Of a DNA stretch of 64,000 nt, positions 1 through 64,000 are shown piece by piece. This stretch comes from an uncultured Haliea sp. GTDB taxonomy: Bacteria > Pseudomonadota > Gammaproteobacteria > Pseudomonadales > Halieaceae. The notes beneath the pieces were generated by a model. It saw only the letters and a program-made list of their open reading frames with translations. It ran no database searches and was not told where the DNA came from. Position numbers and translations under genes: made by a program. Location: contig CAMYIZ010000059.1 of assembly GCA_947258585.1 (NCBI GenBank), positions 90,821 to 154,820 of the forward strand, given 5' to 3'. Each line of letters starts with the position of its first letter. Within the stretch, counting starts at the first letter, position 1.

Positions 1-1
1 C

Positions 2-1756
2 GAGTTGGCAGCGCGCGCCGCGGAGCTGCCGGTGCCGGCGCCGGAATCCCTGCGCCTGAAAGACAGCGCGGATTTTCGCTATATCGGACAGAGTGTACCG
101 ATTGTCGACCTGCGGGACATGACCACCGGCAATACGACCTACGGTATCGATGTGCATCTGCCGGGCATGCTGTACGCCAGCATTGAGCGGACGCCCTGGC
201 TGCAGGGGCGCATTGCCTCCTATGACTCGTCCGCGGCACTGAAAGTCAAAGGCGTGCTGGATGTCGTCGAGCTGGTGGCGGTGGCGGGAGCGCCGGGCTT
301 CAACCCGATTGAGGGCGTTGCGGTGATCGCGACCAATAACCACAGTGCGCTGAAGGGGCGGGTGGCGCTCAAGGTGAACTGGCGCAAGAGCGAGCACAGC
401 GACCACGACAGCGGGGCGTACCTGGACGAGCTGGCGGCGCGGGTCGAGGGTGGCACGGGCGAGGTGCGGCGCCAGCGGGGCGATGTAGACGCTGCCCTGG
501 CGAGCGCGGCCTCGGTGGTCGAGGCGACCTATCGCACTCCCTACCTTGCCCACGCATCCATGGAGCCACCCGTGGCGACCGCGAGGGTCACGGACGAGCG
601 CTGCGAGATATGGGCCTGTACCCAGACCCCCCAGGCTACCCAGCGGGCGGTCGCGGAAGCGCTGGAGCTGGATGTCGCCGCCGTTACCGTGCACGTGACC
701 CTGCTGGGCGGCGGCTTCGGCCGCAAGTCCAAGCCGGACTTCTCGGTAGAGGCAGCGAGGCTGGCATCCCACGTCGGCAAGCCGGTACAGGTGGTCTGGA
801 GCCGCGAGGACGACATCCGCCACGATTACTTCCATGCCTGCAGTGCCCAGCATTTCAAGGGGGCGCTGGACGACACGGGCAAGGTGACTGCCTGGCTGGC
901 CCGCGAGGCATCGCCGCCGATCGGCTCCACTTTCGATACCAGCGTGCGCCGCAATGGCAGTGGCGGGCTGTCCCAGGGCTTTGCCAATGTGCCCTTCGCC
1001 GTGCCCAACCTGCGGGTGGAGAGTCACGAGGCTCCCGGTCACGTGCGTATTGGCTGGCTGCGTTCGGTATACAACATTCCCTACGCATTCGGGGTTGGCA
1101 GCTTCGTCGACGAGTTGGCGCATGCCGCCGGCGTCGACCCCGCAGAGTTCTGGCTGCAGCTGATCGGTGAGGACCGATTTCTGGACTTCAGCGCCGATGG
1201 CTTCGAGTACAGCAATTACGGGCGCGACATAGCGGAGTACCCTTTTGCCACAGCGCGCACCAAAAATGTGATCCGCGAGCTGGTCGGTTCTATCCCCTGG
1301 GGCGAGAAATTGCCGCCGGGGCAGGGCTGGGGTCTCTCGGTGGTCAACAGTTTCCTCAGCGATGTCGCGGTTGCCAGCAAGGTGGAGGTCAGGGACGGCC
1401 GGTTGCGGGTACTCGAACTGCATGGCGTGATTGACGCCGGCCGGGTGGTTAACCCGGACCGGGTGCACGCGCAAATGGAGGGCGGAATGATCTTTGGCCT
1501 GAGTCTGGCGCTGAACGGCGAGATTACCTTTGCCGGGGGCGAGGCCGCCCAGTCCAATTTCCATGACTACCCCATTGCGCGCATGGATCAGGTCCCCGCT
1601 GTGATCCGCAGCCATATCGTTGCCAGCGATGCGGCCCCGACGGGGGTGGGGGAGCCCCCCACACCGCCGACGGCGCCCGCGATAGCCAATGCGGTGTTTG
1701 CCGCTACCGGCAGGCGCATCAGGGAACTGCCCCTGGGCAAGCACTTCAGCGTTTGA
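2..1756 (+). CDS. Molybdopterin-binding xanthine dehydrogenase family / isoquinoline 1-oxidoreductase beta-subunit-like protein, 5'-truncated by window edge
   Basis: Open from the left edge; motifs such as LLGGGFGRKSKPDFSVEAARLA and GVGEPPTPPTAPAIANAVFAATGRRIRELP are typical of the Mo-binding large subunit. Confidence 0.85.
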   Translation, partial: ELAARAAELPVPAPESLRLKDSADFRYIGQSVPIVDLRDMTTGNTTYGIDVHLPGMLYASIERTPWLQGRIASYDSSAALKVKGVLDVVELVAVAGAPGFNPIEGVAVIATNNHSALKGRVALKVNWRKSEHSDHDSGAYLDELAARVEGGTGEVRRQRGDVDAALASAASVVEATYRTPYLAHASMEPPVATARVTDERCEIWACTQTPQATQRAVAEALELDVAAVTVHVTLLGGGFGRKSKPDFSVEAARLASHVGKPVQVVWSREDDIRHDYFHACSAQHFKGALDDTGKVTAWLAREASPPIGSTFDTSVRRNGSGGLSQGFANVPFAVPNLRVESHEAPGHVRIGWLRSVYNIPYAFGVGSFVDELAHAAGVDPAEFWLQLIGEDRFLDFSADGFEYSNYGRDIAEYPFATARTKNVIRELVGSIPWGEKLPPGQGWGLSVVNSFLSDVAVASKVEVRDGRLRVLELHGVIDAGRVVNPDRVHAQMEGGMIFGLSLALNGEITFAGGEAAQSNFHDYPIARMDQVPAVIRSHIVASDAAPTGVGEPPTPPTAPAIANAVFAATGRRIRELPLGKHFSV

Positions 1757-1775
1757 AGGGCAGGCGCAGCCGGGG

Positions 1776-2798
1776 TCAGTTGGCCGCGACCAGCATGACC
1801 CCAAGCACCAGCAGCACGGTGCCGACGACCCGCGGCATTGTCAGTGGGACTCTTGGGTAGCCCAGCCATCCTCGCTGGTCCAGCACCAGCGAGGCGAATA
1901 CTTTTCCGCAGATGATGGCGATCGCCAGGGTCAACGCCCCCAGTCGCGGGGCGAGGAACACCGACATGGTCACAATAAACGCGCCGAGCAAGCCGCCCAG
2001 CCATGCCCACCAGGGCGTCGCGGCAAGCGCCCCCGGCCTGAACCAGTCACGCCCCGTGGTGGCTGCAAGGAGCCCCAGCGCAAGTGTTCCCAGCAGAAAG
2101 GAGAAGAATGCCGCCTGCACGGGGGAGCTCAGTGCGGTGCGCAACTCGGCATTGATACCCGCCTGGGAGGCGAGGGAGCAGCCAATCGCGATACTGCATG
2201 CCAACAGGAAATACCTGTCCGGCGACTTGCTGGGCAATGCCCCGGCGTGGGCGCCTGCGGCGGCTCCCAGGGGATGCGTCCGGGATACCAGCAACACGCC
2301 GGCGACAATCAGCAGGGCGCCCAGCACTCGCTCCGGGGACAGCTCGATTCTGGGGTAGCCCAGCCAACCGTTGTGGTCCAGCACCATCGATGCAAGCACC
2401 TGGCCGCAAATGATGCTGAGCGCCAGCGTCAGCGCCCCCAGTTTGGGGGCCAGATATACCGACATGGCAACGTTGAAGGCCCCCAGCAGGCCTCCCAGCC
2501 AGGCCCACCAGGGAAGGCCTCCGCGGGCGCCCGGTGCAAACCAGGGCGAGCCCGAGAGGAGGGCGATCACGCCCAACAAGAGGGTACCGGTGAGGAAGGA
2601 TATGAATGCGGCCTGAATGGGTGAGTGCAGCGCCAGGCGCAGGCGGGAATTCACCCCGGCCTGGGAGGCACCGCAGGCACCGACCAGCAGGCTGCAGGCG
2701 AGCAGGAAAGCTGTGCTGAGAGTGATCACCGTGCACGCCCCGATCTGTGGTGGCAAAGCGCGCAGGTTAGCAAAAATCCTGCCCGGGTGTGTCCGCAA
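1776..2798 (-). CDS. DMT-type transporter, two fused DUF606/YdcZ-like domains
   Basis: Two homologous halves, each with PWWAWLGGLLGAF..MSV.LAP.LGALTLA..IICG; strongly hydrophobic. Confidence 0.8.
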   Translation of the reverse strand: MRTHPGRIFANLRALPPQIGACTVITLSTAFLLACSLLVGACGASQAGVNSRLRLALHSPIQAAFISFLTGTLLLGVIALLSGSPWFAPGARGGLPWWAWLGGLLGAFNVAMSVYLAPKLGALTLALSIICGQVLASMVLDHNGWLGYPRIELSPERVLGALLIVAGVLLVSRTHPLGAAAGAHAGALPSKSPDRYFLLACSIAIGCSLASQAGINAELRTALSSPVQAAFFSFLLGTLALGLLAATTGRDWFRPGALAATPWWAWLGGLLGAFIVTMSVFLAPRLGALTLAIAIICGKVFASLVLDQRGWLGYPRVPLTMPRVVGTVLLVLGVMLVAAN

Positions 2799-2860
2799 AC
2801 AAGCCAGCGTGTATCATCCGCCCCTTGTTCCGGAATGTGTGTCGTTGTGCGGGTGGAAAA

Positions 2861-4048
2861 ATGTCCAGAGTGAAATTGGGCCTCGTGCCCCAGATACTTG
2901 TCGGGGTCGTCCTGGGTGCCCTGCTGGGGTGGCTGGTTCCGGGGCTGGCAGCGCCGCTGGGCTTGCTGGGTGAACTGTTCGTGGGCATGCTGAAAGCGGT
3001 GGCGCCGCTGCTGGTGATGCTGCTGGTGATGTCCGCCATCGCCAACAAGCACGAGCGCGGCGGTGATGGTCGCAAGTCCCTGCTGACTCTTGCCCTGTAT
3101 CTGGTCGGTACGGTCAGTGCCGCGGTGGTTGCCCTGTTGCTGAGCCAGCTGTTTCCGCAGACGATTGCCCTGAGCGAGGGTGCAGCGGGTAGCCCACCGC
3201 TGGCGGTGAGCGCGGTGCTGTCCGATGTCCTGTTCAAACTCATTGATAACCCGGTGAATGCGCTGCTCACCGGCAACTTTCTCGGCTGCCTGACCTGGGC
3301 GATTCTGCTGGGCCTGAGTTTTCGCAAGGCCAACAGCAATTTCAGGGAGCATCTGCAGACGCTCGCCGTGGGCGTTGGCGATATCGTGGGCTATGTTATC
3401 CGCCTGGCGCCGCTGGGTATTTTCGGTCTTGTGTGCGCGACGGTGGCGACGACCGGCCTGTCGGCGCTGGCGGGCTATGCCAGCCTCGCGGGTTTGCTGG
3501 TGGCCTGCATGCTGGTGATGGCGCTGCTGGTCAACCCACTGCTGGTGTTCCTGCTGATCCAGCGCAACCCTTATCCCGTGGTGTTCAAGTGCCTGGAGGA
3601 GTCGGGGGTTACCGCGTTCTTTACCCGCAGCTCCGCGGCCAATATTCCGGTGAACCTGAACCTGGCGAAGAAACTCGGCATCAGTGAGGAGCTCTATGCG
3701 GTGACGATCCCGATCGGGGCGACGGTCAACATGGCGGGCGCCGCCATTACCATCACGGTGCTGACCCTGGCCGCCGCCAACACCCTGGGTATCGAGGTGT
3801 CCCTGGCGACCGCACTGGTGCTGTGCGTTGTCTCTGCCCTGGCAGCCTGCGGCGCCAGCGGGGTACCGTCAGGCAGCCTGCTGCTGGTGCCGCTGGCCTG
3901 CTCCCTGTTCGGTATTTCGCTGGACGTTGCCATGCAGGTGGTGGCGGTAGGCTTTGTCATCAGCGTCATCCAGGACTCGGCAGAAACCGCCCTGAACTCC
4001 AGCACCGATGTCATCTACACCTACGCCGTGGATCAGGTGCGCCGTTAG
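2861..4048 (+). CDS. sstT: Serine/threonine:sodium symporter SstT
   Basis: Dicarboxylate/amino acid:cation symporter motifs (FFTRSSAANIPVNL, IPIGATVNMAGAAITITVLTLAAA, QDSAETALNSSTDVIYT). Start placed at the ATG at 2861 (MSRVKLGLVPQI). Confidence 0.9.
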   Translation: MSRVKLGLVPQILVGVVLGALLGWLVPGLAAPLGLLGELFVGMLKAVAPLLVMLLVMSAIANKHERGGDGRKSLLTLALYLVGTVSAAVVALLLSQLFPQTIALSEGAAGSPPLAVSAVLSDVLFKLIDNPVNALLTGNFLGCLTWAILLGLSFRKANSNFREHLQTLAVGVGDIVGYVIRLAPLGIFGLVCATVATTGLSALAGYASLAGLLVACMLVMALLVNPLLVFLLIQRNPYPVVFKCLEESGVTAFFTRSSAANIPVNLNLAKKLGISEELYAVTIPIGATVNMAGAAITITVLTLAAANTLGIEVSLATALVLCVVSALAACGASGVPSGSLLLVPLACSLFGISLDVAMQVVAVGFVISVIQDSAETALNSSTDVIYTYAVDQVRR

Positions 4049-4065
4049 GCAGTGCCGCCTCCCGC

Positions 4066-6396
4066 TCAGAAATTCTTGCGCAGGGTGACGCCCCAGGTCG
4101 CCGGTTCATTGAAGTAGGCGATCAGCCGTCCGTCCTGGGCTACACCGTCGGAGATGGTGTTGGTGTAGTCCTCGTCCAGTACATTGCGGCCCCAGAGGGT
4201 GATTTCCGCGTCCCACTGTTCCATGATCAGCCCGGCCCGCAGGTTGAGAAGCTCGTAGGAGCCCGCAAGCTTGGCCGGATCGTTATTGACGTCGGTCATA
4301 CGCTCATCGGTAAAGATATATTCGCCGAACACGTAGCCGGTGAAGCCATTGCCCAGCGGGAACGCCTGCCGGGCCGAGGCCACGGCGACGTTTTCCGGGT
4401 TGCCGGAGAGCAGGCCGCCGCTGCGGTCGCAGGAGCCATCGCCATTGGCGCGGGGGTCGGGCAGGTTAGTGTGCCAGGGGGTGCTGATCCAGCAATCCCC
4501 CGCGGCGAAATCCTCGTACTCGCCGTCGTTGTAGGCGTAGGCGAGAGTCAGGCTCAGGCCCTCGAGCGGCTGCCAGATGGCGTCGATCTCGCCGCCCTGG
4601 GTTTTGGCAACGCCGGCGTTTTGCAGGGCGAATCCCGTGCCCTGGAAGGATATGGTCTGCAGGTCCTCGGTGTCGGTGCGGTGCAGGGCCACGTTGACCC
4701 GCAGGGCCTGCTCCGGGAATTCCGCCTTCATGCCAACTTCGAAGGAGTCCGAGGTCTCGGCGTCAAACGCCACCGGCAGGATGGCGGCGATGCGGTCGGT
4801 GTTTACCCCACCGGCCTTGTAGCCGGTGCCGTAGGAGGCGTACAGCATGAGGTCGTCGGTGGCAAACCAGCTCAGCTTGACCGTGCCGGTAAACTGGTCG
4901 TCATCAATCGTTTCATTCACGTCGGCACGCGGCGCCAGCGGTGGGAACAGCCAGAACCCCCAGCCCGGTGAGACGAAGTCCAGCACCGCGGACGCGTCCT
5001 GGGTGAACACGTTCACCATGTCCTTGTCCTCCTTGGTCCAGCGGCCACCGGCGGTGAGGACGAGACTGTCGGTCAGGTTATAGTCGAACTGGCCGAACAG
5101 GGCCCAGGTGTTGTGGTCCTGGCTGGCGACGTTGCGCGAGCCGGTGCCGGCGGGGAAGGCGATCGTGGGAACTCCCACCAGGCCGCCGGTGTCCGGGCCG
5201 ACCAGAGTGTCGACGATGGAATCCAGATCCTGCTCAAAGTAGTAAACGCCGACCACCCAGGTGAAGTCCTCGGTTTCGTTGCTCAGGCGCAGTTCCTGCG
5301 AGAACTGATCCTGCTCGGCATCGTTACTGCGGATCAGCGCGTCGATGTCGTAGAAGTCGACGTCCGCGTTGTCGTAGGACTCGAAGGTGCGAAAGGCGGT
5401 GATGCTGGTGACGAGGAAATTGTCGGCCTGCCAGTCCAGCTGCACGGAAATGCCCTGGTCCTCGTTGCTTGACTCTGGCAGGAAACTGGCTGCTACCGCA
5501 CCTCCGAAAAAGTCATCCTGGTCGAGTACCGTGCCACCCAGGTTCAGCACCCGCTGGTCGGAGCCGGTCTTGACCGGTGCGCCGGGCGCCAGGCCTTGCG
5601 CCACCAGGTTGTTCTTGTAGTTGCCCGCGGTGCAGCAGACCTCGTCGACTTCGGAGCGGTCGGCGATGACCAGCACCGAGAGCTGGTCGCTGGGGGTATA
5701 CAGCGCCTGCAGGCGAACACCCCAGCGGTCGCGATCGTCGATCAGGTCCCTGCCCAGGCCAACCACATCGATATAGCCGTCGCGCTCCTGGTAAAAGCCG
5801 GTCAGCCTGACGGCCAGCTCGTTGTCGATGGCGGAGAAGGATTTCGCTCCCTGCAGGGCCAGCAGACCGAGGTCGCCGGCCTGTGCTTCCAGGTAGCCGG
5901 TGCCCTCATGGTCGGGCCTGACGCTGTTCATGGACACCGCCCCGGAGGGCGTGTTGCGCCCGAACAGGGTGCCCTGGGGGCCGCGCAGCACTTCCACCGA
6001 GCCCAGATCCACCAGGTTGTTGATCATCGAACTCTGGCGCGCGCGATAGACCCCGTCCACGTACAGGCCGACGGAGGATTCCAGGCCGAAGTTCTGGCCG
6101 CTGGTAAACACGCCGCGGATGCTGAAGTTGGAGGTGGTCGAGGTCTGGGTCTTGCTGACAATCAGGGCCGGGTCGTTGTTGGCCAGCTCGAACATGTCGC
6201 GGACGCCGGTTCTCTGCAGCATTTCGTTGGTGAACGCGGTGACCGCGATCGGTACATCCTGCAGGCTCTGCTCCCGTTTCTGCGCGGTGACGATAACTTC
6301 CTCGAGTACCTGGGCCTGCGCGCTGAGAGAACCGCAGCTCACGGCAGTGGCAATGGCGGCGGCAATGGCCGTGGGGCGAGAGCAGTGCTTGATCAT
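4066..6396 (-). CDS. TonB-dependent receptor
   Basis: Signal peptide, TonB-box-like LEEVIVTAQKREQSLQDVPIAVTAF, plug domain VEVLRGPQGTLFGRNTPSGAV, C-terminal beta-strand ending TLRKNF. Start at internal ATG (MIKHCSRP). Confidence 0.92.
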   Translation of the reverse strand: MIKHCSRPTAIAAAIATAVSCGSLSAQAQVLEEVIVTAQKREQSLQDVPIAVTAFTNEMLQRTGVRDMFELANNDPALIVSKTQTSTTSNFSIRGVFTSGQNFGLESSVGLYVDGVYRARQSSMINNLVDLGSVEVLRGPQGTLFGRNTPSGAVSMNSVRPDHEGTGYLEAQAGDLGLLALQGAKSFSAIDNELAVRLTGFYQERDGYIDVVGLGRDLIDDRDRWGVRLQALYTPSDQLSVLVIADRSEVDEVCCTAGNYKNNLVAQGLAPGAPVKTGSDQRVLNLGGTVLDQDDFFGGAVAASFLPESSNEDQGISVQLDWQADNFLVTSITAFRTFESYDNADVDFYDIDALIRSNDAEQDQFSQELRLSNETEDFTWVVGVYYFEQDLDSIVDTLVGPDTGGLVGVPTIAFPAGTGSRNVASQDHNTWALFGQFDYNLTDSLVLTAGGRWTKEDKDMVNVFTQDASAVLDFVSPGWGFWLFPPLAPRADVNETIDDDQFTGTVKLSWFATDDLMLYASYGTGYKAGGVNTDRIAAILPVAFDAETSDSFEVGMKAEFPEQALRVNVALHRTDTEDLQTISFQGTGFALQNAGVAKTQGGEIDAIWQPLEGLSLTLAYAYNDGEYEDFAAGDCWISTPWHTNLPDPRANGDGSCDRSGGLLSGNPENVAVASARQAFPLGNGFTGYVFGEYIFTDERMTDVNNDPAKLAGSYELLNLRAGLIMEQWDAEITLWGRNVLDEDYTNTISDGVAQDGRLIAYFNEPATWGVTLRKNF

Positions 6397-6561
6397 GGCG
6401 TGCGACCTTCCTTGATTATTTCCCCCCAATCTACCACCAGTGGGGTGTCGTCAGGCAGTCTCGCCAGCGCTGAATTGTGTAAAAAAGTGGTATTGACGCC
6501 AGCCTCGGCTTCCGCCAGCGCCGTTGTGGGGGTGAGGCGTCCCGTTGGCCTTCAGGGATTC

Positions 6562-8406
6562 CTAGCCGCCGTAGCATTGCCTCACGGCATCTGCGCCCTG
6601 TTTACGGATCGCCTGGTACTTGTTCCAGAAGGCGGCGTCAATGCCGCGCAGGTAGGCGTTGGTGTCGTCCCGGCGGTAACGGGACAGGTGGCGGGGCCCG
6701 CCGTTGTAGACGCCGTAGGTGGCGCGCGCCAGGTCGTGGATGTCGTCCCTGACCTCGTGCTCCTTGCGCTTGATCGCGTAGTCGACCAGGTAGTGGGCGA
6801 GGATCTCGTTGCCGGCGCGGGCGTTGTAGCCGACATTGTTCTGCAGGGCATCGAGGTCATAGATGTTGCGCCAGACATGCTGGTTGATCTGCATCAGTCC
6901 CACCGAGCCGGCGGAGGACTGGATCGGCTTGATGACACCATTGGTCTCCACGAACTGGCGCCAGCAGGACTCCTGCCAGGCGGTAGCCCGAACCAGGTTC
7001 TCATACAGGTCGAAGTAATCGTCGCTGACCTTGCCGCGCTTGCGCTCTGTAGCAATGCTCTCGTCCAGCAACTGTTCCATGGTGCGCAGGTAGCGATCCA
7101 GGTCATTCGGCTCTGGAATCCAGTTGGTCAGCAGTTTTACCAGCGACGGGCTCACAGCCGCCGCCCAGGCGGGCGCGATCAGCCAGGCAAAAGGGCCGGA
7201 CGCAGAGGTGTCCTCCAGGGATTCGATTGCCAGCTCCGGCTCCAGCCCCAACAGTTGCCGCAGCTCGGGATCGACCCGGGTAGTGTAGCCCAGCTCCTCC
7301 TCGGAGACTGCGGGCTCCAGCATGCGCGCCATCCGCCGCAGGGAGTCGCTGTCCAGGGTCAGCCCGAGGTGCGGGGCGGCGGTATCCAGCGCCTGCAGGG
7401 CATTGCCGGCGCTGATGAAGGTCGCCAGTTCCACGCTGCGGGCGCCGGGCAGGTTCAGGTCGCTGTCGCGCAGCAGTGGCGCCAGTCTTTCCCAGGTGGA
7501 GAGAAACAGGCCGCGCACGGGGTCCTCGTCGCGAGCATCCGCAGCCAGCGCGTCCCGCAGTTCGTGTCTTGCCTCCAGCAATATCTCGGCCAGCGCATCG
7601 CGCAGCTCCGGCTGCGCAGGGGCTGCCAGATCCTTGATCAGCCACGTGGCAAAGGCATCCCAGGATTGCCAGGCGGCGTCCCAGCGGGCCAGTTCCTCCT
7701 CGGAGAGCGCCGCTTCCGGCACCGGCGTCCATTCGGGCGGTGGCAGCGGTGCTTCCAGGGCAAGGGTCACCGTCAGGGCGTCGATCTCTGCCCGGGCGCT
7801 CTGTAATTGCAGTGAGTCGGCGATTAGCCCCCGCTCGCTCTGTTCGGCTGGCAGCGCATCGTAGACAAGGGTGCGCAAATCGGCGAGGGCGGGTCCGAAA
7901 TCGATGGTGACGCCGCCCAGTCTTGGGTGAACCTGATCCTTGATCCAGCTCCAGACCACGCCTGGCATCTTCCGTTTCTGGTCGTCCCCGCTGAGAATAT
8001 TCGAGTCGATAATGCGAAATGTTACCCGGCCGCCCGTTGGTGAGACCAGGACTTCCTTGAAGGTTTCAATGCTGCCGTTCCAGGCAAAAGGGAGGATGCA
8101 GCGCCCGGCCAACGGTGTACCGACGCGGGCACGGACCTTGGTGGTCAGCCGCAGCTGGCCGTTTTCCGTACCTTCCACCTGCGGGTCGGACAGTGTCAGC
8201 TGGTTGCAGTCCTGGCTGTCCCTGAACAGTTCGGCACTGCCGTCCGGATTCTGGAATACCTGTCGCGCCAGTGCGTCGTTGACCACGGCGTAGTCCAGGC
8301 TGACCGGCAGTTCGATGGGCACGGCCAGCGCCGGCACCGGTAACAGGACTGCCAGCGCCCAGCACAGCAACGCAGGGATGCGGGCACAGGGAACACAAAA
8401 GGACAT
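6562..8406 (-). CDS. Lytic transglycosylase (SLT domain) with long N-terminal region
   Basis: C-terminal ATAWQESCWRQFVETNGVIKPIQSSAGSVGLMQINQHVW and AGNEILAHYLVDY..ATYGVYNGGP are SLT-type motifs; N-terminal signal peptide. Confidence 0.8.
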   Translation of the reverse strand: MSFCVPCARIPALLCWALAVLLPVPALAVPIELPVSLDYAVVNDALARQVFQNPDGSAELFRDSQDCNQLTLSDPQVEGTENGQLRLTTKVRARVGTPLAGRCILPFAWNGSIETFKEVLVSPTGGRVTFRIIDSNILSGDDQKRKMPGVVWSWIKDQVHPRLGGVTIDFGPALADLRTLVYDALPAEQSERGLIADSLQLQSARAEIDALTVTLALEAPLPPPEWTPVPEAALSEEELARWDAAWQSWDAFATWLIKDLAAPAQPELRDALAEILLEARHELRDALAADARDEDPVRGLFLSTWERLAPLLRDSDLNLPGARSVELATFISAGNALQALDTAAPHLGLTLDSDSLRRMARMLEPAVSEEELGYTTRVDPELRQLLGLEPELAIESLEDTSASGPFAWLIAPAWAAAVSPSLVKLLTNWIPEPNDLDRYLRTMEQLLDESIATERKRGKVSDDYFDLYENLVRATAWQESCWRQFVETNGVIKPIQSSAGSVGLMQINQHVWRNIYDLDALQNNVGYNARAGNEILAHYLVDYAIKRKEHEVRDDIHDLARATYGVYNGGPRHLSRYRRDDTNAYLRGIDAAFWNKYQAIRKQGADAVRQCYGG

Positions 8407-8528
8407 CTCAGCTACCGGTAAGCAGACGTTTCGGGGCGCCGATCATACCCAAGAGCTGTGTTGCGGACCAGCACCCGGCAGAATTTCCGCTGTGGGAAAA
8501 TTGCGCTTTTCCCGGTGTGATGGCCGGG

Positions 8529-9758
8529 CTATTCCAGATCGGCGATGAGCGCATCGACGTCCACCTCTGCGCCGGCCAGGGCGTGGACGATCTGTTTCAG
8601 CTGTGCCAGTGATACCCGCCCCCGGTCCCGGGCCAGCTCCCGTGCCACATCGTCCAGGCCGGCCGCGCCATCGGTGGGATCCTGCAGCGCCAGGTGCAGA
8701 CGGTGCATGAACAGCGCCGCGCGGGCGGTCACCGGGCCGGAGGATCGCTTGACGAACAGGGTGTCGGCCTTGCGCGCCCAGTTCTCTTTCCAGTCCAGGG
8801 TCTGCTGGTAACGCAGGTCGCTGAGCGCGCCCGATCGCCACAGGATGTTGGCGGCGTAGTATTCCGCCAGCCCCTCGACGATCCAGTCCGCGTCCTTGCC
8901 ACCGTTGATGCCGGTTGCGACATGCACCAGTTCGTGGATCATGCTGCTGGTGCGATTGCCGCTGATCAACGGCCGGTCAGCGTGCATGAACAGGGAACGG
9001 GTGCCGGACAAGCCGCCGCGCCACATGGGCTTGCCGGCGGTGACCACCAACAGCCGGTCCGGGAAGCCCGGGAAAACGTCCTTGACGTCGGGAAGCGTCC
9101 AGGCGAGGAATGCCAGCGTGTCCTGCAGGCGCTCGCCCTGACCGGCAGGCGCTGCGACCCGGACATCCACCCCGGCGATGATATCCTGGCGGCTGGTGAT
9201 ATTGCCGAGGATCAGCCAGCCCTTGGGCCGCGGCAGCAGTCGCCCCGGGTCGACTATTTCATAGTGATGCTTGCTTTCACTGGTGTTGGCGTAGGGCGCC
9301 GCCGAGGACCAGCCCGAAGGCAGTTCGAACTGCAGCTGGGCCCTGGCGTTCAGCCCTTTGGCCACGCTGACTGTGATCGGGGGAATGAGCTTGTCGCTGC
9401 GGAGAATGGCCCAGTCCGCAGTCAGCAGGGAATCGTAGCTGCCGCTGGCCTTTTGTTCGCTGATCACGAATTCGTAGTGCAGGCTGGCCTGGGGGGCCTT
9501 CGGTTTCCAGATGGCGCGATCACCGTCCAGGGTGAGTCCGGCATCGCTGTGGAGTTTGAGATGCCGTTCCGGGTTCAGGTGCAGTACCAGGCGCCGGGGC
9601 AGCTTTTCGCCCTGCAGGCGGATTTCGACCCTGGCGACTTCGCGGTCGGGGCTGACAGTGGCGCGGTACACAAGCTCGTATTCCGCAGCTTGCGCAGAGA
9701 CTGCCGCGGTTACCAACAGCAGGGACAGCAGCGAGGTGATGTACGAACGAAAGCTCAT
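8529..9758 (-). CDS. Secreted gluzincin-like metallopeptidase (M61-like)
   Basis: Signal peptide; HELVH followed by VEGLAEYYA consistent with HExxH...E zinc ligands. Confidence 0.55.
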   Translation of the reverse strand: MSFRSYITSLLSLLLVTAAVSAQAAEYELVYRATVSPDREVARVEIRLQGEKLPRRLVLHLNPERHLKLHSDAGLTLDGDRAIWKPKAPQASLHYEFVISEQKASGSYDSLLTADWAILRSDKLIPPITVSVAKGLNARAQLQFELPSGWSSAAPYANTSESKHHYEIVDPGRLLPRPKGWLILGNITSRQDIIAGVDVRVAAPAGQGERLQDTLAFLAWTLPDVKDVFPGFPDRLLVVTAGKPMWRGGLSGTRSLFMHADRPLISGNRTSSMIHELVHVATGINGGKDADWIVEGLAEYYAANILWRSGALSDLRYQQTLDWKENWARKADTLFVKRSSGPVTARAALFMHRLHLALQDPTDGAAGLDDVARELARDRGRVSLAQLKQIVHALAGAEVDVDALIADLE

Positions 9759-9905
9759 GGCAAACCTGAACAGGGAGACAGTGGGTCAGGATACCAGTGC
9801 TGCCGGGACAAGCCTATCCCGTTGGCAATTGCAGCGACTAGCTCCTACTATCCTTCTAGCGGCCACTGCGCCGCGCCACTCAACAGTGATCAGGGGACGG
9901 GTACC

Positions 9906-10598
9906 ATGAGCGAGCAGACAAGTTTCGACATCAACCAGGTGATTGAGCAGGCAAAGGCGGTGATTACCAATCCCGTGGCTTACTTCCAGACCATGCCCAA
10001 GACCGGTGGCTATGGTCCGCCGGTGATCTTCGTCGCGGTCATGGGCGCTGTGATGGGGCTGATCACCGCGGTGCTGTCACTCTTTGGTTCGACTGCGGGC
10101 ATGTTGGCGGCGGGTCTGGGCGCGATCATCGTCATGCCGATTTTTGCCGTGGTTGGCGCGTTTATCGGTGCCGCCATCCTGTACGTCATCTGGAAACTCA
10201 TGGGTTCTGTCGAGAACTATGAGACCGCGTTTCGCTGCCAGGCTTCTGTTGCGGCGATTTACCCGATCACGGCGCTGCTGTCGATTGTCCCCTATATAGG
10301 CAGTATCGTCATGATTGCCTGGGCCACCTTCCTGATTATCGAGGCCAGTGTGTCGGTGCACGGCCGCGAGCGCCGGACCGCCCAGATCGTGTTCGGGATC
10401 CTGGCGGCGCTGATGATCCTGTCGAATATTGCCAGCGAGCGCGCCGCGCGCCAGCTAGAGGCGCGCATGGCGCATATGGGCAGCCAGTTCGAGGGAATCG
10501 AAGACCTGTCACCAGAAGAGGCGGGCCGCAAGATGGGTGAGTTCCTGAAGGGGCTGGAAGAGGGCGCGAACAAGGCACCCGTCGATCGGGGCGACTAG
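9906..10598 (+). CDS. YIP1 family membrane protein
   Basis: Start taken at ATG 9906 (MSEQTSFDINQVIEQAKAVITNPVAYFQTMPKTGGYGPPVIF); multiple TM helices; the upstream part of the longer ORF is antisense to the M61-like gene. Confidence 0.75.
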   Translation: MSEQTSFDINQVIEQAKAVITNPVAYFQTMPKTGGYGPPVIFVAVMGAVMGLITAVLSLFGSTAGMLAAGLGAIIVMPIFAVVGAFIGAAILYVIWKLMGSVENYETAFRCQASVAAIYPITALLSIVPYIGSIVMIAWATFLIIEASVSVHGRERRTAQIVFGILAALMILSNIASERAARQLEARMAHMGSQFEGIEDLSPEEAGRKMGEFLKGLEEGANKAPVDRGD

Positions 10599-11485
10599 TC
10601 GCGGTCGCGTATCTCACGCACACCCTGTAGCTGCGTGCAGAGGTCCCGGGCGCCAGCCAGCACCCGGGCCGTGGGGCGCTGTATCAGGTCGGGGTTGACC
10701 ACCAGCAGGCCACCCTGCAGCGCCCGCAGGCCAGGGTACCGGTGCCAGTGATCCAGCCACTCGGGGTGAGCGCTGCCCATGCCGCCGGCGACGATGGCAT
10801 CCGGGTCGCGCGCCAGTACGGATTCCAGGTTGATTCTCGGTGCCAGGGTGGCGACATCCGCAAACACGTTGTACCCGCCGCACAGGTCGATGACCTGGCT
10901 GATCAGGTGCTCGCCGTTGATGGTCTGCAGGGGGTCGTGCCAGATCTGGTAGAACACGGAAACCCGGCGGGCGTGACGATAGCGCCGGGCCAGTTCCGCG
11001 AACCCCTGTTCCAGCCGCAGTGCCTCGGGCTCGCTGCTGGTCTCGGTACCCGCCAGTTTGCCCAACAGGCGAATACTGGCGGGGATGTCTGCCAGCTGGC
11101 GCAGCTCGCTCACATAGACCGGGATGCCCAGTCGCTGCAGTTTGGCCAGGGCACCGGAGCCATTGCCCGAGCCCCACATCAGGATCAGGTCCGGCTGCGC
11201 GGCGATAATCTGCTCCAGGCTGAAGGCGCTGAAGGAGCCGACCTGGGGCAGGTCCCGGGCCGCAGCGGGAAAGTCGCTGAAACTCACCACACCGACCAGG
11301 CGGTCCCCCGCGCCCGCGCTGTACAGGTTCTCGACGATATGCGGCGCCAGCGCGACAATGCGCTGCGCCGGAGCCGGCAGGCTGACCGTGCGGCCCATGA
11401 AATCCACCACGCTGACCGGCTCGCCCCGGGCTGCGCCGGCAAGTAGCAGCAGCAGGCAGCAGAACATGCCCCGGCGCGCAGTCAC
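10595..11485 (-). CDS. btuF: Cobalamin/iron-siderophore-type ABC transporter substrate-binding protein (BtuF-like)
   Basis: Signal peptide, QRIVALAPHIVENLYSAGAGDRLVGVVSFSDFPAAARDLPQVG; position downstream of btuC/btuD in a riboswitch-led operon. Confidence 0.85.
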   Translation of the reverse strand: MTARRGMFCCLLLLLAGAARGEPVSVVDFMGRTVSLPAPAQRIVALAPHIVENLYSAGAGDRLVGVVSFSDFPAAARDLPQVGSFSAFSLEQIIAAQPDLILMWGSGNGSGALAKLQRLGIPVYVSELRQLADIPASIRLLGKLAGTETSSEPEALRLEQGFAELARRYRHARRVSVFYQIWHDPLQTINGEHLISQVIDLCGGYNVFADVATLAPRINLESVLARDPDAIVAGGMGSAHPEWLDHWHRYPGLRALQGGLLVVNPDLIQRPTARVLAGARDLCTQLQGVREIRDRD

Positions 11486-12261
11486 AGGCCGATGACCAGC
11501 GGCTGGCGACCGTTCGGGTGTTGTTGCACCAGCACTTCGGCGTGAAACAGATCGCGAAACAGCGCCGCCGTGAGTACCTCCGCGGGCGTCCCGCTGGCCA
11601 CCTGCCGACCCCGGTCCAGCACCAGCAGTCGGTTGCCAACGGCGGCTGCGAGGTTGACGTCGTGTACCACCAGCAGGACCGCACAGCCCCGCTCCGCGAT
11701 ACCGGCGATGGCGCCCGCCAGTTGCTGTTGGTGGGCCAGGTCAAGGGCTGCGGTCGGTTCATCCAGCAACAGCAGTTTTCCAGCCATGTCACCGCTGTCC
11801 CAGATCTGGGCAAAAACCCGGGCCAGTTGCACCCGTTGGCGCTCGCCGCCGGAGAGCTGGGTATAGAGACGATTGCGCAGTCCCAGGGTATCCGTTGCCA
11901 CCAGTGCGTGGTGGGCGATCTCCCGGTCGGCGCGCGCGCCGGTGGCGTGCGGGGTGCGCCCCAGCAGCACCACCTCTTCCACCGTGTAGGGGAAGTTCAG
12001 CAGCGATAGCTGGGGGAGGAATGCGAGATGCTGCGCCAGTTCCCGTCGCGGCCAGTCCGCCAGGGGCTGGCCGCCGAACGCCAGGGTACCCGCGCTGGCG
12101 GAGAAATCTCCGGCAATCAGGCGCAGAAGACTGGATTTGCCGGCGCCGTTGGGTCCGATCAGGGCCACGACTTCACCTGCAGATACCTGCAGCCGTATGT
12201 CCACCAGCAGGGGCTCGTCCCAGGGTGCGGCGCTGACGCCGTCCAGTGCGAGCACCGTCAT
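11482..12261 (-). CDS. btuD: ABC transporter ATP-binding protein (BtuD/HmuV-like)
   Basis: Walker A GPNGAGKSSL, signature LSGGERQRVQLARV, Walker B LLLLDEPTAALD. Start set to ATG at 12261 (MTVLALDGVSAAPW). Confidence 0.87.
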   Translation of the reverse strand: MTVLALDGVSAAPWDEPLLVDIRLQVSAGEVVALIGPNGAGKSSLLRLIAGDFSASAGTLAFGGQPLADWPRRELAQHLAFLPQLSLLNFPYTVEEVVLLGRTPHATGARADREIAHHALVATDTLGLRNRLYTQLSGGERQRVQLARVFAQIWDSGDMAGKLLLLDEPTAALDLAHQQQLAGAIAGIAERGCAVLLVVHDVNLAAAVGNRLLVLDRGRQVASGTPAEVLTAALFRDLFHAEVLVQQHPNGRQPLVIGL

Positions 12262-13298
12262 GTCTGCATGCCGTAATGGTGCCGCTGGCGCAGCAGGGAG
12301 ATGAAAAAGGGCACGCCGATCAGCGCGGTAATGATACCGACCGGCAGCTCTGTGGGCGCCAGGACGACCCGGGACAGGGTGTCGGCGACCACCAGCAGGG
12401 TGGCGCCCGCGAGGGCGGAAGCCGCCAGCAGGTAGCGGTGGTCGGGGCCGATCCACAGGCGCACAACGTGGGGTACCACCAGGCCGACGAAGGCGATAGT
12501 GCCGACCAGGGCCACCGACGTACCCACCCCGACCGCGACCCAGCCGATCAGCGCCAGCTTGGTGTGATTCACATCAATACCGAGATGGCGCGCCTCCGAT
12601 TCTCCCAGCAGCAGGGTGTTCAAGGCCAGGGCGTAGCGGGGCAGGGCCAGTAACACAGAACCGCCGACCACGCTCGCCAGTGCCAGTCGCGGCAGGTTGG
12701 CCCCGTCCAGCCCTCCCATCTTCCACAGGCTGATCTGGCGCAGGCGCTCATTGTCGGTGAAGAACTCCAGCAAGCTGCCCACTGCGCCCGCCAGTGCGGT
12801 GATGGCGATGCCGGCCAGCAACATGGTCGCCACCGAGGTGCCGTTTTCCGAGCTGGCCAGGCGATAGACCAGCAGCACTGCGAGTACACCGCCGACGAAG
12901 GCGCCCAGAGACACCAGGGTCAGGCCGACAAAGCCCTGCAGTACGCCACCGCCAAGCACGATCAGCAGCGAAGCGCCCAGGGAGGCCCCGGCGGTGACGC
13001 CGATCAGCGAGGGATCCGCGAGGGGGTTGCGAAACAGGCCCTGCATGGCCGCTCCGCTCATCGCCAGGGTGGCGCCCATGACCGCAGCCAGCAGCACCCG
13101 CGGCAGGCGTATCTGCTGCACGATCATTGCCGCCTGGCCGCCACCGTCCCCTGTCAGCAGCGCCTGCAATGCCTGCAGGGGGCCCAGGCTGACCGCGCCG
13201 CTGGCAAGCCCCGTGAGCACCGCCACCGGCAGCAGCACCGCCAGCGCCGCAAGCAGCTGGCGGGCGCGGTGACGGCGCTGGGTGATGCTAGTAATCAA
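12258..13298 (-). CDS. btuC: FecCD-family ABC transporter permease (BtuC-like)
   Basis: FRNPLADPSLIGVTAGASLGA, GLVVPHVVRLWIGPDHRYLLAASALAGA..ADTLSR, ELPVGIITALIGVPFFISLL; overlaps btuD and cobO ends. Confidence 0.88.
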   Translation of the reverse strand: MITSITQRRHRARQLLAALAVLLPVAVLTGLASGAVSLGPLQALQALLTGDGGGQAAMIVQQIRLPRVLLAAVMGATLAMSGAAMQGLFRNPLADPSLIGVTAGASLGASLLIVLGGGVLQGFVGLTLVSLGAFVGGVLAVLLVYRLASSENGTSVATMLLAGIAITALAGAVGSLLEFFTDNERLRQISLWKMGGLDGANLPRLALASVVGGSVLLALPRYALALNTLLLGESEARHLGIDVNHTKLALIGWVAVGVGTSVALVGTIAFVGLVVPHVVRLWIGPDHRYLLAASALAGATLLVVADTLSRVVLAPTELPVGIITALIGVPFFISLLRQRHHYGMQT

Positions 13299-13899
13299 CG
13301 CCGCGTCGGGCCTTGATGCCGTGGTTGTAGGCGTGCTTGATCTCCTTCACTTCGGAAACCGTGTCCATGAGGTCCTGCAGCGCCTTGCCGCCCCCGCGGC
13401 CGGTGACCACCACGCTCTGTTCCGGCGGGCGGTTGGCCAGGGCGCCCAGCACCAGGTCCTCGGGCAGATAGTCGAAGGCCAGCATGTAGGTGAGCTCGTC
13501 GAGGACCACCAGGTGGTAGGCGGGGTCAGCGAGCATGGCGCTGGCCTGCTCCCAGGTTCGTTGCGCAGCGGCGATATCGCCACTGCGGTCCTGGGTATCC
13601 CAGGTGAACCCTGTCCCCATCTGGTAGAACGCTACCTCCGGGCACTTTTCCCGCAGGTAGATCTCCTCGCCCGACAGCTGTTCACCCTTGATGAACTGCA
13701 CCACGCCAACCTTGTAGCCATAGCCCAGGGCTCGCATCACCATGCCGAAGGCGGAGCTGGACTTGCCCTTGCCGTTGCCGGTGAGCAGTATCGCCACGCC
13801 GCGCTCGGTATTGGCGGCGCTGATACTGGCGTCGACGCTGGCCTTCTGCTTGGCCATGGCCTTGTTGTGGCGTTCGTTCTTGCGCTCGTTGTCGGTCAT
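13288..13899 (-). CDS. cobO: Cob(I)yrinic acid a,c-diamide adenosyltransferase
   Basis: P-loop GNGKGKSSSAFGMVMRALGYGYKVGVVQFIKG, VVLDELTYMLAFDYL; characteristic CobO/BtuR (CobA-type) protein. Confidence 0.93.
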   Translation of the reverse strand: MTDNERKNERHNKAMAKQKASVDASISAANTERGVAILLTGNGKGKSSSAFGMVMRALGYGYKVGVVQFIKGEQLSGEEIYLREKCPEVAFYQMGTGFTWDTQDRSGDIAAAQRTWEQASAMLADPAYHLVVLDELTYMLAFDYLPEDLVLGALANRPPEQSVVVTGRGGGKALQDLMDTVSEVKEIKHAYNHGIKARRGVDY

Positions 13900-13911
13900 C
13901 CGGGTGAACTC

Positions 13912-15771
13912 CTAAAAGGAATAGCGCAGCCCCGCGTAGGCGGCCCGGGCGCTGGTGCGATAAGTGGGGATTTCCTGGTAATCCTCGTCCAGCAGGTTCT
14001 CGATCCGGCCGTAGACCTCGAAGCCTGCTGCCAGAGTGTAGCGCGCGTTCAGGTCCAGGACCTCATAGCTGTCAATCGCGCTGCCGTCGGACTCGCGCGC
14101 ATCCCGCGACGCCCGCAGGTGCAGCCCCAGGGCCAGCGGAGTGGATAGCGCCTGCCATTGCAGACCGACATTGGCCAGGTGGCGCGGACGGTAGACCCGG
14201 TGGCCTCCCGCCGCGGTATCGGTATCGTTGTAGGTGTAGTTGCCCTGCAGGCTCAGCTGCAGGGGCAGGGGTAGCTCGGCGATCAGCTCAACCCCGGAGG
14301 AGTCGCTGTCACCGCTGCCCTGCAGGTAGCCGGAATAGCCAACCAGGTCGAAATAGATTTCCTGCTCCACCGTCTGCTCAAACAGGATCGCCTCCAGCAC
14401 CAGGCCGGTGGGACCGTACCAGCCCACGCCGAGGTCGAGCCCCTCGCTGCGCTCTTCCTGCAGCATGGTCCCGGCTGCGGGCGGGAAGGCGAAGAAGCTG
14501 TTGTTGTAGGCAATTTCATACAGACTCGGCGCCCGGAAACCGGTGCTCCAGGCCCCCTTGAACTTCAGTTCGCCGGCGCCCACCGGCACCAGGTAGGCGG
14601 CGCTGACCCGGTAGGAATCGTGGCTGCCGAAATCCTCGTTGTCGTCGTAGCGACCGCCCGCGGTGAAGTACAGCTTGTCACCGATACGACCCTGGTATTC
14701 CAGGTAAACCCCGGTCTGGTCGCGCTCGGTGTCAAAGGTGCCGTCATCCAGGGTCTGCTCTTCGTGATCGACGCCATAGACCAGCTGCAGGCTGTCCGCC
14801 GGGGCGTAACTGCCCAGGTAGCTGACCCGGTCCAGGGTGCCCTCGGTGCCGAAGCCCGGCAGGCCTTCGGTGAAGTACTGGCGTTCCGTCTTGTTGTAAC
14901 TGTAGGCCAGTTCGTGCTGCAGCTGTTCACCGCGGAAGCTGGCGGCGGCGCGCCAGGACTGTTGCGAGAAGCTGTCACTGCAGCGGTTGCTGGGCGCAAA
15001 GGTGTCGTTGGTGAAGCAGCTGTCGTAGGCGTTTTCGCCGTCGACGTCACGGGCCACCAGTTCCAGCCGCAGCTGCTCGCTGACGTTCCAGCCGCCGCGG
15101 GCGTGCACCGTGGTGTTGTCGTAGCCGTCGTCGTCGGCGGGGGTGGTATCAGTGATGCGGGAATTGAAGCCGTCGCTGCGGTAGTCCGCGAGCGACAGGG
15201 CGCCGTCCAGGGTGGCACTGCCGCCCCCGATATTGGCGGCAAGCTGCCGGCTGCCGTAGCGGCCGGTCTCTGCGCTCAGGTCGCCGCCAAAGCCCTCGCC
15301 CGGCGCGCGGGTGCTGATATTGACAACACCGCCAGCGTCGGCGCCGTACATCAGGCCCTGGGGGCCTCGGAGAATTTCCACCCGCTGCACGCCGCTGCTC
15401 AGCAGTTGCTCGACCCGGGGCCCCACCTGGGGCGCGGAGGTGTCGGAGATATCGATGCCATCGATCAGCATCCGGGTCCGGTACGCCTCTTCACCGCGGA
15501 TCCGCAGCGAGGAGACCTTGCCGGGGCCGCCGTTGTTGCTGACCGCAACGGAGGGCTGGCTGCGGAGGATGTCCTGCAGGGAATGGAAGCCCCGGGCGCG
15601 GATTTCCCCGGCGTCGATCACCGAGATCGAGGTGCCCACCTCACGCAGCGGCATGGCGATCCGGGAAGAGCTGATAACGATCTCTTCCAGTGTCTGCGTA
15701 TTTTGGTCGGCGCTCCAGGCGGGCAGGGTGGTCAACAGCGCAACGGCGCTGGCGAGTGCGTGTGGTTTCAT
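13912..15771 (-). CDS. btuB: TonB-dependent vitamin B12 receptor BtuB-like
   Basis: TonB-dependent receptor motifs (LEEIVISSSRIAMPLREVGTSISVI, VEILRGPQGLMYGADAGGVVNIST, terminal AAYAGLRYSF) and upstream cobalamin riboswitch. Start at ATG 15771 with GAGG Shine-Dalgarno. Confidence 0.88.
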   Translation of the reverse strand: MKPHALASAVALLTTLPAWSADQNTQTLEEIVISSSRIAMPLREVGTSISVIDAGEIRARGFHSLQDILRSQPSVAVSNNGGPGKVSSLRIRGEEAYRTRMLIDGIDISDTSAPQVGPRVEQLLSSGVQRVEILRGPQGLMYGADAGGVVNISTRAPGEGFGGDLSAETGRYGSRQLAANIGGGSATLDGALSLADYRSDGFNSRITDTTPADDDGYDNTTVHARGGWNVSEQLRLELVARDVDGENAYDSCFTNDTFAPSNRCSDSFSQQSWRAAASFRGEQLQHELAYSYNKTERQYFTEGLPGFGTEGTLDRVSYLGSYAPADSLQLVYGVDHEEQTLDDGTFDTERDQTGVYLEYQGRIGDKLYFTAGGRYDDNEDFGSHDSYRVSAAYLVPVGAGELKFKGAWSTGFRAPSLYEIAYNNSFFAFPPAAGTMLQEERSEGLDLGVGWYGPTGLVLEAILFEQTVEQEIYFDLVGYSGYLQGSGDSDSSGVELIAELPLPLQLSLQGNYTYNDTDTAAGGHRVYRPRHLANVGLQWQALSTPLALGLHLRASRDARESDGSAIDSYEVLDLNARYTLAAGFEVYGRIENLLDEDYQEIPTYRTSARAAYAGLRYSF

Positions 15772-15777
15772 GTCGTA

Positions 15778-15808
15778 CCTCAATGCCAGGAATGTGTGGC
15801 GATTGAGG
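15778..15808 (-). promoter_or_regulatory. Candidate Shine-Dalgarno-sequestering hairpin in the btuB leader
   Basis: Minus strand CCTCAAT-17 nt-ATTGAGG, perfect 7-bp inverted repeat; the 3' arm contains the GAGG SD 6 nt before the btuB ATG. Confidence 0.6.
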
Positions 15809-15885
15809 GAGGGGATCCAGGGAACACAATGCGGATAGGGCATCAGGCAACCTTCAATGAAGCCCTCCGCTCCATCGTTGCTTGT

Positions 15886-16022
15886 GCCAGGCAGGTATCG
15901 GGCTCACAGCTGTTGCTGTCTACCGTTGCGGGGGCAGCGGTGGCATCGGCTCGGGGACCTCACCACACTTCCCATTTAACCCGCCCAGCCGTGTCGAGTG
16001 ACACCGGCGGCAGGCACCTGGT
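15886..16022 (-). ncRNA. Cobalamin (adenosylcobalamin) riboswitch aptamer
   Basis: Reverse complement contains GGGTTAAATGGGAAGTGTGGTGAGGTCCCCGAGCCGATGCCACCGCTGCCCCCGCAACGGTAGACAGC...GAGCCCGATACCTGCC, matching the conserved core (GGGAA..GGTg, GCnGCCCCCGCAACGGTA, B12 box). Boundaries approximate. Confidence 0.93.
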
Positions 16023-16031
16023 ACGCGGCGC

Positions 16032-16060
16032 ACTGTAGTGACTTGGGCCCGGGCTGTCAA
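16032..16060 (-). promoter_or_regulatory. Sigma70-like promoter for the B12 riboswitch/btuB operon
   Basis: Minus strand: TTGACA - 17 nt (gcccgggcccaagtcac) - TACAGT, immediately upstream of the aptamer. Confidence 0.72.
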
Positions 16061-16150
16061 TTGTCCAGATTTTGTCGGGGACCCCGCACGCCTTACGCGG
16101 ACGCCTGTTTGCCGTAGAATAGGCGGCTGGCAACCGGTACGGGAAACACC

Positions 16151-16660
16151 ATGACATTTACCGCAACACAGTGGTCGCAGGTGGCGACACTGCTGGGTCG
16201 AGAGCCCCGGGGCCTGGAGGCGATTCCGGTGATGGATGGCGACGGCCACCCCCGCGTCATCCGGGTGGCCTCCCTGGTGGACGGCAAGCCCTTTCCGACC
16301 CTGTTCTGGCTGGTTGACGCGGCGTTGAACTACCGTATCGACCAGGAAGAGGCGCGGGGGCTGATCAAGGACTTCCAGGCCCGGGTCAATGCCGACCCCC
16401 GACTGCAGGCGTCCATGCGCGCCGACCACGAGGCCCATATCCGGCTGCGGGACAGCTATCTGGCGGAGGATGACCGCGGCGCCCTGCAGGCGGCGGGTTT
16501 TGCGGATGTGTTGCAGGAGCGGGGAATCGGCGGTATCGCCGATTTCACCCGTATACGCTGCCTGCACACCTGGTATGCGTCGCACCTGGTCGTGCCGAAT
16601 ACCATCGGTGGCCTGCTGGACCGGCACTGGGCGGCGGCGACCGTCGCCGCCGCCGAATAG
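16151..16660 (+). CDS. DUF501 domain-containing protein
   Basis: RVIRVASLVDGKPFPTLFWLVD...RCLHTWYASHLVVPNTIG is typical of DUF501. Confidence 0.85.
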   Translation: MTFTATQWSQVATLLGREPRGLEAIPVMDGDGHPRVIRVASLVDGKPFPTLFWLVDAALNYRIDQEEARGLIKDFQARVNADPRLQASMRADHEAHIRLRDSYLAEDDRGALQAAGFADVLQERGIGGIADFTRIRCLHTWYASHLVVPNTIGGLLDRHWAAATVAAAE

Positions 16661-16666
16661 GGCCGG

Positions 16667-17635
16667 GTGCCGCTGATGCAGATACCGGAGCAGGCGATCC
16701 TGGAGAGTGCCCTCGGCTGGCTGCTGGAGCCTTCCGCGCCGTCGGCCTGGCTGTGTACCATTGTCGCGGCCCAGGGGTCCTCGCCGCGCCCCCCCGGGGC
16801 ACTGCTGGCCTGCAATAGCCGCGGCGACCAGGTGGGCTCCCTGTCCGGTGGCTGCATCGAGGAAGACCTGCTGGAGCGTCTCCAGTCCGGGGCGATGCCG
16901 GTGGCGCGGTCCGAGCTGATCGAGTACGGGGTTACTGCGGAGGAGAATGAACGGCTGGGGCTGCCCTGCGGCGGCCGGCTGCAGGTCCTGGTACAACGCC
17001 TGGACGCTGATCGGGACGCAGACTGGCTGCGCCAGGCGCTGGCGGCCATTGCCACCCGGCGCTGCCTGCGCCGCACAGTTGCCCTGGACAGCGGCGAGAC
17101 CGAGACCTGCACCCGGGAGCAGCACGCTCCCCTGTACTTTGATGGCGCCAGGCTGGAGCAGACCTTTGGTCCGCAGATGCGCCTGCTGCTGGTCGGGGCG
17201 GGTCAGCTGGGCCAGTCCCTGGCCGAGCTGGCCCTGGCCATGGACTACGAAGTGCTGGTGGTGGATCCGCGGCAGCGCATGCGCGAGCAGTGGCAGGGGC
17301 CGGACGTGCCGCTGCTGGCGGGTATGCCCGATGACGCCGTGCGCGAGCACGCCAGTGACCGCCACAGTATCGTGATTACGCTCACCCACGACCCGCGCAT
17401 CGATGACATGGCGCTGATGGAGGCCCTGGCCACCGATGCCTGGTATGTGGGCGCCCTGGGCTCGCGCCGGACCACGGAGAAGCGGCTGCAGCGCCTGCGC
17501 CAGCTGGAGCTGGGCGAGGACCGTCTGGCGGCGCTGCACGCCCCCGTGGGACTGGATATCGGCAGCAAGACGCCGCTGGAAATTGCCGTGTCCATCATGG
17601 CGCAGCTGGTGCAGCTGCGGCGCCGGCGACAATGA
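16667..17635 (+). CDS. XdhC/CoxI-family molybdenum hydroxylase accessory protein
   Basis: GSLSGGCIEEDLLERL, Rossmann region LLLVGAGQLGQSLAELA, LTHDPRIDDMALMEALATDAWYVGALGSRRTTEKR. Confidence 0.92.
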   Translation: MPLMQIPEQAILESALGWLLEPSAPSAWLCTIVAAQGSSPRPPGALLACNSRGDQVGSLSGGCIEEDLLERLQSGAMPVARSELIEYGVTAEENERLGLPCGGRLQVLVQRLDADRDADWLRQALAAIATRRCLRRTVALDSGETETCTREQHAPLYFDGARLEQTFGPQMRLLLVGAGQLGQSLAELALAMDYEVLVVDPRQRMREQWQGPDVPLLAGMPDDAVREHASDRHSIVITLTHDPRIDDMALMEALATDAWYVGALGSRRTTEKRLQRLRQLELGEDRLAALHAPVGLDIGSKTPLEIAVSIMAQLVQLRRRRQ

Positions 17636-18207
17636 CCGTTGGCGTGCTGTTGCTGGCGGCGGGTTGCAGCGAGCGCTTTGGCAGCGACAAGCGCCTGGCC
17701 CTGATGGCGGACGGCCGGTCCCTGCTGTTCGCGGCCGTCTCTTCGATCCAGCGCAGCGGCTTGCCGCTGCGAGTCTGTTTGCGACCGGGTGAGGACCGGC
17801 TCGGAGACAGTCTGCTGCGCGCGGGGGTCGAGGTCCTCGAATGTGAGCGCGCCGCGCGTGGCATGGGCGCAACCCTGGCGGACGCGGTGAACCAGTCGCT
17901 GGACTGGAACGGACTGCTGGTGGCGCTGGCGGATATGCCTGTCATCCATCCCGCGACCTTTCGCCAGGTGGCCCAGGCGGTGACGGCGGACGTGATCGTC
18001 ACGCCGACCTTTGCCGGGCAGTCCGGACACCCGGTGGGGTTCGGGCGTGATTTCTTCGCCGATCTCGCCGGCCTGGACGGTGATCGCGGCGCCCGCGACC
18101 TGGTCACGGCCAGCCACCGCCTGCGCCTGCCGGTGGCGGACCCCGGCATTCTGCGCGATGTGGACTCTCCGGCGGCGCTCCGGTCACTGGCGGAACTGTT
18201 GACCTGA
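17632..18207 (+). CDS. MobA-like NTP transferase (MocA/molybdenum cofactor nucleotidyltransferase-like)
   Basis: LLLAAGCSERFGSDKRLA, LVALADMPVIHPATFRQV, GHPVGFGRDFFADLAGLDGDRGARDLV; overlaps xdhC-like gene by 4 bp. Confidence 0.88.
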   Translation: MTVGVLLLAAGCSERFGSDKRLALMADGRSLLFAAVSSIQRSGLPLRVCLRPGEDRLGDSLLRAGVEVLECERAARGMGATLADAVNQSLDWNGLLVALADMPVIHPATFRQVAQAVTADVIVTPTFAGQSGHPVGFGRDFFADLAGLDGDRGARDLVTASHRLRLPVADPGILRDVDSPAALRSLAELLT

Positions 18208-18275
18208 CTGCGCTGCACATCAGGGCGCTGCGAGTGGTATATTGGCAGGCTCCTTTGAATCTGTCCGAGAGCATC

Positions 18276-19334
18276 ATGAGAACCAATACCGACGACCTGC
18301 GCATACGGCGCATCAATGAACTGGTGGCGTCAGAGCAGCTCATTCGCGATATCGCGGTGAGTGATACCGCAGCCGCCACCGTGGCAGCCGCCCGCCACGG
18401 TATCCATCGCATTCTGGCTGGCGAGGACGACCGCCTGCTGGCCGTGGTGGGTCCCTGTTCCATTCACGATCCCGCAGCGGCGCTGGACTATGGGCGCCGA
18501 CTGAAGGCCGTGGCGGATACCGTGCAGGACGAGCTGCTGGTGGTCATGCGGGTCTACTTCGAAAAGCCCCGTACCACCGTCGGCTGGAAGGGACTGATCA
18601 ACGACCCGGATCTCAACAACACTTTCCAGATCAACAAGGGCCTGCACCTGGCCCGGCAGCTGCTGTCGGACCTGGCTGACATTGGCCTGCCCGCCGGTAC
18701 CGAGTACCTGGACCTGATCAGCCCGCAGTATGTCGCCGACCTGGTTGCCTGGGGCGCCATTGGTGCCCGCACCACAGAGAGCCAGACGCACCGGGAACTG
18801 GCCTCGGGCCTGTCCTGCCCGGTCGGTTTCAAGAACGCCACCGATGGCGATATCCAGGTTGCCATCGATGCCATCAAGTCCGCCTCCCAGCCACACCACT
18901 TCCTGTCGGTGACCAAGCACGGGCATTCGGCAATCTTCCAGACCGCCGGCAACGAGGACTGCCACATCATCCTGCGCGGCGGCAAACACCCCAATTACGA
19001 TATGTTCTCGGTGGACGACGCCGGCGCCATGCTGGCCAAGGCGGGCCTGCCCGCGCGGATCATGATTGACGCCAGCCACGCCAACAGCCGGAAAATCCCG
19101 GCCCGGCAGCGGGACGTCATCCGCGATATCGGCAACCAGGTGGGCCGTGGCAGCCGCAGCGTGTTCGGCATCATGATCGAGAGCAACCTGGTGGAGGGGC
19201 GCCAGGAGGTGGTGGCGGGCCAGTCCCTGACCTACGGCCAGAGCATTACCGACGCCTGCATCAACTGGGACGATACCGAAGTACTGCTCGGGGAGCTGGC
19301 CGCCGCGGTCCGTGCGCGGCGTCAGGCGGCCTGA
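18276..19334 (+). CDS. 3-deoxy-7-phosphoheptulonate synthase (class I DAHP synthase)
   Basis: VVGPCSIHDPAAALDYG, MRVYFEKPRTTVGWKGLINDP, GARTTESQTHRELASGLSCPVGFKN, IMIDASHANS. Start at ATG 18276. Confidence 0.95.
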   Translation: MRTNTDDLRIRRINELVASEQLIRDIAVSDTAAATVAAARHGIHRILAGEDDRLLAVVGPCSIHDPAAALDYGRRLKAVADTVQDELLVVMRVYFEKPRTTVGWKGLINDPDLNNTFQINKGLHLARQLLSDLADIGLPAGTEYLDLISPQYVADLVAWGAIGARTTESQTHRELASGLSCPVGFKNATDGDIQVAIDAIKSASQPHHFLSVTKHGHSAIFQTAGNEDCHIILRGGKHPNYDMFSVDDAGAMLAKAGLPARIMIDASHANSRKIPARQRDVIRDIGNQVGRGSRSVFGIMIESNLVEGRQEVVAGQSLTYGQSITDACINWDDTEVLLGELAAAVRARRQAA

Positions 19335-19338
19335 GACG

Positions 19339-21801
19339 ATGGCGCGCTCGCTGTGGCTGTTCCTGCTGGGCGTCCTCCTCGCGGGCTGCGGTACTGACAA
19401 CGGCGGTGATTCCACGGCGAATCTGCCGGGGATTGCCGCCCACACCCGCGGCATGCAGCACCTGCCCGGCTTTCACAGCCTCTACTGGGATGAGCAGCGC
19501 GGTCGGCTGTACCTGGAAATCCCCGAGCCCGACCAGCCCTTCATCTACGTCCGCAGCCTGTCCCGGGGAGTCGGCTCCAACGACCTGGGCCTGGATCGCG
19601 GCCAGCTGGGCGCGACCCACCTGGCGCGCTTTACCCGCGTCGGCGACCGCGCCCTGCTGTTGGCGGACAACCCGGCCTTCACCGCCAGCAGTGACAATGA
19701 CGACGAGCGCCTGGCGGTAGCGGAGGCCTTTGCCCGCTCCGCCATCGCCGGTTTCAAACTGGTTGCGGTCAGCGGCCGGCGCCTGCTGGTCGACGGCACG
19801 GAGTATTTCCTGGAGGACGTGCACGGTGTTGCGCGCCGCCTCAAGGACACCGGTCAGGGCGAGTACCGGCCCGATCCGGATCGCTCTGCGATCTTTCTGC
19901 CCCGCACCCGCGGTTTTCCCGACAATACCGAAGTGGATGCCATGGTAACCCTGGCGGGGGAGCCGCAGGGGGAGCTCATCGGCACTGTGGTGCCCGACCC
20001 GCGCCTGGTGACAGTGCACCAGCATCACTCCTTCGTGCGCCTGCCGGAGCCGGGATACGAGCCGCTGGCCTACGACCCGCGCTCGGGCTTTATCGACCCG
20101 GGGAACGATGCCCGGCGCCATGACTACGCGACGCCGATCGGCGAGCCGGTGCGGCAGAGTTTTGCCTGGCGCCACCGGCTGCAGAAACAGGATCCGGCCG
20201 CCGAGCGCAGTGAGCCGGTGCAGCCGATTATCTACTACCTTGACCGCGGCGCGCCGGAGCCGGTGCGCAGCGCGCTGATCGAGGGGGCCCTGTGGTGGAA
20301 CCAGGCCTTCGAGGCGGCCGGATACATCAATGCCTTCCGGGTGGAAATGCTGCCCGAGGGCGCCGACCCCATGGACGTCCGCTACAACGTCATCCAGTGG
20401 GTACATCGCTCCACCCGTGGCTGGTCCTACGGCGCCAGCGTGCGCGATCCGCGTACCCAGGAGATCATCAAGGGCCATGTGACCCTGGGCTCGCTGCGGG
20501 TGCGCCAGGACTATCTGCTGGCGGAGGGTTTGCTGGCGCCCTACGGCGACGACGGCGCAGTGCCCCCGGAGCTGCTGGAATTCGCTCTTGCGCGCATTCG
20601 CCAGCTGTCTGCCCACGAGGTGGGTCACACCCTGGGGCTGGAGCACAACTTTGCCGCCAGTGCCGATGGCCGCGCCTCGGTGATGGACTATCCCCATCCC
20701 TGGGTGACCCTGGATGAACAGGGCAATCCGGACCTCTCCCGGGCCTATGCCGAAGGCATTGGGCCCTGGGATCGGCGCGCCATCCTGCACGGCTACCAGG
20801 ATTTCCCGCAGGGCGTTGACGCCGTTGCGGCGCGGGAGGAGATCATCCGCGATACCTATGCCTCCGGCCTGCACTTTGTCGCCGATGCCCACGCCCGCGG
20901 CGATGCCTTTGCGGTCACCGCCGGCCCCGCCCATCCCCTGGGCAGCCTCTGGGATAACGGCGCCGACCCGGTGGTCGAGCTGCGGCGCCTGCTGGCACTG
21001 CGCGGCACAGTGCTGGAGCGATTCTCCGAGCGCGTCGTCCGCCTGGGCCGTCCCCTGGCGCAGATCGAGGATGTGCTGGTGCCCATGTACCTGTTACACC
21101 GTTACCAGCTGCAGGCGGCCGCCACCCTGATTGGCGGGCAGGAGTTTACCTATGCGCTGCGCGGTGACGGCCAGATTCCCACCGCGCTGGTGCTGCCCGC
21201 GCGCCAGCGCGACGCGATTGCGGCCCTGCTGGAAACGCTGGCAGCCGACAAGCTGGCGCTGGCGCCGGAGCTGATTGCCCTGATTCCACCCCGCCCTCCC
21301 GGTGCCGGCGACAGCCGGGAACTGTTTCCCCGCCAGACGGGCTATGTGTTTGATCCCCACGCCGCAGCCGCTGCCGCTGCCGGACTCAGCCTGGACATGC
21401 TGCTGAACCCCACCCGGGCGGCGCGGATGAACAACAATCGCGCGCGGTCTGCCGCGCAGCCCGGCTTCACCGATCTGCTGGACCCGCTGTTGGCGGCGAC
21501 CCTGTATGCGCAGCCGCAAGCTGGCAATGCGGGGGCCCTGCAGCGGGTGGTCAATATCGCCACCCTGGAGCGGCTGCTGCGCCTGGCGGGCGCGGCGGAG
21601 GTCCAGCCCCAGGTGCGGGCCGAGAGTCTTGACGCCCTGCTGGCACTCAAGTCCTGGCTGCAGCAGCGAGCGCCGGCGTCACCGCCGCAGTGGCGTGCGC
21701 ACTACACCTTCAGTGCTGCACAGATCCAGCGGTTGCTGGATGATCCCGCTGCCCTGCAAGGTCTGGAGGCGCTGCCGGCGCCTCCCGGGTCACCGATCTG
21801 A
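19339..21801 (+). CDS. Zinc-dependent metalloprotease lipoprotein (metzincin-type; DUF5117/DUF4953-like)
   Basis: Lipobox LLAGC; HEVGHTLGLEHNF (HExxHxxGxxH) followed by SVMDYPHP Met-turn. Confidence 0.75.
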   Translation: MARSLWLFLLGVLLAGCGTDNGGDSTANLPGIAAHTRGMQHLPGFHSLYWDEQRGRLYLEIPEPDQPFIYVRSLSRGVGSNDLGLDRGQLGATHLARFTRVGDRALLLADNPAFTASSDNDDERLAVAEAFARSAIAGFKLVAVSGRRLLVDGTEYFLEDVHGVARRLKDTGQGEYRPDPDRSAIFLPRTRGFPDNTEVDAMVTLAGEPQGELIGTVVPDPRLVTVHQHHSFVRLPEPGYEPLAYDPRSGFIDPGNDARRHDYATPIGEPVRQSFAWRHRLQKQDPAAERSEPVQPIIYYLDRGAPEPVRSALIEGALWWNQAFEAAGYINAFRVEMLPEGADPMDVRYNVIQWVHRSTRGWSYGASVRDPRTQEIIKGHVTLGSLRVRQDYLLAEGLLAPYGDDGAVPPELLEFALARIRQLSAHEVGHTLGLEHNFAASADGRASVMDYPHPWVTLDEQGNPDLSRAYAEGIGPWDRRAILHGYQDFPQGVDAVAAREEIIRDTYASGLHFVADAHARGDAFAVTAGPAHPLGSLWDNGADPVVELRRLLALRGTVLERFSERVVRLGRPLAQIEDVLVPMYLLHRYQLQAAATLIGGQEFTYALRGDGQIPTALVLPARQRDAIAALLETLAADKLALAPELIALIPPRPPGAGDSRELFPRQTGYVFDPHAAAAAAAGLSLDMLLNPTRAARMNNNRARSAAQPGFTDLLDPLLAATLYAQPQAGNAGALQRVVNIATLERLLRLAGAAEVQPQVRAESLDALLALKSWLQQRAPASPPQWRAHYTFSAAQIQRLLDDPAALQGLEALPAPPGSPI

Positions 21802-21820
21802 CCCGGCAGGAGACTACGCG

Positions 21821-21930
21821 ATGAAAACACCCTTGCTTGTCCTGCTTCGCTAAGGCCTGATTGCCATCCTGCTCGCCCCCGCGAGGTTTTCAACGCGCTC
21901 TACTGCTGGGCCTCGACCGTGATCAGTGAG
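21821..21930 (+). pseudogene. Possible decayed small-ORF remnant
   Basis: ATG AAA ACA CCC TTG CTT GTC CTG CTT CGC TAA, then readthrough GLIAILLAPA and, after a frame change, VFNALYCWASTVISE: hydrophobic coding-like residues interrupted by stop and frameshift. Confidence 0.25.
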
Positions 21931-22681
21931 AGGCGAAACGCGCCACGTCCTTGATCAGGCACTGCGCGGCAGCGGCGACCAGCCGTCCGCCGTCGTCGGC
22001 GTTGGCCTGGGTCGGGTCCGAGCCGATGCGGCCATCCGGGAAGTCCTGCCGGTAGCGCACGGCATCACTGATCGAGCCGTTGGGCGCAATCTTCGGGCTC
22101 ATGGCGGTGTGCTGGCGCTCCCGCTCCGGGTATGCCCAGTAGGTTACCGCCACTTCGGAAGCGGTGGCATGGCTGCCGTGGCCCTGGGGATAGAGTTCGT
22201 TGCACAGCGCCAGGACCTCCCTGAAATCCCACCAGTCCCGGCGTTTTAACCACAGGTCCGGCCGCGTGTCGGCGCCGCGGGGATCGAAGCTGCGCCGGGC
22301 ATGGATTTCCGCAAAGGCGGCCTCGATAGTGGCGATGTTGCCGCCGTGGCCATTGAGCCAGTAAATTCTGTCGAAGCCGTGTCGCAGCAGGCTCTCGGTC
22401 CAGTCCACCATGGTGGCGATCATGGTCGAGGGGCGCAGCGTCACGGTCCCGGGAAACCCCAGGTGGTGCTGGGCACAGCCGACATTGAAGGTCGGGCCGA
22501 TCAGCAGCTTGTCGGGAGCGAGGCTTTCCGCGTGATTGGCGATGATCTCGGGACACAGCGCGTCTGTGCCCAGGAAGCCATTGGGTCCGTGCTGCTCCAT
22601 CGAGCCGATGGGGAGCACAATGCAGCTTGATTGTTGCAGCCAGGATTCAATGTCCGGCCAGGTGGAGAGGGGAAGTCGCAT
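21923..22681 (-). CDS. Creatininase family protein
   Basis: VLPIGSMEQHGPNGFLGTDA, GPTFNVGCAQHHLGFPGTVTLRPSTM, INGHGGN-like LNGHGGNIATIEAAF, GSHATASEVAVT. Start at ATG 22681; longer ORF is an antisense extension. Confidence 0.88.
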   Translation of the reverse strand: MRLPLSTWPDIESWLQQSSCIVLPIGSMEQHGPNGFLGTDALCPEIIANHAESLAPDKLLIGPTFNVGCAQHHLGFPGTVTLRPSTMIATMVDWTESLLRHGFDRIYWLNGHGGNIATIEAAFAEIHARRSFDPRGADTRPDLWLKRRDWWDFREVLALCNELYPQGHGSHATASEVAVTYWAYPERERQHTAMSPKIAPNGSISDAVRYRQDFPDGRIGSDPTQANADDGGRLVAAAAQCLIKDVARFASH

Positions 22682-22882
22682 GGCAATGGGTCCGGTCGCA
22701 AACCCGGGAGGGTAGCAGTCGCGATTGCGGGGGGGCAATGCCGCAATACGGTTTCCTTTGTTATACCAGTGCGATGACTCGCGGGAGCGCGAGATGCCAG
22801 CCCCAGCCTGTGTCTGTAAAGTGGCCGGTGATGGGCCGCAGGGCGTGTCAGCACAATAATAACGACAGGAAGGGCCAAAGCC

Positions 22883-24052
22883 GTGCTTGAAATTGAATCG
22901 CTGCGCCAGCAGGCCATGCTGGATACCGGGCTGGAGGATTTTGGCGATCCCGCCTTTTACGAGGCGCTGGAGCGGCTGCTGGACGCGCTGCTGACCGAGG
23001 CGCGGCTCAACGACTTTGGCCGGCTCCGGGCGGAGATGACGATCCTGGCCGGGCTCGGCAAGCGCCTGCAGATCCAGGACTACCTGTCGGCGCACCCGGA
23101 GGTCGCGGACGAACCGGTGCGCCAGCCGGTGTTTATTGTCGGCCTGCCCCGCACCGGCACCACTGCCCTGCATCATCTGCTGAACCAGGACCCGCGCAAC
23201 CGCACCCTGCGCCTGTGGGAGGCCCAGAACCCGGTGCCGCCGCCGGAGACCGCCACCTATACCACGGACCCGCGTATAGCGGCGCAGGCAGAGAGCGTGG
23301 CGTTGACCGAGAGCTTCCTGCCCGGTTTCAAGCGCACCCACCTGATCGATGCCCAGGAGCCGGACGAGTGCTATATGCTGCTCAATCGCAATTTCATGTC
23401 GGTGGAGTACCCGGCCCTGTTCCACATCCCCAGCTATGCCAACTGGTTCTACGCCAATCTCTGCCGCTCCGACAGCTACGACTATCACCGGCGTCAGCTC
23501 CAGCTGCTGCAGTCGCGCCATCCTGGCAGCTGGGTATTGAAAGCACCGTTCCACCAGCTGGGTTTGCGGGAGATCCTGCGGGTCTATCCGGATGCCATCA
23601 TTCTCCAGACCCACCGCGCGCCCATGGCCTTCGTTGCCTCGGGCTGCAGTTTCAGTGAAGTGCTGCGGCGCAGTGGCAGCGATGTGGTGGACCGGGCGGA
23701 GATCGGCCGCGACTGGATGAACATGCTGATCGCCTATACGCGCAGCTTCGAGGCCGACCGGGCGGTGCTGGAGCCTGCCCACCCGGGCCAGTTTATCGAT
23801 CTCCACCACGACGATTTCCTGCGCGATCCCTGGCCGGTGCTGGAACGGGTCTATGCCCTGCGCGGCATGCCTTTCGACTCTGGGGCGCGGGCACGCATGC
23901 AGCGCTGGCTGGACGCCCACCCCCGCGGGCAACACGGCGAACACCGCTACTGCCTGGAGGATTACAGTATTGAGCGCAGTGAGGTGGAGGCCCTGTTCGG
24001 GGACTACACCCGCCGCTATGGACTGAACATGGATGAGGAGAGAGCAGCATGA
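22883..24052 (+). CDS. Sulfotransferase family protein
   Basis: PVFIVGLPRTGTTALHHLLNQDP (PAPS 5'-phosphosulfate loop), WVLKAPFHQLGLREILRVYPDAIILQTHR. Confidence 0.88.
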   Translation: MLEIESLRQQAMLDTGLEDFGDPAFYEALERLLDALLTEARLNDFGRLRAEMTILAGLGKRLQIQDYLSAHPEVADEPVRQPVFIVGLPRTGTTALHHLLNQDPRNRTLRLWEAQNPVPPPETATYTTDPRIAAQAESVALTESFLPGFKRTHLIDAQEPDECYMLLNRNFMSVEYPALFHIPSYANWFYANLCRSDSYDYHRRQLQLLQSRHPGSWVLKAPFHQLGLREILRVYPDAIILQTHRAPMAFVASGCSFSEVLRRSGSDVVDRAEIGRDWMNMLIAYTRSFEADRAVLEPAHPGQFIDLHHDDFLRDPWPVLERVYALRGMPFDSGARARMQRWLDAHPRGQHGEHRYCLEDYSIERSEVEALFGDYTRRYGLNMDEERAA

Positions 24053-25161
24053 ACGAGCCCAAAACCGCGGAGCAGCGCGTCCTGGACGGCAGCGCCTGGA
24101 GTGACTTCTGCGATGCCCTCAAGGAAGCGGGGCAGCTGGTGGAGGCGGAGCTGGCGCCGCAGAACGCCTTCGATCGCGCCGAGGGCTATCGCTACCTGTC
24201 GCGCATGCTGCGCGCGGGCCTGGAGAGTTTCCTGGAGGCGGGCGATCCGCTGTTCCCCGAGCTGCGTTGCCCGGCCCACGAGACCATCAAGCTGGGGGCG
24301 GACAACCCCGACAACCACTACCAGACCGCCAGTATCGACCCCAACCACGACTACCGCATCACCGGCACCCGCGGCACCGTCGACTACCTCGGTTTCGGCA
24401 CCGTCATCAACCGCTACAGCAGCGGCGGCGGCATGAAGACCGACGGCTGGCTGGATTCCCGCGAGCTGGAACTGAACCCCGACGGCACCCTGGAAATCAT
24501 CGTCAGCCAGACCCGGCAGCCCGGCAACTGGCTGCCCATGGGGCCGGAAAGCAATTCCCTCAACGTGCGCCAGACCTTCCAGGACCGGCGCCGGGAAACG
24601 AAAGCGGAAATCCGCATCGAGCGCATCGGTGCCGAGCAGGAGAGGCCGGCACCGCTGACGCCGGAGAAACTGGACCGGGCCCTGCAGGGTGCGGTGCAGT
24701 TCATGCGCAATACCACCGGCCTGTTCGAGGACTGGGCGGAGAGCTTCCTGCCCACCGTGAACCAGGTCGCGCCCGCGGACCAGGCGTTCTGCCAGGCGAT
24801 CGGCGGCGACCCGAATATCTACTATTTCCACAGCAGCTGGGAGCTGGCGGAGGATGAGGCGCTGCTGATCCATGCCCCCGAAGTGCCCGCCTGCCAGACC
24901 TGGAATTTCGTCTTGCAGAACTGGTGGATGGAATCCCTGGACTACCGCTATCACCAGATCCACTTCAACAAGCACACGGCCCGCTACGAGGCGGACGGCA
25001 GCGTGGTGATCGTGGTCGCGCACCGGAAGCCGCCCCAGGCCAACTGGGTGGAGACCGCTGGCCACCAGCGCGGCACCCTGTGCTGGCGCTGGATTGGCGC
25101 CAGCGAACATCCGCCGGTGCAGGCCCGGGTGGTGAAGTTCAGCGAGCTCGACAGCGTCTGA
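24049..25161 (+). CDS. DUF1214 domain-containing protein
   Basis: GADNPDNHYQTASIDPNHDYRITGTRGTVDYLGFGT; overlaps sulfotransferase by 4 bp. Confidence 0.75.
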   Translation: MNEPKTAEQRVLDGSAWSDFCDALKEAGQLVEAELAPQNAFDRAEGYRYLSRMLRAGLESFLEAGDPLFPELRCPAHETIKLGADNPDNHYQTASIDPNHDYRITGTRGTVDYLGFGTVINRYSSGGGMKTDGWLDSRELELNPDGTLEIIVSQTRQPGNWLPMGPESNSLNVRQTFQDRRRETKAEIRIERIGAEQERPAPLTPEKLDRALQGAVQFMRNTTGLFEDWAESFLPTVNQVAPADQAFCQAIGGDPNIYYFHSSWELAEDEALLIHAPEVPACQTWNFVLQNWWMESLDYRYHQIHFNKHTARYEADGSVVIVVAHRKPPQANWVETAGHQRGTLCWRWIGASEHPPVQARVVKFSELDSV

Positions 25162-25179
25162 GCGGGGCGGACCCGCTCA
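25159..25179. terminator. Hairpin shared by convergent genes (bidirectional terminator candidate)
   Basis: TGAGCGGG-gcgga-CCCGCTCA, perfect 8-bp stem; its ends are the two stop codons of the flanking genes. No clear T-tract. Confidence 0.5.
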
Positions 25180-25653
25180 GGACGGCTCCCGGCCCAGTGG
25201 CAGGGCCGTCTCCAGCTTGATTTCCCGCAGGGCGATGTTGGACTTGATCTGGGAAATCCAGGGAATCCCGAACAGGAAGCCCTCCAGGAAGGCGTCGAAG
25301 GTGGCGATATTCTCGGTGACCACCCGGAGGATGAAATCCGCGTCCCCGGTGGTCACGAAACACTCCATGACTTCCGGTCGCTGGCGCACCGCCGCTTCGA
25401 ATTCCGCGGTGCTTTCTCGCACGTGCCGCGCCAGGGTGATGTGGATAAAGGCGCAGAGACTGAGATCGACCTTGTCCCGGTTCAGCAGCGCTGTGTAGCG
25501 CTCGATCACCCCACTGTCCTCCAGCCCTTTCATGCGCCGCCAGCAGGCCGCCGGCGAAATGCCGACGTCCGCCGCCAGCTGCTGGTTGCTGATACGCCCG
25601 TCGCGCTGCAGGGCCTGCAGTATGCGGATATCAATGCGGTCCATGGTTTTCAC
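25177..25653 (-). CDS. Lrp/AsnC family transcriptional regulator
   Basis: MDRIDIRILQALQRDGRISNQQLAADVGISPAACWRRMKGLEDSGVI, AsnC ligand-binding domain. Confidence 0.93.
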   Translation of the reverse strand: MKTMDRIDIRILQALQRDGRISNQQLAADVGISPAACWRRMKGLEDSGVIERYTALLNRDKVDLSLCAFIHITLARHVRESTAEFEAAVRQRPEVMECFVTTGDADFILRVVTENIATFDAFLEGFLFGIPWISQIKSNIALREIKLETALPLGREPS

Positions 25654-25695
25654 CCCACAATGAAATAAAATTTCGAATATATCTGAAAAGCGGAA

Positions 25696-25712
25696 GGATT
25701 ATCCGATAATCC
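25696..25712. promoter_or_regulatory. Candidate operator between lrp-like gene and indolepyruvate oxidoreductase
   Basis: GGATTAT-CCG-ATAATCC perfect inverted repeat in AT-rich divergent intergenic region. Confidence 0.5.
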
Positions 25713-25794
25713 GGCGTCGCGTCAAAGAAAATGGAAGCACATTTCTGGCTGAAAGGACTACATTTAAAAGATCGAAACTCACCGGATCCGCCCC

Positions 25795-28700
25795 ATGAAC
25801 CAGCCCGCCACAGTACCGCCCCTGGATACCTACGAGCTGCAGGATCGCTACCGGCGCGAGACCGGGCGCGTGTTCCTGACCGGCACCCAGGCCCTGGTCA
25901 GGCTGCCCATGCTGCAGCGGGCGCTGGATCGCCGCCAGGGGCTGAACACCGCGGGCTTCATCTCCGGTTATCGCGGTTCCCCGCTGGGGGCCTACGACCA
26001 GGAACTGTGGCGGGCGGAGCGCTTCCTGCGCGAGAACAATATCGAGTTCCTGCCCGCGATCAACGAGGACCTGGCGGCGACCGCCATCCTCGGCACCCAG
26101 CAGGTGGAAACCGATTCCGCCCGCGAGGTCGATGGCGTGTTCTCGATCTGGTATGGCAAGGGGCCGGGGGTGGACCGCTCCGGGGACGCACTCAAGCACG
26201 GCAATGCCTACGGCAGCTCCCCCCACGGCGGTGTACTGGTGATTGCCGGCGACGATCACGGCTGCGTGTCCTCCAGCATGTCACACCAGTCCGATGTCGC
26301 CTTCATGGCGTATTTCATGCCCACCCTGAACCCGGCCTCGGTGGCGGAATATATCGAGTACGGCCTGTACGGTTTCGCCCTGTCCCGCTACTCGGGTACC
26401 TGGGTCGGTTTCAAGGCCATCTCCGAGACTGTGGAGAGCGCGGCCTCGGTGGCGCTGGACTACAGCCGCGAGTTCGCCGTGCCCGGGGATTACCAGGCGC
26501 CGGACTACGGCCTCCACTACCGTTGGCCGGATCTTCCCGGACCCCAGGTGGAGGCGCGCATGGTGGCCAAACTGGAGGCGGTGCGGGCCTTCGCCCGGGC
26601 CAATCCGATCGATCGGGCGATCTACAATATCCCGGATGCCCGCTTCGGCATCATCACCACCGGCAAGGGCCACCTGGACCTGATGGAGGCACTGCGACTG
26701 CTGGGCATCGACGAGACGCGAGCGCGTGAACTCGGTATCGACATCTACAAGGTGGGCATGGTCTGGCCGCTGGAAACCCGTGGCGCCCGGGCCTTCCTGC
26801 GCGGCAAGGACGAAGTGCTGGTGGTGGAGGAAAAGCGCGGCATCATCGAGAGCGAGCTGAAGGAGGCCCTGTACGATTACCAGAGCGACAAGCCCAGCCG
26901 CATGGTCGGCAAGTACGACGAGGAGGGGCGGCCGCTGGTGCCCTGGACCGGCGAGCTGAGTCCGGCCCTGCTGGCGCCCATCGTCGCCGCGCGCATCACC
27001 CACGAATACCCCGAGGTGCGCTTCGACGACCAGCTGGCGGCCCTGCAGGCGCGGCAGGTGGCAGTCAGCGTGCCCACCGACGTCAAGCGCACTCCCTATT
27101 TCTGTGCCGGCTGCCCCCACAACACCTCCACCCGGGTACCCGAGGGCAGCAAGGCCCTGGCCGGTATCGGCTGTCACTTCATGGCCTCCTGGATGGACCG
27201 CAACACCGAGTCCCTGATCCAGATGGGCGGCGAGGGGGTGAACTGGGTCGGCAAGTCCCGCTTTACCGGCAACGGCCACGTGTTCCAGAACCTGGGCGAG
27301 GGCACCTATTTCCACTCTGGCTACATGGCGATCCGCCAGGCGGTGGCCGCCGGTACCAACATCACCTACAAGATCCTGTTCAACGACGCGGTGGCCATGA
27401 CCGGCGGCCAGCCGGTGGACGGGGTCATCACCGTGCCGGCGATTGCCAACCAGGTGCGTTCCGAGGGCGTGCAGCGGATCGCGGTGATGAGCGACGAGCC
27501 GGAGAAATACACTGACAAGGCACTGTTCCCCGCCGCTACCAGTTTCCACCACCGGGACGAGCTGGACGCGGTACAGCGGGAGCTGCGCGAGACCCCCGGA
27601 GTCACGGTTTTAATCTACGACCAGACCTGTGCCGCGGAGAAGCGGCGGCTGCGCAAGAAGGGCGCCTACCCGGACCCGGACCGGCGCATGTTCATCAACC
27701 AGGCTGTGTGCGAGGGCTGTGGCGACTGCTCAGTGCAATCCAACTGTCTCTCTATCTACCCCGTGGATACCGAACTGGGGCGCAAGCGCAAGATCGACCA
27801 GTCCTCTTGCAACAAGGACTACTCCTGCGTCAAGGGCTTCTGCCCGAGCTTTGTCTCGGTGCTCGGCGGCCGCCTGCGGCGTTCAAGCGCGGATCCCGTC
27901 AGCGACGAACTCGAGAGCCGGCTGGCGGCGCTGCCCCTGCCGGCGGAAGTGGACCTCCGCGACAACTTCAACCTGTTGGTGGCGGGTATCGGCGGTACCG
28001 GTGTGGTCACCGTGGGTGCCCTGGTGACCATGGCCGCGCATCTGGAAGGCAAGGGCGCCAGCGTGCTGGATTTCACCGGCTTTGCCCAGAAGGGCGGCGC
28101 GGTCATCAGCCATATCCGCATCGGCAGCAGTCCCGCCGCGCTCAACCAGGTGCGCATTGCCGACGGCTGTGCCGACGCCGTGGTGGCCTGCGATATCGTG
28201 GTCGGCACGGACCCCCGCGCGGTGCGGGTGCTGGCCCGGGAGCGGACCCGGGTGCTGATCAACCACAGTGAAGTGCCGAGCGGCCAGTTCGTGCGCAACC
28301 GCAACGCCGATATCCGCATGCGCGAGCGGGAAGCCGCCATTACTGCCGCGGTCGGGGCCGAGCGGCTGCACACGGTGCCCGCCAACGAACTGATGGAGCG
28401 CATTCTCGGCAATACGGTCTACGCCAACGTGTTCCTGCTGGGCCACGCCTGGCAGCAGGGCCTGGTGCCGGTGTCGCTGGCGGCCCTGGAGCAGGCGCTG
28501 GCCCTCAACGGCGTCAACGTGGCGGAGAACCTGCAGGCCTTCGCCTGGGGCCGGGTGGCGGCGGTGGACGCCGACTATGTGGCCCGGGTCGCGGGACTGG
28601 TGCAGGTACTGTCCCTGCCGCCGCGCCTGGAGGAGATTGTCGAGCATCGCGCGGGCCTGCTGGTGCAGTACCAGAACGAATCCCTGGCCCGGGACTACCG

Positions 28701-29307
28701 CGATTTTGTCGCCGCCGTAAAGGCCGGGGAGCAGGCGGTGAAGCCCGGCAGTACCGCCCTGGCCGAGGCCGTGGCGCGCAACCTGTACAAGCTGATGGCC
28801 TACAAGGACGAGTACGAAGTGGCCCGGCTGTATACCGACGGCGAGTTCCGCAAGCAGCTGGAGGCGACCTTCGAGGGCGACTACAGTCTGCAGTTCCATC
28901 TCGCGCCGCCCATCTTCAGCCGCGGCCTGGACGAGCAGGGGCGGCCGCGCAAGCGTACCTTCGGGCCCTGGATGCTGCGGGCCTTTGCCCTGCTGGCACG
29001 CTTTCGCGGCTTGCGCGGTACCCGGCTTGATCCCTTCGGCTACCATCCGGACCGGCGCCAGGAGCGGGCCCTGATCGCGGATTACCGGGCGCTGGTGAGC
29101 GAGTTGCTGGCGGGGCTGGCCCCCGCCAACTTCGACCTCGCCCTGGAGTTGGCCCGCCTGCCCGAGGAAGTGCGCGGCTACGGGCCGGTCAAGGCGGATT
29201 CCGTGGCCCGTTACCAGCAGCAGCGGGGGGAGCTATTGCAGCGCTTCCACAACCCGGGAGGCGCTGTTCAGGTGCACGCTGCCGCGGGTAACGCCGTCGG
29301 CGCCTGA
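25795..29307 (+). CDS. Indolepyruvate ferredoxin oxidoreductase family protein (fused alpha/beta, about 1170 aa)
   Basis: FLTGTQALVRLPMLQRALDRRQGLNTAGFISGYRGSPLGAYD, AINEDLAATAILGTQQ, FCAGCPHNTSTRVPEGS, INQAVCEGCGDCSVQSNCLSI Fe-S motif, GIGGTGVVTVGALVTMAAHLEGKG. Confidence 0.94.
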   Translation: MNQPATVPPLDTYELQDRYRRETGRVFLTGTQALVRLPMLQRALDRRQGLNTAGFISGYRGSPLGAYDQELWRAERFLRENNIEFLPAINEDLAATAILGTQQVETDSAREVDGVFSIWYGKGPGVDRSGDALKHGNAYGSSPHGGVLVIAGDDHGCVSSSMSHQSDVAFMAYFMPTLNPASVAEYIEYGLYGFALSRYSGTWVGFKAISETVESAASVALDYSREFAVPGDYQAPDYGLHYRWPDLPGPQVEARMVAKLEAVRAFARANPIDRAIYNIPDARFGIITTGKGHLDLMEALRLLGIDETRARELGIDIYKVGMVWPLETRGARAFLRGKDEVLVVEEKRGIIESELKEALYDYQSDKPSRMVGKYDEEGRPLVPWTGELSPALLAPIVAARITHEYPEVRFDDQLAALQARQVAVSVPTDVKRTPYFCAGCPHNTSTRVPEGSKALAGIGCHFMASWMDRNTESLIQMGGEGVNWVGKSRFTGNGHVFQNLGEGTYFHSGYMAIRQAVAAGTNITYKILFNDAVAMTGGQPVDGVITVPAIANQVRSEGVQRIAVMSDEPEKYTDKALFPAATSFHHRDELDAVQRELRETPGVTVLIYDQTCAAEKRRLRKKGAYPDPDRRMFINQAVCEGCGDCSVQSNCLSIYPVDTELGRKRKIDQSSCNKDYSCVKGFCPSFVSVLGGRLRRSSADPVSDELESRLAALPLPAEVDLRDNFNLLVAGIGGTGVVTVGALVTMAAHLEGKGASVLDFTGFAQKGGAVISHIRIGSSPAALNQVRIADGCADAVVACDIVVGTDPRAVRVLARERTRVLINHSEVPSGQFVRNRNADIRMREREAAITAAVGAERLHTVPANELMERILGNTVYANVFLLGHAWQQGLVPVSLAALEQALALNGVNVAENLQAFAWGRVAAVDADYVARVAGLVQVLSLPPRLEEIVEHRAGLLVQYQNESLARDYRDFVAAVKAGEQAVKPGSTALAEAVARNLYKLMAYKDEYEVARLYTDGEFRKQLEATFEGDYSLQFHLAPPIFSRGLDEQGRPRKRTFGPWMLRAFALLARFRGLRGTRLDPFGYHPDRRQERALIADYRALVSELLAGLAPANFDLALELARLPEEVRGYGPVKADSVARYQQQRGELLQRFHNPGGAVQVHAAAGNAVGA

Positions 29308-29345
29308 CACACTCGCCCGGGGGGCCGGTGCCGGCGCCAGCTGCC

Positions 29346-30311
29346 TCAGGCCGCCAGCAGGCGCTGCCGGGCCGCGGCGTATTCCCGCTGCAGGCGCGCC
29401 ACCAATTCCGCCGCGGGCAGGATCTCCCTGACCGCGCCGATGCCCTGGCCGCAGCCCCAGATATCCTTCCAGGCCTTGGCGTCGCTATTGCCGCCGGAGC
29501 CGAAATTCATCGCCGAAGGGTCGCTCTCAGGCAGCTTGTCCGGGTCCAGCCCCGCGGCCTCGATGGAGGGGCGCAGGTAGTTGCCGTGGATGCCGGTAAA
29601 CAGGTTGCTGTAGACGATATCGGAGGCCCCGCAATCGACGATGGCCTGCTTGTAGGCCTGTTCGGCGTTGGCCTCCACGGTAGCGATGAAGGCGGAGCCG
29701 ATGTAGCCGAGGTCGGCCCCCATGGCCTGGGCGGCGAGGATGGCATCGCCGGTGGCGATAGAGCCCGACAGCAGCAGCGGGCCGTCGAACCAGGCGCGGA
29801 TTTCCTGCACCAGGGCAAAGGGCGAGATCGGCCCGGCGTGGCCGCCGGCACCGGAGGCGACCGCGATCAGGCCGTCCGCTCCCTTCTCGATGGCCTTGCG
29901 GGCAAAGCGGTTGTTGATGATGTCGTGCAGCACAATGCCGCCGTAGGAGTGCACGGCCTCGTTGACGAATTCCTTGGCCCCCAGCGAGGTGATCACGATC
30001 GGCACCTTGTACTTCACGCACAGCTCCAGGTCGTGCTGCAGGCGATCGTTGGAGCCGTGGACGATCTGGTTGACCGCAAACGGTGCCGCCGGGGTGTCGG
30101 GATTGGCGGCGTCCCAGGCCGCGAGCTCGGAGGTGATCTGCTGCAGCCACTCCTCCAGCTTCTCCGCGGGGCGGGCATTCAGGGAAGGGAATGAACCGAC
30201 GATACCGGCCTTGCACTGGGCGATCACCAGGTCCGGGTTGGAAATGATGAACATGGGGGCAGCAACGGCCGGCAGGCGCAGGCGGCCCTGGAGGGAGGCG
30301 GGAAGTGCCAT
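29346..30311 (-). CDS. Nitronate monooxygenase / 2-nitropropane dioxygenase-like FMN protein
   Basis: LPAVAAPMFIISNPDLVIAQCKAGIVGSFPSLNARP, VASGAGGHAG, GSIATGDAILAAQAMGADLGYIGSAFIAT. Start at ATG 30311. Confidence 0.9.
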   Translation of the reverse strand: MALPASLQGRLRLPAVAAPMFIISNPDLVIAQCKAGIVGSFPSLNARPAEKLEEWLQQITSELAAWDAANPDTPAAPFAVNQIVHGSNDRLQHDLELCVKYKVPIVITSLGAKEFVNEAVHSYGGIVLHDIINNRFARKAIEKGADGLIAVASGAGGHAGPISPFALVQEIRAWFDGPLLLSGSIATGDAILAAQAMGADLGYIGSAFIATVEANAEQAYKQAIVDCGASDIVYSNLFTGIHGNYLRPSIEAAGLDPDKLPESDPSAMNFGSGGNSDAKAWKDIWGCGQGIGAVREILPAAELVARLQREYAAARQRLLAA

Positions 30312-30346
30312 GGGGGTGGTCTCCGGGTAATTGTCAGGGGGCGATA

Positions 30347-30391
30347 TGTGCAATTTATTGCATAAAGAAATTATATGCAACCTTTTGCATA
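30347..30391. promoter_or_regulatory. Tandem PadR-type operator pair
   Basis: TGTGCAA-TTTA-TTGCATA (30347-30364) and TATGCAA-CCTT-TTGCATA (30374-30391), same half-sites and spacer length, between the divergent nitronate monooxygenase and padR genes. Confidence 0.7.
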
Positions 30392-30448
30392 AAAAAGGCG
30401 TCGGGAGTAAGCTGGACAAATTCGTTTACGAGGACGCCTGACACCGCC

Positions 30449-31000
30449 ATGGCCCTGTCCCACGCCATCATGACCGCCCTGCTGGAAGACGAGATGTCCG
30501 GCTATGAGTTGGCCAAGGCCTTCGATGTATCGCTGGGCCTGTTCTGGCGCGCCAGCCACCAGCAGATCTACCAGGAATTGCACAAACTGGCGGACAAGGG
30601 TTGGCTGCGGCGGCAGACCGTGCCCCAGGCCGGCAAGCCGGACAAGATCGTCTACGGCCTGACGGCCCCGGGACAGGAGGCCCTGGCGGACTGGGTGCTG
30701 GGCAGCGGCCGGGTACAGGAGGGCAAGGACGACCTGTTCGTCAAGCTGTACAACCTGGGGGAGGACAACGCCGCCCACCTGGCCGCTGAAGTGACCCAGC
30801 GTCGGGAGCAGATGATGCAGCGACTGTTTCTGTACGAACGGATCCGCCGCCGCCACTACGCCAGGCCAGAGACTCTCCCGGTGCGGCGCAAGGGTGTGTA
30901 CCTGGCGCTGCTGGCGGGCATCCGCCAGGGCGAGCAGTTCCTGGCCTGGTGTGACGAGGCGCTGGCGATGCTGGCGACGGTGGGCAAGCCCGGCTCCTGA
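30449..31000 (+). CDS. PadR family transcriptional regulator
   Basis: MALSHAIMTALLEDEMSGYELAKAFDVSLGLFWRASHQQIYQELHKLADKGWL. Start at ATG 30449. Confidence 0.92.
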   Translation: MALSHAIMTALLEDEMSGYELAKAFDVSLGLFWRASHQQIYQELHKLADKGWLRRQTVPQAGKPDKIVYGLTAPGQEALADWVLGSGRVQEGKDDLFVKLYNLGEDNAAHLAAEVTQRREQMMQRLFLYERIRRRHYARPETLPVRRKGVYLALLAGIRQGEQFLAWCDEALAMLATVGKPGS

Positions 31001-31019
31001 ATCCGGGCCCGTCTCCGGG

Positions 31020-32048
31020 TCAGTCTTCCCAGTTCAGGACGACCTTGCTGGCCTCGCCCGCGCTCATGACGTCGAAGCCCCGCTGGAAATCCCGATAGCC
31101 CATGCGGTGGGTGATCACCGGGGAGATATCCAGCCCCGACTCGATCATCACCGACATCTTGTACCAGGTCTCGTACATCTCGCGGCCGTAGATGCCTTTC
31201 AGGGTCAGCATGTTGAAGATCACCGTGTTCCAGTCGATGGCGGTGTTCTCGCTGGGAATGCCGAGCATGGCCACCTTGCCGCCGTGGCACATGTTGGCCA
31301 GCAGGTCGCGGAAGGCCTGGGGGTTGCCGGACATTTCCAGGCCGACGTCGAAGCCCTCATCCATGCCCAGTGATTGCTGCACCTCGGCCAGGGTCTCGCG
31401 GGTCACGTTGACCGTGCGTGTCGCGCCCAGGGTGGCGGCCAGCTCCAGGCGCTTGTCGATCACATCAGTGATCACCACGTGGCGCGCACCGGCGTGGCGG
31501 CACACCGCCGCAGCCATGGCGCCGATGGGACCGGCCCCGGTGATCAGCACGTCCTCGCCGAGCAGGTCGTACTGCAGGGCGGTGTGCACCGCGTTGCCGA
31601 AGGGGTCGAACAGGGCGGCTACGTCGAGGTCGATGCCCGGGGAGTGCTCCCAGACATTGGACATGGGCAGGGCCATGTACTCCGCGAAGGCTCCCGAGCG
31701 ATCAACGCCGATGCCGCTGGTTTTCGCACAGAGATGGCGCCTGCCGGCCATGCAGTTGCGGCAGCGACCGCAGACCACGTGGCCCTCGCCGGAGACGATC
31801 TGCCCGGGGCGGAAATCAACCACGTTGGAGCCCACCTCGACTATCTCGCCGACGAACTCGTGGCCCACCACCATCGGTACCGGGATGGTTTTCTGTGCCC
31901 AGGCATCCCAGTGGTAGATATGCATGTCGGTGCCGCAGATGGCAGTGCGCTTGACCTTGATCAGCACATCGTTGATGCCGATTCGGGGCTCGGGTACATC
32001 CTCCAGCCAGAGTCCTTTGGTCGCTTCCTTTTTCACCAGCGCTTTCAT
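31020..32048 (-). CDS. tdh: L-threonine 3-dehydrogenase
   Basis: [69 protein letters not shown]; Zn-ADH motifs. Start at 32048. Confidence 0.96.
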
Positions 32049-32137
32049 GTCAGATTCACCATTGTGGAAATATTCCGGTATAGTAGATGCCACTTATCCT
32101 TCATACAAGAAGAAATTCTTTTATTGTGGAAAATGCC

Positions 32138-32710
32138 ATGTCCAAATCCGCCCTTGATCCCGCCAGCCGGGTGCTCTGTGAACGCGTGACCGAGCTGCGC
32201 CAGCACCACGGCTTCACTCTCGACCAGCTGGCAGCGGCATCAGGTGTCAGCCGCTCCATGCTGAGCCAGATCGAGCGCGGCCAGGCCAACCCGACTCTCG
32301 CGGTGACCTTCCGCATTGCCCAGGCCTTTGGCCTCAGTATAGGTGAACTGGTCGATGACCCGCTGGCCGGTGGCATGATCGAGGTGGTGCGGGGGGACGA
32401 CCCGGCCAGCCTGTTCCGCGCCGACAGCGAATGCCAGATCCGCACCCTGTCGCCCCTGCACATGGAAAAGAGCGTCGAATTCTACGAACTGCAGATCCAG
32501 CCCGGCGCCAGTCTCGACAGCTCGGCCCACTTCAGCGGCACCCGCGAACTGTTCACCGTGACCGCTGGCAAGGCGACCATCGTCGCCGGCGGGACCGAAT
32601 GCAAACTGGCGGCGGGTGATTCCGCGCACTACCGGGCCGATGTCGAGCACAGTATCCGCGCCACCGGCAAGGTGGCGCTGCAGGGCTACCTGGTGGTGAC
32701 CTACAGATAG
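32138..32710 (+). CDS. XRE-family HTH regulator with C-terminal cupin domain
   Basis: FTLDQLAAASGVSRSMLSQIERGQANPTLAVTFRIAQAFGLSIGEL plus cupin-like C-terminus. Start at ATG 32138. Confidence 0.9.
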   Translation: MSKSALDPASRVLCERVTELRQHHGFTLDQLAAASGVSRSMLSQIERGQANPTLAVTFRIAQAFGLSIGELVDDPLAGGMIEVVRGDDPASLFRADSECQIRTLSPLHMEKSVEFYELQIQPGASLDSSAHFSGTRELFTVTAGKATIVAGGTECKLAAGDSAHYRADVEHSIRATGKVALQGYLVVTYR

Positions 32711-32856
32711 CACGGCGCCGAATCCGGCGGCCGCAGGAGCCTGACAATTCAAACCCCCGTGCCCCGCCTGCACACGGGCACGGCCGCGGCAATGCATGGC
32801 CGCCGACGCCGTGTTATACCACCGGTTTCCCCCACGTTCCGACAGGAGAGGACACC

Positions 32857-33699
32857 ATGCAGGACCTGGATTTCAGCGGCAAGACAGTACTGGTCACCGG
32901 CGGCGGCGCCGGCATCGGCAGGGCGATCGCGGAGGCCTTTGCGGCGCGCGGCGCGGCGCTGGTAGTGGCCGAGATCGATCAACAGCGCTGCTCGGAACTG
33001 GAGGCGGCGCTGCCGGAGCAGGGGGTCGATGCCCTGGTGTCCTGCACCGATGTCTGCGACAGCGCCGCGGTGACCGCGCTGATGCAGCAGGTGCAGGACC
33101 GCTTCGGTGGCCTGGATGTGCTGGTCAACAACGTCGGCGACTTCCTCGGCATTATCAAGCCCTTTGCCGCCTGTACCGACGAGGACCTGGAGCGCCTGTA
33201 TGCGGTGAACCTGAAGCATATCTTCACCGTCACCCGGGCCGCCATTCCCCTGCTGCAGGCGCGCGGCAAGGGCGGCAGCATCATCAGCATCTCCTCCATC
33301 GAAGCCTTCCGCGGCATCCCCATGGTCACAACCTACTGCGCCTTCAAGCACGCCATCACCGGCTTCACCCGCAGCCTGGCCCTGGAGCTGGGGCCGGACG
33401 GCATCCGGGTCAATGCCATCGCCCCGGAAACCACCGAGACCGCCCAGGTGCGGCCGTCCGAGCTGATCGCCCCGGAGCACCAGGCGCACACCCGGCGCTG
33501 GATTCCGCTGGAGCGCTTCGGCACCCCGGAGGACGCGGCGGGCTGTGCTTTGTTCCTCGCCTCCGAGCTGTCGGCCTGGGTGACGGGCACCACCATCAAT
33601 CTCGACGGCGGCGCGCTGGCGGCGGCGGGCTGGTACCGGGATCCGAATGACCTGTGGACCAATGTGCCGGTGGTGACCGGCAACGGCTTCAATTTCTAG
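32857..33699 (+). CDS. SDR family NAD(P)-dependent oxidoreductase
   Basis: VLVTGGGAGIGRAIAEAFAARGA, VLVNNVGDF, ISISSIEAF...TTYCAFKHAITGFTRSLALEL, TTINLDGG. Confidence 0.93.
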   Translation: MQDLDFSGKTVLVTGGGAGIGRAIAEAFAARGAALVVAEIDQQRCSELEAALPEQGVDALVSCTDVCDSAAVTALMQQVQDRFGGLDVLVNNVGDFLGIIKPFAACTDEDLERLYAVNLKHIFTVTRAAIPLLQARGKGGSIISISSIEAFRGIPMVTTYCAFKHAITGFTRSLALELGPDGIRVNAIAPETTETAQVRPSELIAPEHQAHTRRWIPLERFGTPEDAAGCALFLASELSAWVTGTTINLDGGALAAAGWYRDPNDLWTNVPVVTGNGFNF

Positions 33700-33719
33700 T
33701 CGGCTCCCGCAGTGATAAC

Positions 33720-33747
33720 GGCGCGGGCGCTGTAATGCGCCGGCGCC
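33720..33747. terminator. GC-rich hairpin between SDR gene and purU
   Basis: GGCGCGGGCGC-TGTAAT-GCGCCGGCGCC, 11-bp stem with one mismatch, followed by a modestly T-rich ATGCTTTAGTATTCT. Confidence 0.45.
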
Positions 33748-33858
33748 ATGCTTTAGTATTCTCCCCTCAGTATCGTCAGTCCAGCGCCCCGCAGCGGGTG
33801 GCGCGGCTGGCGCCGGCAGGGCAGGGGCCCTCGCCGCAACTCTCGCAGCCATGGCCCA

Positions 33859-34734
33859 ATGATGACCACGACAGAAACCAGCGCTCCCAGTGCCTATATC
33901 CTCTCCTTTCAGTGCCCTGACCGCCTCGGCGTGGTCGCCCACTACTCGCAGCTGTTCCTGCAGGCCGGCGCCTTTATCACCGAGATTTCCAACTACAGCG
34001 ACCCGGTGACCGCGACTTTCCACCTGCGCTGCGTGTTCGACGACCGCGCGATGACGATTTCCTACGAGGAATTCAGTGAGCGCTTTGCCGAGCTCGCCGC
34101 CGGGATGAACATGCAGTACCGCTTGCGGCCCGCGGCGGCCCTGCCGCGAGTCCTGCTGGCGGTATCGCGCTACGACCACTGCCTGGTGGCGTTGCTGACC
34201 AAGTGGCGGGCGGGGGCACTGCCGGCGGAGCTGGTCGGCGTGGTCAGCAACCACGAGGACTGCCGTAGCCAGGTCGAGTGGTACGGCCTGCCCTATCACT
34301 ACCTGCCGGTGACGGCAGAGACCAAGCCGCAGCAGGAGGCGCAGATCCTGGCCCTGATCCGCGAGCAAAAGGTAGACCTGCTGGTACTGGCGCGCTACAT
34401 GCAGATTCTGTCCGATGAGCTGTGCCGGCAGCTGGAGGGCAGGGCGATCAACATCCACCACTCCTTCCTGCCCGGTTTCAAGGGCGCCAAACCCTACCAC
34501 CAGGCCTATGATCGCGGGGTCAAGGTGATCGGCGCCACCGCTCATTACGTCACCTCCGACCTCGACGAGGGCCCCATCATTGCCCAGGAGGTGAAGGCCA
34601 TCGACCACCAGGTGTCGGTGGAGCAGATGATCCATCTCGGCCACGACACCGAGGCCACCGCCCTGTCCCATGCCGTGCGCCTGCACTGCGAGGAGCGGGT
34701 GCAGCTGAACGGCCAGCGCACGGTGATTCTCTAG
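33859..34734 (+). CDS. purU: Formyltetrahydrofolate deformylase
   Basis: ACT domain (YILSFQCPDRLGVVAHYSQLFLQAGAFITEISNYSD) plus formyltransferase domain (INIHHSFLPGFKGAKPYHQAYDRGVKVIGATAHYVTSDLDEGPIIAQ). Confidence 0.96.
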   Translation: MMTTTETSAPSAYILSFQCPDRLGVVAHYSQLFLQAGAFITEISNYSDPVTATFHLRCVFDDRAMTISYEEFSERFAELAAGMNMQYRLRPAAALPRVLLAVSRYDHCLVALLTKWRAGALPAELVGVVSNHEDCRSQVEWYGLPYHYLPVTAETKPQQEAQILALIREQKVDLLVLARYMQILSDELCRQLEGRAINIHHSFLPGFKGAKPYHQAYDRGVKVIGATAHYVTSDLDEGPIIAQEVKAIDHQVSVEQMIHLGHDTEATALSHAVRLHCEERVQLNGQRTVIL

Positions 34735-34756
34735 TGGCTTTGCATTAGGCTCGCCC

Positions 34757-36007
34757 GTGGAGCGCTACTCTGCCTTTGCCCTGCTCAAGCACGCCCTCGG
34801 CGGACATCGCCACTGGCCGCAGGCCTGGCGCAGCCCAGAGCTGAAGTCGCAGTACGACGTGGTAATCATCGGCGGTGGCGGCCACGGCCTGGCCACGGCC
34901 TACTACCTGGCCAAGATCCACGGCATCAGCAATGTCGCGGTGCTGGAGAAGGGCTGGCTGGGGGGTGGCAACACCGGCCGCAACACCGCGGTCAGCCGCT
35001 CCAACTATTTCTATCCCGAGAGCACCCGTTTCTACGAGCATTCCCTGAAGGCCTACGAAGGCCTGGGGCGCGAGCTCAATTTCAACATCATGCTGAGCCA
35101 GATCGGGATCATCAACCTGGCCTGCAGCCGCCACGAGCTGGAGATCTTCCGCCGCTGGGCCACCGCGATCCAGGTGCAGGGGGTGGACTCCGAAGTGCTG
35201 AGCCGGGAGCAGATCGCCGCAATGGTGCCGCTGCTGAACATGAGCGCCGGCGCCCGCTATCCCGTGCACGGCGGCTTTATCCAGCGTCGCGGCGGCATCT
35301 CCCGCCACGATGCGGTGGCCTGGGGCTATGCCCGTGCGGCCAGCAACCTGGGTGTGGATATTATCCAGAACTGCGAGGTGACCGGCATCGAGGTGAGCGA
35401 GAGCCGCGTGCGCGGGGTCAGGACCAGTCGCGGTAACGTGCGCACGGACAAGCTGGGCATGGCCGTGGCGGGGCACAGTACGGTGGTTGCGGCCATGGCG
35501 GGGGTGAAGTTGCCCATCGTCAGCCAGACCCTGCAGGCGATGGTCAGCGAGCCGGTCAAGCCCTGCCTGGACCACGTGGTCATGTCGCCCATGGTGCACT
35601 GTTATATCTCCCAGTCCGATCGCGGCGAGATCGTCATCGGCGGCGGCGCCGATACCCACCCCTCCTACGGCCAGCGCGGCAGCCTGCAGTCGACGGAGGC
35701 AGTACTCAACGCGGCGGTGGAGCTGTACCCGATGCTGAGCCGGATGAAGCTGATGCGACAGTGGGGCGGTATCGTCGACATCGCCCCGGACGCGAGTCCC
35801 ATCGTATCGAAGACCCCGGTCACCGGTTTCTACATCAGCACCGGCTGGGGCACCGGTGGCTACAAGGCCATTCCCGCCGGCGGCGAGGCCCTGGCCCACA
35901 CCATTGCCCACGACGCCCCGCACCCGCTGGTGGAGCCCTTCTCGCTGGACCGCTTTGCCCGCGGCCGGCTGATCGATGAAGGCGCCGCGGCCGGCGTGGC
36001 GCACTAG
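34757..36007 (+). CDS. soxB: Sarcosine oxidase subunit beta (GTG start)
   Basis: MERYSAFALLKHALGGHRHWPQAWRSPELKSQYDVVIIGGGGHGLATAYYLAKIHGISNVAVLEKGWLGGGNTGRNT. Confidence 0.95.
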   Translation: MERYSAFALLKHALGGHRHWPQAWRSPELKSQYDVVIIGGGGHGLATAYYLAKIHGISNVAVLEKGWLGGGNTGRNTAVSRSNYFYPESTRFYEHSLKAYEGLGRELNFNIMLSQIGIINLACSRHELEIFRRWATAIQVQGVDSEVLSREQIAAMVPLLNMSAGARYPVHGGFIQRRGGISRHDAVAWGYARAASNLGVDIIQNCEVTGIEVSESRVRGVRTSRGNVRTDKLGMAVAGHSTVVAAMAGVKLPIVSQTLQAMVSEPVKPCLDHVVMSPMVHCYISQSDRGEIVIGGGADTHPSYGQRGSLQSTEAVLNAAVELYPMLSRMKLMRQWGGIVDIAPDASPIVSKTPVTGFYISTGWGTGGYKAIPAGGEALAHTIAHDAPHPLVEPFSLDRFARGRLIDEGAAAGVAH

Positions 36008-36019
36008 GGTGGCAGCGCC

Positions 36020-36316
36020 ATGATGCGCATTGAATGCCCCTGGTGCGGCAGTCGCAGCGAAGACGAGTTCCTTTGCGGCGGCCAGTCCCATATCGCGCGG
36101 CCGGATCCGGCGGCCGCCAGTGATGACGAGTGGGCCGCGTATCTCTATCAACGTGATAATCCCAAGGGCCCGCATCATGAGCGCTGGTTGCACCGCTTCG
36201 GCTGCGGCCAGTGGTTCAATATGGCGCGGGATACCGTCAGCCACGAGATACTCGCGGTCTATCCCATGACTGCCCCCAAACCTGAATTACTGGATGTGCC
36301 CGGAGGTGAGGCGTGA
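36020..36316 (+). CDS. soxD: Sarcosine oxidase subunit delta
   Basis: MMRIECPWCGSRSEDEFLCGGQSH...HHERWLHRFGCGQWFNMARDTVSHEILAVYPM. Confidence 0.95.
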   Translation: MMRIECPWCGSRSEDEFLCGGQSHIARPDPAAASDDEWAAYLYQRDNPKGPHHERWLHRFGCGQWFNMARDTVSHEILAVYPMTAPKPELLDVPGGEA

Positions 36317-39300
36317 AGCGCACTCGCCAGCGCCTGCCCCATGCGCGGGTGGATACCGGGAAGCCCCTGACCTTCCGGTTCGAAGGCGAGACCTACCGCG
36401 GCTTCAGCGGCGATACCCTGGCCTCCGCGCTGCTGGCCAATGGCGTCAGCATTGTCGGGCGCAGCTTCAAGCTGCACCGGCCCCGGGGCGTGTTCGCCGC
36501 CGGCCGGGAAGATGCCAATGCGCTGGTGCAGCTGGAACACGGGGCCTGGAGCGAGCCCAATGCGCGCGCGACCCTGGTGCCGCTGTACGATGGCCTGGTG
36601 GCGGAGGGCCAGAATGCGTGGCCGGCGCCGGGCTGGGACCTGCTGGCGGCGCTGGGCCTGCTGAAAAAAGTGCTGCCGGCGGGCTTCTACTACAAGACCT
36701 TCATCTGGCCCAACTGGAAGTACTGGGAAGGCCTGGTGCGGCGCCTGGCGGGGCTGGGGCGGGCGCCGACCGCGCCGGACCCGCAGTATTATTTCAAGCA
36801 GACCGTACACGCCGAAGTAGTGATCGTGGGCGCGGGCCGCTCGGGGCTGGAGGCGGCAGTGGCGGCGGCTCAGGACCCCGGCTGCCGGGTGCTGCTGCTG
36901 GATGAGCAGGAGGAACCCGGCGGCAGCCTGCTGGCGAGCCCGGATCCGGTGGACCGGGCCTGGCTGGCGAGCACCCTGGAGCGCATTGCGCAGTGTCCCA
37001 ATGTCACGCTGGTGCCGCGATGCTCGGTGAACGGCTACTACGACCACGATGTGCTCGCTGCCCTGCAGCGGGTGTGCAGTCATCTCGGTCCGCACGCAGA
37101 GAGCACAGCGCCGCGGGAAATCTTCTGGCGCGTCTGTGCCGGGCGCGTGGTGCTGGCAACCGGCGCGCTGGAACGGCCGCTGGTATTTCCCCACAACGAC
37201 CGCCCCGGGATCATGCTCGCCGGCGCGGTGCGGGAATATACCCACCGCTACGGCCTTACCCTGGGTGAGCGCATCGTTTTCTTCACCAACAACGACTCGG
37301 CCTGGCACACGGCGCTGGAACTGGCGGAGCACGGCGTGCGGGTGGCAGCCATTGTCGATGTACGGCCCCGGGTGGCGCCGGAGCTGCTGCGGCAGGCCAC
37401 GGCGGCGGGCATCGTCGACAGGCTGGGGTACAGCGTGGTGCATACCCGGGGCCGGCGGGCGCTGCGGCAGCTGGTGATCCGGCGCCTGACTGAGGGTGGC
37501 CACGGTCTGCAGGGGCCGCGGGATATCCTGGACTGCGACCTGCTGGCCATGTCCGGTGGCTGGAGTCCCACCCTGCACCTGTACTCCCAGTCCGGCGGCA
37601 AGCTCGACTGGCGCGACGAAGACAGCTGCTTCGTACCTGGTGCGGGGAGCCAGGCGGTGACCGTGGTCGGGCGCGCCAATGGCGATTTCCCCCAGCCCCT
37701 GCATACCCAGGCCTATTGGCTCACGCCCGGAGTGGCGCCCGACTGCCAGTGGGTGGACTTCCAGTACGACGTCACCGCGGCGGACATCCAGCTGGCTGCC
37801 CGGGAAAACTACGTCTCCGTGGAGCACGTCAAGCGCTACACCACCAATGGCATGGCCATCGACCAGGGCAAGACCAGCAACGTCAACGGCCTGGGCATCC
37901 TGGCGCTGGCCACCGGGCGCAGCATCCCCGAGGTCGGCACTACCCGCTTCCGGCCGCCTTATCATCCGGCGACCATTGGCGCCTGGGCCGGTATCGAGCT
38001 GGGCGCCCTGTACCAGCCCTTCCAGCGCCTGCCGGCGCATGCCTGTCACGTCGCGCTGGGTGCACAGATGGCGGACATGGGCGGCTGGCAGCGCCCTGAA
38101 TACTACCCGCAGGCCGGGGAGAGCGAACAGCAGGCCATTGCCCGGGAGGTGCTGGCGGTGCGCAATGCCGTGGGCCTGCTCGATTACTCGCCCCTGGGCA
38201 AGCTGGAGGTGCACGGGCCCGATGCCCGGGAGTTCCTGAACCGTGTCTACGTCAACAATCTCGCGACCCTGAAGCCGGGCGCGGCCCGCTACGGCCTGAT
38301 GTTGAACGAGCGCGGCATCGTCGTGGACGACGGCGTGGTGGTGTGCCTGGCGGAGGATCACTTCCTGCTGCATACCACCAGCGGCGGCGCCAGTGCCGTG
38401 CACCGCGCCCTGGAGGAATGGCTGCAGTGTGAGTGGGTGGCGCTGCGGGTGCTGGTCAGCAACGTCACCACCCAGTGGGCCACGTTTATGCTCAGCGGGC
38501 CCGGGGCCCGCGCGGTGCTGGCGCAACTGCCCTGTGACATCCAATGCAGTCGTGATGACTTTGCGCACATGCAGTTTCGCACCGGCACGTTGTGCGGCGT
38601 TCCGGCGCGGATACTCCGCGCCAGCTTCACCGGTGAGCTGTCCTTCGAGATCAGCGTCCCGGCCGCCTGCGGCGAGTCCCTGTGGGAGGTGCTGATGGCA
38701 GCGGGTGCGTCCCACAGTATCACTCCGTTCGGTATTGAAGCCCTGATGGTACTGCGCACCGAGAAAGGCTTCCTGCACATCGGTTCCGACACCGACGGCA
38801 ACACCATGCCCCAGGACCTGGGCTGGGGTGACGCCATCGGCAAAAACCCCGGCGACTTTATCGGCCGCCGTTCCCTGGCGCTGGAGGCGGGGCAGGATCC
38901 GCAGCGCCTGCAGTTCACGGGGCTTGCGCTGGAGGATGAGACCGGGACGACGGTCAGTGGCGCCCATGTCCTCAGCGAGGACGGTAACAGCAGCGCCGGC
39001 TATGTCACCTCGGCCTGTTTCAGCCCGACCCTGGGCCGCACCGTGGCGCTGGGGATTGTCGCCGGCGCCCGGGCGCGGCTGGGCGAGACGGTGTCGGTGT
39101 ACTACGAGGGTAAAACCCAGCCGGCGCGGCTGGTGGCGCCCTGCCAGCTCGATCCGGAGGGTGCGCGGCTGCAGGCCGATGCCGCTGCACCCCAGCCCGT
39201 ACGCCAGCCGGGCACACCCCGGTCGGCCGTACCTCAGCCGGCCACACCTCAGCCGGCCACACCCCAGCCCGCCGCATCCCAGCACATCCCGCAGGTCCTT

Positions 39301-39846
39301 GCGGCCCGCGGCCCCCTGGCTGGCGACAGTGGCATAGCGACGCCGGGTTTCCGCCTGCGGGAAGCAACGGGCGTTGAACTGCTGCGCCTGCAGGTCTTTC
39401 ACCGCGGCGAGGGTCAGGTCGAGGCGCTGGCGTCGGCGTTGCACACGGCGCTGCCGGGTCCCGGGATCGCGCACCCGCAGGGCGCGCGGACCTGGCTGTG
39501 GTGTGCCCCCGGTGATTGGCTGGTGACAGTGCCGGCCGGCACCGGCGCCACTGAGCTGGCGGCGTTGCGTGCTGCGGCCGGCGAATTGCTCGCGGTCGCA
39601 GCCGCGGTGACTGACAGCCGGGTGATGTTCAGCTTGGGTGGTGCGCGGGTGCGCGAGGTACTGGCCCGTGGCACGACGCTCGACCTGCATCAACAGTATT
39701 TCGAGCATCAGCGATGTGCGGTCACCCGGTTCGCCAGTGTGCCGGTGTTGCTGCTGGCAGAGGGCGATGAGATGTTGCTGTTTGCCTGTCGCTCGCTGGC
39801 GGCGTATCTGTCGGCGTGGTTCAGGGCGGTGAGCCGGGACTGCTGA
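36313..39846 (+). CDS. soxA: Sarcosine oxidase subunit alpha fused to a C-terminal gamma-subunit-like domain
   Basis: Alpha motifs (GFSGDTLASALLANGVSIVGRSFKLHRPRG; C-terminal aminomethyltransferase-like region) followed by a Pro-rich linker and a SoxG-like region (STATPGF-like GIATPGFRLREATGVELLRLQVF...FSLGGARVREVLARGTTLDLH). No separate soxG downstream. Confidence 0.9.
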   Translation: MKRTRQRLPHARVDTGKPLTFRFEGETYRGFSGDTLASALLANGVSIVGRSFKLHRPRGVFAAGREDANALVQLEHGAWSEPNARATLVPLYDGLVAEGQNAWPAPGWDLLAALGLLKKVLPAGFYYKTFIWPNWKYWEGLVRRLAGLGRAPTAPDPQYYFKQTVHAEVVIVGAGRSGLEAAVAAAQDPGCRVLLLDEQEEPGGSLLASPDPVDRAWLASTLERIAQCPNVTLVPRCSVNGYYDHDVLAALQRVCSHLGPHAESTAPREIFWRVCAGRVVLATGALERPLVFPHNDRPGIMLAGAVREYTHRYGLTLGERIVFFTNNDSAWHTALELAEHGVRVAAIVDVRPRVAPELLRQATAAGIVDRLGYSVVHTRGRRALRQLVIRRLTEGGHGLQGPRDILDCDLLAMSGGWSPTLHLYSQSGGKLDWRDEDSCFVPGAGSQAVTVVGRANGDFPQPLHTQAYWLTPGVAPDCQWVDFQYDVTAADIQLAARENYVSVEHVKRYTTNGMAIDQGKTSNVNGLGILALATGRSIPEVGTTRFRPPYHPATIGAWAGIELGALYQPFQRLPAHACHVALGAQMADMGGWQRPEYYPQAGESEQQAIAREVLAVRNAVGLLDYSPLGKLEVHGPDAREFLNRVYVNNLATLKPGAARYGLMLNERGIVVDDGVVVCLAEDHFLLHTTSGGASAVHRALEEWLQCEWVALRVLVSNVTTQWATFMLSGPGARAVLAQLPCDIQCSRDDFAHMQFRTGTLCGVPARILRASFTGELSFEISVPAACGESLWEVLMAAGASHSITPFGIEALMVLRTEKGFLHIGSDTDGNTMPQDLGWGDAIGKNPGDFIGRRSLALEAGQDPQRLQFTGLALEDETGTTVSGAHVLSEDGNSSAGYVTSACFSPTLGRTVALGIVAGARARLGETVSVYYEGKTQPARLVAPCQLDPEGARLQADAAAPQPVRQPGTPRSAVPQPATPQPATPQPAASQHIPQVLAARGPLAGDSGIATPGFRLREATGVELLRLQVFHRGEGQVEALASALHTALPGPGIAHPQGARTWLWCAPGDWLVTVPAGTGATELAALRAAAGELLAVAAAVTDSRVMFSLGGARVREVLARGTTLDLHQQYFEHQRCAVTRFASVPVLLLAEGDEMLLFACRSLAAYLSAWFRAVSRDC
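39232..39276 (+). repeat. 15-bp tandem repeat encoding Pro-Gln-Pro-Ala-Thr linker
   Basis: CCTCAGCCGGCCACA, CCTCAGCCGGCCACA, CCCCAGCCCGCCGCA between alpha and gamma-like domains of the fusion. Confidence 0.75.
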
Positions 39847-40036
39847 CCGCTGAGGACCTCTCTGCGGGCTTGAGTTCCGGGCTAGAATACCCCCAATGAC
39901 GGCACCCGAATAATACGGTTGGAATCATGAAGACGCGCGAATAACTTATGCGTATCCCGGGCTGTATCGGGTTGATTGCGATAAGCTTTTGCACTGACCC
40001 CCGGTTATTGTTGACCGCACAAAACAAGGAGCCAGC

Positions 40037-41170
40037 ATGCACCAGATACCGGCATTCGGCGATGACCCGCTTCAGCGCTTTACCCTGCACGAGGGCCTGG
40101 GGCCAGCCGTCGCCGCTTTCAGTCTGCCCGACAGGCTGGGCTTCGGCTCGGTGTTCGCGCCGGTGATGTTCCGCGCCGATTACCGCGACGGCAGCTGGCA
40201 GCCCGGACAGTTCCAGCCTTACGGCCCGATCAGCATCGACCCCGGCGCCAAGGTGCTGCACTACGCCCAGGAGGTATTCGAGGGGCAGAAGGCCTACCGC
40301 GTTGGCGACCAGCCCACGGCCCTGTTTCGCCCGGCGATGAACTGGCGGCGGTTGAATGCCTCCGCCGCCAGGCTGTGCCTGCCGCCGCTGCCGGAAACCC
40401 TGTTTCTGGATGGCGTGTTCGGCGTAACTGCGCTCAACGAAGCCTTTATTCCCGGCGCCAGCGGCCAGTCTCTCTATCTTCGCCCCTTTCTTTTTGGCAC
40501 CGAGAGCAACCTTGGCATGGCGGCCTCCCGGGAGGTCAGCTTCATGGTGATCGCCAGCCCTTCCCAGGCGTATCACGCCGGCAGCATGAGCCTGCTGATC
40601 GAGCGCGCCGAATCCCGGGTAGCCGGTGGCGGCATCGGTGCCGCCAAGGTGGGCGGGAATTATGCCTGTGCCCTGCAGTCCGCCGCCCGCTGCGCGGAGC
40701 TCGGCTACGACCTTACCCTGTGGCTGGACCCCGTTCACCGGCGCAACATTGAGGAGCTCAGCGGCATGAACTTTTTCGCGGTGGTCGATGGCCGCCTGCT
40801 GACTCCGGTGTTGACCGACTCGATCCTGGCCGGGATCACTCGCGATTCGCTTATCCAGCTGGCCCGTGCCCAGGGACTGGTGGTGGAGGAAACATCGATT
40901 GCCATCGACGAGCTGCTGGGCTGGATCGAAACGGGGCGCTGCAGCGAGTGCTTTGCCTGCGGCACTGCGGCGATCGTGACCCCGATCCGCGAACTGGGGG
41001 AGGCGCACGGCACTCGCCATGACCTGCTGCAGGCCGAGGGCGAAATCACTGCCCTGCTGCGCGAGGAGCTGCTGGATATCCAGGAGGGCAGGGCGGCAGA
41101 CCCCTTTGGCTGGATGGTGCCGCTGCCTGCGGATTACCAGGAATTGACTGACGGGGATCTGTGCGCATGA
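40037..41170 (+). CDS. ilvE: Branched-chain amino acid aminotransferase
   Basis: HYAQEVFEGQKAYR, LYLRPFLFGTESNLGM, AKVGGNYACALQSAARCAELGYDLTLWLDPVHRRNIEELSGMNFF (PLP Lys region). Confidence 0.93.
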   Translation: MHQIPAFGDDPLQRFTLHEGLGPAVAAFSLPDRLGFGSVFAPVMFRADYRDGSWQPGQFQPYGPISIDPGAKVLHYAQEVFEGQKAYRVGDQPTALFRPAMNWRRLNASAARLCLPPLPETLFLDGVFGVTALNEAFIPGASGQSLYLRPFLFGTESNLGMAASREVSFMVIASPSQAYHAGSMSLLIERAESRVAGGGIGAAKVGGNYACALQSAARCAELGYDLTLWLDPVHRRNIEELSGMNFFAVVDGRLLTPVLTDSILAGITRDSLIQLARAQGLVVEETSIAIDELLGWIETGRCSECFACGTAAIVTPIRELGEAHGTRHDLLQAEGEITALLREELLDIQEGRAADPFGWMVPLPADYQELTDGDLCA

Positions 41171-43026
41171 GTGCGGACAACGTTACCTACGCCAATACGT
41201 CCACCGTCACCGGCGGCACCCTGGCCGAGATCCGTCCCGACCAGCGAGAGGGTGCCCTGCGCGGCGCCCAACTGCTGGCGAAAGCCCTGCAGGCAGAAGG
41301 CGTGGAGGTACTGTTCGGCTACCCCGGCGGTGCCAACCTGGAAATCTTTGATGTGCTGCGGGACTTCGGTATTCGCTGCGTCCGCACTGAACACGAGCAG
41401 GGCGCGGTGCATGCGGCCCAGGGTTACGCCCGCGCCAGCGGCCGCATCGGCGTGTGCCTGGCAACCTCCGGCCCCGGGGCCACTAACCTGGTCACCGGGA
41501 TAGCCGACGCCAACAGCGATTCCACCCCCATCGTCGCCATCACCGGCAACGTGCCGTCGCACCTGCTGGGCAAGAATGCCTTCCAGGAAGTGGACATTGT
41601 CAGCATCACCCGGCCGGTGACCAAGCGCAGTACCCTGGTGAAAAAGGTCACCGAGATCCCCGAGGTGGTGCGGGAGGCCTTTGCGTTGGCAGGGGGCAAC
41701 CGTCCGGGGCCGGTGCTGATCGACATCCCCAAGGATATCCAGCAACAGTACCCCCGCGATGCGGACGGCAATCATGTGCCGCCGCGGATTCCGGCGGTGG
41801 TTGAACGCCCGGAGCCAGAGATTGGAGGTCTGACCGCCAACCAGTTGGAAGAAGCCTGTCGTCTCATCGGCGAAGCGCAGCGACCGGTCATCTATGCCGG
41901 CGGCGGCATCATCTCCGCCAACTGTGCGGACCTGCTGCTGCAGCTGGCAGAGAAATTGCGCTGCCCGGTGACCACCACCCTGATGGGGCACGGTGCCTTT
42001 CCGCCCGGGCATGCGCTGGCGCTGCATACCCTGGGCATGCACGGGTCAAAGTATGCCAATGTGGCGGTGAACGAGGCCGACCTGGTGATTGCCGCCGGGG
42101 TGCGTTTCGACGACCGCGTCACCGGCAAGGTGGATGCCTTTATCGCCGCGGGCAAGATTATCCATATCGACATCGATCGCGACGAGCTGAACAAGAACAA
42201 GACGGTCACCCTGCCTATCTGTGCGGACATCGCCCGGGCGCTGGCGCAGCTCTGCGATTGCGATCTCCGCGGAGACGGGCACCAGGCCTGGCTGGACTAC
42301 CTGGCGGATATCAAGCGCGAGTTTCCCTATGCCGTGCCGGCGGGCGAGGCGATCAGCCCGCAGTTCGCAATCCGCCTGCTCAATGAGATCACCGGCGGCG
42401 ACGCCATCGTCAGCCTGGGTGTCGGCCAGCACCAGATGTGGGCCATGCAGCACTACCAGCCGCGGCAGTCGCGCTCTTTTCTCAGCAGCTCCGGTTTCGG
42501 CACCATGGGCTACGGCTTGCCGGCGGCCATCGGCGCGAAGATCGCCTGTCCCGGGCGCCAGGTCATCGATATCGATGGCGACGGCTCCCTGAACATGACC
42601 ATCCACGAGCTGGCGACCTGTCATCGCTACGGCATCGGGGTGAAGGTGGTGGTCATCAACAACCAGTGGCTGGGCATGGTCCGGCAGTGGCAGGACATGA
42701 TCTACGAGGGGCACCGCTCGGGCTCGGATCTGTCGGACCCGATGGCGGTGAAAGCGCCTGGGGATACCGACATCTACCCGGATTTCCCCGCCATCGCCGC
42801 GGGCTACCGGGTGCGGGCGGAGCGGGTGTCGGCGCCGTCAGAACTGGCCGCCGCCCTTGAGCGCATGCTGGCGGATCCGGACGAGCCCTACCTGCTGGAT
42901 GTGATCGTCGCTGCCGAGGAGAACGTCTATCCGATGATCCCCGCGGGCGGCACCTACCGGGATATCATCATGGGGCCGGGGGATATGCCGGCGGCGGCGC
43001 GGGAGCAGCAGGGCAGCAATGTCTGA
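41167..43026 (+). CDS. Acetolactate synthase large subunit
   Basis: LLAKALQAEGVEVLFGYPGGANLEIFDVLRD, EHEQGAVHAAQGYARASGRIGVCLATSGPGATNLVTGIADA, AFQEVDIVSITRPVTKRS, TPP motif DGDGSLNMTIHELAT..INNQWLGMVRQWQ. Confidence 0.92.
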   Translation: MSADNVTYANTSTVTGGTLAEIRPDQREGALRGAQLLAKALQAEGVEVLFGYPGGANLEIFDVLRDFGIRCVRTEHEQGAVHAAQGYARASGRIGVCLATSGPGATNLVTGIADANSDSTPIVAITGNVPSHLLGKNAFQEVDIVSITRPVTKRSTLVKKVTEIPEVVREAFALAGGNRPGPVLIDIPKDIQQQYPRDADGNHVPPRIPAVVERPEPEIGGLTANQLEEACRLIGEAQRPVIYAGGGIISANCADLLLQLAEKLRCPVTTTLMGHGAFPPGHALALHTLGMHGSKYANVAVNEADLVIAAGVRFDDRVTGKVDAFIAAGKIIHIDIDRDELNKNKTVTLPICADIARALAQLCDCDLRGDGHQAWLDYLADIKREFPYAVPAGEAISPQFAIRLLNEITGGDAIVSLGVGQHQMWAMQHYQPRQSRSFLSSSGFGTMGYGLPAAIGAKIACPGRQVIDIDGDGSLNMTIHELATCHRYGIGVKVVVINNQWLGMVRQWQDMIYEGHRSGSDLSDPMAVKAPGDTDIYPDFPAIAAGYRVRAERVSAPSELAAALERMLADPDEPYLLDVIVAAEENVYPMIPAGGTYRDIIMGPGDMPAAAREQQGSNV

Positions 43027-43117
43027 GACTGGATAGCAGCCTCGACCCGGGCAACGGTGCCTGCGGGTACCGGCATCGGTTTTGCTATGTTAGTCTTTCG
43101 GCGGGTTCCGCAGAGGC

Positions 43118-43447
43118 TTGTTGATGAAAATTGAATTGTTGTTCCGCCCGGTCGCCCTGATTGCGATCACCGTGCTAATCCCCGCCTGCACCTGGGTCAA
43201 GATCCCCGACGACGCGCGAGCCGTTGCGATCGTCGAAGCCAGCGCGGTCGGCAACTGCCAGCGTCTGGGCAGTGTCTCGACCAACGTCGCCTGGAAAGTG
43301 GCGGGTATCAAGCGCGGCGAGAACAAGATCCGGGTGGAACTGGACAATCTAGCCCGCGAGCGTACCTTTGGCATGGGCGGCAACACCGTGGTGCGGGAAT
43401 CCATCCGGGAAGGCACCGGCGAGTACAGCGCCTACAAGTGCCCCTGA
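43118..43447 (+). CDS. DUF4156-like lipoprotein
   Basis: Lipobox IPAC; VKIPDDARAVAIVEASAVGNCQRLGSVSTNV. Confidence 0.75.
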   Translation: MLMKIELLFRPVALIAITVLIPACTWVKIPDDARAVAIVEASAVGNCQRLGSVSTNVAWKVAGIKRGENKIRVELDNLARERTFGMGGNTVVRESIREGTGEYSAYKCP

Positions 43448-43530
43448 GCTGGCACTCGCGCCATGGCGCCCGGTGACCGCCTTGGGCATAATGGCGGTCC
43501 GATTGCGGGGCACGGGCAGCGCGGTAGCAG

Positions 43531-45240
43531 ATGTACCACCAGTATTTTGGCCTCAATGAAGCACCTTTCTCCATCGCGGTAAACCCGCGCTATCTATTCA
43601 TGAGTCCCCGGCACCGGGACGCGCTGGCCCACCTGCTGTACGGTGTGGGAGCTGGCGGTGGCTTTATCCTGCTCACCGGCGAGGTGGGCACCGGCAAGAC
43701 CACGATCAATCGCTGCCTGCTGGAGCAGCTGCCGCCGGCAACGGACGTCGCCATCGTCCTCAACCCGGCGCTCAATGCGCTGGAATTGCTGGCGACGGTC
43801 TGCGATGAACTGGGGATCGACTACAATCGCAAGCGTCCTACCCTGAAAACCCTGACCGACAGCCTGCACCGTTTTCTGCTGCAGAACCACGCGGACGGGC
43901 GCAAGACGGTGTTGATGATCGACGAGGCCCAGCATCTGGATTTTGATGTGCTGGAACAGATCCGACTGCTGACCAACCTCGAGACCAACAGCGAAAAACT
44001 GCTGCAGATCATCCTCATCGGCCAGCCGGAGCTGGCGCAAATGCTGCAGCGCCCTGAGCTGCGCCAGCTCAACCAGCGCATCACTGCCCGCTACAACCTG
44101 GCGCCCCTGAGCCCGGAAGAGACCGACGCCTATATCCGCCACCGGCTACAGGTAGCCGGGCTGGCGCCAGGGCGCGAGCTGTTCCCCCGGGATGTGGTGC
44201 GCGGGATACACCGCACGACGCGCGGTATACCGCGCCTGATCAACGTGCTCTGTGACCGGATCCTGCTGGGCACCTATGGCCGCAATCGCAACCGCGCCGA
44301 CCGGGACATGCTGGCGCTTGCGGCCGCCGAGGTCCTGGGGGAGGAGGGCGTCCGGTCCCGGCACCGGGCCAGTTTCCCGTGGCTGGCGGGGGGCGGCGCG
44401 GTCCTGCTGGCGGTCCTGTTGCTGTGGTGGTTGTGGCCCGATGGACCCGCACCCGAAGCACCGGCGGCTATCCTGGAATCCCCGGCTGCTGCAGCAGCTG
44501 AAGTTGCCGGGGCCGGGATGCCAGTGCCGGTTCCTGCACCGGTGGGCGTTGCCGCGCCGCCCGACACGGCGGCTCCCGCTGCGGCCCCGGCGACTCCCGC
44601 GAGCAACGCCTGGCAGATGGCCCCGCAAGCGGCGCTGGAGCAGCTCTGGCAACTCCAGGCAGAGGGCCCGGCGCCCCCGCTGGAGCAGCTTTGCGACGAG
44701 GCCATCCGGTTTCCCCTGAGCTGTCTGCGCGGCCGTGCGGACACCTGGCAGGAGCTGCTGGCGCTGCAGCGACCGCTGCTGCTGGACCTGGTGACGCCGG
44801 CCCGGTTCGCCGCCGCGGCGTTGTTCCTGGGGGAGGAAGATGGGCGCGCCCTGCTTTGGTCCGGGAGTGCACTGTCCCGCGTTCCCTTCACTGAGCTGGC
44901 GCCACTCTGGCGCGGCGGCTACCGTCTGCTCTGGCGGCCGCCCGCTGGATTCAGTGGTCCTATTGGACGCTCCGAGGCCAGCCCCGCGGTTGCCGATGTG
45001 GCGGCACTGTTTGCACGCCTTGATGGGCAGTCCCAACCGCTGGCGGACAATCGCTATACCGCCGCGCTGGCCGACAGGGTGCGCCTGTTCCAGAGCGAGC
45101 AGCAGCTGCTGGCGGACGGTGTGGTCGGGGAGCAAACCCTGTTGCGTCTCAACCTGCTTGCCGGGCGCGATCTCTCCGCCCGGGCCGCCCTGCAGTTGCT
45201 CACCTCGAACACCGCGATCCCGGGAGCGCCCACACCATGA
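43531..45240 (+). CDS. gspA: General secretion pathway protein A-like AAA ATPase (ExeA/GspA)
   Basis: MYHQYFGLNEAPFSIAVNPRYLFMSPRHRDALAHLLYG, Walker A GEVGTGKTTI, IDEAQHLD, TM segment, C-terminal peptidoglycan-binding-like domain. Confidence 0.9.
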   Translation: MYHQYFGLNEAPFSIAVNPRYLFMSPRHRDALAHLLYGVGAGGGFILLTGEVGTGKTTINRCLLEQLPPATDVAIVLNPALNALELLATVCDELGIDYNRKRPTLKTLTDSLHRFLLQNHADGRKTVLMIDEAQHLDFDVLEQIRLLTNLETNSEKLLQIILIGQPELAQMLQRPELRQLNQRITARYNLAPLSPEETDAYIRHRLQVAGLAPGRELFPRDVVRGIHRTTRGIPRLINVLCDRILLGTYGRNRNRADRDMLALAAAEVLGEEGVRSRHRASFPWLAGGGAVLLAVLLLWWLWPDGPAPEAPAAILESPAAAAAEVAGAGMPVPVPAPVGVAAPPDTAAPAAAPATPASNAWQMAPQAALEQLWQLQAEGPAPPLEQLCDEAIRFPLSCLRGRADTWQELLALQRPLLLDLVTPARFAAAALFLGEEDGRALLWSGSALSRVPFTELAPLWRGGYRLLWRPPAGFSGPIGRSEASPAVADVAALFARLDGQSQPLADNRYTAALADRVRLFQSEQQLLADGVVGEQTLLRLNLLAGRDLSARAALQLLTSNTAIPGAPTP

Positions 45241-45283
45241 CCGCAACGGCAGAGCGGGATATTCCAAGCGCAGGGGTGTGCCC

Positions 45284-46138
45284 ATGTCGTTGATACTTGA
45301 AGCGCTCAATCGCTCCCGGCGGGAGCAGAACAACGCGGCGCCGGTACCGGGCGTGGACAGCGAACACTATAGTCCCCCGCCGGCGGATAATGCCTGGCGG
45401 CAGCGCGGTACCCTGGCAGCGCTGGGCCTTGCACTGCTGGTGATCGCGGTGCTGCTGGGCCGGGAGCTCGCCCGCGACGGGGCTGAGTCGCCCGGGGCAA
45501 CGGCGACCCCGCATGCGGTAGTTGCAGAGCCCCTGGCGCCGCCACCCGCTATAAGTCCCGCCGCACCGACGACGGCAGCGGTGGCGGGCACCCCTGCGCC
45601 GCAGGCAGAGGATACTCCCGTGGCAGAGGCACCTCCAGAGCCCGCTGTCGAGGTGTCCGCCCCGGTGGCGGCCGCATCACCCTCGCAACTGCCGCCGTCG
45701 ACGATCTCTGCCGGCGGCACCAGCGCGGAGGTGGCCGCCCTGTACCGGCAGGCCGGGACCCCGACAGCGCCTGCGGAGCCGGCCACGGCCGCAGTCACCG
45801 AGCCCGCGGCGGTCACGGAAGACGCGGTGGATATCGCGAGCCTGGTGACCGCGGCGGAGCAGGCCCTGGAGGATGTGCGGCTGGCAGAGCATCCGGCGCC
45901 GTTCCTGGGCGAGCTTTCCCAGCAGCGCAAGGACGCCGTGCCGACCCTGATGTATCTGCAGCACGACTACCGGGCAGAGGGTGGTTCGACAGTGACCATC
46001 AACGCCCAGCAGGCACGCGCGGGGCAAACCGTCGGCCGCGGGGTCAAGGTGGAAGACATCCTGCCCGATTCGGTCGTGCTGAGCCACGATGGCGAGCAGT
46101 TCCGCCTGCGGGCCCTGAACAGTTGGGTGAATTTGTAG
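45284..46138 (+). CDS. gspB: General secretion pathway protein B-like (GspB/ExeB)
   Basis: MSLILEALNRSRREQNN..., TM, Pro/Ala-rich linker, C-terminal SVTINAQQ-like GGSTVTINAQQARAGQTVGRGVKVEDILPDSVVLSHDGEQFRLRALNSWVNL. Confidence 0.88.
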   Translation: MSLILEALNRSRREQNNAAPVPGVDSEHYSPPPADNAWRQRGTLAALGLALLVIAVLLGRELARDGAESPGATATPHAVVAEPLAPPPAISPAAPTTAAVAGTPAPQAEDTPVAEAPPEPAVEVSAPVAAASPSQLPPSTISAGGTSAEVAALYRQAGTPTAPAEPATAAVTEPAAVTEDAVDIASLVTAAEQALEDVRLAEHPAPFLGELSQQRKDAVPTLMYLQHDYRAEGGSTVTINAQQARAGQTVGRGVKVEDILPDSVVLSHDGEQFRLRALNSWVNL

Positions 46139-46206
46139 TGACCGCCGGGGTTGGCGACGACGTCTACCCCCGGGCGTGAGACGGTGAACTGAGGCTGGCT
46201 GACGCA

Positions 46207-47049
46207 ATGATGAAGTGGGCGATCGCCTTCGCTTTCCTGGTCCTGGTCGGGATATTTGCCCTCGTTGCCCTGAGGGTGTGGGACCAGTCCGCCGACCGTG
46301 CCGAGTGGCAGCGTCTCGCTGCGCTCCAGCCCGAAGTGCCGCAACATTTTTCCGTCGAGTTGGTCGCGGGTCTGCCCGAGCCTGCCCGGCGTTACTTCAA
46401 CTTCATGATCGCGCCGGGAGCGCCGCTGCTGCGGGTCGCCGAAATCGACATGAGCGGCGAGTTCAGTCTCGGAAACAGGGATAGTCCCGCCTACCAGCCG
46501 ATGTCAGCGCGGCAGATTCTCGCCGCCCCCGATGGCTTCGTCTGGGCGATGCGCACCCGCGGCGGGATGCCGCTCTCGGGGTCGGATTCCGGGTTGTGGA
46601 CACGGTTTCGCATTTTCTGGCTGATCCCTGTGGCGCGACTGGGCGGGACGCCGGATCATGCGCGATCGGCCTTCGGCCGCTACATCGGGGAGTCGGTGAT
46701 CTGGACGCCCGCCGCCCTGCTGCCCGGGCCAGGGGTGACCTGGGCCGCGGTGGGCGAAAATACCGCGCGGGTAACGGTGCGTCACGGGGATCTGAGCCAG
46801 GCGGTGGACGTCACCGTCGACAGTGAGGGAAGGCCTGTTGTTGTCGCTTTCCAGCGCTGGAGCAATGCGAACCCGGACAAGCTGCACCGCCTTCAACCCT
46901 TTGGCGCCGTCCTCTCCGACTTTCGCGAGGTTGGGGGCTACCGCCTGCCGTTTCGGGTGGAGGCGGGCAACATGTTTGGTACAGACGACTACTTCCCCTT
47001 CTTTCTCGCCGAGGTCACGGCGATCCGGTTTCCCGAGGTACCGCCATGA
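46207..47049 (+). CDS. Conserved membrane-anchored protein, DUF6544-like
   Basis: N-terminal TM; LPEPARRYFNFMIAPGAPLLRVAEIDMSGEFSLG; overlaps following hydrolase by 4 bp. Family assignment from memory. Confidence 0.55.
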   Translation: MMKWAIAFAFLVLVGIFALVALRVWDQSADRAEWQRLAALQPEVPQHFSVELVAGLPEPARRYFNFMIAPGAPLLRVAEIDMSGEFSLGNRDSPAYQPMSARQILAAPDGFVWAMRTRGGMPLSGSDSGLWTRFRIFWLIPVARLGGTPDHARSAFGRYIGESVIWTPAALLPGPGVTWAAVGENTARVTVRHGDLSQAVDVTVDSEGRPVVVAFQRWSNANPDKLHRLQPFGAVLSDFREVGGYRLPFRVEAGNMFGTDDYFPFFLAEVTAIRFPEVPP

Positions 47050-48047
47050 TGGACTGGACCCACCACCACGCAACGATCAATGGCATCCGCATGCACTATG
47101 TGGAGCAGGGGCAGGGCATGCCAGTGGTGCTCTGCCACGGCTTCCCGCACCTGTGGTTCAGCTGGCACCGGCAGATCAGTGCGCTGGCTGCGGCCGGGTA
47201 TCGGGTCATTGCCCCGGACATGCGCGGCATGGGCCAGACCGAGGCGCCGGTGGCGGTGGAGGCCTACGATATCGACCACATCACCGCCGACCTTGTGGGC
47301 CTGTTGGACCATATCGGCGAGCCGCGCGCGGTGTTCGCCGGGCTCGATTTTGGCGCCTTTGCCATCTACGACCTGGCCCTGCGCCATCCCCAGCGGGTGA
47401 TCGCGGTGATTGGCCTGGAGAACCCGGCGGCCCCGCACAATCCCGACGAGCCCCCCCTCAGTGAATACCGGCGTATGGGGGAGCAACACTTCCTGCACAT
47501 CGAGTACTTCCGCGAGCCGCCGCGGGCAGATCGGGAGTTGGCGGCCGCGCCGCGGCGCTTCCTGCACAAGGTTTTCCATACCCTCAGCGGTGCCTGCAAT
47601 TACTTCGAGATGTTCCGCCATCCGCCGGGCACCTCCTATATCGACGCCATGGAGGAGCCGCCGCCGCTGCCCTGGTCCTGGCTGTCGGAGCTGGAACTGG
47701 AGTTCTTTGTCTCCGAGTACAGTCGCAGCGGTTTCACCGGGGGCCTGAACTGGTACCGCTCGTTCGATCTCAAGTGGGCCCAGCGCAAGCCCTTCGAGGG
47801 CGTGCAGAGCACCGTACCGGCCTATTTCATCGGTAGCGAGCACGATGTGGACCTGGAAGGGTTTCACGGCGAGGACCCTATTGGCCAGATGCGGGGGATC
47901 TTTCCGGATCTGCGCGAGGTGCGCATGATCCCGGGTGCGGGACACATGGTACAGCTGGAGGCCTCGACAGAGGTGAACGCGATCCTGCTGACGTATCTTG
48001 CAGATATTCGCCGGCGCGGCTGGAAGACTACGCCACCGCAGCGCTAG
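47046..48047 (+). CDS. Alpha/beta fold hydrolase, epoxide hydrolase-like
   Basis: VVLCHGFPHLWFSWHRQISALAAAGYRVIAPDMRGMGQTEAP, AGLDFGAFAIYDLALRHPQRV, PGAGHMVQLE. Confidence 0.9.
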   Translation: MMDWTHHHATINGIRMHYVEQGQGMPVVLCHGFPHLWFSWHRQISALAAAGYRVIAPDMRGMGQTEAPVAVEAYDIDHITADLVGLLDHIGEPRAVFAGLDFGAFAIYDLALRHPQRVIAVIGLENPAAPHNPDEPPLSEYRRMGEQHFLHIEYFREPPRADRELAAAPRRFLHKVFHTLSGACNYFEMFRHPPGTSYIDAMEEPPPLPWSWLSELELEFFVSEYSRSGFTGGLNWYRSFDLKWAQRKPFEGVQSTVPAYFIGSEHDVDLEGFHGEDPIGQMRGIFPDLREVRMIPGAGHMVQLEASTEVNAILLTYLADIRRRGWKTTPPQR

Positions 48048-48097
48048 CGGGGGGCAAGTCACGGTGCCCCGGCGTCAAGGGCGCAACCCTCGCTAGC
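48043..48097. terminator. Nested inverted repeats between convergent hydrolase and ppx genes
   Basis: Outer GCTAGCG...CGCTAGC (contains both TAG stop codons) and inner GGGGCA-AGTCACGG-TGCCCC. Confidence 0.45.
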
Positions 48098-49601
48098 AGA
48101 TTGCCAGCGCCAGTCCCTGCTTGGCCAGCACAGCCTGCTCCTGCTGCAGTTCCTGGGCGGTGAGGGGGTGTTGCGCCAGCCAGCCCTCCGGAAACTCCAA
48201 TCGCAGGCTGTCCGCTTCCGGATGGACGGCGAAATCCGGCAGTGCCTCCAGCTGCTCCACGTACTTGAATATCAGCGCCAGCCGGATGAGGGTGATGAGC
48301 CGCAACAGGCGCGGGCGCTCAGTGTCCGGGACCGCGGCCCACAGGGTCTCGTCAAGTTTGCCGCGCTGGGTGGCGGCCAGCAGTGCCATTTGTTCCTGCT
48401 CCTCCTGGGAAAACCCGGGCAGGTCGGCGTTGAGCAGCAGGTAGGCACTGTGCCGCTGGTAGTGCTTGTGGGAAATGGCCATGCCGATTTCGTGGGCCAG
48501 GGCCGTGCGCTGCAGCAGGTCGCCGTCGGTCCGGCGCAGTTTCCAGCCGCTGCGCGTGGCGTTGAACAGGGTGCGCGCCCGGCGTGCCATCAGCTCTGCC
48601 ATCGGGGTATCCACCCCGTAGCGCTGCATCAGGGCATTGATCGTTCTCTCCCGCACGTCCTCATGGCTGAGGCGCCCCATCAGGTCATAGATCACGCCTT
48701 CCCGCAGCGCACCGCGAGACGTGCGCATCTGCTTGATGCCCAGCTCGTCGAACAGGGCACTGGCGATGGCTACCCCGGCGGCGATGACATTGCGGCGCTG
48801 GCTGCTGAGCCCCTCCAGGGCGATATTGTCGAAGCGTTTGAAGCGCAGCAGGTTTTTCTCCAGTTTCTCCAGTCCCTTGCGGTCGATGCCGCCATCGCTC
48901 CAGCCCTGGCTGAGCAGCACCGCCTCCACCGCCTGCAGGGTGCCGGAGGAGCCCACGCACTCCGCCCAATGGCCGGCGTGGTAGTGGTAGCGGATGTGGG
49001 ACACCTCCAGGCGCGCCCGGTTGTAGGCGTGGCGGTAGTTGTCCTTGCTGATCTTGCCGCCGGGGAAACAGCTGTCCGAGTAGGAGACGCAGCCCATTTG
49101 CAGGCTCTCCAGACGCCGGGGTTCGAAGCGCTCGCCGATAATCAGCTCGGTACTGCCGCCACCGATATCGATCACCAGCCGCGACTGGGCGTCATCGGCC
49201 AGGGTGTGGGCGACACCCAGGTACACCAGGCGCGCTTCCTCGCGACCGTAGACCACGTCCACGGGAGCGCCCAGGATTTCCTGCGCCGGTCGGGTGAAGT
49301 CGCGGCGGTTGTCAGCCACGCGCAAAGCGTTGGTGCCGACCACGCGAATGCGCTCTGTATCGACACTGCCCAGCATCTGGGCGAAGCGGGCCAGGCAGTC
49401 GAGCCCGCGCGCGATGGCCTCCGGGGACAGCCGGTTGTCGACCAGGCCGGCTCCGAGCTGCACTTTTTCCGCCAGCACTTCCACCGGGCGCATTTCCCCG
49501 TGCTCTACGCGGGCCACAATCAGGTGAAAGGAATTGCTGCCGAGGTCGACCGCCGCCAGCAGGCTGCCGTCAGGAAGGGGTTCGCGCGTTTGGGGTTCCA
49601 A
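48093..49601 (-). CDS. ppx: Exopolyphosphatase (Ppx/GppA family)
   Basis: LLAAVDLGSNSFHLIVARVEHGEMRPVEVLAEKVQLGAGL, VIDIGGGSTELIIGE, C-terminal HD-like region. Confidence 0.92.
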   Translation of the reverse strand: MEPQTREPLPDGSLLAAVDLGSNSFHLIVARVEHGEMRPVEVLAEKVQLGAGLVDNRLSPEAIARGLDCLARFAQMLGSVDTERIRVVGTNALRVADNRRDFTRPAQEILGAPVDVVYGREEARLVYLGVAHTLADDAQSRLVIDIGGGSTELIIGERFEPRRLESLQMGCVSYSDSCFPGGKISKDNYRHAYNRARLEVSHIRYHYHAGHWAECVGSSGTLQAVEAVLLSQGWSDGGIDRKGLEKLEKNLLRFKRFDNIALEGLSSQRRNVIAAGVAIASALFDELGIKQMRTSRGALREGVIYDLMGRLSHEDVRERTINALMQRYGVDTPMAELMARRARTLFNATRSGWKLRRTDGDLLQRTALAHEIGMAISHKHYQRHSAYLLLNADLPGFSQEEQEQMALLAATQRGKLDETLWAAVPDTERPRLLRLITLIRLALIFKYVEQLEALPDFAVHPEADSLRLEFPEGWLAQHPLTAQELQQEQAVLAKQGLALAIC

Positions 49602-49687
49602 AATGGGGGTTGTCTCGCGGTCGGCGTTTGCCTGCGATGATAAACGATAGCCCGCCCTGACGCACGGACCCCGCCGTCAGGCTGGAT

Positions 49688-50296
49688 TCAGGCCAGCAGC
49701 CGGGCGGCAATGAGCAGCGTCAGCAGGCCGGTTGCTGCGCTGAGCAGCAGCACCTTGCCGCTGATCTTCGACAATTCCGCGAGAGGGTCGCCACCAGCGT
49801 GGACCCGGGCCAGGACTGGCCATTCTATGGCCCCGGCGAAACCGAGACTGCCGAAGGCGGCCGCCAGCAGTGCCACCCCGCCCGGGGAGTCGGTGCTGAA
49901 CGCCAGCCAGAGCAGGGCGATGGCGACTGCCGAGCCCAGGGTGCCAGCGTAGCTCATGACGAGGAATTGCCCGCGCTTGTTGCGCTGGAAGTCCCAGTCG
50001 AAGGCGAACAGGTTTAGCCGTTTGGGTCGGTGGTAGCGGCCGCGAGCCGTGCGTGCGCCGGCGTAGTGGAACCACTCATGCACCAGGGTGGTGGTGATAG
50101 CTCCTGCCAGCAGGCCGGTGGCCACGCTGAAAAGCGCGGCCACCGGCTGCCCGGAATTCACCGCCCAGTTGTTGGTCGCGGTAAACAGCCCCAGCAGGAG
50201 CAGGGTGATCCCGAGATGGGTAAAGGCAACCAGGCTGGTACTGATGCCGCCGGTGGGTTCGGCAACCGGCGCGGAGTCATTGAGAGCGTTGTCCAT
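49688..50296 (-). CDS. Integral membrane protein with HExxH motif (M50-like, putative)
   Basis: TTTLVHEWFHYAGARTARGRY in a hydrophobic, about 200-aa protein. Confidence 0.5.
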   Translation of the reverse strand: MDNALNDSAPVAEPTGGISTSLVAFTHLGITLLLLGLFTATNNWAVNSGQPVAALFSVATGLLAGAITTTLVHEWFHYAGARTARGRYHRPKRLNLFAFDWDFQRNKRGQFLVMSYAGTLGSAVAIALLWLAFSTDSPGGVALLAAAFGSLGFAGAIEWPVLARVHAGGDPLAELSKISGKVLLLSAATGLLTLLIAARLLA

Positions 50297-50370
50297 TGTC
50301 TTTCCCGCACGGTGAGACTGATTATGAACTTACGCAAGTAACGGCGCGCTGGATGCGGGCCCGGGCAGGC

Positions 50371-50562
50371 CTATTTGCGCCCGGCGCCCGAGGGCCGCGC
50401 TACGTAGCCGCCCTGCTGGCCGCTGATACCGGATTTGATGCTCTCGATCTTGCCGCCGGACTGCAGGAACATCCTGGTCTGTTCTTCGATGGAGGAAGAG
50501 GTTTCAACGGCTGCTGGCTGCTTTTTCTTGGCGGGGGCGCGTTGGGGCTTGGCGGCGGACAT
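50371..50562 (-). CDS. Small basic conserved hypothetical protein (63 aa)
   Basis: MSAAKPQRAPAKKKQPAAVETSSSIEEQTRMFLQSGGKIESIKSGISGQQGGYVARPSGAGRK; start at ATG 50562. Confidence 0.55.
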   Translation of the reverse strand: MSAAKPQRAPAKKKQPAAVETSSSIEEQTRMFLQSGGKIESIKSGISGQQGGYVARPSGAGRK

Positions 50563-50655
50563 GATCAGTGCTCTTGCAACGGATGGCCGGCCAGTATAGC
50601 GCAAATGCACTGCTCCTGTCTGCCCCGGCTGTCTCACCCCCGGGCAGAGTGATGC

Positions 50656-51738
50656 CTACGGGGCAATGACCCGCGGGGTTCGCGGGGGCATCCGGGTCAG
50701 CAATTCGTAGCCGATGGTACCCGCATGACGGGCAACCTCGTCCACCGGCAGGCCCTCTCCCCAGAGCACGACCGGGTCGCCGATCGCAACCGGTGGCAGG
50801 TCGGTTACATCGACAGTGATCATGTCCATGGAGACCCGGCCCGCGAGAGTGGCTCGCCGGCCGTTGACCAGGACCGGGGTGCCGTTGGCTGCCGTGCGCG
50901 GGTAGCCGTCGCCATAGCCTATGGTTACCGTCGCAACCCGGGAGGGGCGCTGTGCCTGCCAGCTGCCACCGTAGCCGACGCACTCGCCGGCCGCGATGTC
51001 CCGCACCGAGATGACCGCCGATACCAGGGTCATGACAGGCCGCAGGCGTTCCGCCTCGGGCTGGGTCTCGCCGAAGGGAGAGTTGCCCCAGAGCATGTAA
51101 CCCGGTCGGATCCAGTCGTAGTGGGCCCGGGGCCAGGCCAGGGTGGCAGGGGAATTGGCTGCGCTGCGCAACCCCTCCAGGCCCGCGGTGGCGGCCTCGA
51201 ACAGTTCGATTTGCTGCCAGGTCTGCGGGTTGTGCAGCTCGTCGGCGGAGGCAAAGTGGGTGGAGAGCACCGGCGTGCCCGCCATCTTGCCGCAGGCAAG
51301 CAGCCGCTGGTAGAAGCTGGCGGTCTGCGCCGGCAGGGCGCCCAGGCGGTGCATGCCGGTGTCGATCTTGAGCCAGCAACCAACCGGTGCCGAGAGCGAG
51401 GCCTGCTCCAGCCACTGGAGCTGGAGGTCATTGTCAATGGTGATCCAGAACCCTGCTGCGGCAGCGACCGGCAGCTCACTGGCTTCGAAAACCCCCTGCA
51501 GGAGCAGGATCGGGCAGCGGATGCCTGCGTCGCGCAGCGCCAGGGCTTCCTCTGTGCAGGCGACCGCCAGCGCGTCCACCCGGGGTTCGAGTTCCCGTGC
51601 CATGGTCACTGCGCCGTGCCCATAGGCATTGGCCTTGACCACGGCCATCAAGCGCGTCCCGGGGGCGAGCTCGCGCGCCACGGCGACGTTGTGGTGGAGG
51701 GCGCTGAGGTCCAGGCGGGCCTGGCTGGGACGGGTCAT
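50656..51738 (-). CDS. alr: Alanine racemase
   Basis: ARLDLSALHHNVAVARELAPGTRLMAVVKANAYGHGAV (PLP Lys), WLKIDTGMHRLG, TIGYGDGYPR, VSMDMITVDV. Confidence 0.96.
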   Translation of the reverse strand: MTRPSQARLDLSALHHNVAVARELAPGTRLMAVVKANAYGHGAVTMARELEPRVDALAVACTEEALALRDAGIRCPILLLQGVFEASELPVAAAAGFWITIDNDLQLQWLEQASLSAPVGCWLKIDTGMHRLGALPAQTASFYQRLLACGKMAGTPVLSTHFASADELHNPQTWQQIELFEAATAGLEGLRSAANSPATLAWPRAHYDWIRPGYMLWGNSPFGETQPEAERLRPVMTLVSAVISVRDIAAGECVGYGGSWQAQRPSRVATVTIGYGDGYPRTAANGTPVLVNGRRATLAGRVSMDMITVDVTDLPPVAIGDPVVLWGEGLPVDEVARHAGTIGYELLTRMPPRTPRVIAP

Positions 51739-52601
51739 CAGTAGTCGTAACGGTGCCGGCTAAACAGGGTTGCGGCGGCGAGCCAGACATCGCCGATGCC
51801 GCCGTTGCCCACCGGCTTGCCGTCGATCTCGATGACCGGAGCCACCTCTTTGCTGGAGCTGGTCAGCCAGACTTCATCGGCGGCGTCGACCTCCGCCATG
51901 GTTACCACCCGCTCTTCTACCGGGATGTCGCTGTGTTTACGCAGAATATCCAGCAGCATCAGCCGGGTGATTCCGGGCAGCTTCTGGTGATCCAGCTCCG
52001 GAGTGGCCACGGTGCCGTCCTTGACGACAAACACGTTGCAGGCGGCGGCCTCGGTGAGTTCGCCTGCCTCGTTGTAGAGAATCGTCTCACCGTGGCCGCG
52101 GCTGTGGCCGTGTTGATAGTGCATGACGTTGCCGAGCAGGGCGGTGGATTTGATATTGCAGCGGCGCCAGCGCAGGTCTTCCGCCGTAGAGACCCGGTAG
52201 CAGGTGGCTGACGCCTTGTCGGCAACTGGCGCCGGCGGGATTTCAAAAGCGAAGGCGTAGAGGGTGGGGGCGACGTTCTCTGGATAGGCGTGATTGCGCC
52301 GGCTATCGGCGCCCCGGCTGACGTGGAAATAAACGCCCAGATTGCCCCTGCCGTTGCGCGCTATCAGCTCATTGGCAATACCGCGCCACTGCGTCTCGTC
52401 TACCTTCAGTTTGATTTCGATGGCATCCAGCCCCTGCTGCATGCGCTGCAGGTGTGGCCCGAATCCCACCAGCTTGCCAGCGTAGGAGGGCACCACCTCA
52501 TAGATACCGTCGCCGAACAGGAAGCCCCGGTCCATCGGCGAGATGCGGGCTTCACTCATTGGCAGGTAGTCGCCGTTCAGGTAGACAATACTCATGTTCA
52601 A
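51738..52601 (-). CDS. dat: D-amino acid aminotransferase (class IV aminotransferase)
   Basis: VYLNGDYLPMSEARISPMDRGFLFGDGIYEVVPSYAGKLVGFGPHLQRM, WRRCNIKSTALLGNVMHYQHG, VWLTSSSKEVAPVIEIDGKPVGNGG; stop overlaps alr start (TGATG). Confidence 0.88.
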   Translation of the reverse strand: MNMSIVYLNGDYLPMSEARISPMDRGFLFGDGIYEVVPSYAGKLVGFGPHLQRMQQGLDAIEIKLKVDETQWRGIANELIARNGRGNLGVYFHVSRGADSRRNHAYPENVAPTLYAFAFEIPPAPVADKASATCYRVSTAEDLRWRRCNIKSTALLGNVMHYQHGHSRGHGETILYNEAGELTEAAACNVFVVKDGTVATPELDHQKLPGITRLMLLDILRKHSDIPVEERVVTMAEVDAADEVWLTSSSKEVAPVIEIDGKPVGNGGIGDVWLAAATLFSRHRYDY

Positions 52602-52620
52602 ATCCTGTGTTGGTTCGTGT

Positions 52621-53463
52621 TCAGTTCCGCAGAAAGCCGGTCAAGCGGCGGATTTCGCCAATGACCGCATCGCCCTCGGTGGGGGGCATGCCATCCTCGG
52701 TCAGGGTATTTTTGCGGGTCACACCGTCGACGCTGCCACGCTCAGACAGATAGCGCAACGTGGCCAGTGGCGAAAATGCTCCAAGCAGGTCGCGCTCCGA
52801 CCAAAGAGCCAGGAACGCGAGCAGGCCGTAGGCACCCCAGTTGGATACATCGGCCACCAGCAGCTCGTCGCAGCTGGTGACCGCGACCCGGATATCCAGG
52901 GCAGCGATGGCCTCGGCAATCTTGCCCATGCCGATCTCGTTGCCGCCGTCGCCGATGCCGATGGTCGGGCAGGTTGCCCGGGTCAGAAACGGGTCGAAGG
53001 CGCCGCAGCGGGAGCTGATATCTTCACCGCGCATGTTGTAGTAGCGGCCGTCTGTGGTCCGCCCGGGTCGCTCGATGGAAATGACGGCAGCGGGGGAGTT
53101 CGCCGCCAGCCAGGTAGTGGCTGCCTGCTCACCGCCGTCGGCGGGGTCGCGGTCCAGGGCCAGGATGCGATAGTCGGCTGCCATGGCATCGGCCAGGGGC
53201 GTGGCGCAGGCGATGACGGGCTGTGCGCCGAGGGCCTCAAGACCCTGGTACAGTGCGATGGCGCCCACCGGGCCATCGGTTTCGAAGGTGTCTCCCACCG
53301 GGAAGCCGGTGCCGATCAACACTGTCCCCCGCAGGCCGTGCAACAGCTCCGCGGCGCGCAGGTAGTAACCCGGCCTGAGTGCGGCGCGGGCGGTCTGCAT
53401 CTGGCGCGGATTGCGTGCGACCAGCAGGGCCTCGATGGTTTCACTCAGGGTCTGGTCATTCAC
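52621..53463 (-). CDS. DUF4392 domain protein (D-glutamate cyclase C-terminal domain-like)
   Basis: TVLIGTGFPVGDTFETDGPVGAIALYQGLEALGAQPVIACATPLADAM...TIGIGDGGNEIGMGKIAEAI...LLVADVSNWGAYGLLAFLAL. GTG start at 53463 overlapping pxpC stop (GTGA). Confidence 0.85.
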   Translation of the reverse strand: MNDQTLSETIEALLVARNPRQMQTARAALRPGYYLRAAELLHGLRGTVLIGTGFPVGDTFETDGPVGAIALYQGLEALGAQPVIACATPLADAMAADYRILALDRDPADGGEQAATTWLAANSPAAVISIERPGRTTDGRYYNMRGEDISSRCGAFDPFLTRATCPTIGIGDGGNEIGMGKIAEAIAALDIRVAVTSCDELLVADVSNWGAYGLLAFLALWSERDLLGAFSPLATLRYLSERGSVDGVTRKNTLTEDGMPPTEGDAVIGEIRRLTGFLRN

Positions 53464-54410
53464 CGGTTTCGCTCCTCGGGCGCTGCCTGCAAGGGCATGT
53501 GCTGTATCCGCCAATGGTTCAGATGCAGTGCATTGTGGGCGGCGTGCGGGCTGATGGCGGCGAAATGTACCCTGCCGCCGGGCTGCAGCTGCGCCATGCG
53601 CTCCGCGTCCAGGGACAGGGCGGCTCCGATCTTGGGGTAGCCACCGATGGTCTGGCGGTCATTGAGCAGCACGATCGGCTGGCCATCGGCGGGGATCTGG
53701 ATGGCGCCGAAGCAGATGCCCTCGGACAGGATGCCCTCGATGTCGCAACGGATGGCGGGGCCCTCCAGACGATAACCCATGCGATCACAGCGCTGTGAAA
53801 CCGTCCACTCGCTGCTGAAAAAACGCCGCTGCTGGAGACGGTCGAAGTGCTGCTGCTGGTAGCCGGGTATGACCCTGACAGTGACCTGGTTCTGGTAGTG
53901 CGGGCGCTGGTCGCGCGGCACTTGCAGACGGTGATGCTCGCTCACCGTGGCGCAGGGCAGGACGTCGCCGGGCGCCAGCTTGTCGCCGCGCAGGCCGCCC
54001 AGCTGCTCCCGCACCACGGTCGCCGTGCTGCCAAACTGGGGGGCGACGACAAAGCCGCCGGCCACGCCCAGATAGCTGCGGCAGCCATCCGTGGCATAAC
54101 CGAGGCTGATGTGGTCGCCGGCCTTGACCTTGTGCACCGTCCACAGCTCTCGCTCCTTGCCGTTGATTGCCAGGGGCATGCTGGCTCCGGTTACGCACAG
54201 GAAGGTGTCGGTGTGGGCGTCGAGTTCCAGCCCGCCAAAGCTGGCTTCAATGGCGGTTGCCGCCGGGTCGTTGCCCAGCAGGCGCTGGCAGAGTGCGAAG
54301 GCATTGCGGTCCAGCGGGCCGCCGGTGGTCAGGCCAATGCCGTGCTGGCCGTAGCGGCCCGGATCCTGGAGCAGGCTCAGCAGCCCGGGCTGGCGCACCA
54401 CCAGACTCAT
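53460..54410 (-). CDS. pxpC: 5-oxoprolinase subunit PxpC (biotin-dependent carboxyltransferase/KipA-like)
   Basis: MSLVVRQPGLLSLLQDPGRYGQHGIGLTTGGPLDRNAFALCQRLLGNDPAATAIEASFGGLEL, CDRMGYRLEGPAI, LNDRQTIGGYPKIG. Confidence 0.93.
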   Translation of the reverse strand: MSLVVRQPGLLSLLQDPGRYGQHGIGLTTGGPLDRNAFALCQRLLGNDPAATAIEASFGGLELDAHTDTFLCVTGASMPLAINGKERELWTVHKVKAGDHISLGYATDGCRSYLGVAGGFVVAPQFGSTATVVREQLGGLRGDKLAPGDVLPCATVSEHHRLQVPRDQRPHYQNQVTVRVIPGYQQQHFDRLQQRRFFSSEWTVSQRCDRMGYRLEGPAIRCDIEGILSEGICFGAIQIPADGQPIVLLNDRQTIGGYPKIGAALSLDAERMAQLQPGGRVHFAAISPHAAHNALHLNHWRIQHMPLQAAPEERNR

Positions 54411-55090
54411 GCCAGTTCTCCGCCCAGTTCCAGAAAGCGCTCCCGGCTGATCGGCTCAAACCGCACCCTGTCGCCAACGGCTACCGGCATGGTGGGCTCG
54501 GCATTCGGGTCGAACATGCGCTGTGGGCAGTTGCCGATCAGGTTCCAGCCCCCCGGCGACACGGCCGGATAGATTGCGGTCTGGCGATCGGCAATGGCCA
54601 CCGCGCCCCGCGGCACTTTCGCGCGCGGGGTTGCCAGTCGGGGGGCGGCGATGCGCGTGTCCACCTCGCCCAGATAGGCGAACCCCGGGGCGAAGCCAAT
54701 GGCGTAGACGCGGTACTCGGTTCCGCTGTGCAGTGCGATCACTTCGTCCACCGGCAATTGGCACTGCTGCGCCAGCCGCTCCAGATCGGCGCCGGACTCC
54801 GCGCTGTAGTAAACCGGCAGCACGATTTCCCGGCCACCGCTGCCGGCGCTGGCACCGTCGATGTCCGCGCGGATACCGTGCAAACGGTGAATGACACTCA
54901 TGTGGTCGGTGCGAAGTGGATCGTAGATCACCAGCAGGGAAGCGTAGGAGGGAACCAGATCGATGAGGTCGGGCCCCAGCACCCGGCGGGCCGCCGCGGT
55001 CGCGGCCTGTACCCGGGCGGCCACCTCCGCACCGGTTCTCTCGCCCAGATAGAGTATTACCGCATTGTCACCGGCGTAGCTCAACTGCAT
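54407..55090 (-). CDS. pxpB: 5-oxoprolinase subunit PxpB (KipI/allophanate hydrolase subunit 1-like)
   Basis: LVPSYASLLVIYDP, LPVYYSAESGADLERLAQQ, YAIGFAPGFAYLGEVDTRIAAPRLATPRAKVPRGAVAIADRQTAIYPAVSPGGWNLIGNC. Confidence 0.94.
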   Translation of the reverse strand: MQLSYAGDNAVILYLGERTGAEVAARVQAATAAARRVLGPDLIDLVPSYASLLVIYDPLRTDHMSVIHRLHGIRADIDGASAGSGGREIVLPVYYSAESGADLERLAQQCQLPVDEVIALHSGTEYRVYAIGFAPGFAYLGEVDTRIAAPRLATPRAKVPRGAVAIADRQTAIYPAVSPGGWNLIGNCPQRMFDPNAEPTMPVAVGDRVRFEPISRERFLELGGELA

Positions 55091-55097
55091 GCGCGGG

Positions 55098-55829
55098 TCA
55101 GGCTCCCTTGATCAACGCGCGCACGGCTTCGATAGCGCGTACACCCTCAAGATTGTCGCCATGCACGCACAAGCTGTCAGCGGACAGTGGCAGGCGCTGG
55201 CCGCTGATCGTGGTGACGGTGCCCTGGCGGCACAATTCGTCCACCTGTGCCAGCATGCGTTCGCGATCGTGCACGGCGTGTGGCCGCTTTCGGGATAGCA
55301 GGCGTCCGTCATCGTCATAGCAGCGATCGGCAAAGGCTTCGAGCAGGAGTTGCAGGCCCAGCGCATGCGCCTCCTGCCGATGTTCCTCCGCCTGCGGCGT
55401 CGCCTGCAGCATTAACGCCAGGGGACGGTGGTAGCCGGCTACCGCCGCCATGATGATGCGCCGCAGTGAGCTGTTGGCCATCATGTCGTTGTAGAGCGCG
55501 CCGTGGGGTTTGACATAGGCCAGCTGCAGGCCGTGACAGGCGGCCATCCCGTCCAGGGCGGCTATCTGGTAGCGCAGGCTGCTGGCCAGCTCCGTGTCGT
55601 CCAGGTGCATGGTTCGGCGGCCGAAACCCACCAGGTCCGGGTAGGCGGGGTGGGCGCCCACGCTGACGCCGTGTCGCGCTGCCAGCGCCAGGGTTTTGTC
55701 GATGGTAACCGGGTCGCCACCGTGAAAACCGCAGGCAATATTGGCCTGGTCGATGTGGGGCATCACGTCGGCATCCATGCCCATGTTCCAGCTGCCATAG
55801 CTTTCGCCGAGGTCACAATTGAGAAGCAT
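55098..55829 (-). CDS. pxpA: 5-oxoprolinase subunit PxpA (LamB/YcsF family)
   Basis: LLNCDLGESYGSWNMGMDADVMPHIDQANIACGFHGGDP, GAHPAYPDLVGFGRR, VKPHGALYNDM, CVHGDN. Confidence 0.96.
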   Translation of the reverse strand: MLLNCDLGESYGSWNMGMDADVMPHIDQANIACGFHGGDPVTIDKTLALAARHGVSVGAHPAYPDLVGFGRRTMHLDDTELASSLRYQIAALDGMAACHGLQLAYVKPHGALYNDMMANSSLRRIIMAAVAGYHRPLALMLQATPQAEEHRQEAHALGLQLLLEAFADRCYDDDGRLLSRKRPHAVHDRERMLAQVDELCRQGTVTTISGQRLPLSADSLCVHGDNLEGVRAIEAVRALIKGA

Positions 55830-55859
55830 TGTCGGTCCTGTACTCAGAAATGCCTGTGA

Positions 55860-56645
55860 TCAGAGTATAGCCAGTTGGCTGTTGCGCAGGTCGGTGACCA
55901 GCATGCAGCCCGGGCTGTGGGTAATGGCCAGCGGCGGTCGCGCCTGTTCCAGCGCGACCTGCGGCGTAACGCCGCAGGCCCAGAACACCGGCAGTTCCCC
56001 GGCTTTCAGCGTGACCCGGTCACCGTAATCCGGCCGCTCCAGGTCCCGTATCCCTATCTCCGCAGGGTCCCCCAGATGGATGGGCGCGCCGTGCACCGAC
56101 GGGAACCGGGTGCAGATCTGGATCGCCCGTATGGCATCGGCGGCCTTGAAGGGCCGCATGCTGACGACCATTTTGCCGGCGAAGGGTCCCGCGGGCTGGC
56201 AGTCGATATCCGTGCGATACATGGGGACGTTGACGCCTTCGCTGACGTTGCGCACCTCCAGCCCGTCGGCCAGCAGTGCTTCTTCAAAGGAGAACGAGCA
56301 GCCCAGGGCAAAGGTTACCAGATCATCCTGCCACAGGCCCTTGATGTCCTCGCACTCCGCCTGCAGCTTGCCGTCGCGGAAAACGCGGTAGCTTGGCACG
56401 TCAGACCGGATGTCTATATCCCCCAAAAGTGGTAGCGACGGGTCTCCCGGCGCGGCGGAGCTGGCGATGAGCGGGCAGGGTTTCGGATTGGCCTGGCAAA
56501 AACGCAGGAAATCGCTCGCCCAGGCTGCGGGCAGGATCACGATATTGCACTGCACGAAGCCGGCCGCAAGACCGGAAGTGTTGCCGGAATGCTGACCGCT
56601 GCGGATACGGCGGCGCAGTTCGGCAGGTGTTGGGGTGATGGCCAT
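55860..56645 (-). CDS. DUF1445/YcsI family protein (D-glutamate cyclase N-terminal domain-like, putative hydro-lyase)
   Basis: [89 protein letters not shown]. Start at ATG 56645. Confidence 0.9.
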
Positions 56646-56731
56646 GTTGAACCTCGTCGGAGAGGGGCGGGCCTTGGCACTGGAGACCGCGCCCCGAAAG
56701 CGGGATAATGATGCGTTGCGGTCCATCATAG

Positions 56732-57583
56732 TTGATTCCCCTCATGCTCGACCAGTTGCTGCAGGTTCTTTCCCCCCGATCAGCGGGAGAAGACGTGTTC
56801 CTTGCCGATAACATGCATCCCCAGGCCTTCCGGGTCTACGGCGGACAGGTCCTGGCCCAGGCGCTGCGGGCCGCTGCCGCGACCGTCGAGCCGGAGCGGG
56901 CAGTGCACTCCCAGCACGCGTATTTCCTGCGCCCGGGTGATCCCGGCGAGGAGATTCGGCTGGAGGTCGACCGGGCTCTGGATGGGGGCAGTCTCAGTTC
57001 CCGGCGGGTCGTGGCCCTGCAGCGGGGCAAACCGATCCTGGTGTCCTCCGTCTCCTTCCAGCGTGCAGGGCGCGGCGATGATTTCCAGCAGCCGCTGCCC
57101 GCCGTGCCCGCGCCGGAAACCCTGCCCAGCGAGCGCGAGCGGGCTCTGGCGGAAGGCACCATGGACGCAAGCTTCATGGTGACAACGGGTCTCGAGCTCG
57201 ATGTGAGACTGGTGCATCCGGTTGACTGGCAGAATCCGCAGCCGTTACCGCCCCATCTGGAAGCCTGGATGAAAACCACGGGTCCTGTGCCGCAGGGCAA
57301 TTCCCTGCACGCCTGCCTGCTGGCCTACATGTCGGATATCTTGCTGATCGATGTCTGTCTCGCTGCCACCGGGCGCAGTTTTCTGCTGGACGATTGCCAG
57401 ATTGCCAGTCTCGATCACGCGCTCTGGTTCCACGGCCCGGTGAGGGCCGACGAATGGCTGCTGCACGCGGTGGAGGCAGAGCGTGTCAGCGGCGGGCGCG
57501 GGCTGGCTCGGGGCAAATTCTACAACCGCGAGGGCGTACTGGTCGCATCGGTTGTCCAGCAGGGACTCATGCGCCTGCGTTGA
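56732..57583 (+). CDS. tesB: Acyl-CoA thioesterase II (TesB family)
   Basis: [32 protein letters not shown], double hot-dog layout, [21 protein letters not shown]. Confidence 0.92.
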
Positions 57584-57607
57584 CGCGTTGCCTCGCCGGG
57601 TGGGGAA

Positions 57608-57647
57608 CCTTATGATGAGGTGCTGGTTCGCGCCGTTCACCATAAGG
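57608..57647 (+). promoter_or_regulatory. Candidate RBS-masking hairpin upstream of acyl-CoA synthetase
   Basis: CCTTATG...CATAAGG; the 3' arm contains the AAGG Shine-Dalgarno 8 nt before ATG 57656; stem can extend via GTG/CAC with a bulge. Confidence 0.4.
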
Positions 57648-57655
57648 ATCACACC

Positions 57656-59245
57656 ATGCCCCACCCCGCCATTACTGCTGAAACCTACCCCCACAAGCCC
57701 GCCATCATCATGGGCGGCTCCGGCGAGATGGTCACCTTCGCCGAGCTTGACGAGCGCAGCAACCAGGCGGCGCAGCTGTTCCGCTCCCTGGGCCTGAAGA
57801 AGGGCGATCATATTGGCATGATGCTGCTGAACTGCCGCCAGTTCCTCGAGATCTGCTGGGGCGCGCAGCGCGCGGGCCTGATCTTTACCCCCATCAGCAC
57901 CCACCTGAAACGCGATGAAACCGCCTATATCCTGGAGAACTGCGGCGCCCGGCTGTTTATAGCATCCCACGACCTGGCCGGCGTGGCCGCCGAGGTGCGC
58001 GCGGCCAGCAAGGGGGCCATCCAGCATTTTTACATGGTTGACGGACTTATCGACGGCTTTGACTCCTGGGACGACAGCGCCGGCCTGCAGCCTGCCGAGC
58101 GCATCGCCGACGAGGCCAATGGCGTGCCCATGCTGTATTCCTCCGGCACCACCGGCAAGCCCAAGGGCGTATTCCTGCCGCCCGCCAGCGATGACGTCAA
58201 TGCTCCCCACCCCCTGGCGGCAAGCCTGGGCGCCGCATTTGGCTTCAGCGAGGAAACGGTCTATTTGTCACCGGCGCCGCTGTATCACGCGGCGCCACTG
58301 CACTACAACATGATGACCCTGTACCAGGGCGGCACCACCGTGGTAATGGAAACGTTTGACCCCGAGGCCGCACTGGCGCTGATCGAGGAGCACCGCGCCA
58401 CCCACAGCCAGTGGGTACCGATCATGTTCGTGCGCATGCTCAAGCTGCCGGAAGAAGTGCGCAACAAGTACGATCTCAGCAGCATGCAATTTGCCATCCA
58501 TGCTGCTGCGCCTTGCCCGATCGAAGTGAAGGAGAAGATGATCGAGTGGTGGGGCGAGGTCATCGTCGAGTACTACGCCGCCAGCGAAGGCATCGGTATT
58601 ACCATCATCGACTCCGCCAACTGGCTGACTCACAAGGGCTCTGTGGGTCCCTCGCTAATGGGGACTATCCATATCCTTGACGACGATGGCAACGAGCTGC
58701 CGCCCGGTGAGATCGGCACCGTGTATTTCAGCGGCGAACAGGCCCAGTTCAAGTATCACAACGAGCCGGACAAGACCGCCGAGGCTTTCAACGAGCGCGG
58801 TTGGGCGACTACAGGCGACATCGGCTATCTCGACCGGGACGGTTTCCTGTATCTGACCGATCGCAAGCACTTCATGATCATCAGCGGCGGCGTGAATATC
58901 TACCCGCAGGAGATCGAGAACCTGCTGATCACTCATGACAAGGTGGCGGATGTCGCCGTGTTCGGGATTCCCAACGACGAGTTCGGGGAAGAGGTCAAGG
59001 CTGTCATCCAGCCCATGAACTGGGCCGATGCCACCGACGAGGTGGCGATCGAGATCATGGAATGGCTGCGCGAGCGTATCTCCCATATCAAGCTGCCGCG
59101 GTCGCTGGACTTCCACCGTGAATTGCCGCGGATGGATAACGGCAAAATGTACAAGCGGCACCTGGCCGACGCCTATCGCGGAGCCACCCGCACGGATGAA
59201 AAGGGTGACACTATCGGCGCCGGCAAGAGCTCGCCCGATGAATAG
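57656..59245 (+). CDS. Acyl-CoA synthetase (AMP-dependent ligase)
   Basis: MLYSSGTTGKPKGVFLP, YYAASEGIGITII, GWATTGDIGYLDRDGFLYLTDRKHFMIISGGVNIYPQEIENLL, LPRMDNGKMYKR. Confidence 0.95.
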   Translation: MPHPAITAETYPHKPAIIMGGSGEMVTFAELDERSNQAAQLFRSLGLKKGDHIGMMLLNCRQFLEICWGAQRAGLIFTPISTHLKRDETAYILENCGARLFIASHDLAGVAAEVRAASKGAIQHFYMVDGLIDGFDSWDDSAGLQPAERIADEANGVPMLYSSGTTGKPKGVFLPPASDDVNAPHPLAASLGAAFGFSEETVYLSPAPLYHAAPLHYNMMTLYQGGTTVVMETFDPEAALALIEEHRATHSQWVPIMFVRMLKLPEEVRNKYDLSSMQFAIHAAAPCPIEVKEKMIEWWGEVIVEYYAASEGIGITIIDSANWLTHKGSVGPSLMGTIHILDDDGNELPPGEIGTVYFSGEQAQFKYHNEPDKTAEAFNERGWATTGDIGYLDRDGFLYLTDRKHFMIISGGVNIYPQEIENLLITHDKVADVAVFGIPNDEFGEEVKAVIQPMNWADATDEVAIEIMEWLRERISHIKLPRSLDFHRELPRMDNGKMYKRHLADAYRGATRTDEKGDTIGAGKSSPDE

Positions 59246-59251
59246 TGCAAT

Positions 59252-59284
59252 GGCCAGCAATCGCCATCCTGGGGAATGCTGGCC
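59252..59284. terminator. Inverted repeat between convergent acyl-CoA synthetase and UrcA-family genes
   Basis: GGCCAGCA-17 nt-TGCTGGCC perfect 8-bp stem in the convergent intergenic gap; no T-tract. Confidence 0.4.
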
Positions 59285-59296
59285 AGCGCACCGGGT

Positions 59297-59761
59297 TCAA
59301 CGCTTGGCGATGTCCTGGCCCGGCTTCATGCTGCGCCCCGTCCGGCTGGCGTGCATCTCCTCCAGACCCAGATGCCCTACATTGCTGACCGCGTTGTCCA
59401 TTGCCGTCTCAAGGCAGGCTTTGTGGTCACGGTGCATGGCGGTGTCGCGAATGTCTGCCCGCGGTGAGCACACAGCCTTGGTCGCCTGGGTCAGGCGCAG
59501 GTACAGCTGGTCCAGGCCGGCGGGGTGGCCCAGGTTGAGATCCGCCCAGGTGACCGTCACTGAGCGGTCAGTGCGGCCGATATGGGGAAAGCTTACAAAG
59601 TCCGCCCGGGTTTCCCGCGTAGTGGTTTGCTCAACGTTGTAACGATACTCGTCGTCGGCGACTGTGTGGTTCGCCAGCAATGGCAGGGTCAGTGCCAGTG
59701 ACACAAGAGCGGTGGTGGCCAGCGGCAGTTTTCTCTGATTCTTGTTTCCCGGATTGTTCAT
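59297..59761 (-). CDS. UrcA family protein
   Basis: Signal peptide; SVTVTWADLNLGHPAGLDQLYLRLTQATKAVCSPR...HRDHKACLETAMDNAV is typical of UrcA. Confidence 0.8.
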   Translation of the reverse strand: MNNPGNKNQRKLPLATTALVSLALTLPLLANHTVADDEYRYNVEQTTTRETRADFVSFPHIGRTDRSVTVTWADLNLGHPAGLDQLYLRLTQATKAVCSPRADIRDTAMHRDHKACLETAMDNAVSNVGHLGLEEMHASRTGRSMKPGQDIAKR

Positions 59762-59879
59762 GGCGTTTTCCTCGCTAGTTCGTGGCTGTCAGTAGCGCAC
59801 TGTCTGCCGGGCGGGGTGCCCGGCTGTTCAGCCTGGAGTCAAGTTCAGCACAGGCCAAGTCGCGCCGCCGGGTGGAACC

Positions 59880-59934
59880 GTGACTTATCCGGGAGTAAGT
59901 CGTGATTTCTGTGTGAGGAAAATGTGATTACCCT
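59880..59934. promoter_or_regulatory. 11-bp-phased direct repeat array (GTGA-led), OmpR/PhoB-type operator candidate
   Basis: Consecutive 11-mers: GTGACTTATCC GGGAGTAAGTC GTGATTTCTGT GTGAGGAAAAT GTGATTACCCT. Confidence 0.6.
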
Positions 59935-59965
59935 AAAATCAAGAGGTTGAGATCAATTTTAGGGT
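59930..59965. repeat. Inverted repeat in urcA-like/wHTH regulator intergenic region
   Basis: ACCCTAAAAT-16 nt-ATTTTAGGGT, perfect 10-bp arms. Confidence 0.7.
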
Positions 59966-60054
59966 TCATATCCTGCTCTTTGATGGGTGGTGAATGATTG
60001 TCCCTGCGACTACGCTTAAGTACTGCGATCGCAGATTCGCAACGGGACAAGGCT

Positions 60055-62352
60055 ATGACTCGTCAATTGAGCTTCGGTGCCTGGAGGTTTTGCCCGGACT
60101 CCCAGATCCTGGAGCGGGAGGGAGAGAGCTTCCATCTGGAGCCTCGCGTCGCGAGTCTGCTGGAATATTTCCTGGCCAATCCCGGCGAGGTGCTCAGTCA
60201 CGAGCAATTGGTTGGCGTGGTGTGGAATGATCGCGTGGTATCCGATGACGCCATTCGACGCGCGGTTTGCTCTCTGCGGCACGCACTGGCGGCGGACGGT
60301 ACCGACCAGCTCATTACTACGGTGCACAAGAAAGGCTATCTGGCCAATCTGCCCCCCGCCACGGTCGTACCTGCCAGGGCTGATTCCCCGCCAGGAGCGG
60401 CAGCGCGCCTGGGGGTCGATGTCCGTTCGTCTTCATCGTGGCTATTTCTGCTGCTACTGCTTTTGCTGGTCGCAGCCTGGCTCTGGCTGCCGCGCCCCGC
60501 GCCTTCCTCACCAGTGGCGGATGGCCCGCCCTACGCCCTTGCGGTATTGCCGTTTATTGATCTGAGTGAAAAGGCGGACCAAGCCTATCTTGCTGATGGC
60601 CTGGCGGAGGAACTGATCGGGCTGTTGCAGCGTTTCACCGCTTTCCGCGTGCCCGCCCCCAGTTCGTCCTTCCAGTTTCGCGACCGGATGGCCAGCCCCC
60701 TTGAGGTTGGAGACGCATTGGGGGTGGATTATCTGGTAGAGGGTAGTGTGCGCCGCGATGGCGATCAGGTGCGTATCGACGTGCACCTGGTGGAGACAGA
60801 CAGCGGCTACCAGCTCTGGTCTGCCAGCTATAACCGCAGTATTGCCGGGCTATTCGCGCTGCAGGCGGATATTGCCACGGAGGTAGCCCGGGCATTGCAA
60901 GTGGTGCTGGTGACGCCGGATCGACCAGCCGCTCGCGCGCTGGAGGGAGCCGGCGCCCCGGGTGCCAAAGCCTATCTGGAATATCTGGAGGCCCGTCAGC
61001 TGATGGCAAGCTGGGCCACACCGGACCTTGAGAAAGCCATTGTCCATCTGCAGAACGCGATCTCTCTGGCGCCGGACTTTGCCCCGGCTTACACCCGCCT
61101 GGCCGAGGCCATGTTGATGAATGCCAATAATCAGGGCGTAGCGGAATTCTTCGGCGTGCGCGAAACGGCACTGACCCTCATCGAGAAGTCCATGGCGCTG
61201 GACCCGGAGCTGGGCGAGGCCTACGGGTTGCGCGGCCTGGTGCGGCTGGCGGGAGAAGAGGAGCTGATGGAGCAGGACCTCCTGCGGAGTATCGCACTGA
61301 GCCCGACCTTTACCCCCGCCTACGAGCTGCTGGCGCAGCGGATGTTCTTCGACACAGGGCGACGTGAGGAGGCCATTGCGTTGATCGACCGGGCCAGGGC
61401 CCTGGACCCCCTCTGGCCACGCGGTCACTATAGCAAGGCGCTGATGATGCTGGGCAGCTGTGAGCATGAGCTGGCGGCAGAGCTCGCCCGGGAAGCGCTG
61501 CGGGTAAACCCGCGGTTTCGCTCCGCTCTGGTCCTGCTGGGCACAATCGCTGCCCTGCGGGGGGATCTGGCCGAGGCTGTGCAGCTTCAGGAGCAGGCGT
61601 TCAAGTTGGACCCCCGCGCCAGCTGGGTGCGGCAGCGATTGCACATGACCTACCTGCATCTGGGGGAGCTGGCGGCGGCCCGGGAGGTGGCCGACAGCAG
61701 CTTCAACAGCCGACTCTGGGAACAGTATTTCCTCGGTAACCACGTCGCTGGCGGGGAGATGATCTACGCTGCAGATCTTGTTCCGATCGCGGGCGAAGTG
61801 ATTCCCTGGGAGCTCACCACCTGGCTGCTGGCCGCGGCCATGACCAGCGGCGACTACGCGAGAGCCCGCCGCTATCTGGCCGAGGACTTCGGCTACGCCG
61901 GTGGCCTGCCGGAAACTATGGACCCTGGCGACCGGTTTTTCCTGCTGAATCTGCTGCTGATCTGGTACGGGCCGGGGTACGACGGCGACGGCCGTGCTCA
62001 GATTGCCCGTTGGTGGGCCGAGCTGACCGCGACCGCTCTGGATACGCACGGCTGTATCCGTGGCTACCAGCCGATCGCGCAGGCGCTGGCCGACGTGAGT
62101 CTGGGGCACATGGATGAGGCCGTTGCCGTGCTGGGAGACGCAGTGAATAGCGGCGGCATTGTTGCCGGCTGGCACTGGATTATTCCCAATCACCCCGGGT
62201 TTGCGCCCCTGTTGCAGGAGCCGAGGTTCCAGCGTCTGTTGCAACAGCGCCACGCCCTGGTGCTGGAGCAGCGTGAAGAACTGGCTCGGTTGCGCGCTGG
62301 AGGTGCGGTACCGTTTCGCGGCCAGGCACGCGAAAATCTCGAACCGGGCTGA
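60055..62352 (+). CDS. ToxR/CadC-like transmembrane regulator: N-terminal Trans_reg_C winged helix, TM, periplasmic TolB-like and TPR region
   Basis: GEVLSHEQLVGVVWNDRVVSDDAIRRAVCSLRHALAADGTDQLITTVHKKGYLAN, TM SSSWLFLLLLLLLVAAWLWL, YALAVLPFIDLSEKADQAYLADGLAEELIGLLQ, TPR-like repeats. Start at ATG 60055. Confidence 0.9.
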   Translation: MTRQLSFGAWRFCPDSQILEREGESFHLEPRVASLLEYFLANPGEVLSHEQLVGVVWNDRVVSDDAIRRAVCSLRHALAADGTDQLITTVHKKGYLANLPPATVVPARADSPPGAAARLGVDVRSSSSWLFLLLLLLLVAAWLWLPRPAPSSPVADGPPYALAVLPFIDLSEKADQAYLADGLAEELIGLLQRFTAFRVPAPSSSFQFRDRMASPLEVGDALGVDYLVEGSVRRDGDQVRIDVHLVETDSGYQLWSASYNRSIAGLFALQADIATEVARALQVVLVTPDRPAARALEGAGAPGAKAYLEYLEARQLMASWATPDLEKAIVHLQNAISLAPDFAPAYTRLAEAMLMNANNQGVAEFFGVRETALTLIEKSMALDPELGEAYGLRGLVRLAGEEELMEQDLLRSIALSPTFTPAYELLAQRMFFDTGRREEAIALIDRARALDPLWPRGHYSKALMMLGSCEHELAAELAREALRVNPRFRSALVLLGTIAALRGDLAEAVQLQEQAFKLDPRASWVRQRLHMTYLHLGELAAAREVADSSFNSRLWEQYFLGNHVAGGEMIYAADLVPIAGEVIPWELTTWLLAAAMTSGDYARARRYLAEDFGYAGGLPETMDPGDRFFLLNLLLIWYGPGYDGDGRAQIARWWAELTATALDTHGCIRGYQPIAQALADVSLGHMDEAVAVLGDAVNSGGIVAGWHWIIPNHPGFAPLLQEPRFQRLLQQRHALVLEQREELARLRAGGAVPFRGQARENLEPG

Positions 62353-62447
62353 CCCCACCCGGGGTAGATTCTGGCCTGATTCGACCCGTGCCCGCCTCGC
62401 GGGTTTGCAGTATGCTGGGTATAACGATGTAGTAAAGAGGGTAACAG

Positions 62448-64000
62448 GTGAGAACATCCCGCAAACTTGCCCTGCTGGAAAAGCAGATGGCCGGCTGCAA
62501 TTCCTACGATGAATGGCGAGAGGCTGCGCTGCAGCACGATGAACTGTCCGGCATGCGGCGCTGGCGTGAGGTCGACCAGACCCGCCAGTATGACTACAGC
62601 CAGATTCGTCTGCGCCTGGACCGGCTGCGCAGCCTGCGTTCGCGCCACGACTATCAGGGCCTGCTGTTCACCCTCAATGAGGGTATTCACGGCAATATGG
62701 GCGGGATGGGGCGCAGCACCCTGTACCAGCGCGCCAAGTTCGGCACCAAACACCTGATAGAGCAGTATATAGACGAGGTGGACGACTCATTGCGCTTCCT
62801 CGCCGAACTCGAGAGCAAGGACGTTACGCTGCAGCAGAAACTGGATTTCTTCTACCGCGCCAACATCTGTTTCGGTCGCTCGGCCCTGATGTTAAGTGGT
62901 GGCGGGGTGCTGGGATTCTACCACCTCGGTGTGGTCAAAACGCTGCTGGAGCAGGGGCTGCTGCCGCGAGTGATTTCCGGTTCCAGTGCCGGTTCGCTGG
63001 TGGCGGGCGTGGTCGGGACCCATACCGACGTTGAGCTGGAGCACTTTTTCGACCCCGACAACGTACACTTTGAAGCCGAACGTGAAGCCAGCGTATTCTC
63101 GCGCATGTTCCTGGGTCGCAACCCCCAGATTGATGTGCGCGACCTGGAGAAAATCATTGCCCGCCTTGTCCCGGAGATGACCTTCCAGGAGGCCTATGAA
63201 AAGACCGGGCGGCAGATCAGCATCACTGTGGCGCCGGCGGAGACGCACCAGCGCTCGCGGCTGCTGAATGCCATTACCTCGCCCAATGTTTACGTGCGCT
63301 CGGCGGTGATGGCCTCCTGTGCGGTACCCGGGGTATTCCCGCCGGTAATGTTGATGGCCAAGAACTCCCATGACGAGGCGCAGCCCTACCTGCCCACCCG
63401 CAAATGGGTTGACGGCTCGATCGCCGATGACCTGCCGGCCAAGCGCCTGTCGCGGCTCTACAGCACGAATCACTACATCGTCAGCATGGTGAACCCGATT
63501 GCCACCCCGTTCCTGCGCGGCAATAAAAAAGCCAGTGGCTTGACGGCCGCTCTGGGCAGTCTCGGCGTGGGAATCGGTCGTGAGGTGCTGAATTTCTACC
63601 GCGGCATGGTGCAAAAGAAGGGTGATAACTGGCCCCGCTTCAACCTGCTGATGAACGGTATCCACTCCTTGCTGGACCAGGAATACAGTGGCGACATCAA
63701 CATCGTGCCCAGTTTCCGCTGGTACAATCCGGCCAAAATCCTGTCGCACCTGTCCGAGAAGGAGCTGGTGGCGCTGATGCAGGGTGGGGCGCACTCCTGT
63801 TTCCCCAGTGTCGAGACGATCAGGATCTGCACCAAGATCAGTCGCACCATGGAGGAGATCCTGCATCGCTTCGAGTATGGGGACCTCCGGCCCAGCTCTG
63901 ATGAATACCGGCGGCCGCGGGCGTCGCGCCGTCGACCGCAGCCCACGCGGGCTGATCGCGAGGCCCAGCGGGGTGCTGTCGGCGCCGCCGAGGCTGCGGC
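62448..64000 (+). CDS. Patatin-like phospholipase with N-terminal DUF3336-like region, 3'-truncated by window edge
   Basis: GTG start at 62448; no stop to window end, so absent from the ORF track. Translation shows ALMLSGGGVLGFYHLGVVKTLLEQGLLPRVISGSSAGSLVAG (GxSxG) and WVDGSIADDLPAKRL (DG dyad). Confidence 0.9.
   Translation, partial: MRTSRKLALLEKQMAGCNSYDEWREAALQHDELSGMRRWREVDQTRQYDYSQIRLRLDRLRSLRSRHDYQGLLFTLNEGIHGNMGGMGRSTLYQRAKFGTKHLIEQYIDEVDDSLRFLAELESKDVTLQQKLDFFYRANICFGRSALMLSGGGVLGFYHLGVVKTLLEQGLLPRVISGSSAGSLVAGVVGTHTDVELEHFFDPDNVHFEAEREASVFSRMFLGRNPQIDVRDLEKIIARLVPEMTFQEAYEKTGRQISITVAPAETHQRSRLLNAITSPNVYVRSAVMASCAVPGVFPPVMLMAKNSHDEAQPYLPTRKWVDGSIADDLPAKRLSRLYSTNHYIVSMVNPIATPFLRGNKKASGLTAALGSLGVGIGREVLNFYRGMVQKKGDNWPRFNLLMNGIHSLLDQEYSGDINIVPSFRWYNPAKILSHLSEKELVALMQGGAHSCFPSVETIRICTKISRTMEEILHRFEYGDLRPSSDEYRRPRASRRRPQPTRADREAQRGAVGAAEAA

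Follow-up and report, generated by a model that had tools for sequence, protein, structure and literature searches.

Are both halves of the vertebrate D-glutamate cyclase, the DUF1445 and DUF4392 domains, needed when a bacterium encodes them as two separate proteins, and do these then form one enzyme or catalyze two steps? The question is raised by the window, i.e. the whole stretch of 64,000 nucleotides from the genome of an uncultured Haliea sp. (G000) analyzed here, where genes for the two domains lie at separate positions of one operon. An initial annotation of this DNA had started from the fusion of the domains in eukaryotes, which the literature bears out for vertebrates (PMC5132392, PMC5339696), and had proposed either a hetero-complex or two different reactions. 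Because the operon splits the halves and supplies neighboring steps, the roles of the domains can be put to the test in a handful of small proteins from bacteria; both families are conserved and also present in people.

Gene content and layout of the operon

By combining the open reading frames of the window with profile searches, we found seven tightly packed genes on the minus strand, in the order DUF1445-pxpABC-DUF4392-dat-alr, in which neighbors either overlap or are separated by no more than about 30 bases. The DUF1445 gene (PF07286/UPF0317, 261 aa, 55860..56645; PF07286 at 1.5e-66 and NF003969 at 1e-121), whose product is a candidate racemase acting on 5-oxoproline, is followed by the genes for 5-oxoprolinase subunits A (pxpA, 55098..55829; PF03746 at 1.6e-87, NF003816 above cut-off), B (pxpB, 54407..55090; PF02682, TIGR00370 above cut-off) and C (pxpC, 53460..54410; PF02626, TIGR00724 above cut-off). 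All three subunits were found with Pfam and NCBIfam profiles, and they are predicted to make up an ATP-driven 5-oxoprolinase that opens 5-oxo-L-proline.

On the other side of the pxp genes lies the DUF4392 gene (PF14336, 280 aa, 52621..53463; PF14336 at 6e-65), the product of which is a homologue of TON_0340 and a proposed Mn-dependent D-glutamate cyclase. Its GTG start codon shares bases with the pxpC stop codon, and a GAGGAG motif is located about 8 nt upstream. That this is a stand-alone reading frame, three pxp genes away from DUF1445, had been noted initially and was confirmed by the PF14336, PF07286 and Pxp profiles. The run extends past DUF4392 into two genes absent from the initial annotation, namely those for a D-amino-acid transaminase (Dat, 51738..52595; PF01063, PDB matches and a carboxylate-trap motif) and an alanine racemase (Alr, 50656..51738; TIGR00492 at 1.6e-107).

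Conservation of the operon among genomes

A scan of GTDB species genomes yielded 80 loci, the highest-ranking ones among at least 551 relatives, and the survey thus describes the closest clade rather than the whole DUF4392 family. All of these loci are proteobacterial, and gammaproteobacterial wherever they could be placed; the closest, in Kineobactrum sediminis, shows 79% identity. The order DUF1445-pxpA-pxpB-pxpC-DUF4392-(Dat) is strongly conserved over these best 80 of at least 551, and it recurs far beyond chance. Counting only loci with enough flanking sequence among the same best 80 of at least 551, the neighboring genes identified were those for PxpC (72 of 74), PxpB (73 of 74), PxpA (72 of 73), DUF1445 (66 of 70), a downstream Dat (60 of 74) and Alr (28 of 68). 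A LysR-type regulator is often found near DUF4392 and Dat. At four loci, namely L006 and three of Rheinheimera (L064, L070 and L076), DUF1445 is not a neighbor but is encoded at another site of the same genome, so that all 70 of the 70 assessable operon-type carriers (from the top 80 of at least 551) possess DUF1445. An even sample of 370 genomes of the class gave DUF1445 in nine and DUF4392 in three, all three of which also had DUF1445.

Certain variants rearrange the set. While Rheinheimera keeps DUF4392 with pxpABC and Dat and has DUF1445 apart, and the two genes are unlinked also in genome G746, DUF1445 adjoins DUF4392 in Neptunicella (L069/L142, genome G663) and in genome G635, with pxpABC elsewhere; in G663 the distant pxpABC is accompanied by Dat and Alr. 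The loci L069/L142 and L143 have the adjoining pair and no pxp genes. Megaplasmids of Pseudoalteromonas, including that of strain CF6-2, carry the configuration GH3-DUF1445-pxpA-DUF4392-Dat, and this strain can grow on D-Glu and D-Ala released from peptidoglycan as sole nitrogen source (PMC6962226). The glycoside hydrolase family 3 gene before DUF1445 was seen in Pseudoalteromonas and a few relatives (e.g. L134:5549-7417 and L143:5723-7627), which may point to a connection with the breakdown of peptidoglycan. None of the scanned loci encodes DUF1445 and DUF4392 in a single polypeptide, and the window has them as two reading frames. In a Porticoccaceae metagenome assembly, pxpC and DUF4392 share one frame of about 607 residues (L059:8987-10807), either a true fusion or an assembly error.

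Occurrence of each family without the other

Co-occurrence of the two families is lopsided: DUF1445 without an operon-type DUF4392 is common, while the converse was never found (70 of 70 carriers, from the best 80 of at least 551). Six of the nine DUF1445-bearing genomes in the class sample lack DUF4392. We inspected 23 DUF1445 loci that are not of the operon type (nine in genomes and fourteen on plasmids), and 14 of these, all without an operon-type DUF4392, had an oxoprolinase nearby, which was of the Pxp type in nine and of the hydantoinase A/B type (1,200 aa) in five. The latter five loci (L122, L124, L125, L170 and L171) have no PxpABC nearby, and four of them include a TRAP transporter. 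At L122, the TRAP binding protein matches 2pfz and 2pfy, which we take to be pyroglutamate-binding proteins of Bordetella. No oxoprolinase was found near DUF1445 at L172, L175, L179 and L181.

Among the plasmid records with DUF1445, 93 out of 240 came from Klebsiella. Plasmids of Citrobacter (L177), Lactiplantibacillus (L176) and Roseateles (L178) carry a Pxp-DUF1445 cluster that also includes an NRAMP transporter and a gene for biotin carboxylase.

Distantly related DUF4392 proteins that occur without the operon, and whose identity to that of the window is about 31-35% among plasmid hits, fall outside the operon clade, and two genomes with such a distant copy (G415 and G462) have no DUF1445. 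Archaea are likewise reported to have DUF4392 without DUF1445 (PMC5132392). No DUF4392 match was obtained in phages with a protein search, or in E. coli genomes with a DNA search.

The DUF4392 protein and its metal site

The match of PF14336 (GLUCM-like_C) to the window protein scores 220 bits, against a cut-off of 27.9, and covers positions 4-290 of the 291 in the profile. All metal ligands of TON_0340 (PDB 4fc5/5gl2) are conserved in it, as E61, D63, E131, D172, E176 and D257, and these six are intact across 95 DUF4392 sequences save for one degenerate copy. E61 (codon 53281..53283, minus strand) corresponds to E59 of TON_0340, the proposed general base, and D172 (codon 52948..52950, minus strand) to the bridging ligand D157. 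TON_0340 has been published as a weak, probable Mn-dependent phosphatase whose activity requires both E59 and D157 (PMC5132392). We infer that the making or breaking of an amide, e.g. in the cyclization of glutamate, would be well served by a metal center whose general base is acidic.

An AF2 model of the protein (pLDDT 94.9) gave a strong match to TON_0340 alone and a weak one to a RecJ-like protein, with no racemase fold among the structural matches. Pfam and NCBIfam profiles likewise gave no match to the Asp/Glu racemase families (PF01177, TIGR00067), and a DUF4392 racemase of this kind was rejected for want of support from family and fold. Where racemase chemistry occurs beside DUF4392, it belongs to a separate domain or gene, i.e. 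an adjoining or fused glutamate-racemase-like protein. In genome G643, a frame of 3,573 residues (L140:5683-16401) has two DUF4392 domains that flank a glutamate-racemase-like domain (at about residues 1737-1972), and it ends in an LWXIA domain; the first DUF4392 copy lacks two metal ligands, and a DUF1445 gene is found directly upstream.

The DUF1445 protein

PF07286 matches the DUF1445 protein of the window with 223 bits, above cut-off. Its model has the UPF0317 fold in Foldseek, with a TM-score of 0.89 to 2pif (PSPTO_5379), the other structure of the family being 3db9 (Atu3911); identities to the two range from 44 to 48%, with 48% to 2pif. No racemase was matched, either by sequence (Pfam and NCBIfam) or by fold, and matches outside the family were weak ones to MJ0159. 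Seven residues are invariant across 87 sequences (C57, C116, C224, H185, H190, H243 and R164), and they are alike in proteins with and without DUF4392, bar a few single changes. Two of the cysteines, C116 (codon 56298..56300, minus strand) and C224 (codon 55974..55976, minus strand), which align with C124 and C232 of the 2pif chain, hint at the two-base chemistry of a racemase, a clue from sequence that falls short of evidence. DUF1445 is a candidate racemase, and a doubtful one.

Dat, Alr and the supply of D-glutamate

The transaminase carries the carboxylate trap described for canonical D-amino-acid transaminases (F26, Y31, V33 and RxH in bsDAAT; PMC10003956) as F29, Y34, V36 and R102-x-H104, together with the catalytic lysine K151, and across 77 sequences the trap residues vary little or not at all. 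Among PDB entries, it matches best the D-amino acid aminotransferases 4m0j, 4pbc and 3daa; the top NCBIfam matches are also D-amino-acid transaminase, yet below cut-off. The Alr of the operon gave the single PF00842 match in the window genome and is thereby the only alanine racemase found there.

A search of the window genome for the glutamate racemase MurI found none. A weak match on contig C36 was rejected as a chance match, the gene being panB. The same genome contains a hydantoin-racemase-like gene on contig C9 (L162:777-1553) and, on contig C41 (L163:788-2780), a match to the cysteate racemase CuyB adjoining one to the D-cysteate sulfo-lyase CuyA. MurI was absent from 42 of 58 operon carriers, versus 1 of 22 non-carriers mostly of the same order. 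In the class sample it scored above cut-off in just 117 of the 370 genomes, and its absence is therefore not specific to the operon. Loss of MurI as a hallmark of the operon was rejected on this background and is kept below as part of a rival explanation only.

A possible route from D-glutamate to L-glutamate

Characterized PxpABC enzymes are described for the L form of 5-oxoproline. The fused mouse protein converts D-Glu to 5-oxo-D-proline, and D-Glu accumulates in its absence (PMC5339696); a change of chirality is thus to be expected between the two. Formation of the lactam from glutamate is strongly favored; for the L form, the Keq of [Glu]/[5-OP] is about 0.035 (PMC13274462). A cyclase and an ATP-driven oxoprolinase acting on one and the same enantiomer would therefore run a futile cycle that burns ATP. 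The stereochemical gap to which the initial annotation had pointed is in this respect a real one.

Two unrelated types of oxoprolinase take up DUF1445 without DUF4392, while none of the 70 assessable operon-type carriers of DUF4392 is without DUF1445, which suggests that DUF4392 would be the entry point for D-Glu and DUF1445 the link between the D-lactam and an L-specific oxoprolinase. In the route that we propose, Dat and Alr would interconvert D-Ala, D-Glu and L-Ala, DUF4392 would use its di-metal acidic site to turn D-Glu into 5-oxo-D-proline, DUF1445 would act next on 5-oxoproline, most plausibly by converting the D-lactam to the L-lactam, and PxpABC would open the latter to L-Glu at the expense of ATP. 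The seven genes would then constitute one D-amino-acid operon, shuttling nitrogen and carbon among D-Ala, D-Glu and L-Glu. The genes themselves, their conserved linkage, the intact metal site, the transaminase motif and the lopsided co-occurrence are observed, while we infer every reaction assigned to DUF4392 and DUF1445 as well as the way in which the flux runs. The route as a whole is put forward tentatively, the probability being somewhat below even. Its most specific form, in which DUF1445 (UPF0317) would be a 5-oxoproline racemase of a new cofactor-free family that completes, with a di-manganese DUF4392 cyclase and PxpABC, a "cyclize, invert, open" path from D-Glu to L-Glu, is more likely wrong than right by a clear measure. 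What speaks most against either half being a racemase comes from humans, who excrete mostly 5-oxo-D-proline (cited in PMC5339696) despite having the fused protein, so that the fusion is unlikely to racemize 5-oxoproline strongly. Also weighing against the route are the phosphatase activity published for TON_0340 (PMC5132392), the lack of a racemase among the fold matches of DUF1445, and the DUF1445 loci with no oxoprolinase nearby (L172, L175, L179 and L181).

If true, this lactam route would be a new marine use of D-amino acids derived from peptidoglycan, and it would explain why DUF1445 accompanies two unrelated 5-oxoprolinases. A DUF1445 racemase and a DUF4392 cyclase would also mean that the Pfam names of the two domains are swapped.

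Alternative explanations

Two successive steps, with both halves needed, is the best reading of these data, and it fits better than one obligate enzyme. The halves do appear functionally coupled, as the initial annotation had supposed: all 70 of 70 assessable carriers have both (from the best 80 of at least 551), and they adjoin each other without pxp genes at L069/L142 and L143. Together with the vertebrate fusion (PMC5132392), this is what would be expected if DUF1445 and DUF4392 formed a single hetero-complex D-Glu cyclase, neither being of much use alone, from which 5-oxo-D-proline would be exported, racemized by another enzyme or opened by a D-tolerant PxpABC. However, DUF1445 is widespread without DUF4392 and keeps the same invariant residues there, distant DUF4392 copies lack DUF1445 (G415 and G462, and the archaea of PMC5132392), and the genes are unlinked in Rheinheimera and G746. 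Since each family occurs without the other, an obligate complex is not demanded, and we regard this explanation as unlikely. The option of two different steps fares better where it places a change of chirality before PxpABC, but not in the reading in which DUF4392 would be the racemase and DUF1445 the D-Glu cyclase. The latter assignment agrees with the Pfam name of PF07286, "D-glutamate cyclase", and with a likeness of DUF4392 to a protein annotated as Asp/Glu/hydantoin racemase (PMC5339696), but DUF4392 matches no racemase family, its model strongly matches TON_0340 only, and a separate glutamate-racemase-like protein is found adjoining or fused to it. Moreover, it is DUF1445 and not DUF4392 that tracks both unrelated types of 5-oxoprolinase, where a D-Glu cyclase with no racemase would be a dead end; the roles are hence more probably the reverse, and the assignment with DUF4392 as the racemase is improbable.

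The operon could also serve peptidoglycan, with Alr and Dat making D-Glu and the cyclase and PxpABC removing the excess. No MurI was detected in the window genome, whose single Alr lies inside the operon, MurI is missing from 42 of 58 carriers whereas 21 of 22 non-carriers, mostly from the same order, have it, and Dat can substitute for MurI in Staphylococcus aureus (PMC5458566). This supply function is nevertheless quite unlikely, as 16 carriers retain MurI, the class at large reaches the MurI cut-off in only 117 of 370 genomes, and CF6-2, which bears a version of the operon, takes D-Glu as a nutrient (PMC6962226). A last alternative has DUF4392 as an Mn-dependent phosphatase of a small phosphorylated compound, e.g. 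a gamma-glutamyl phosphate by-product of PxpABC, which is thought to proceed via this intermediate (PMC13274462). TON_0340 acts slowly on AMP with Mn2+, an activity abolished by D157L or E59Q (PMC5132392), and PxpC and DUF4392 share one frame at L059. The activity is, however, promiscuous, with a kcat/KM on AMP of only 1.9e2 per M per s (PMC5132392), many pxp operons have no DUF4392, and the mammalian fusion works on unphosphorylated D-Glu (PMC5339696), all of which leaves little probability for a phosphatase.

Comparison with known systems

The closest known counterpart is the vertebrate D-glutamate cyclase (DGLUCY/C14orf159/mouse 9030617O03Rik, EC 4.2.1.48; PMC5339696), which has DUF1445 and DUF4392 in common with the window. 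While the vertebrate enzyme is one fused mitochondrial protein, the window has two genes that flank pxpABC, with Dat and Alr added; the pair is by sequence a candidate for EC 4.2.1.48, the activity that turns D-Glu into 5-oxo-D-proline. TON_0340 of Thermococcus onnurineus (PDB 4fc5, 5gl2-5gl4; PMC5132392) shares family, fold and six metal ligands with the window DUF4392, but is published as a probable phosphatase and comes from the archaea, reported to lack DUF1445. In the same way, PSPTO_5379 (2pif) and Atu3911 (3db9) of UPF0317 share family and fold with the window DUF1445.

PxpA, PxpB and PxpC are common to the window and the pxp operons of Bacillus subtilis (pxpA-ycsG-ycsI-pxpBC; PMC10448178) and Corynebacterium glutamicum (pxpTABC; PMC13274462), and the former also shares DUF1445, as YcsI. 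Both of these differ in having an NRAMP-type transporter instead of DUF4392, Dat and Alr.

Lastly, the DgcN-DgcA system proceeds by N-acylation and subsequent racemization. It is found in marine bacteria and, like the proposed route, converts D-Glu irreversibly to L-Glu at an energy cost (PMC12363236, PMC10845958). If true, the sequence of cyclizing, inverting and opening would thus parallel DgcN-DgcA with an internal lactam replacing the acyl group, which DgcN-DgcA takes from another molecule, and with unrelated proteins.
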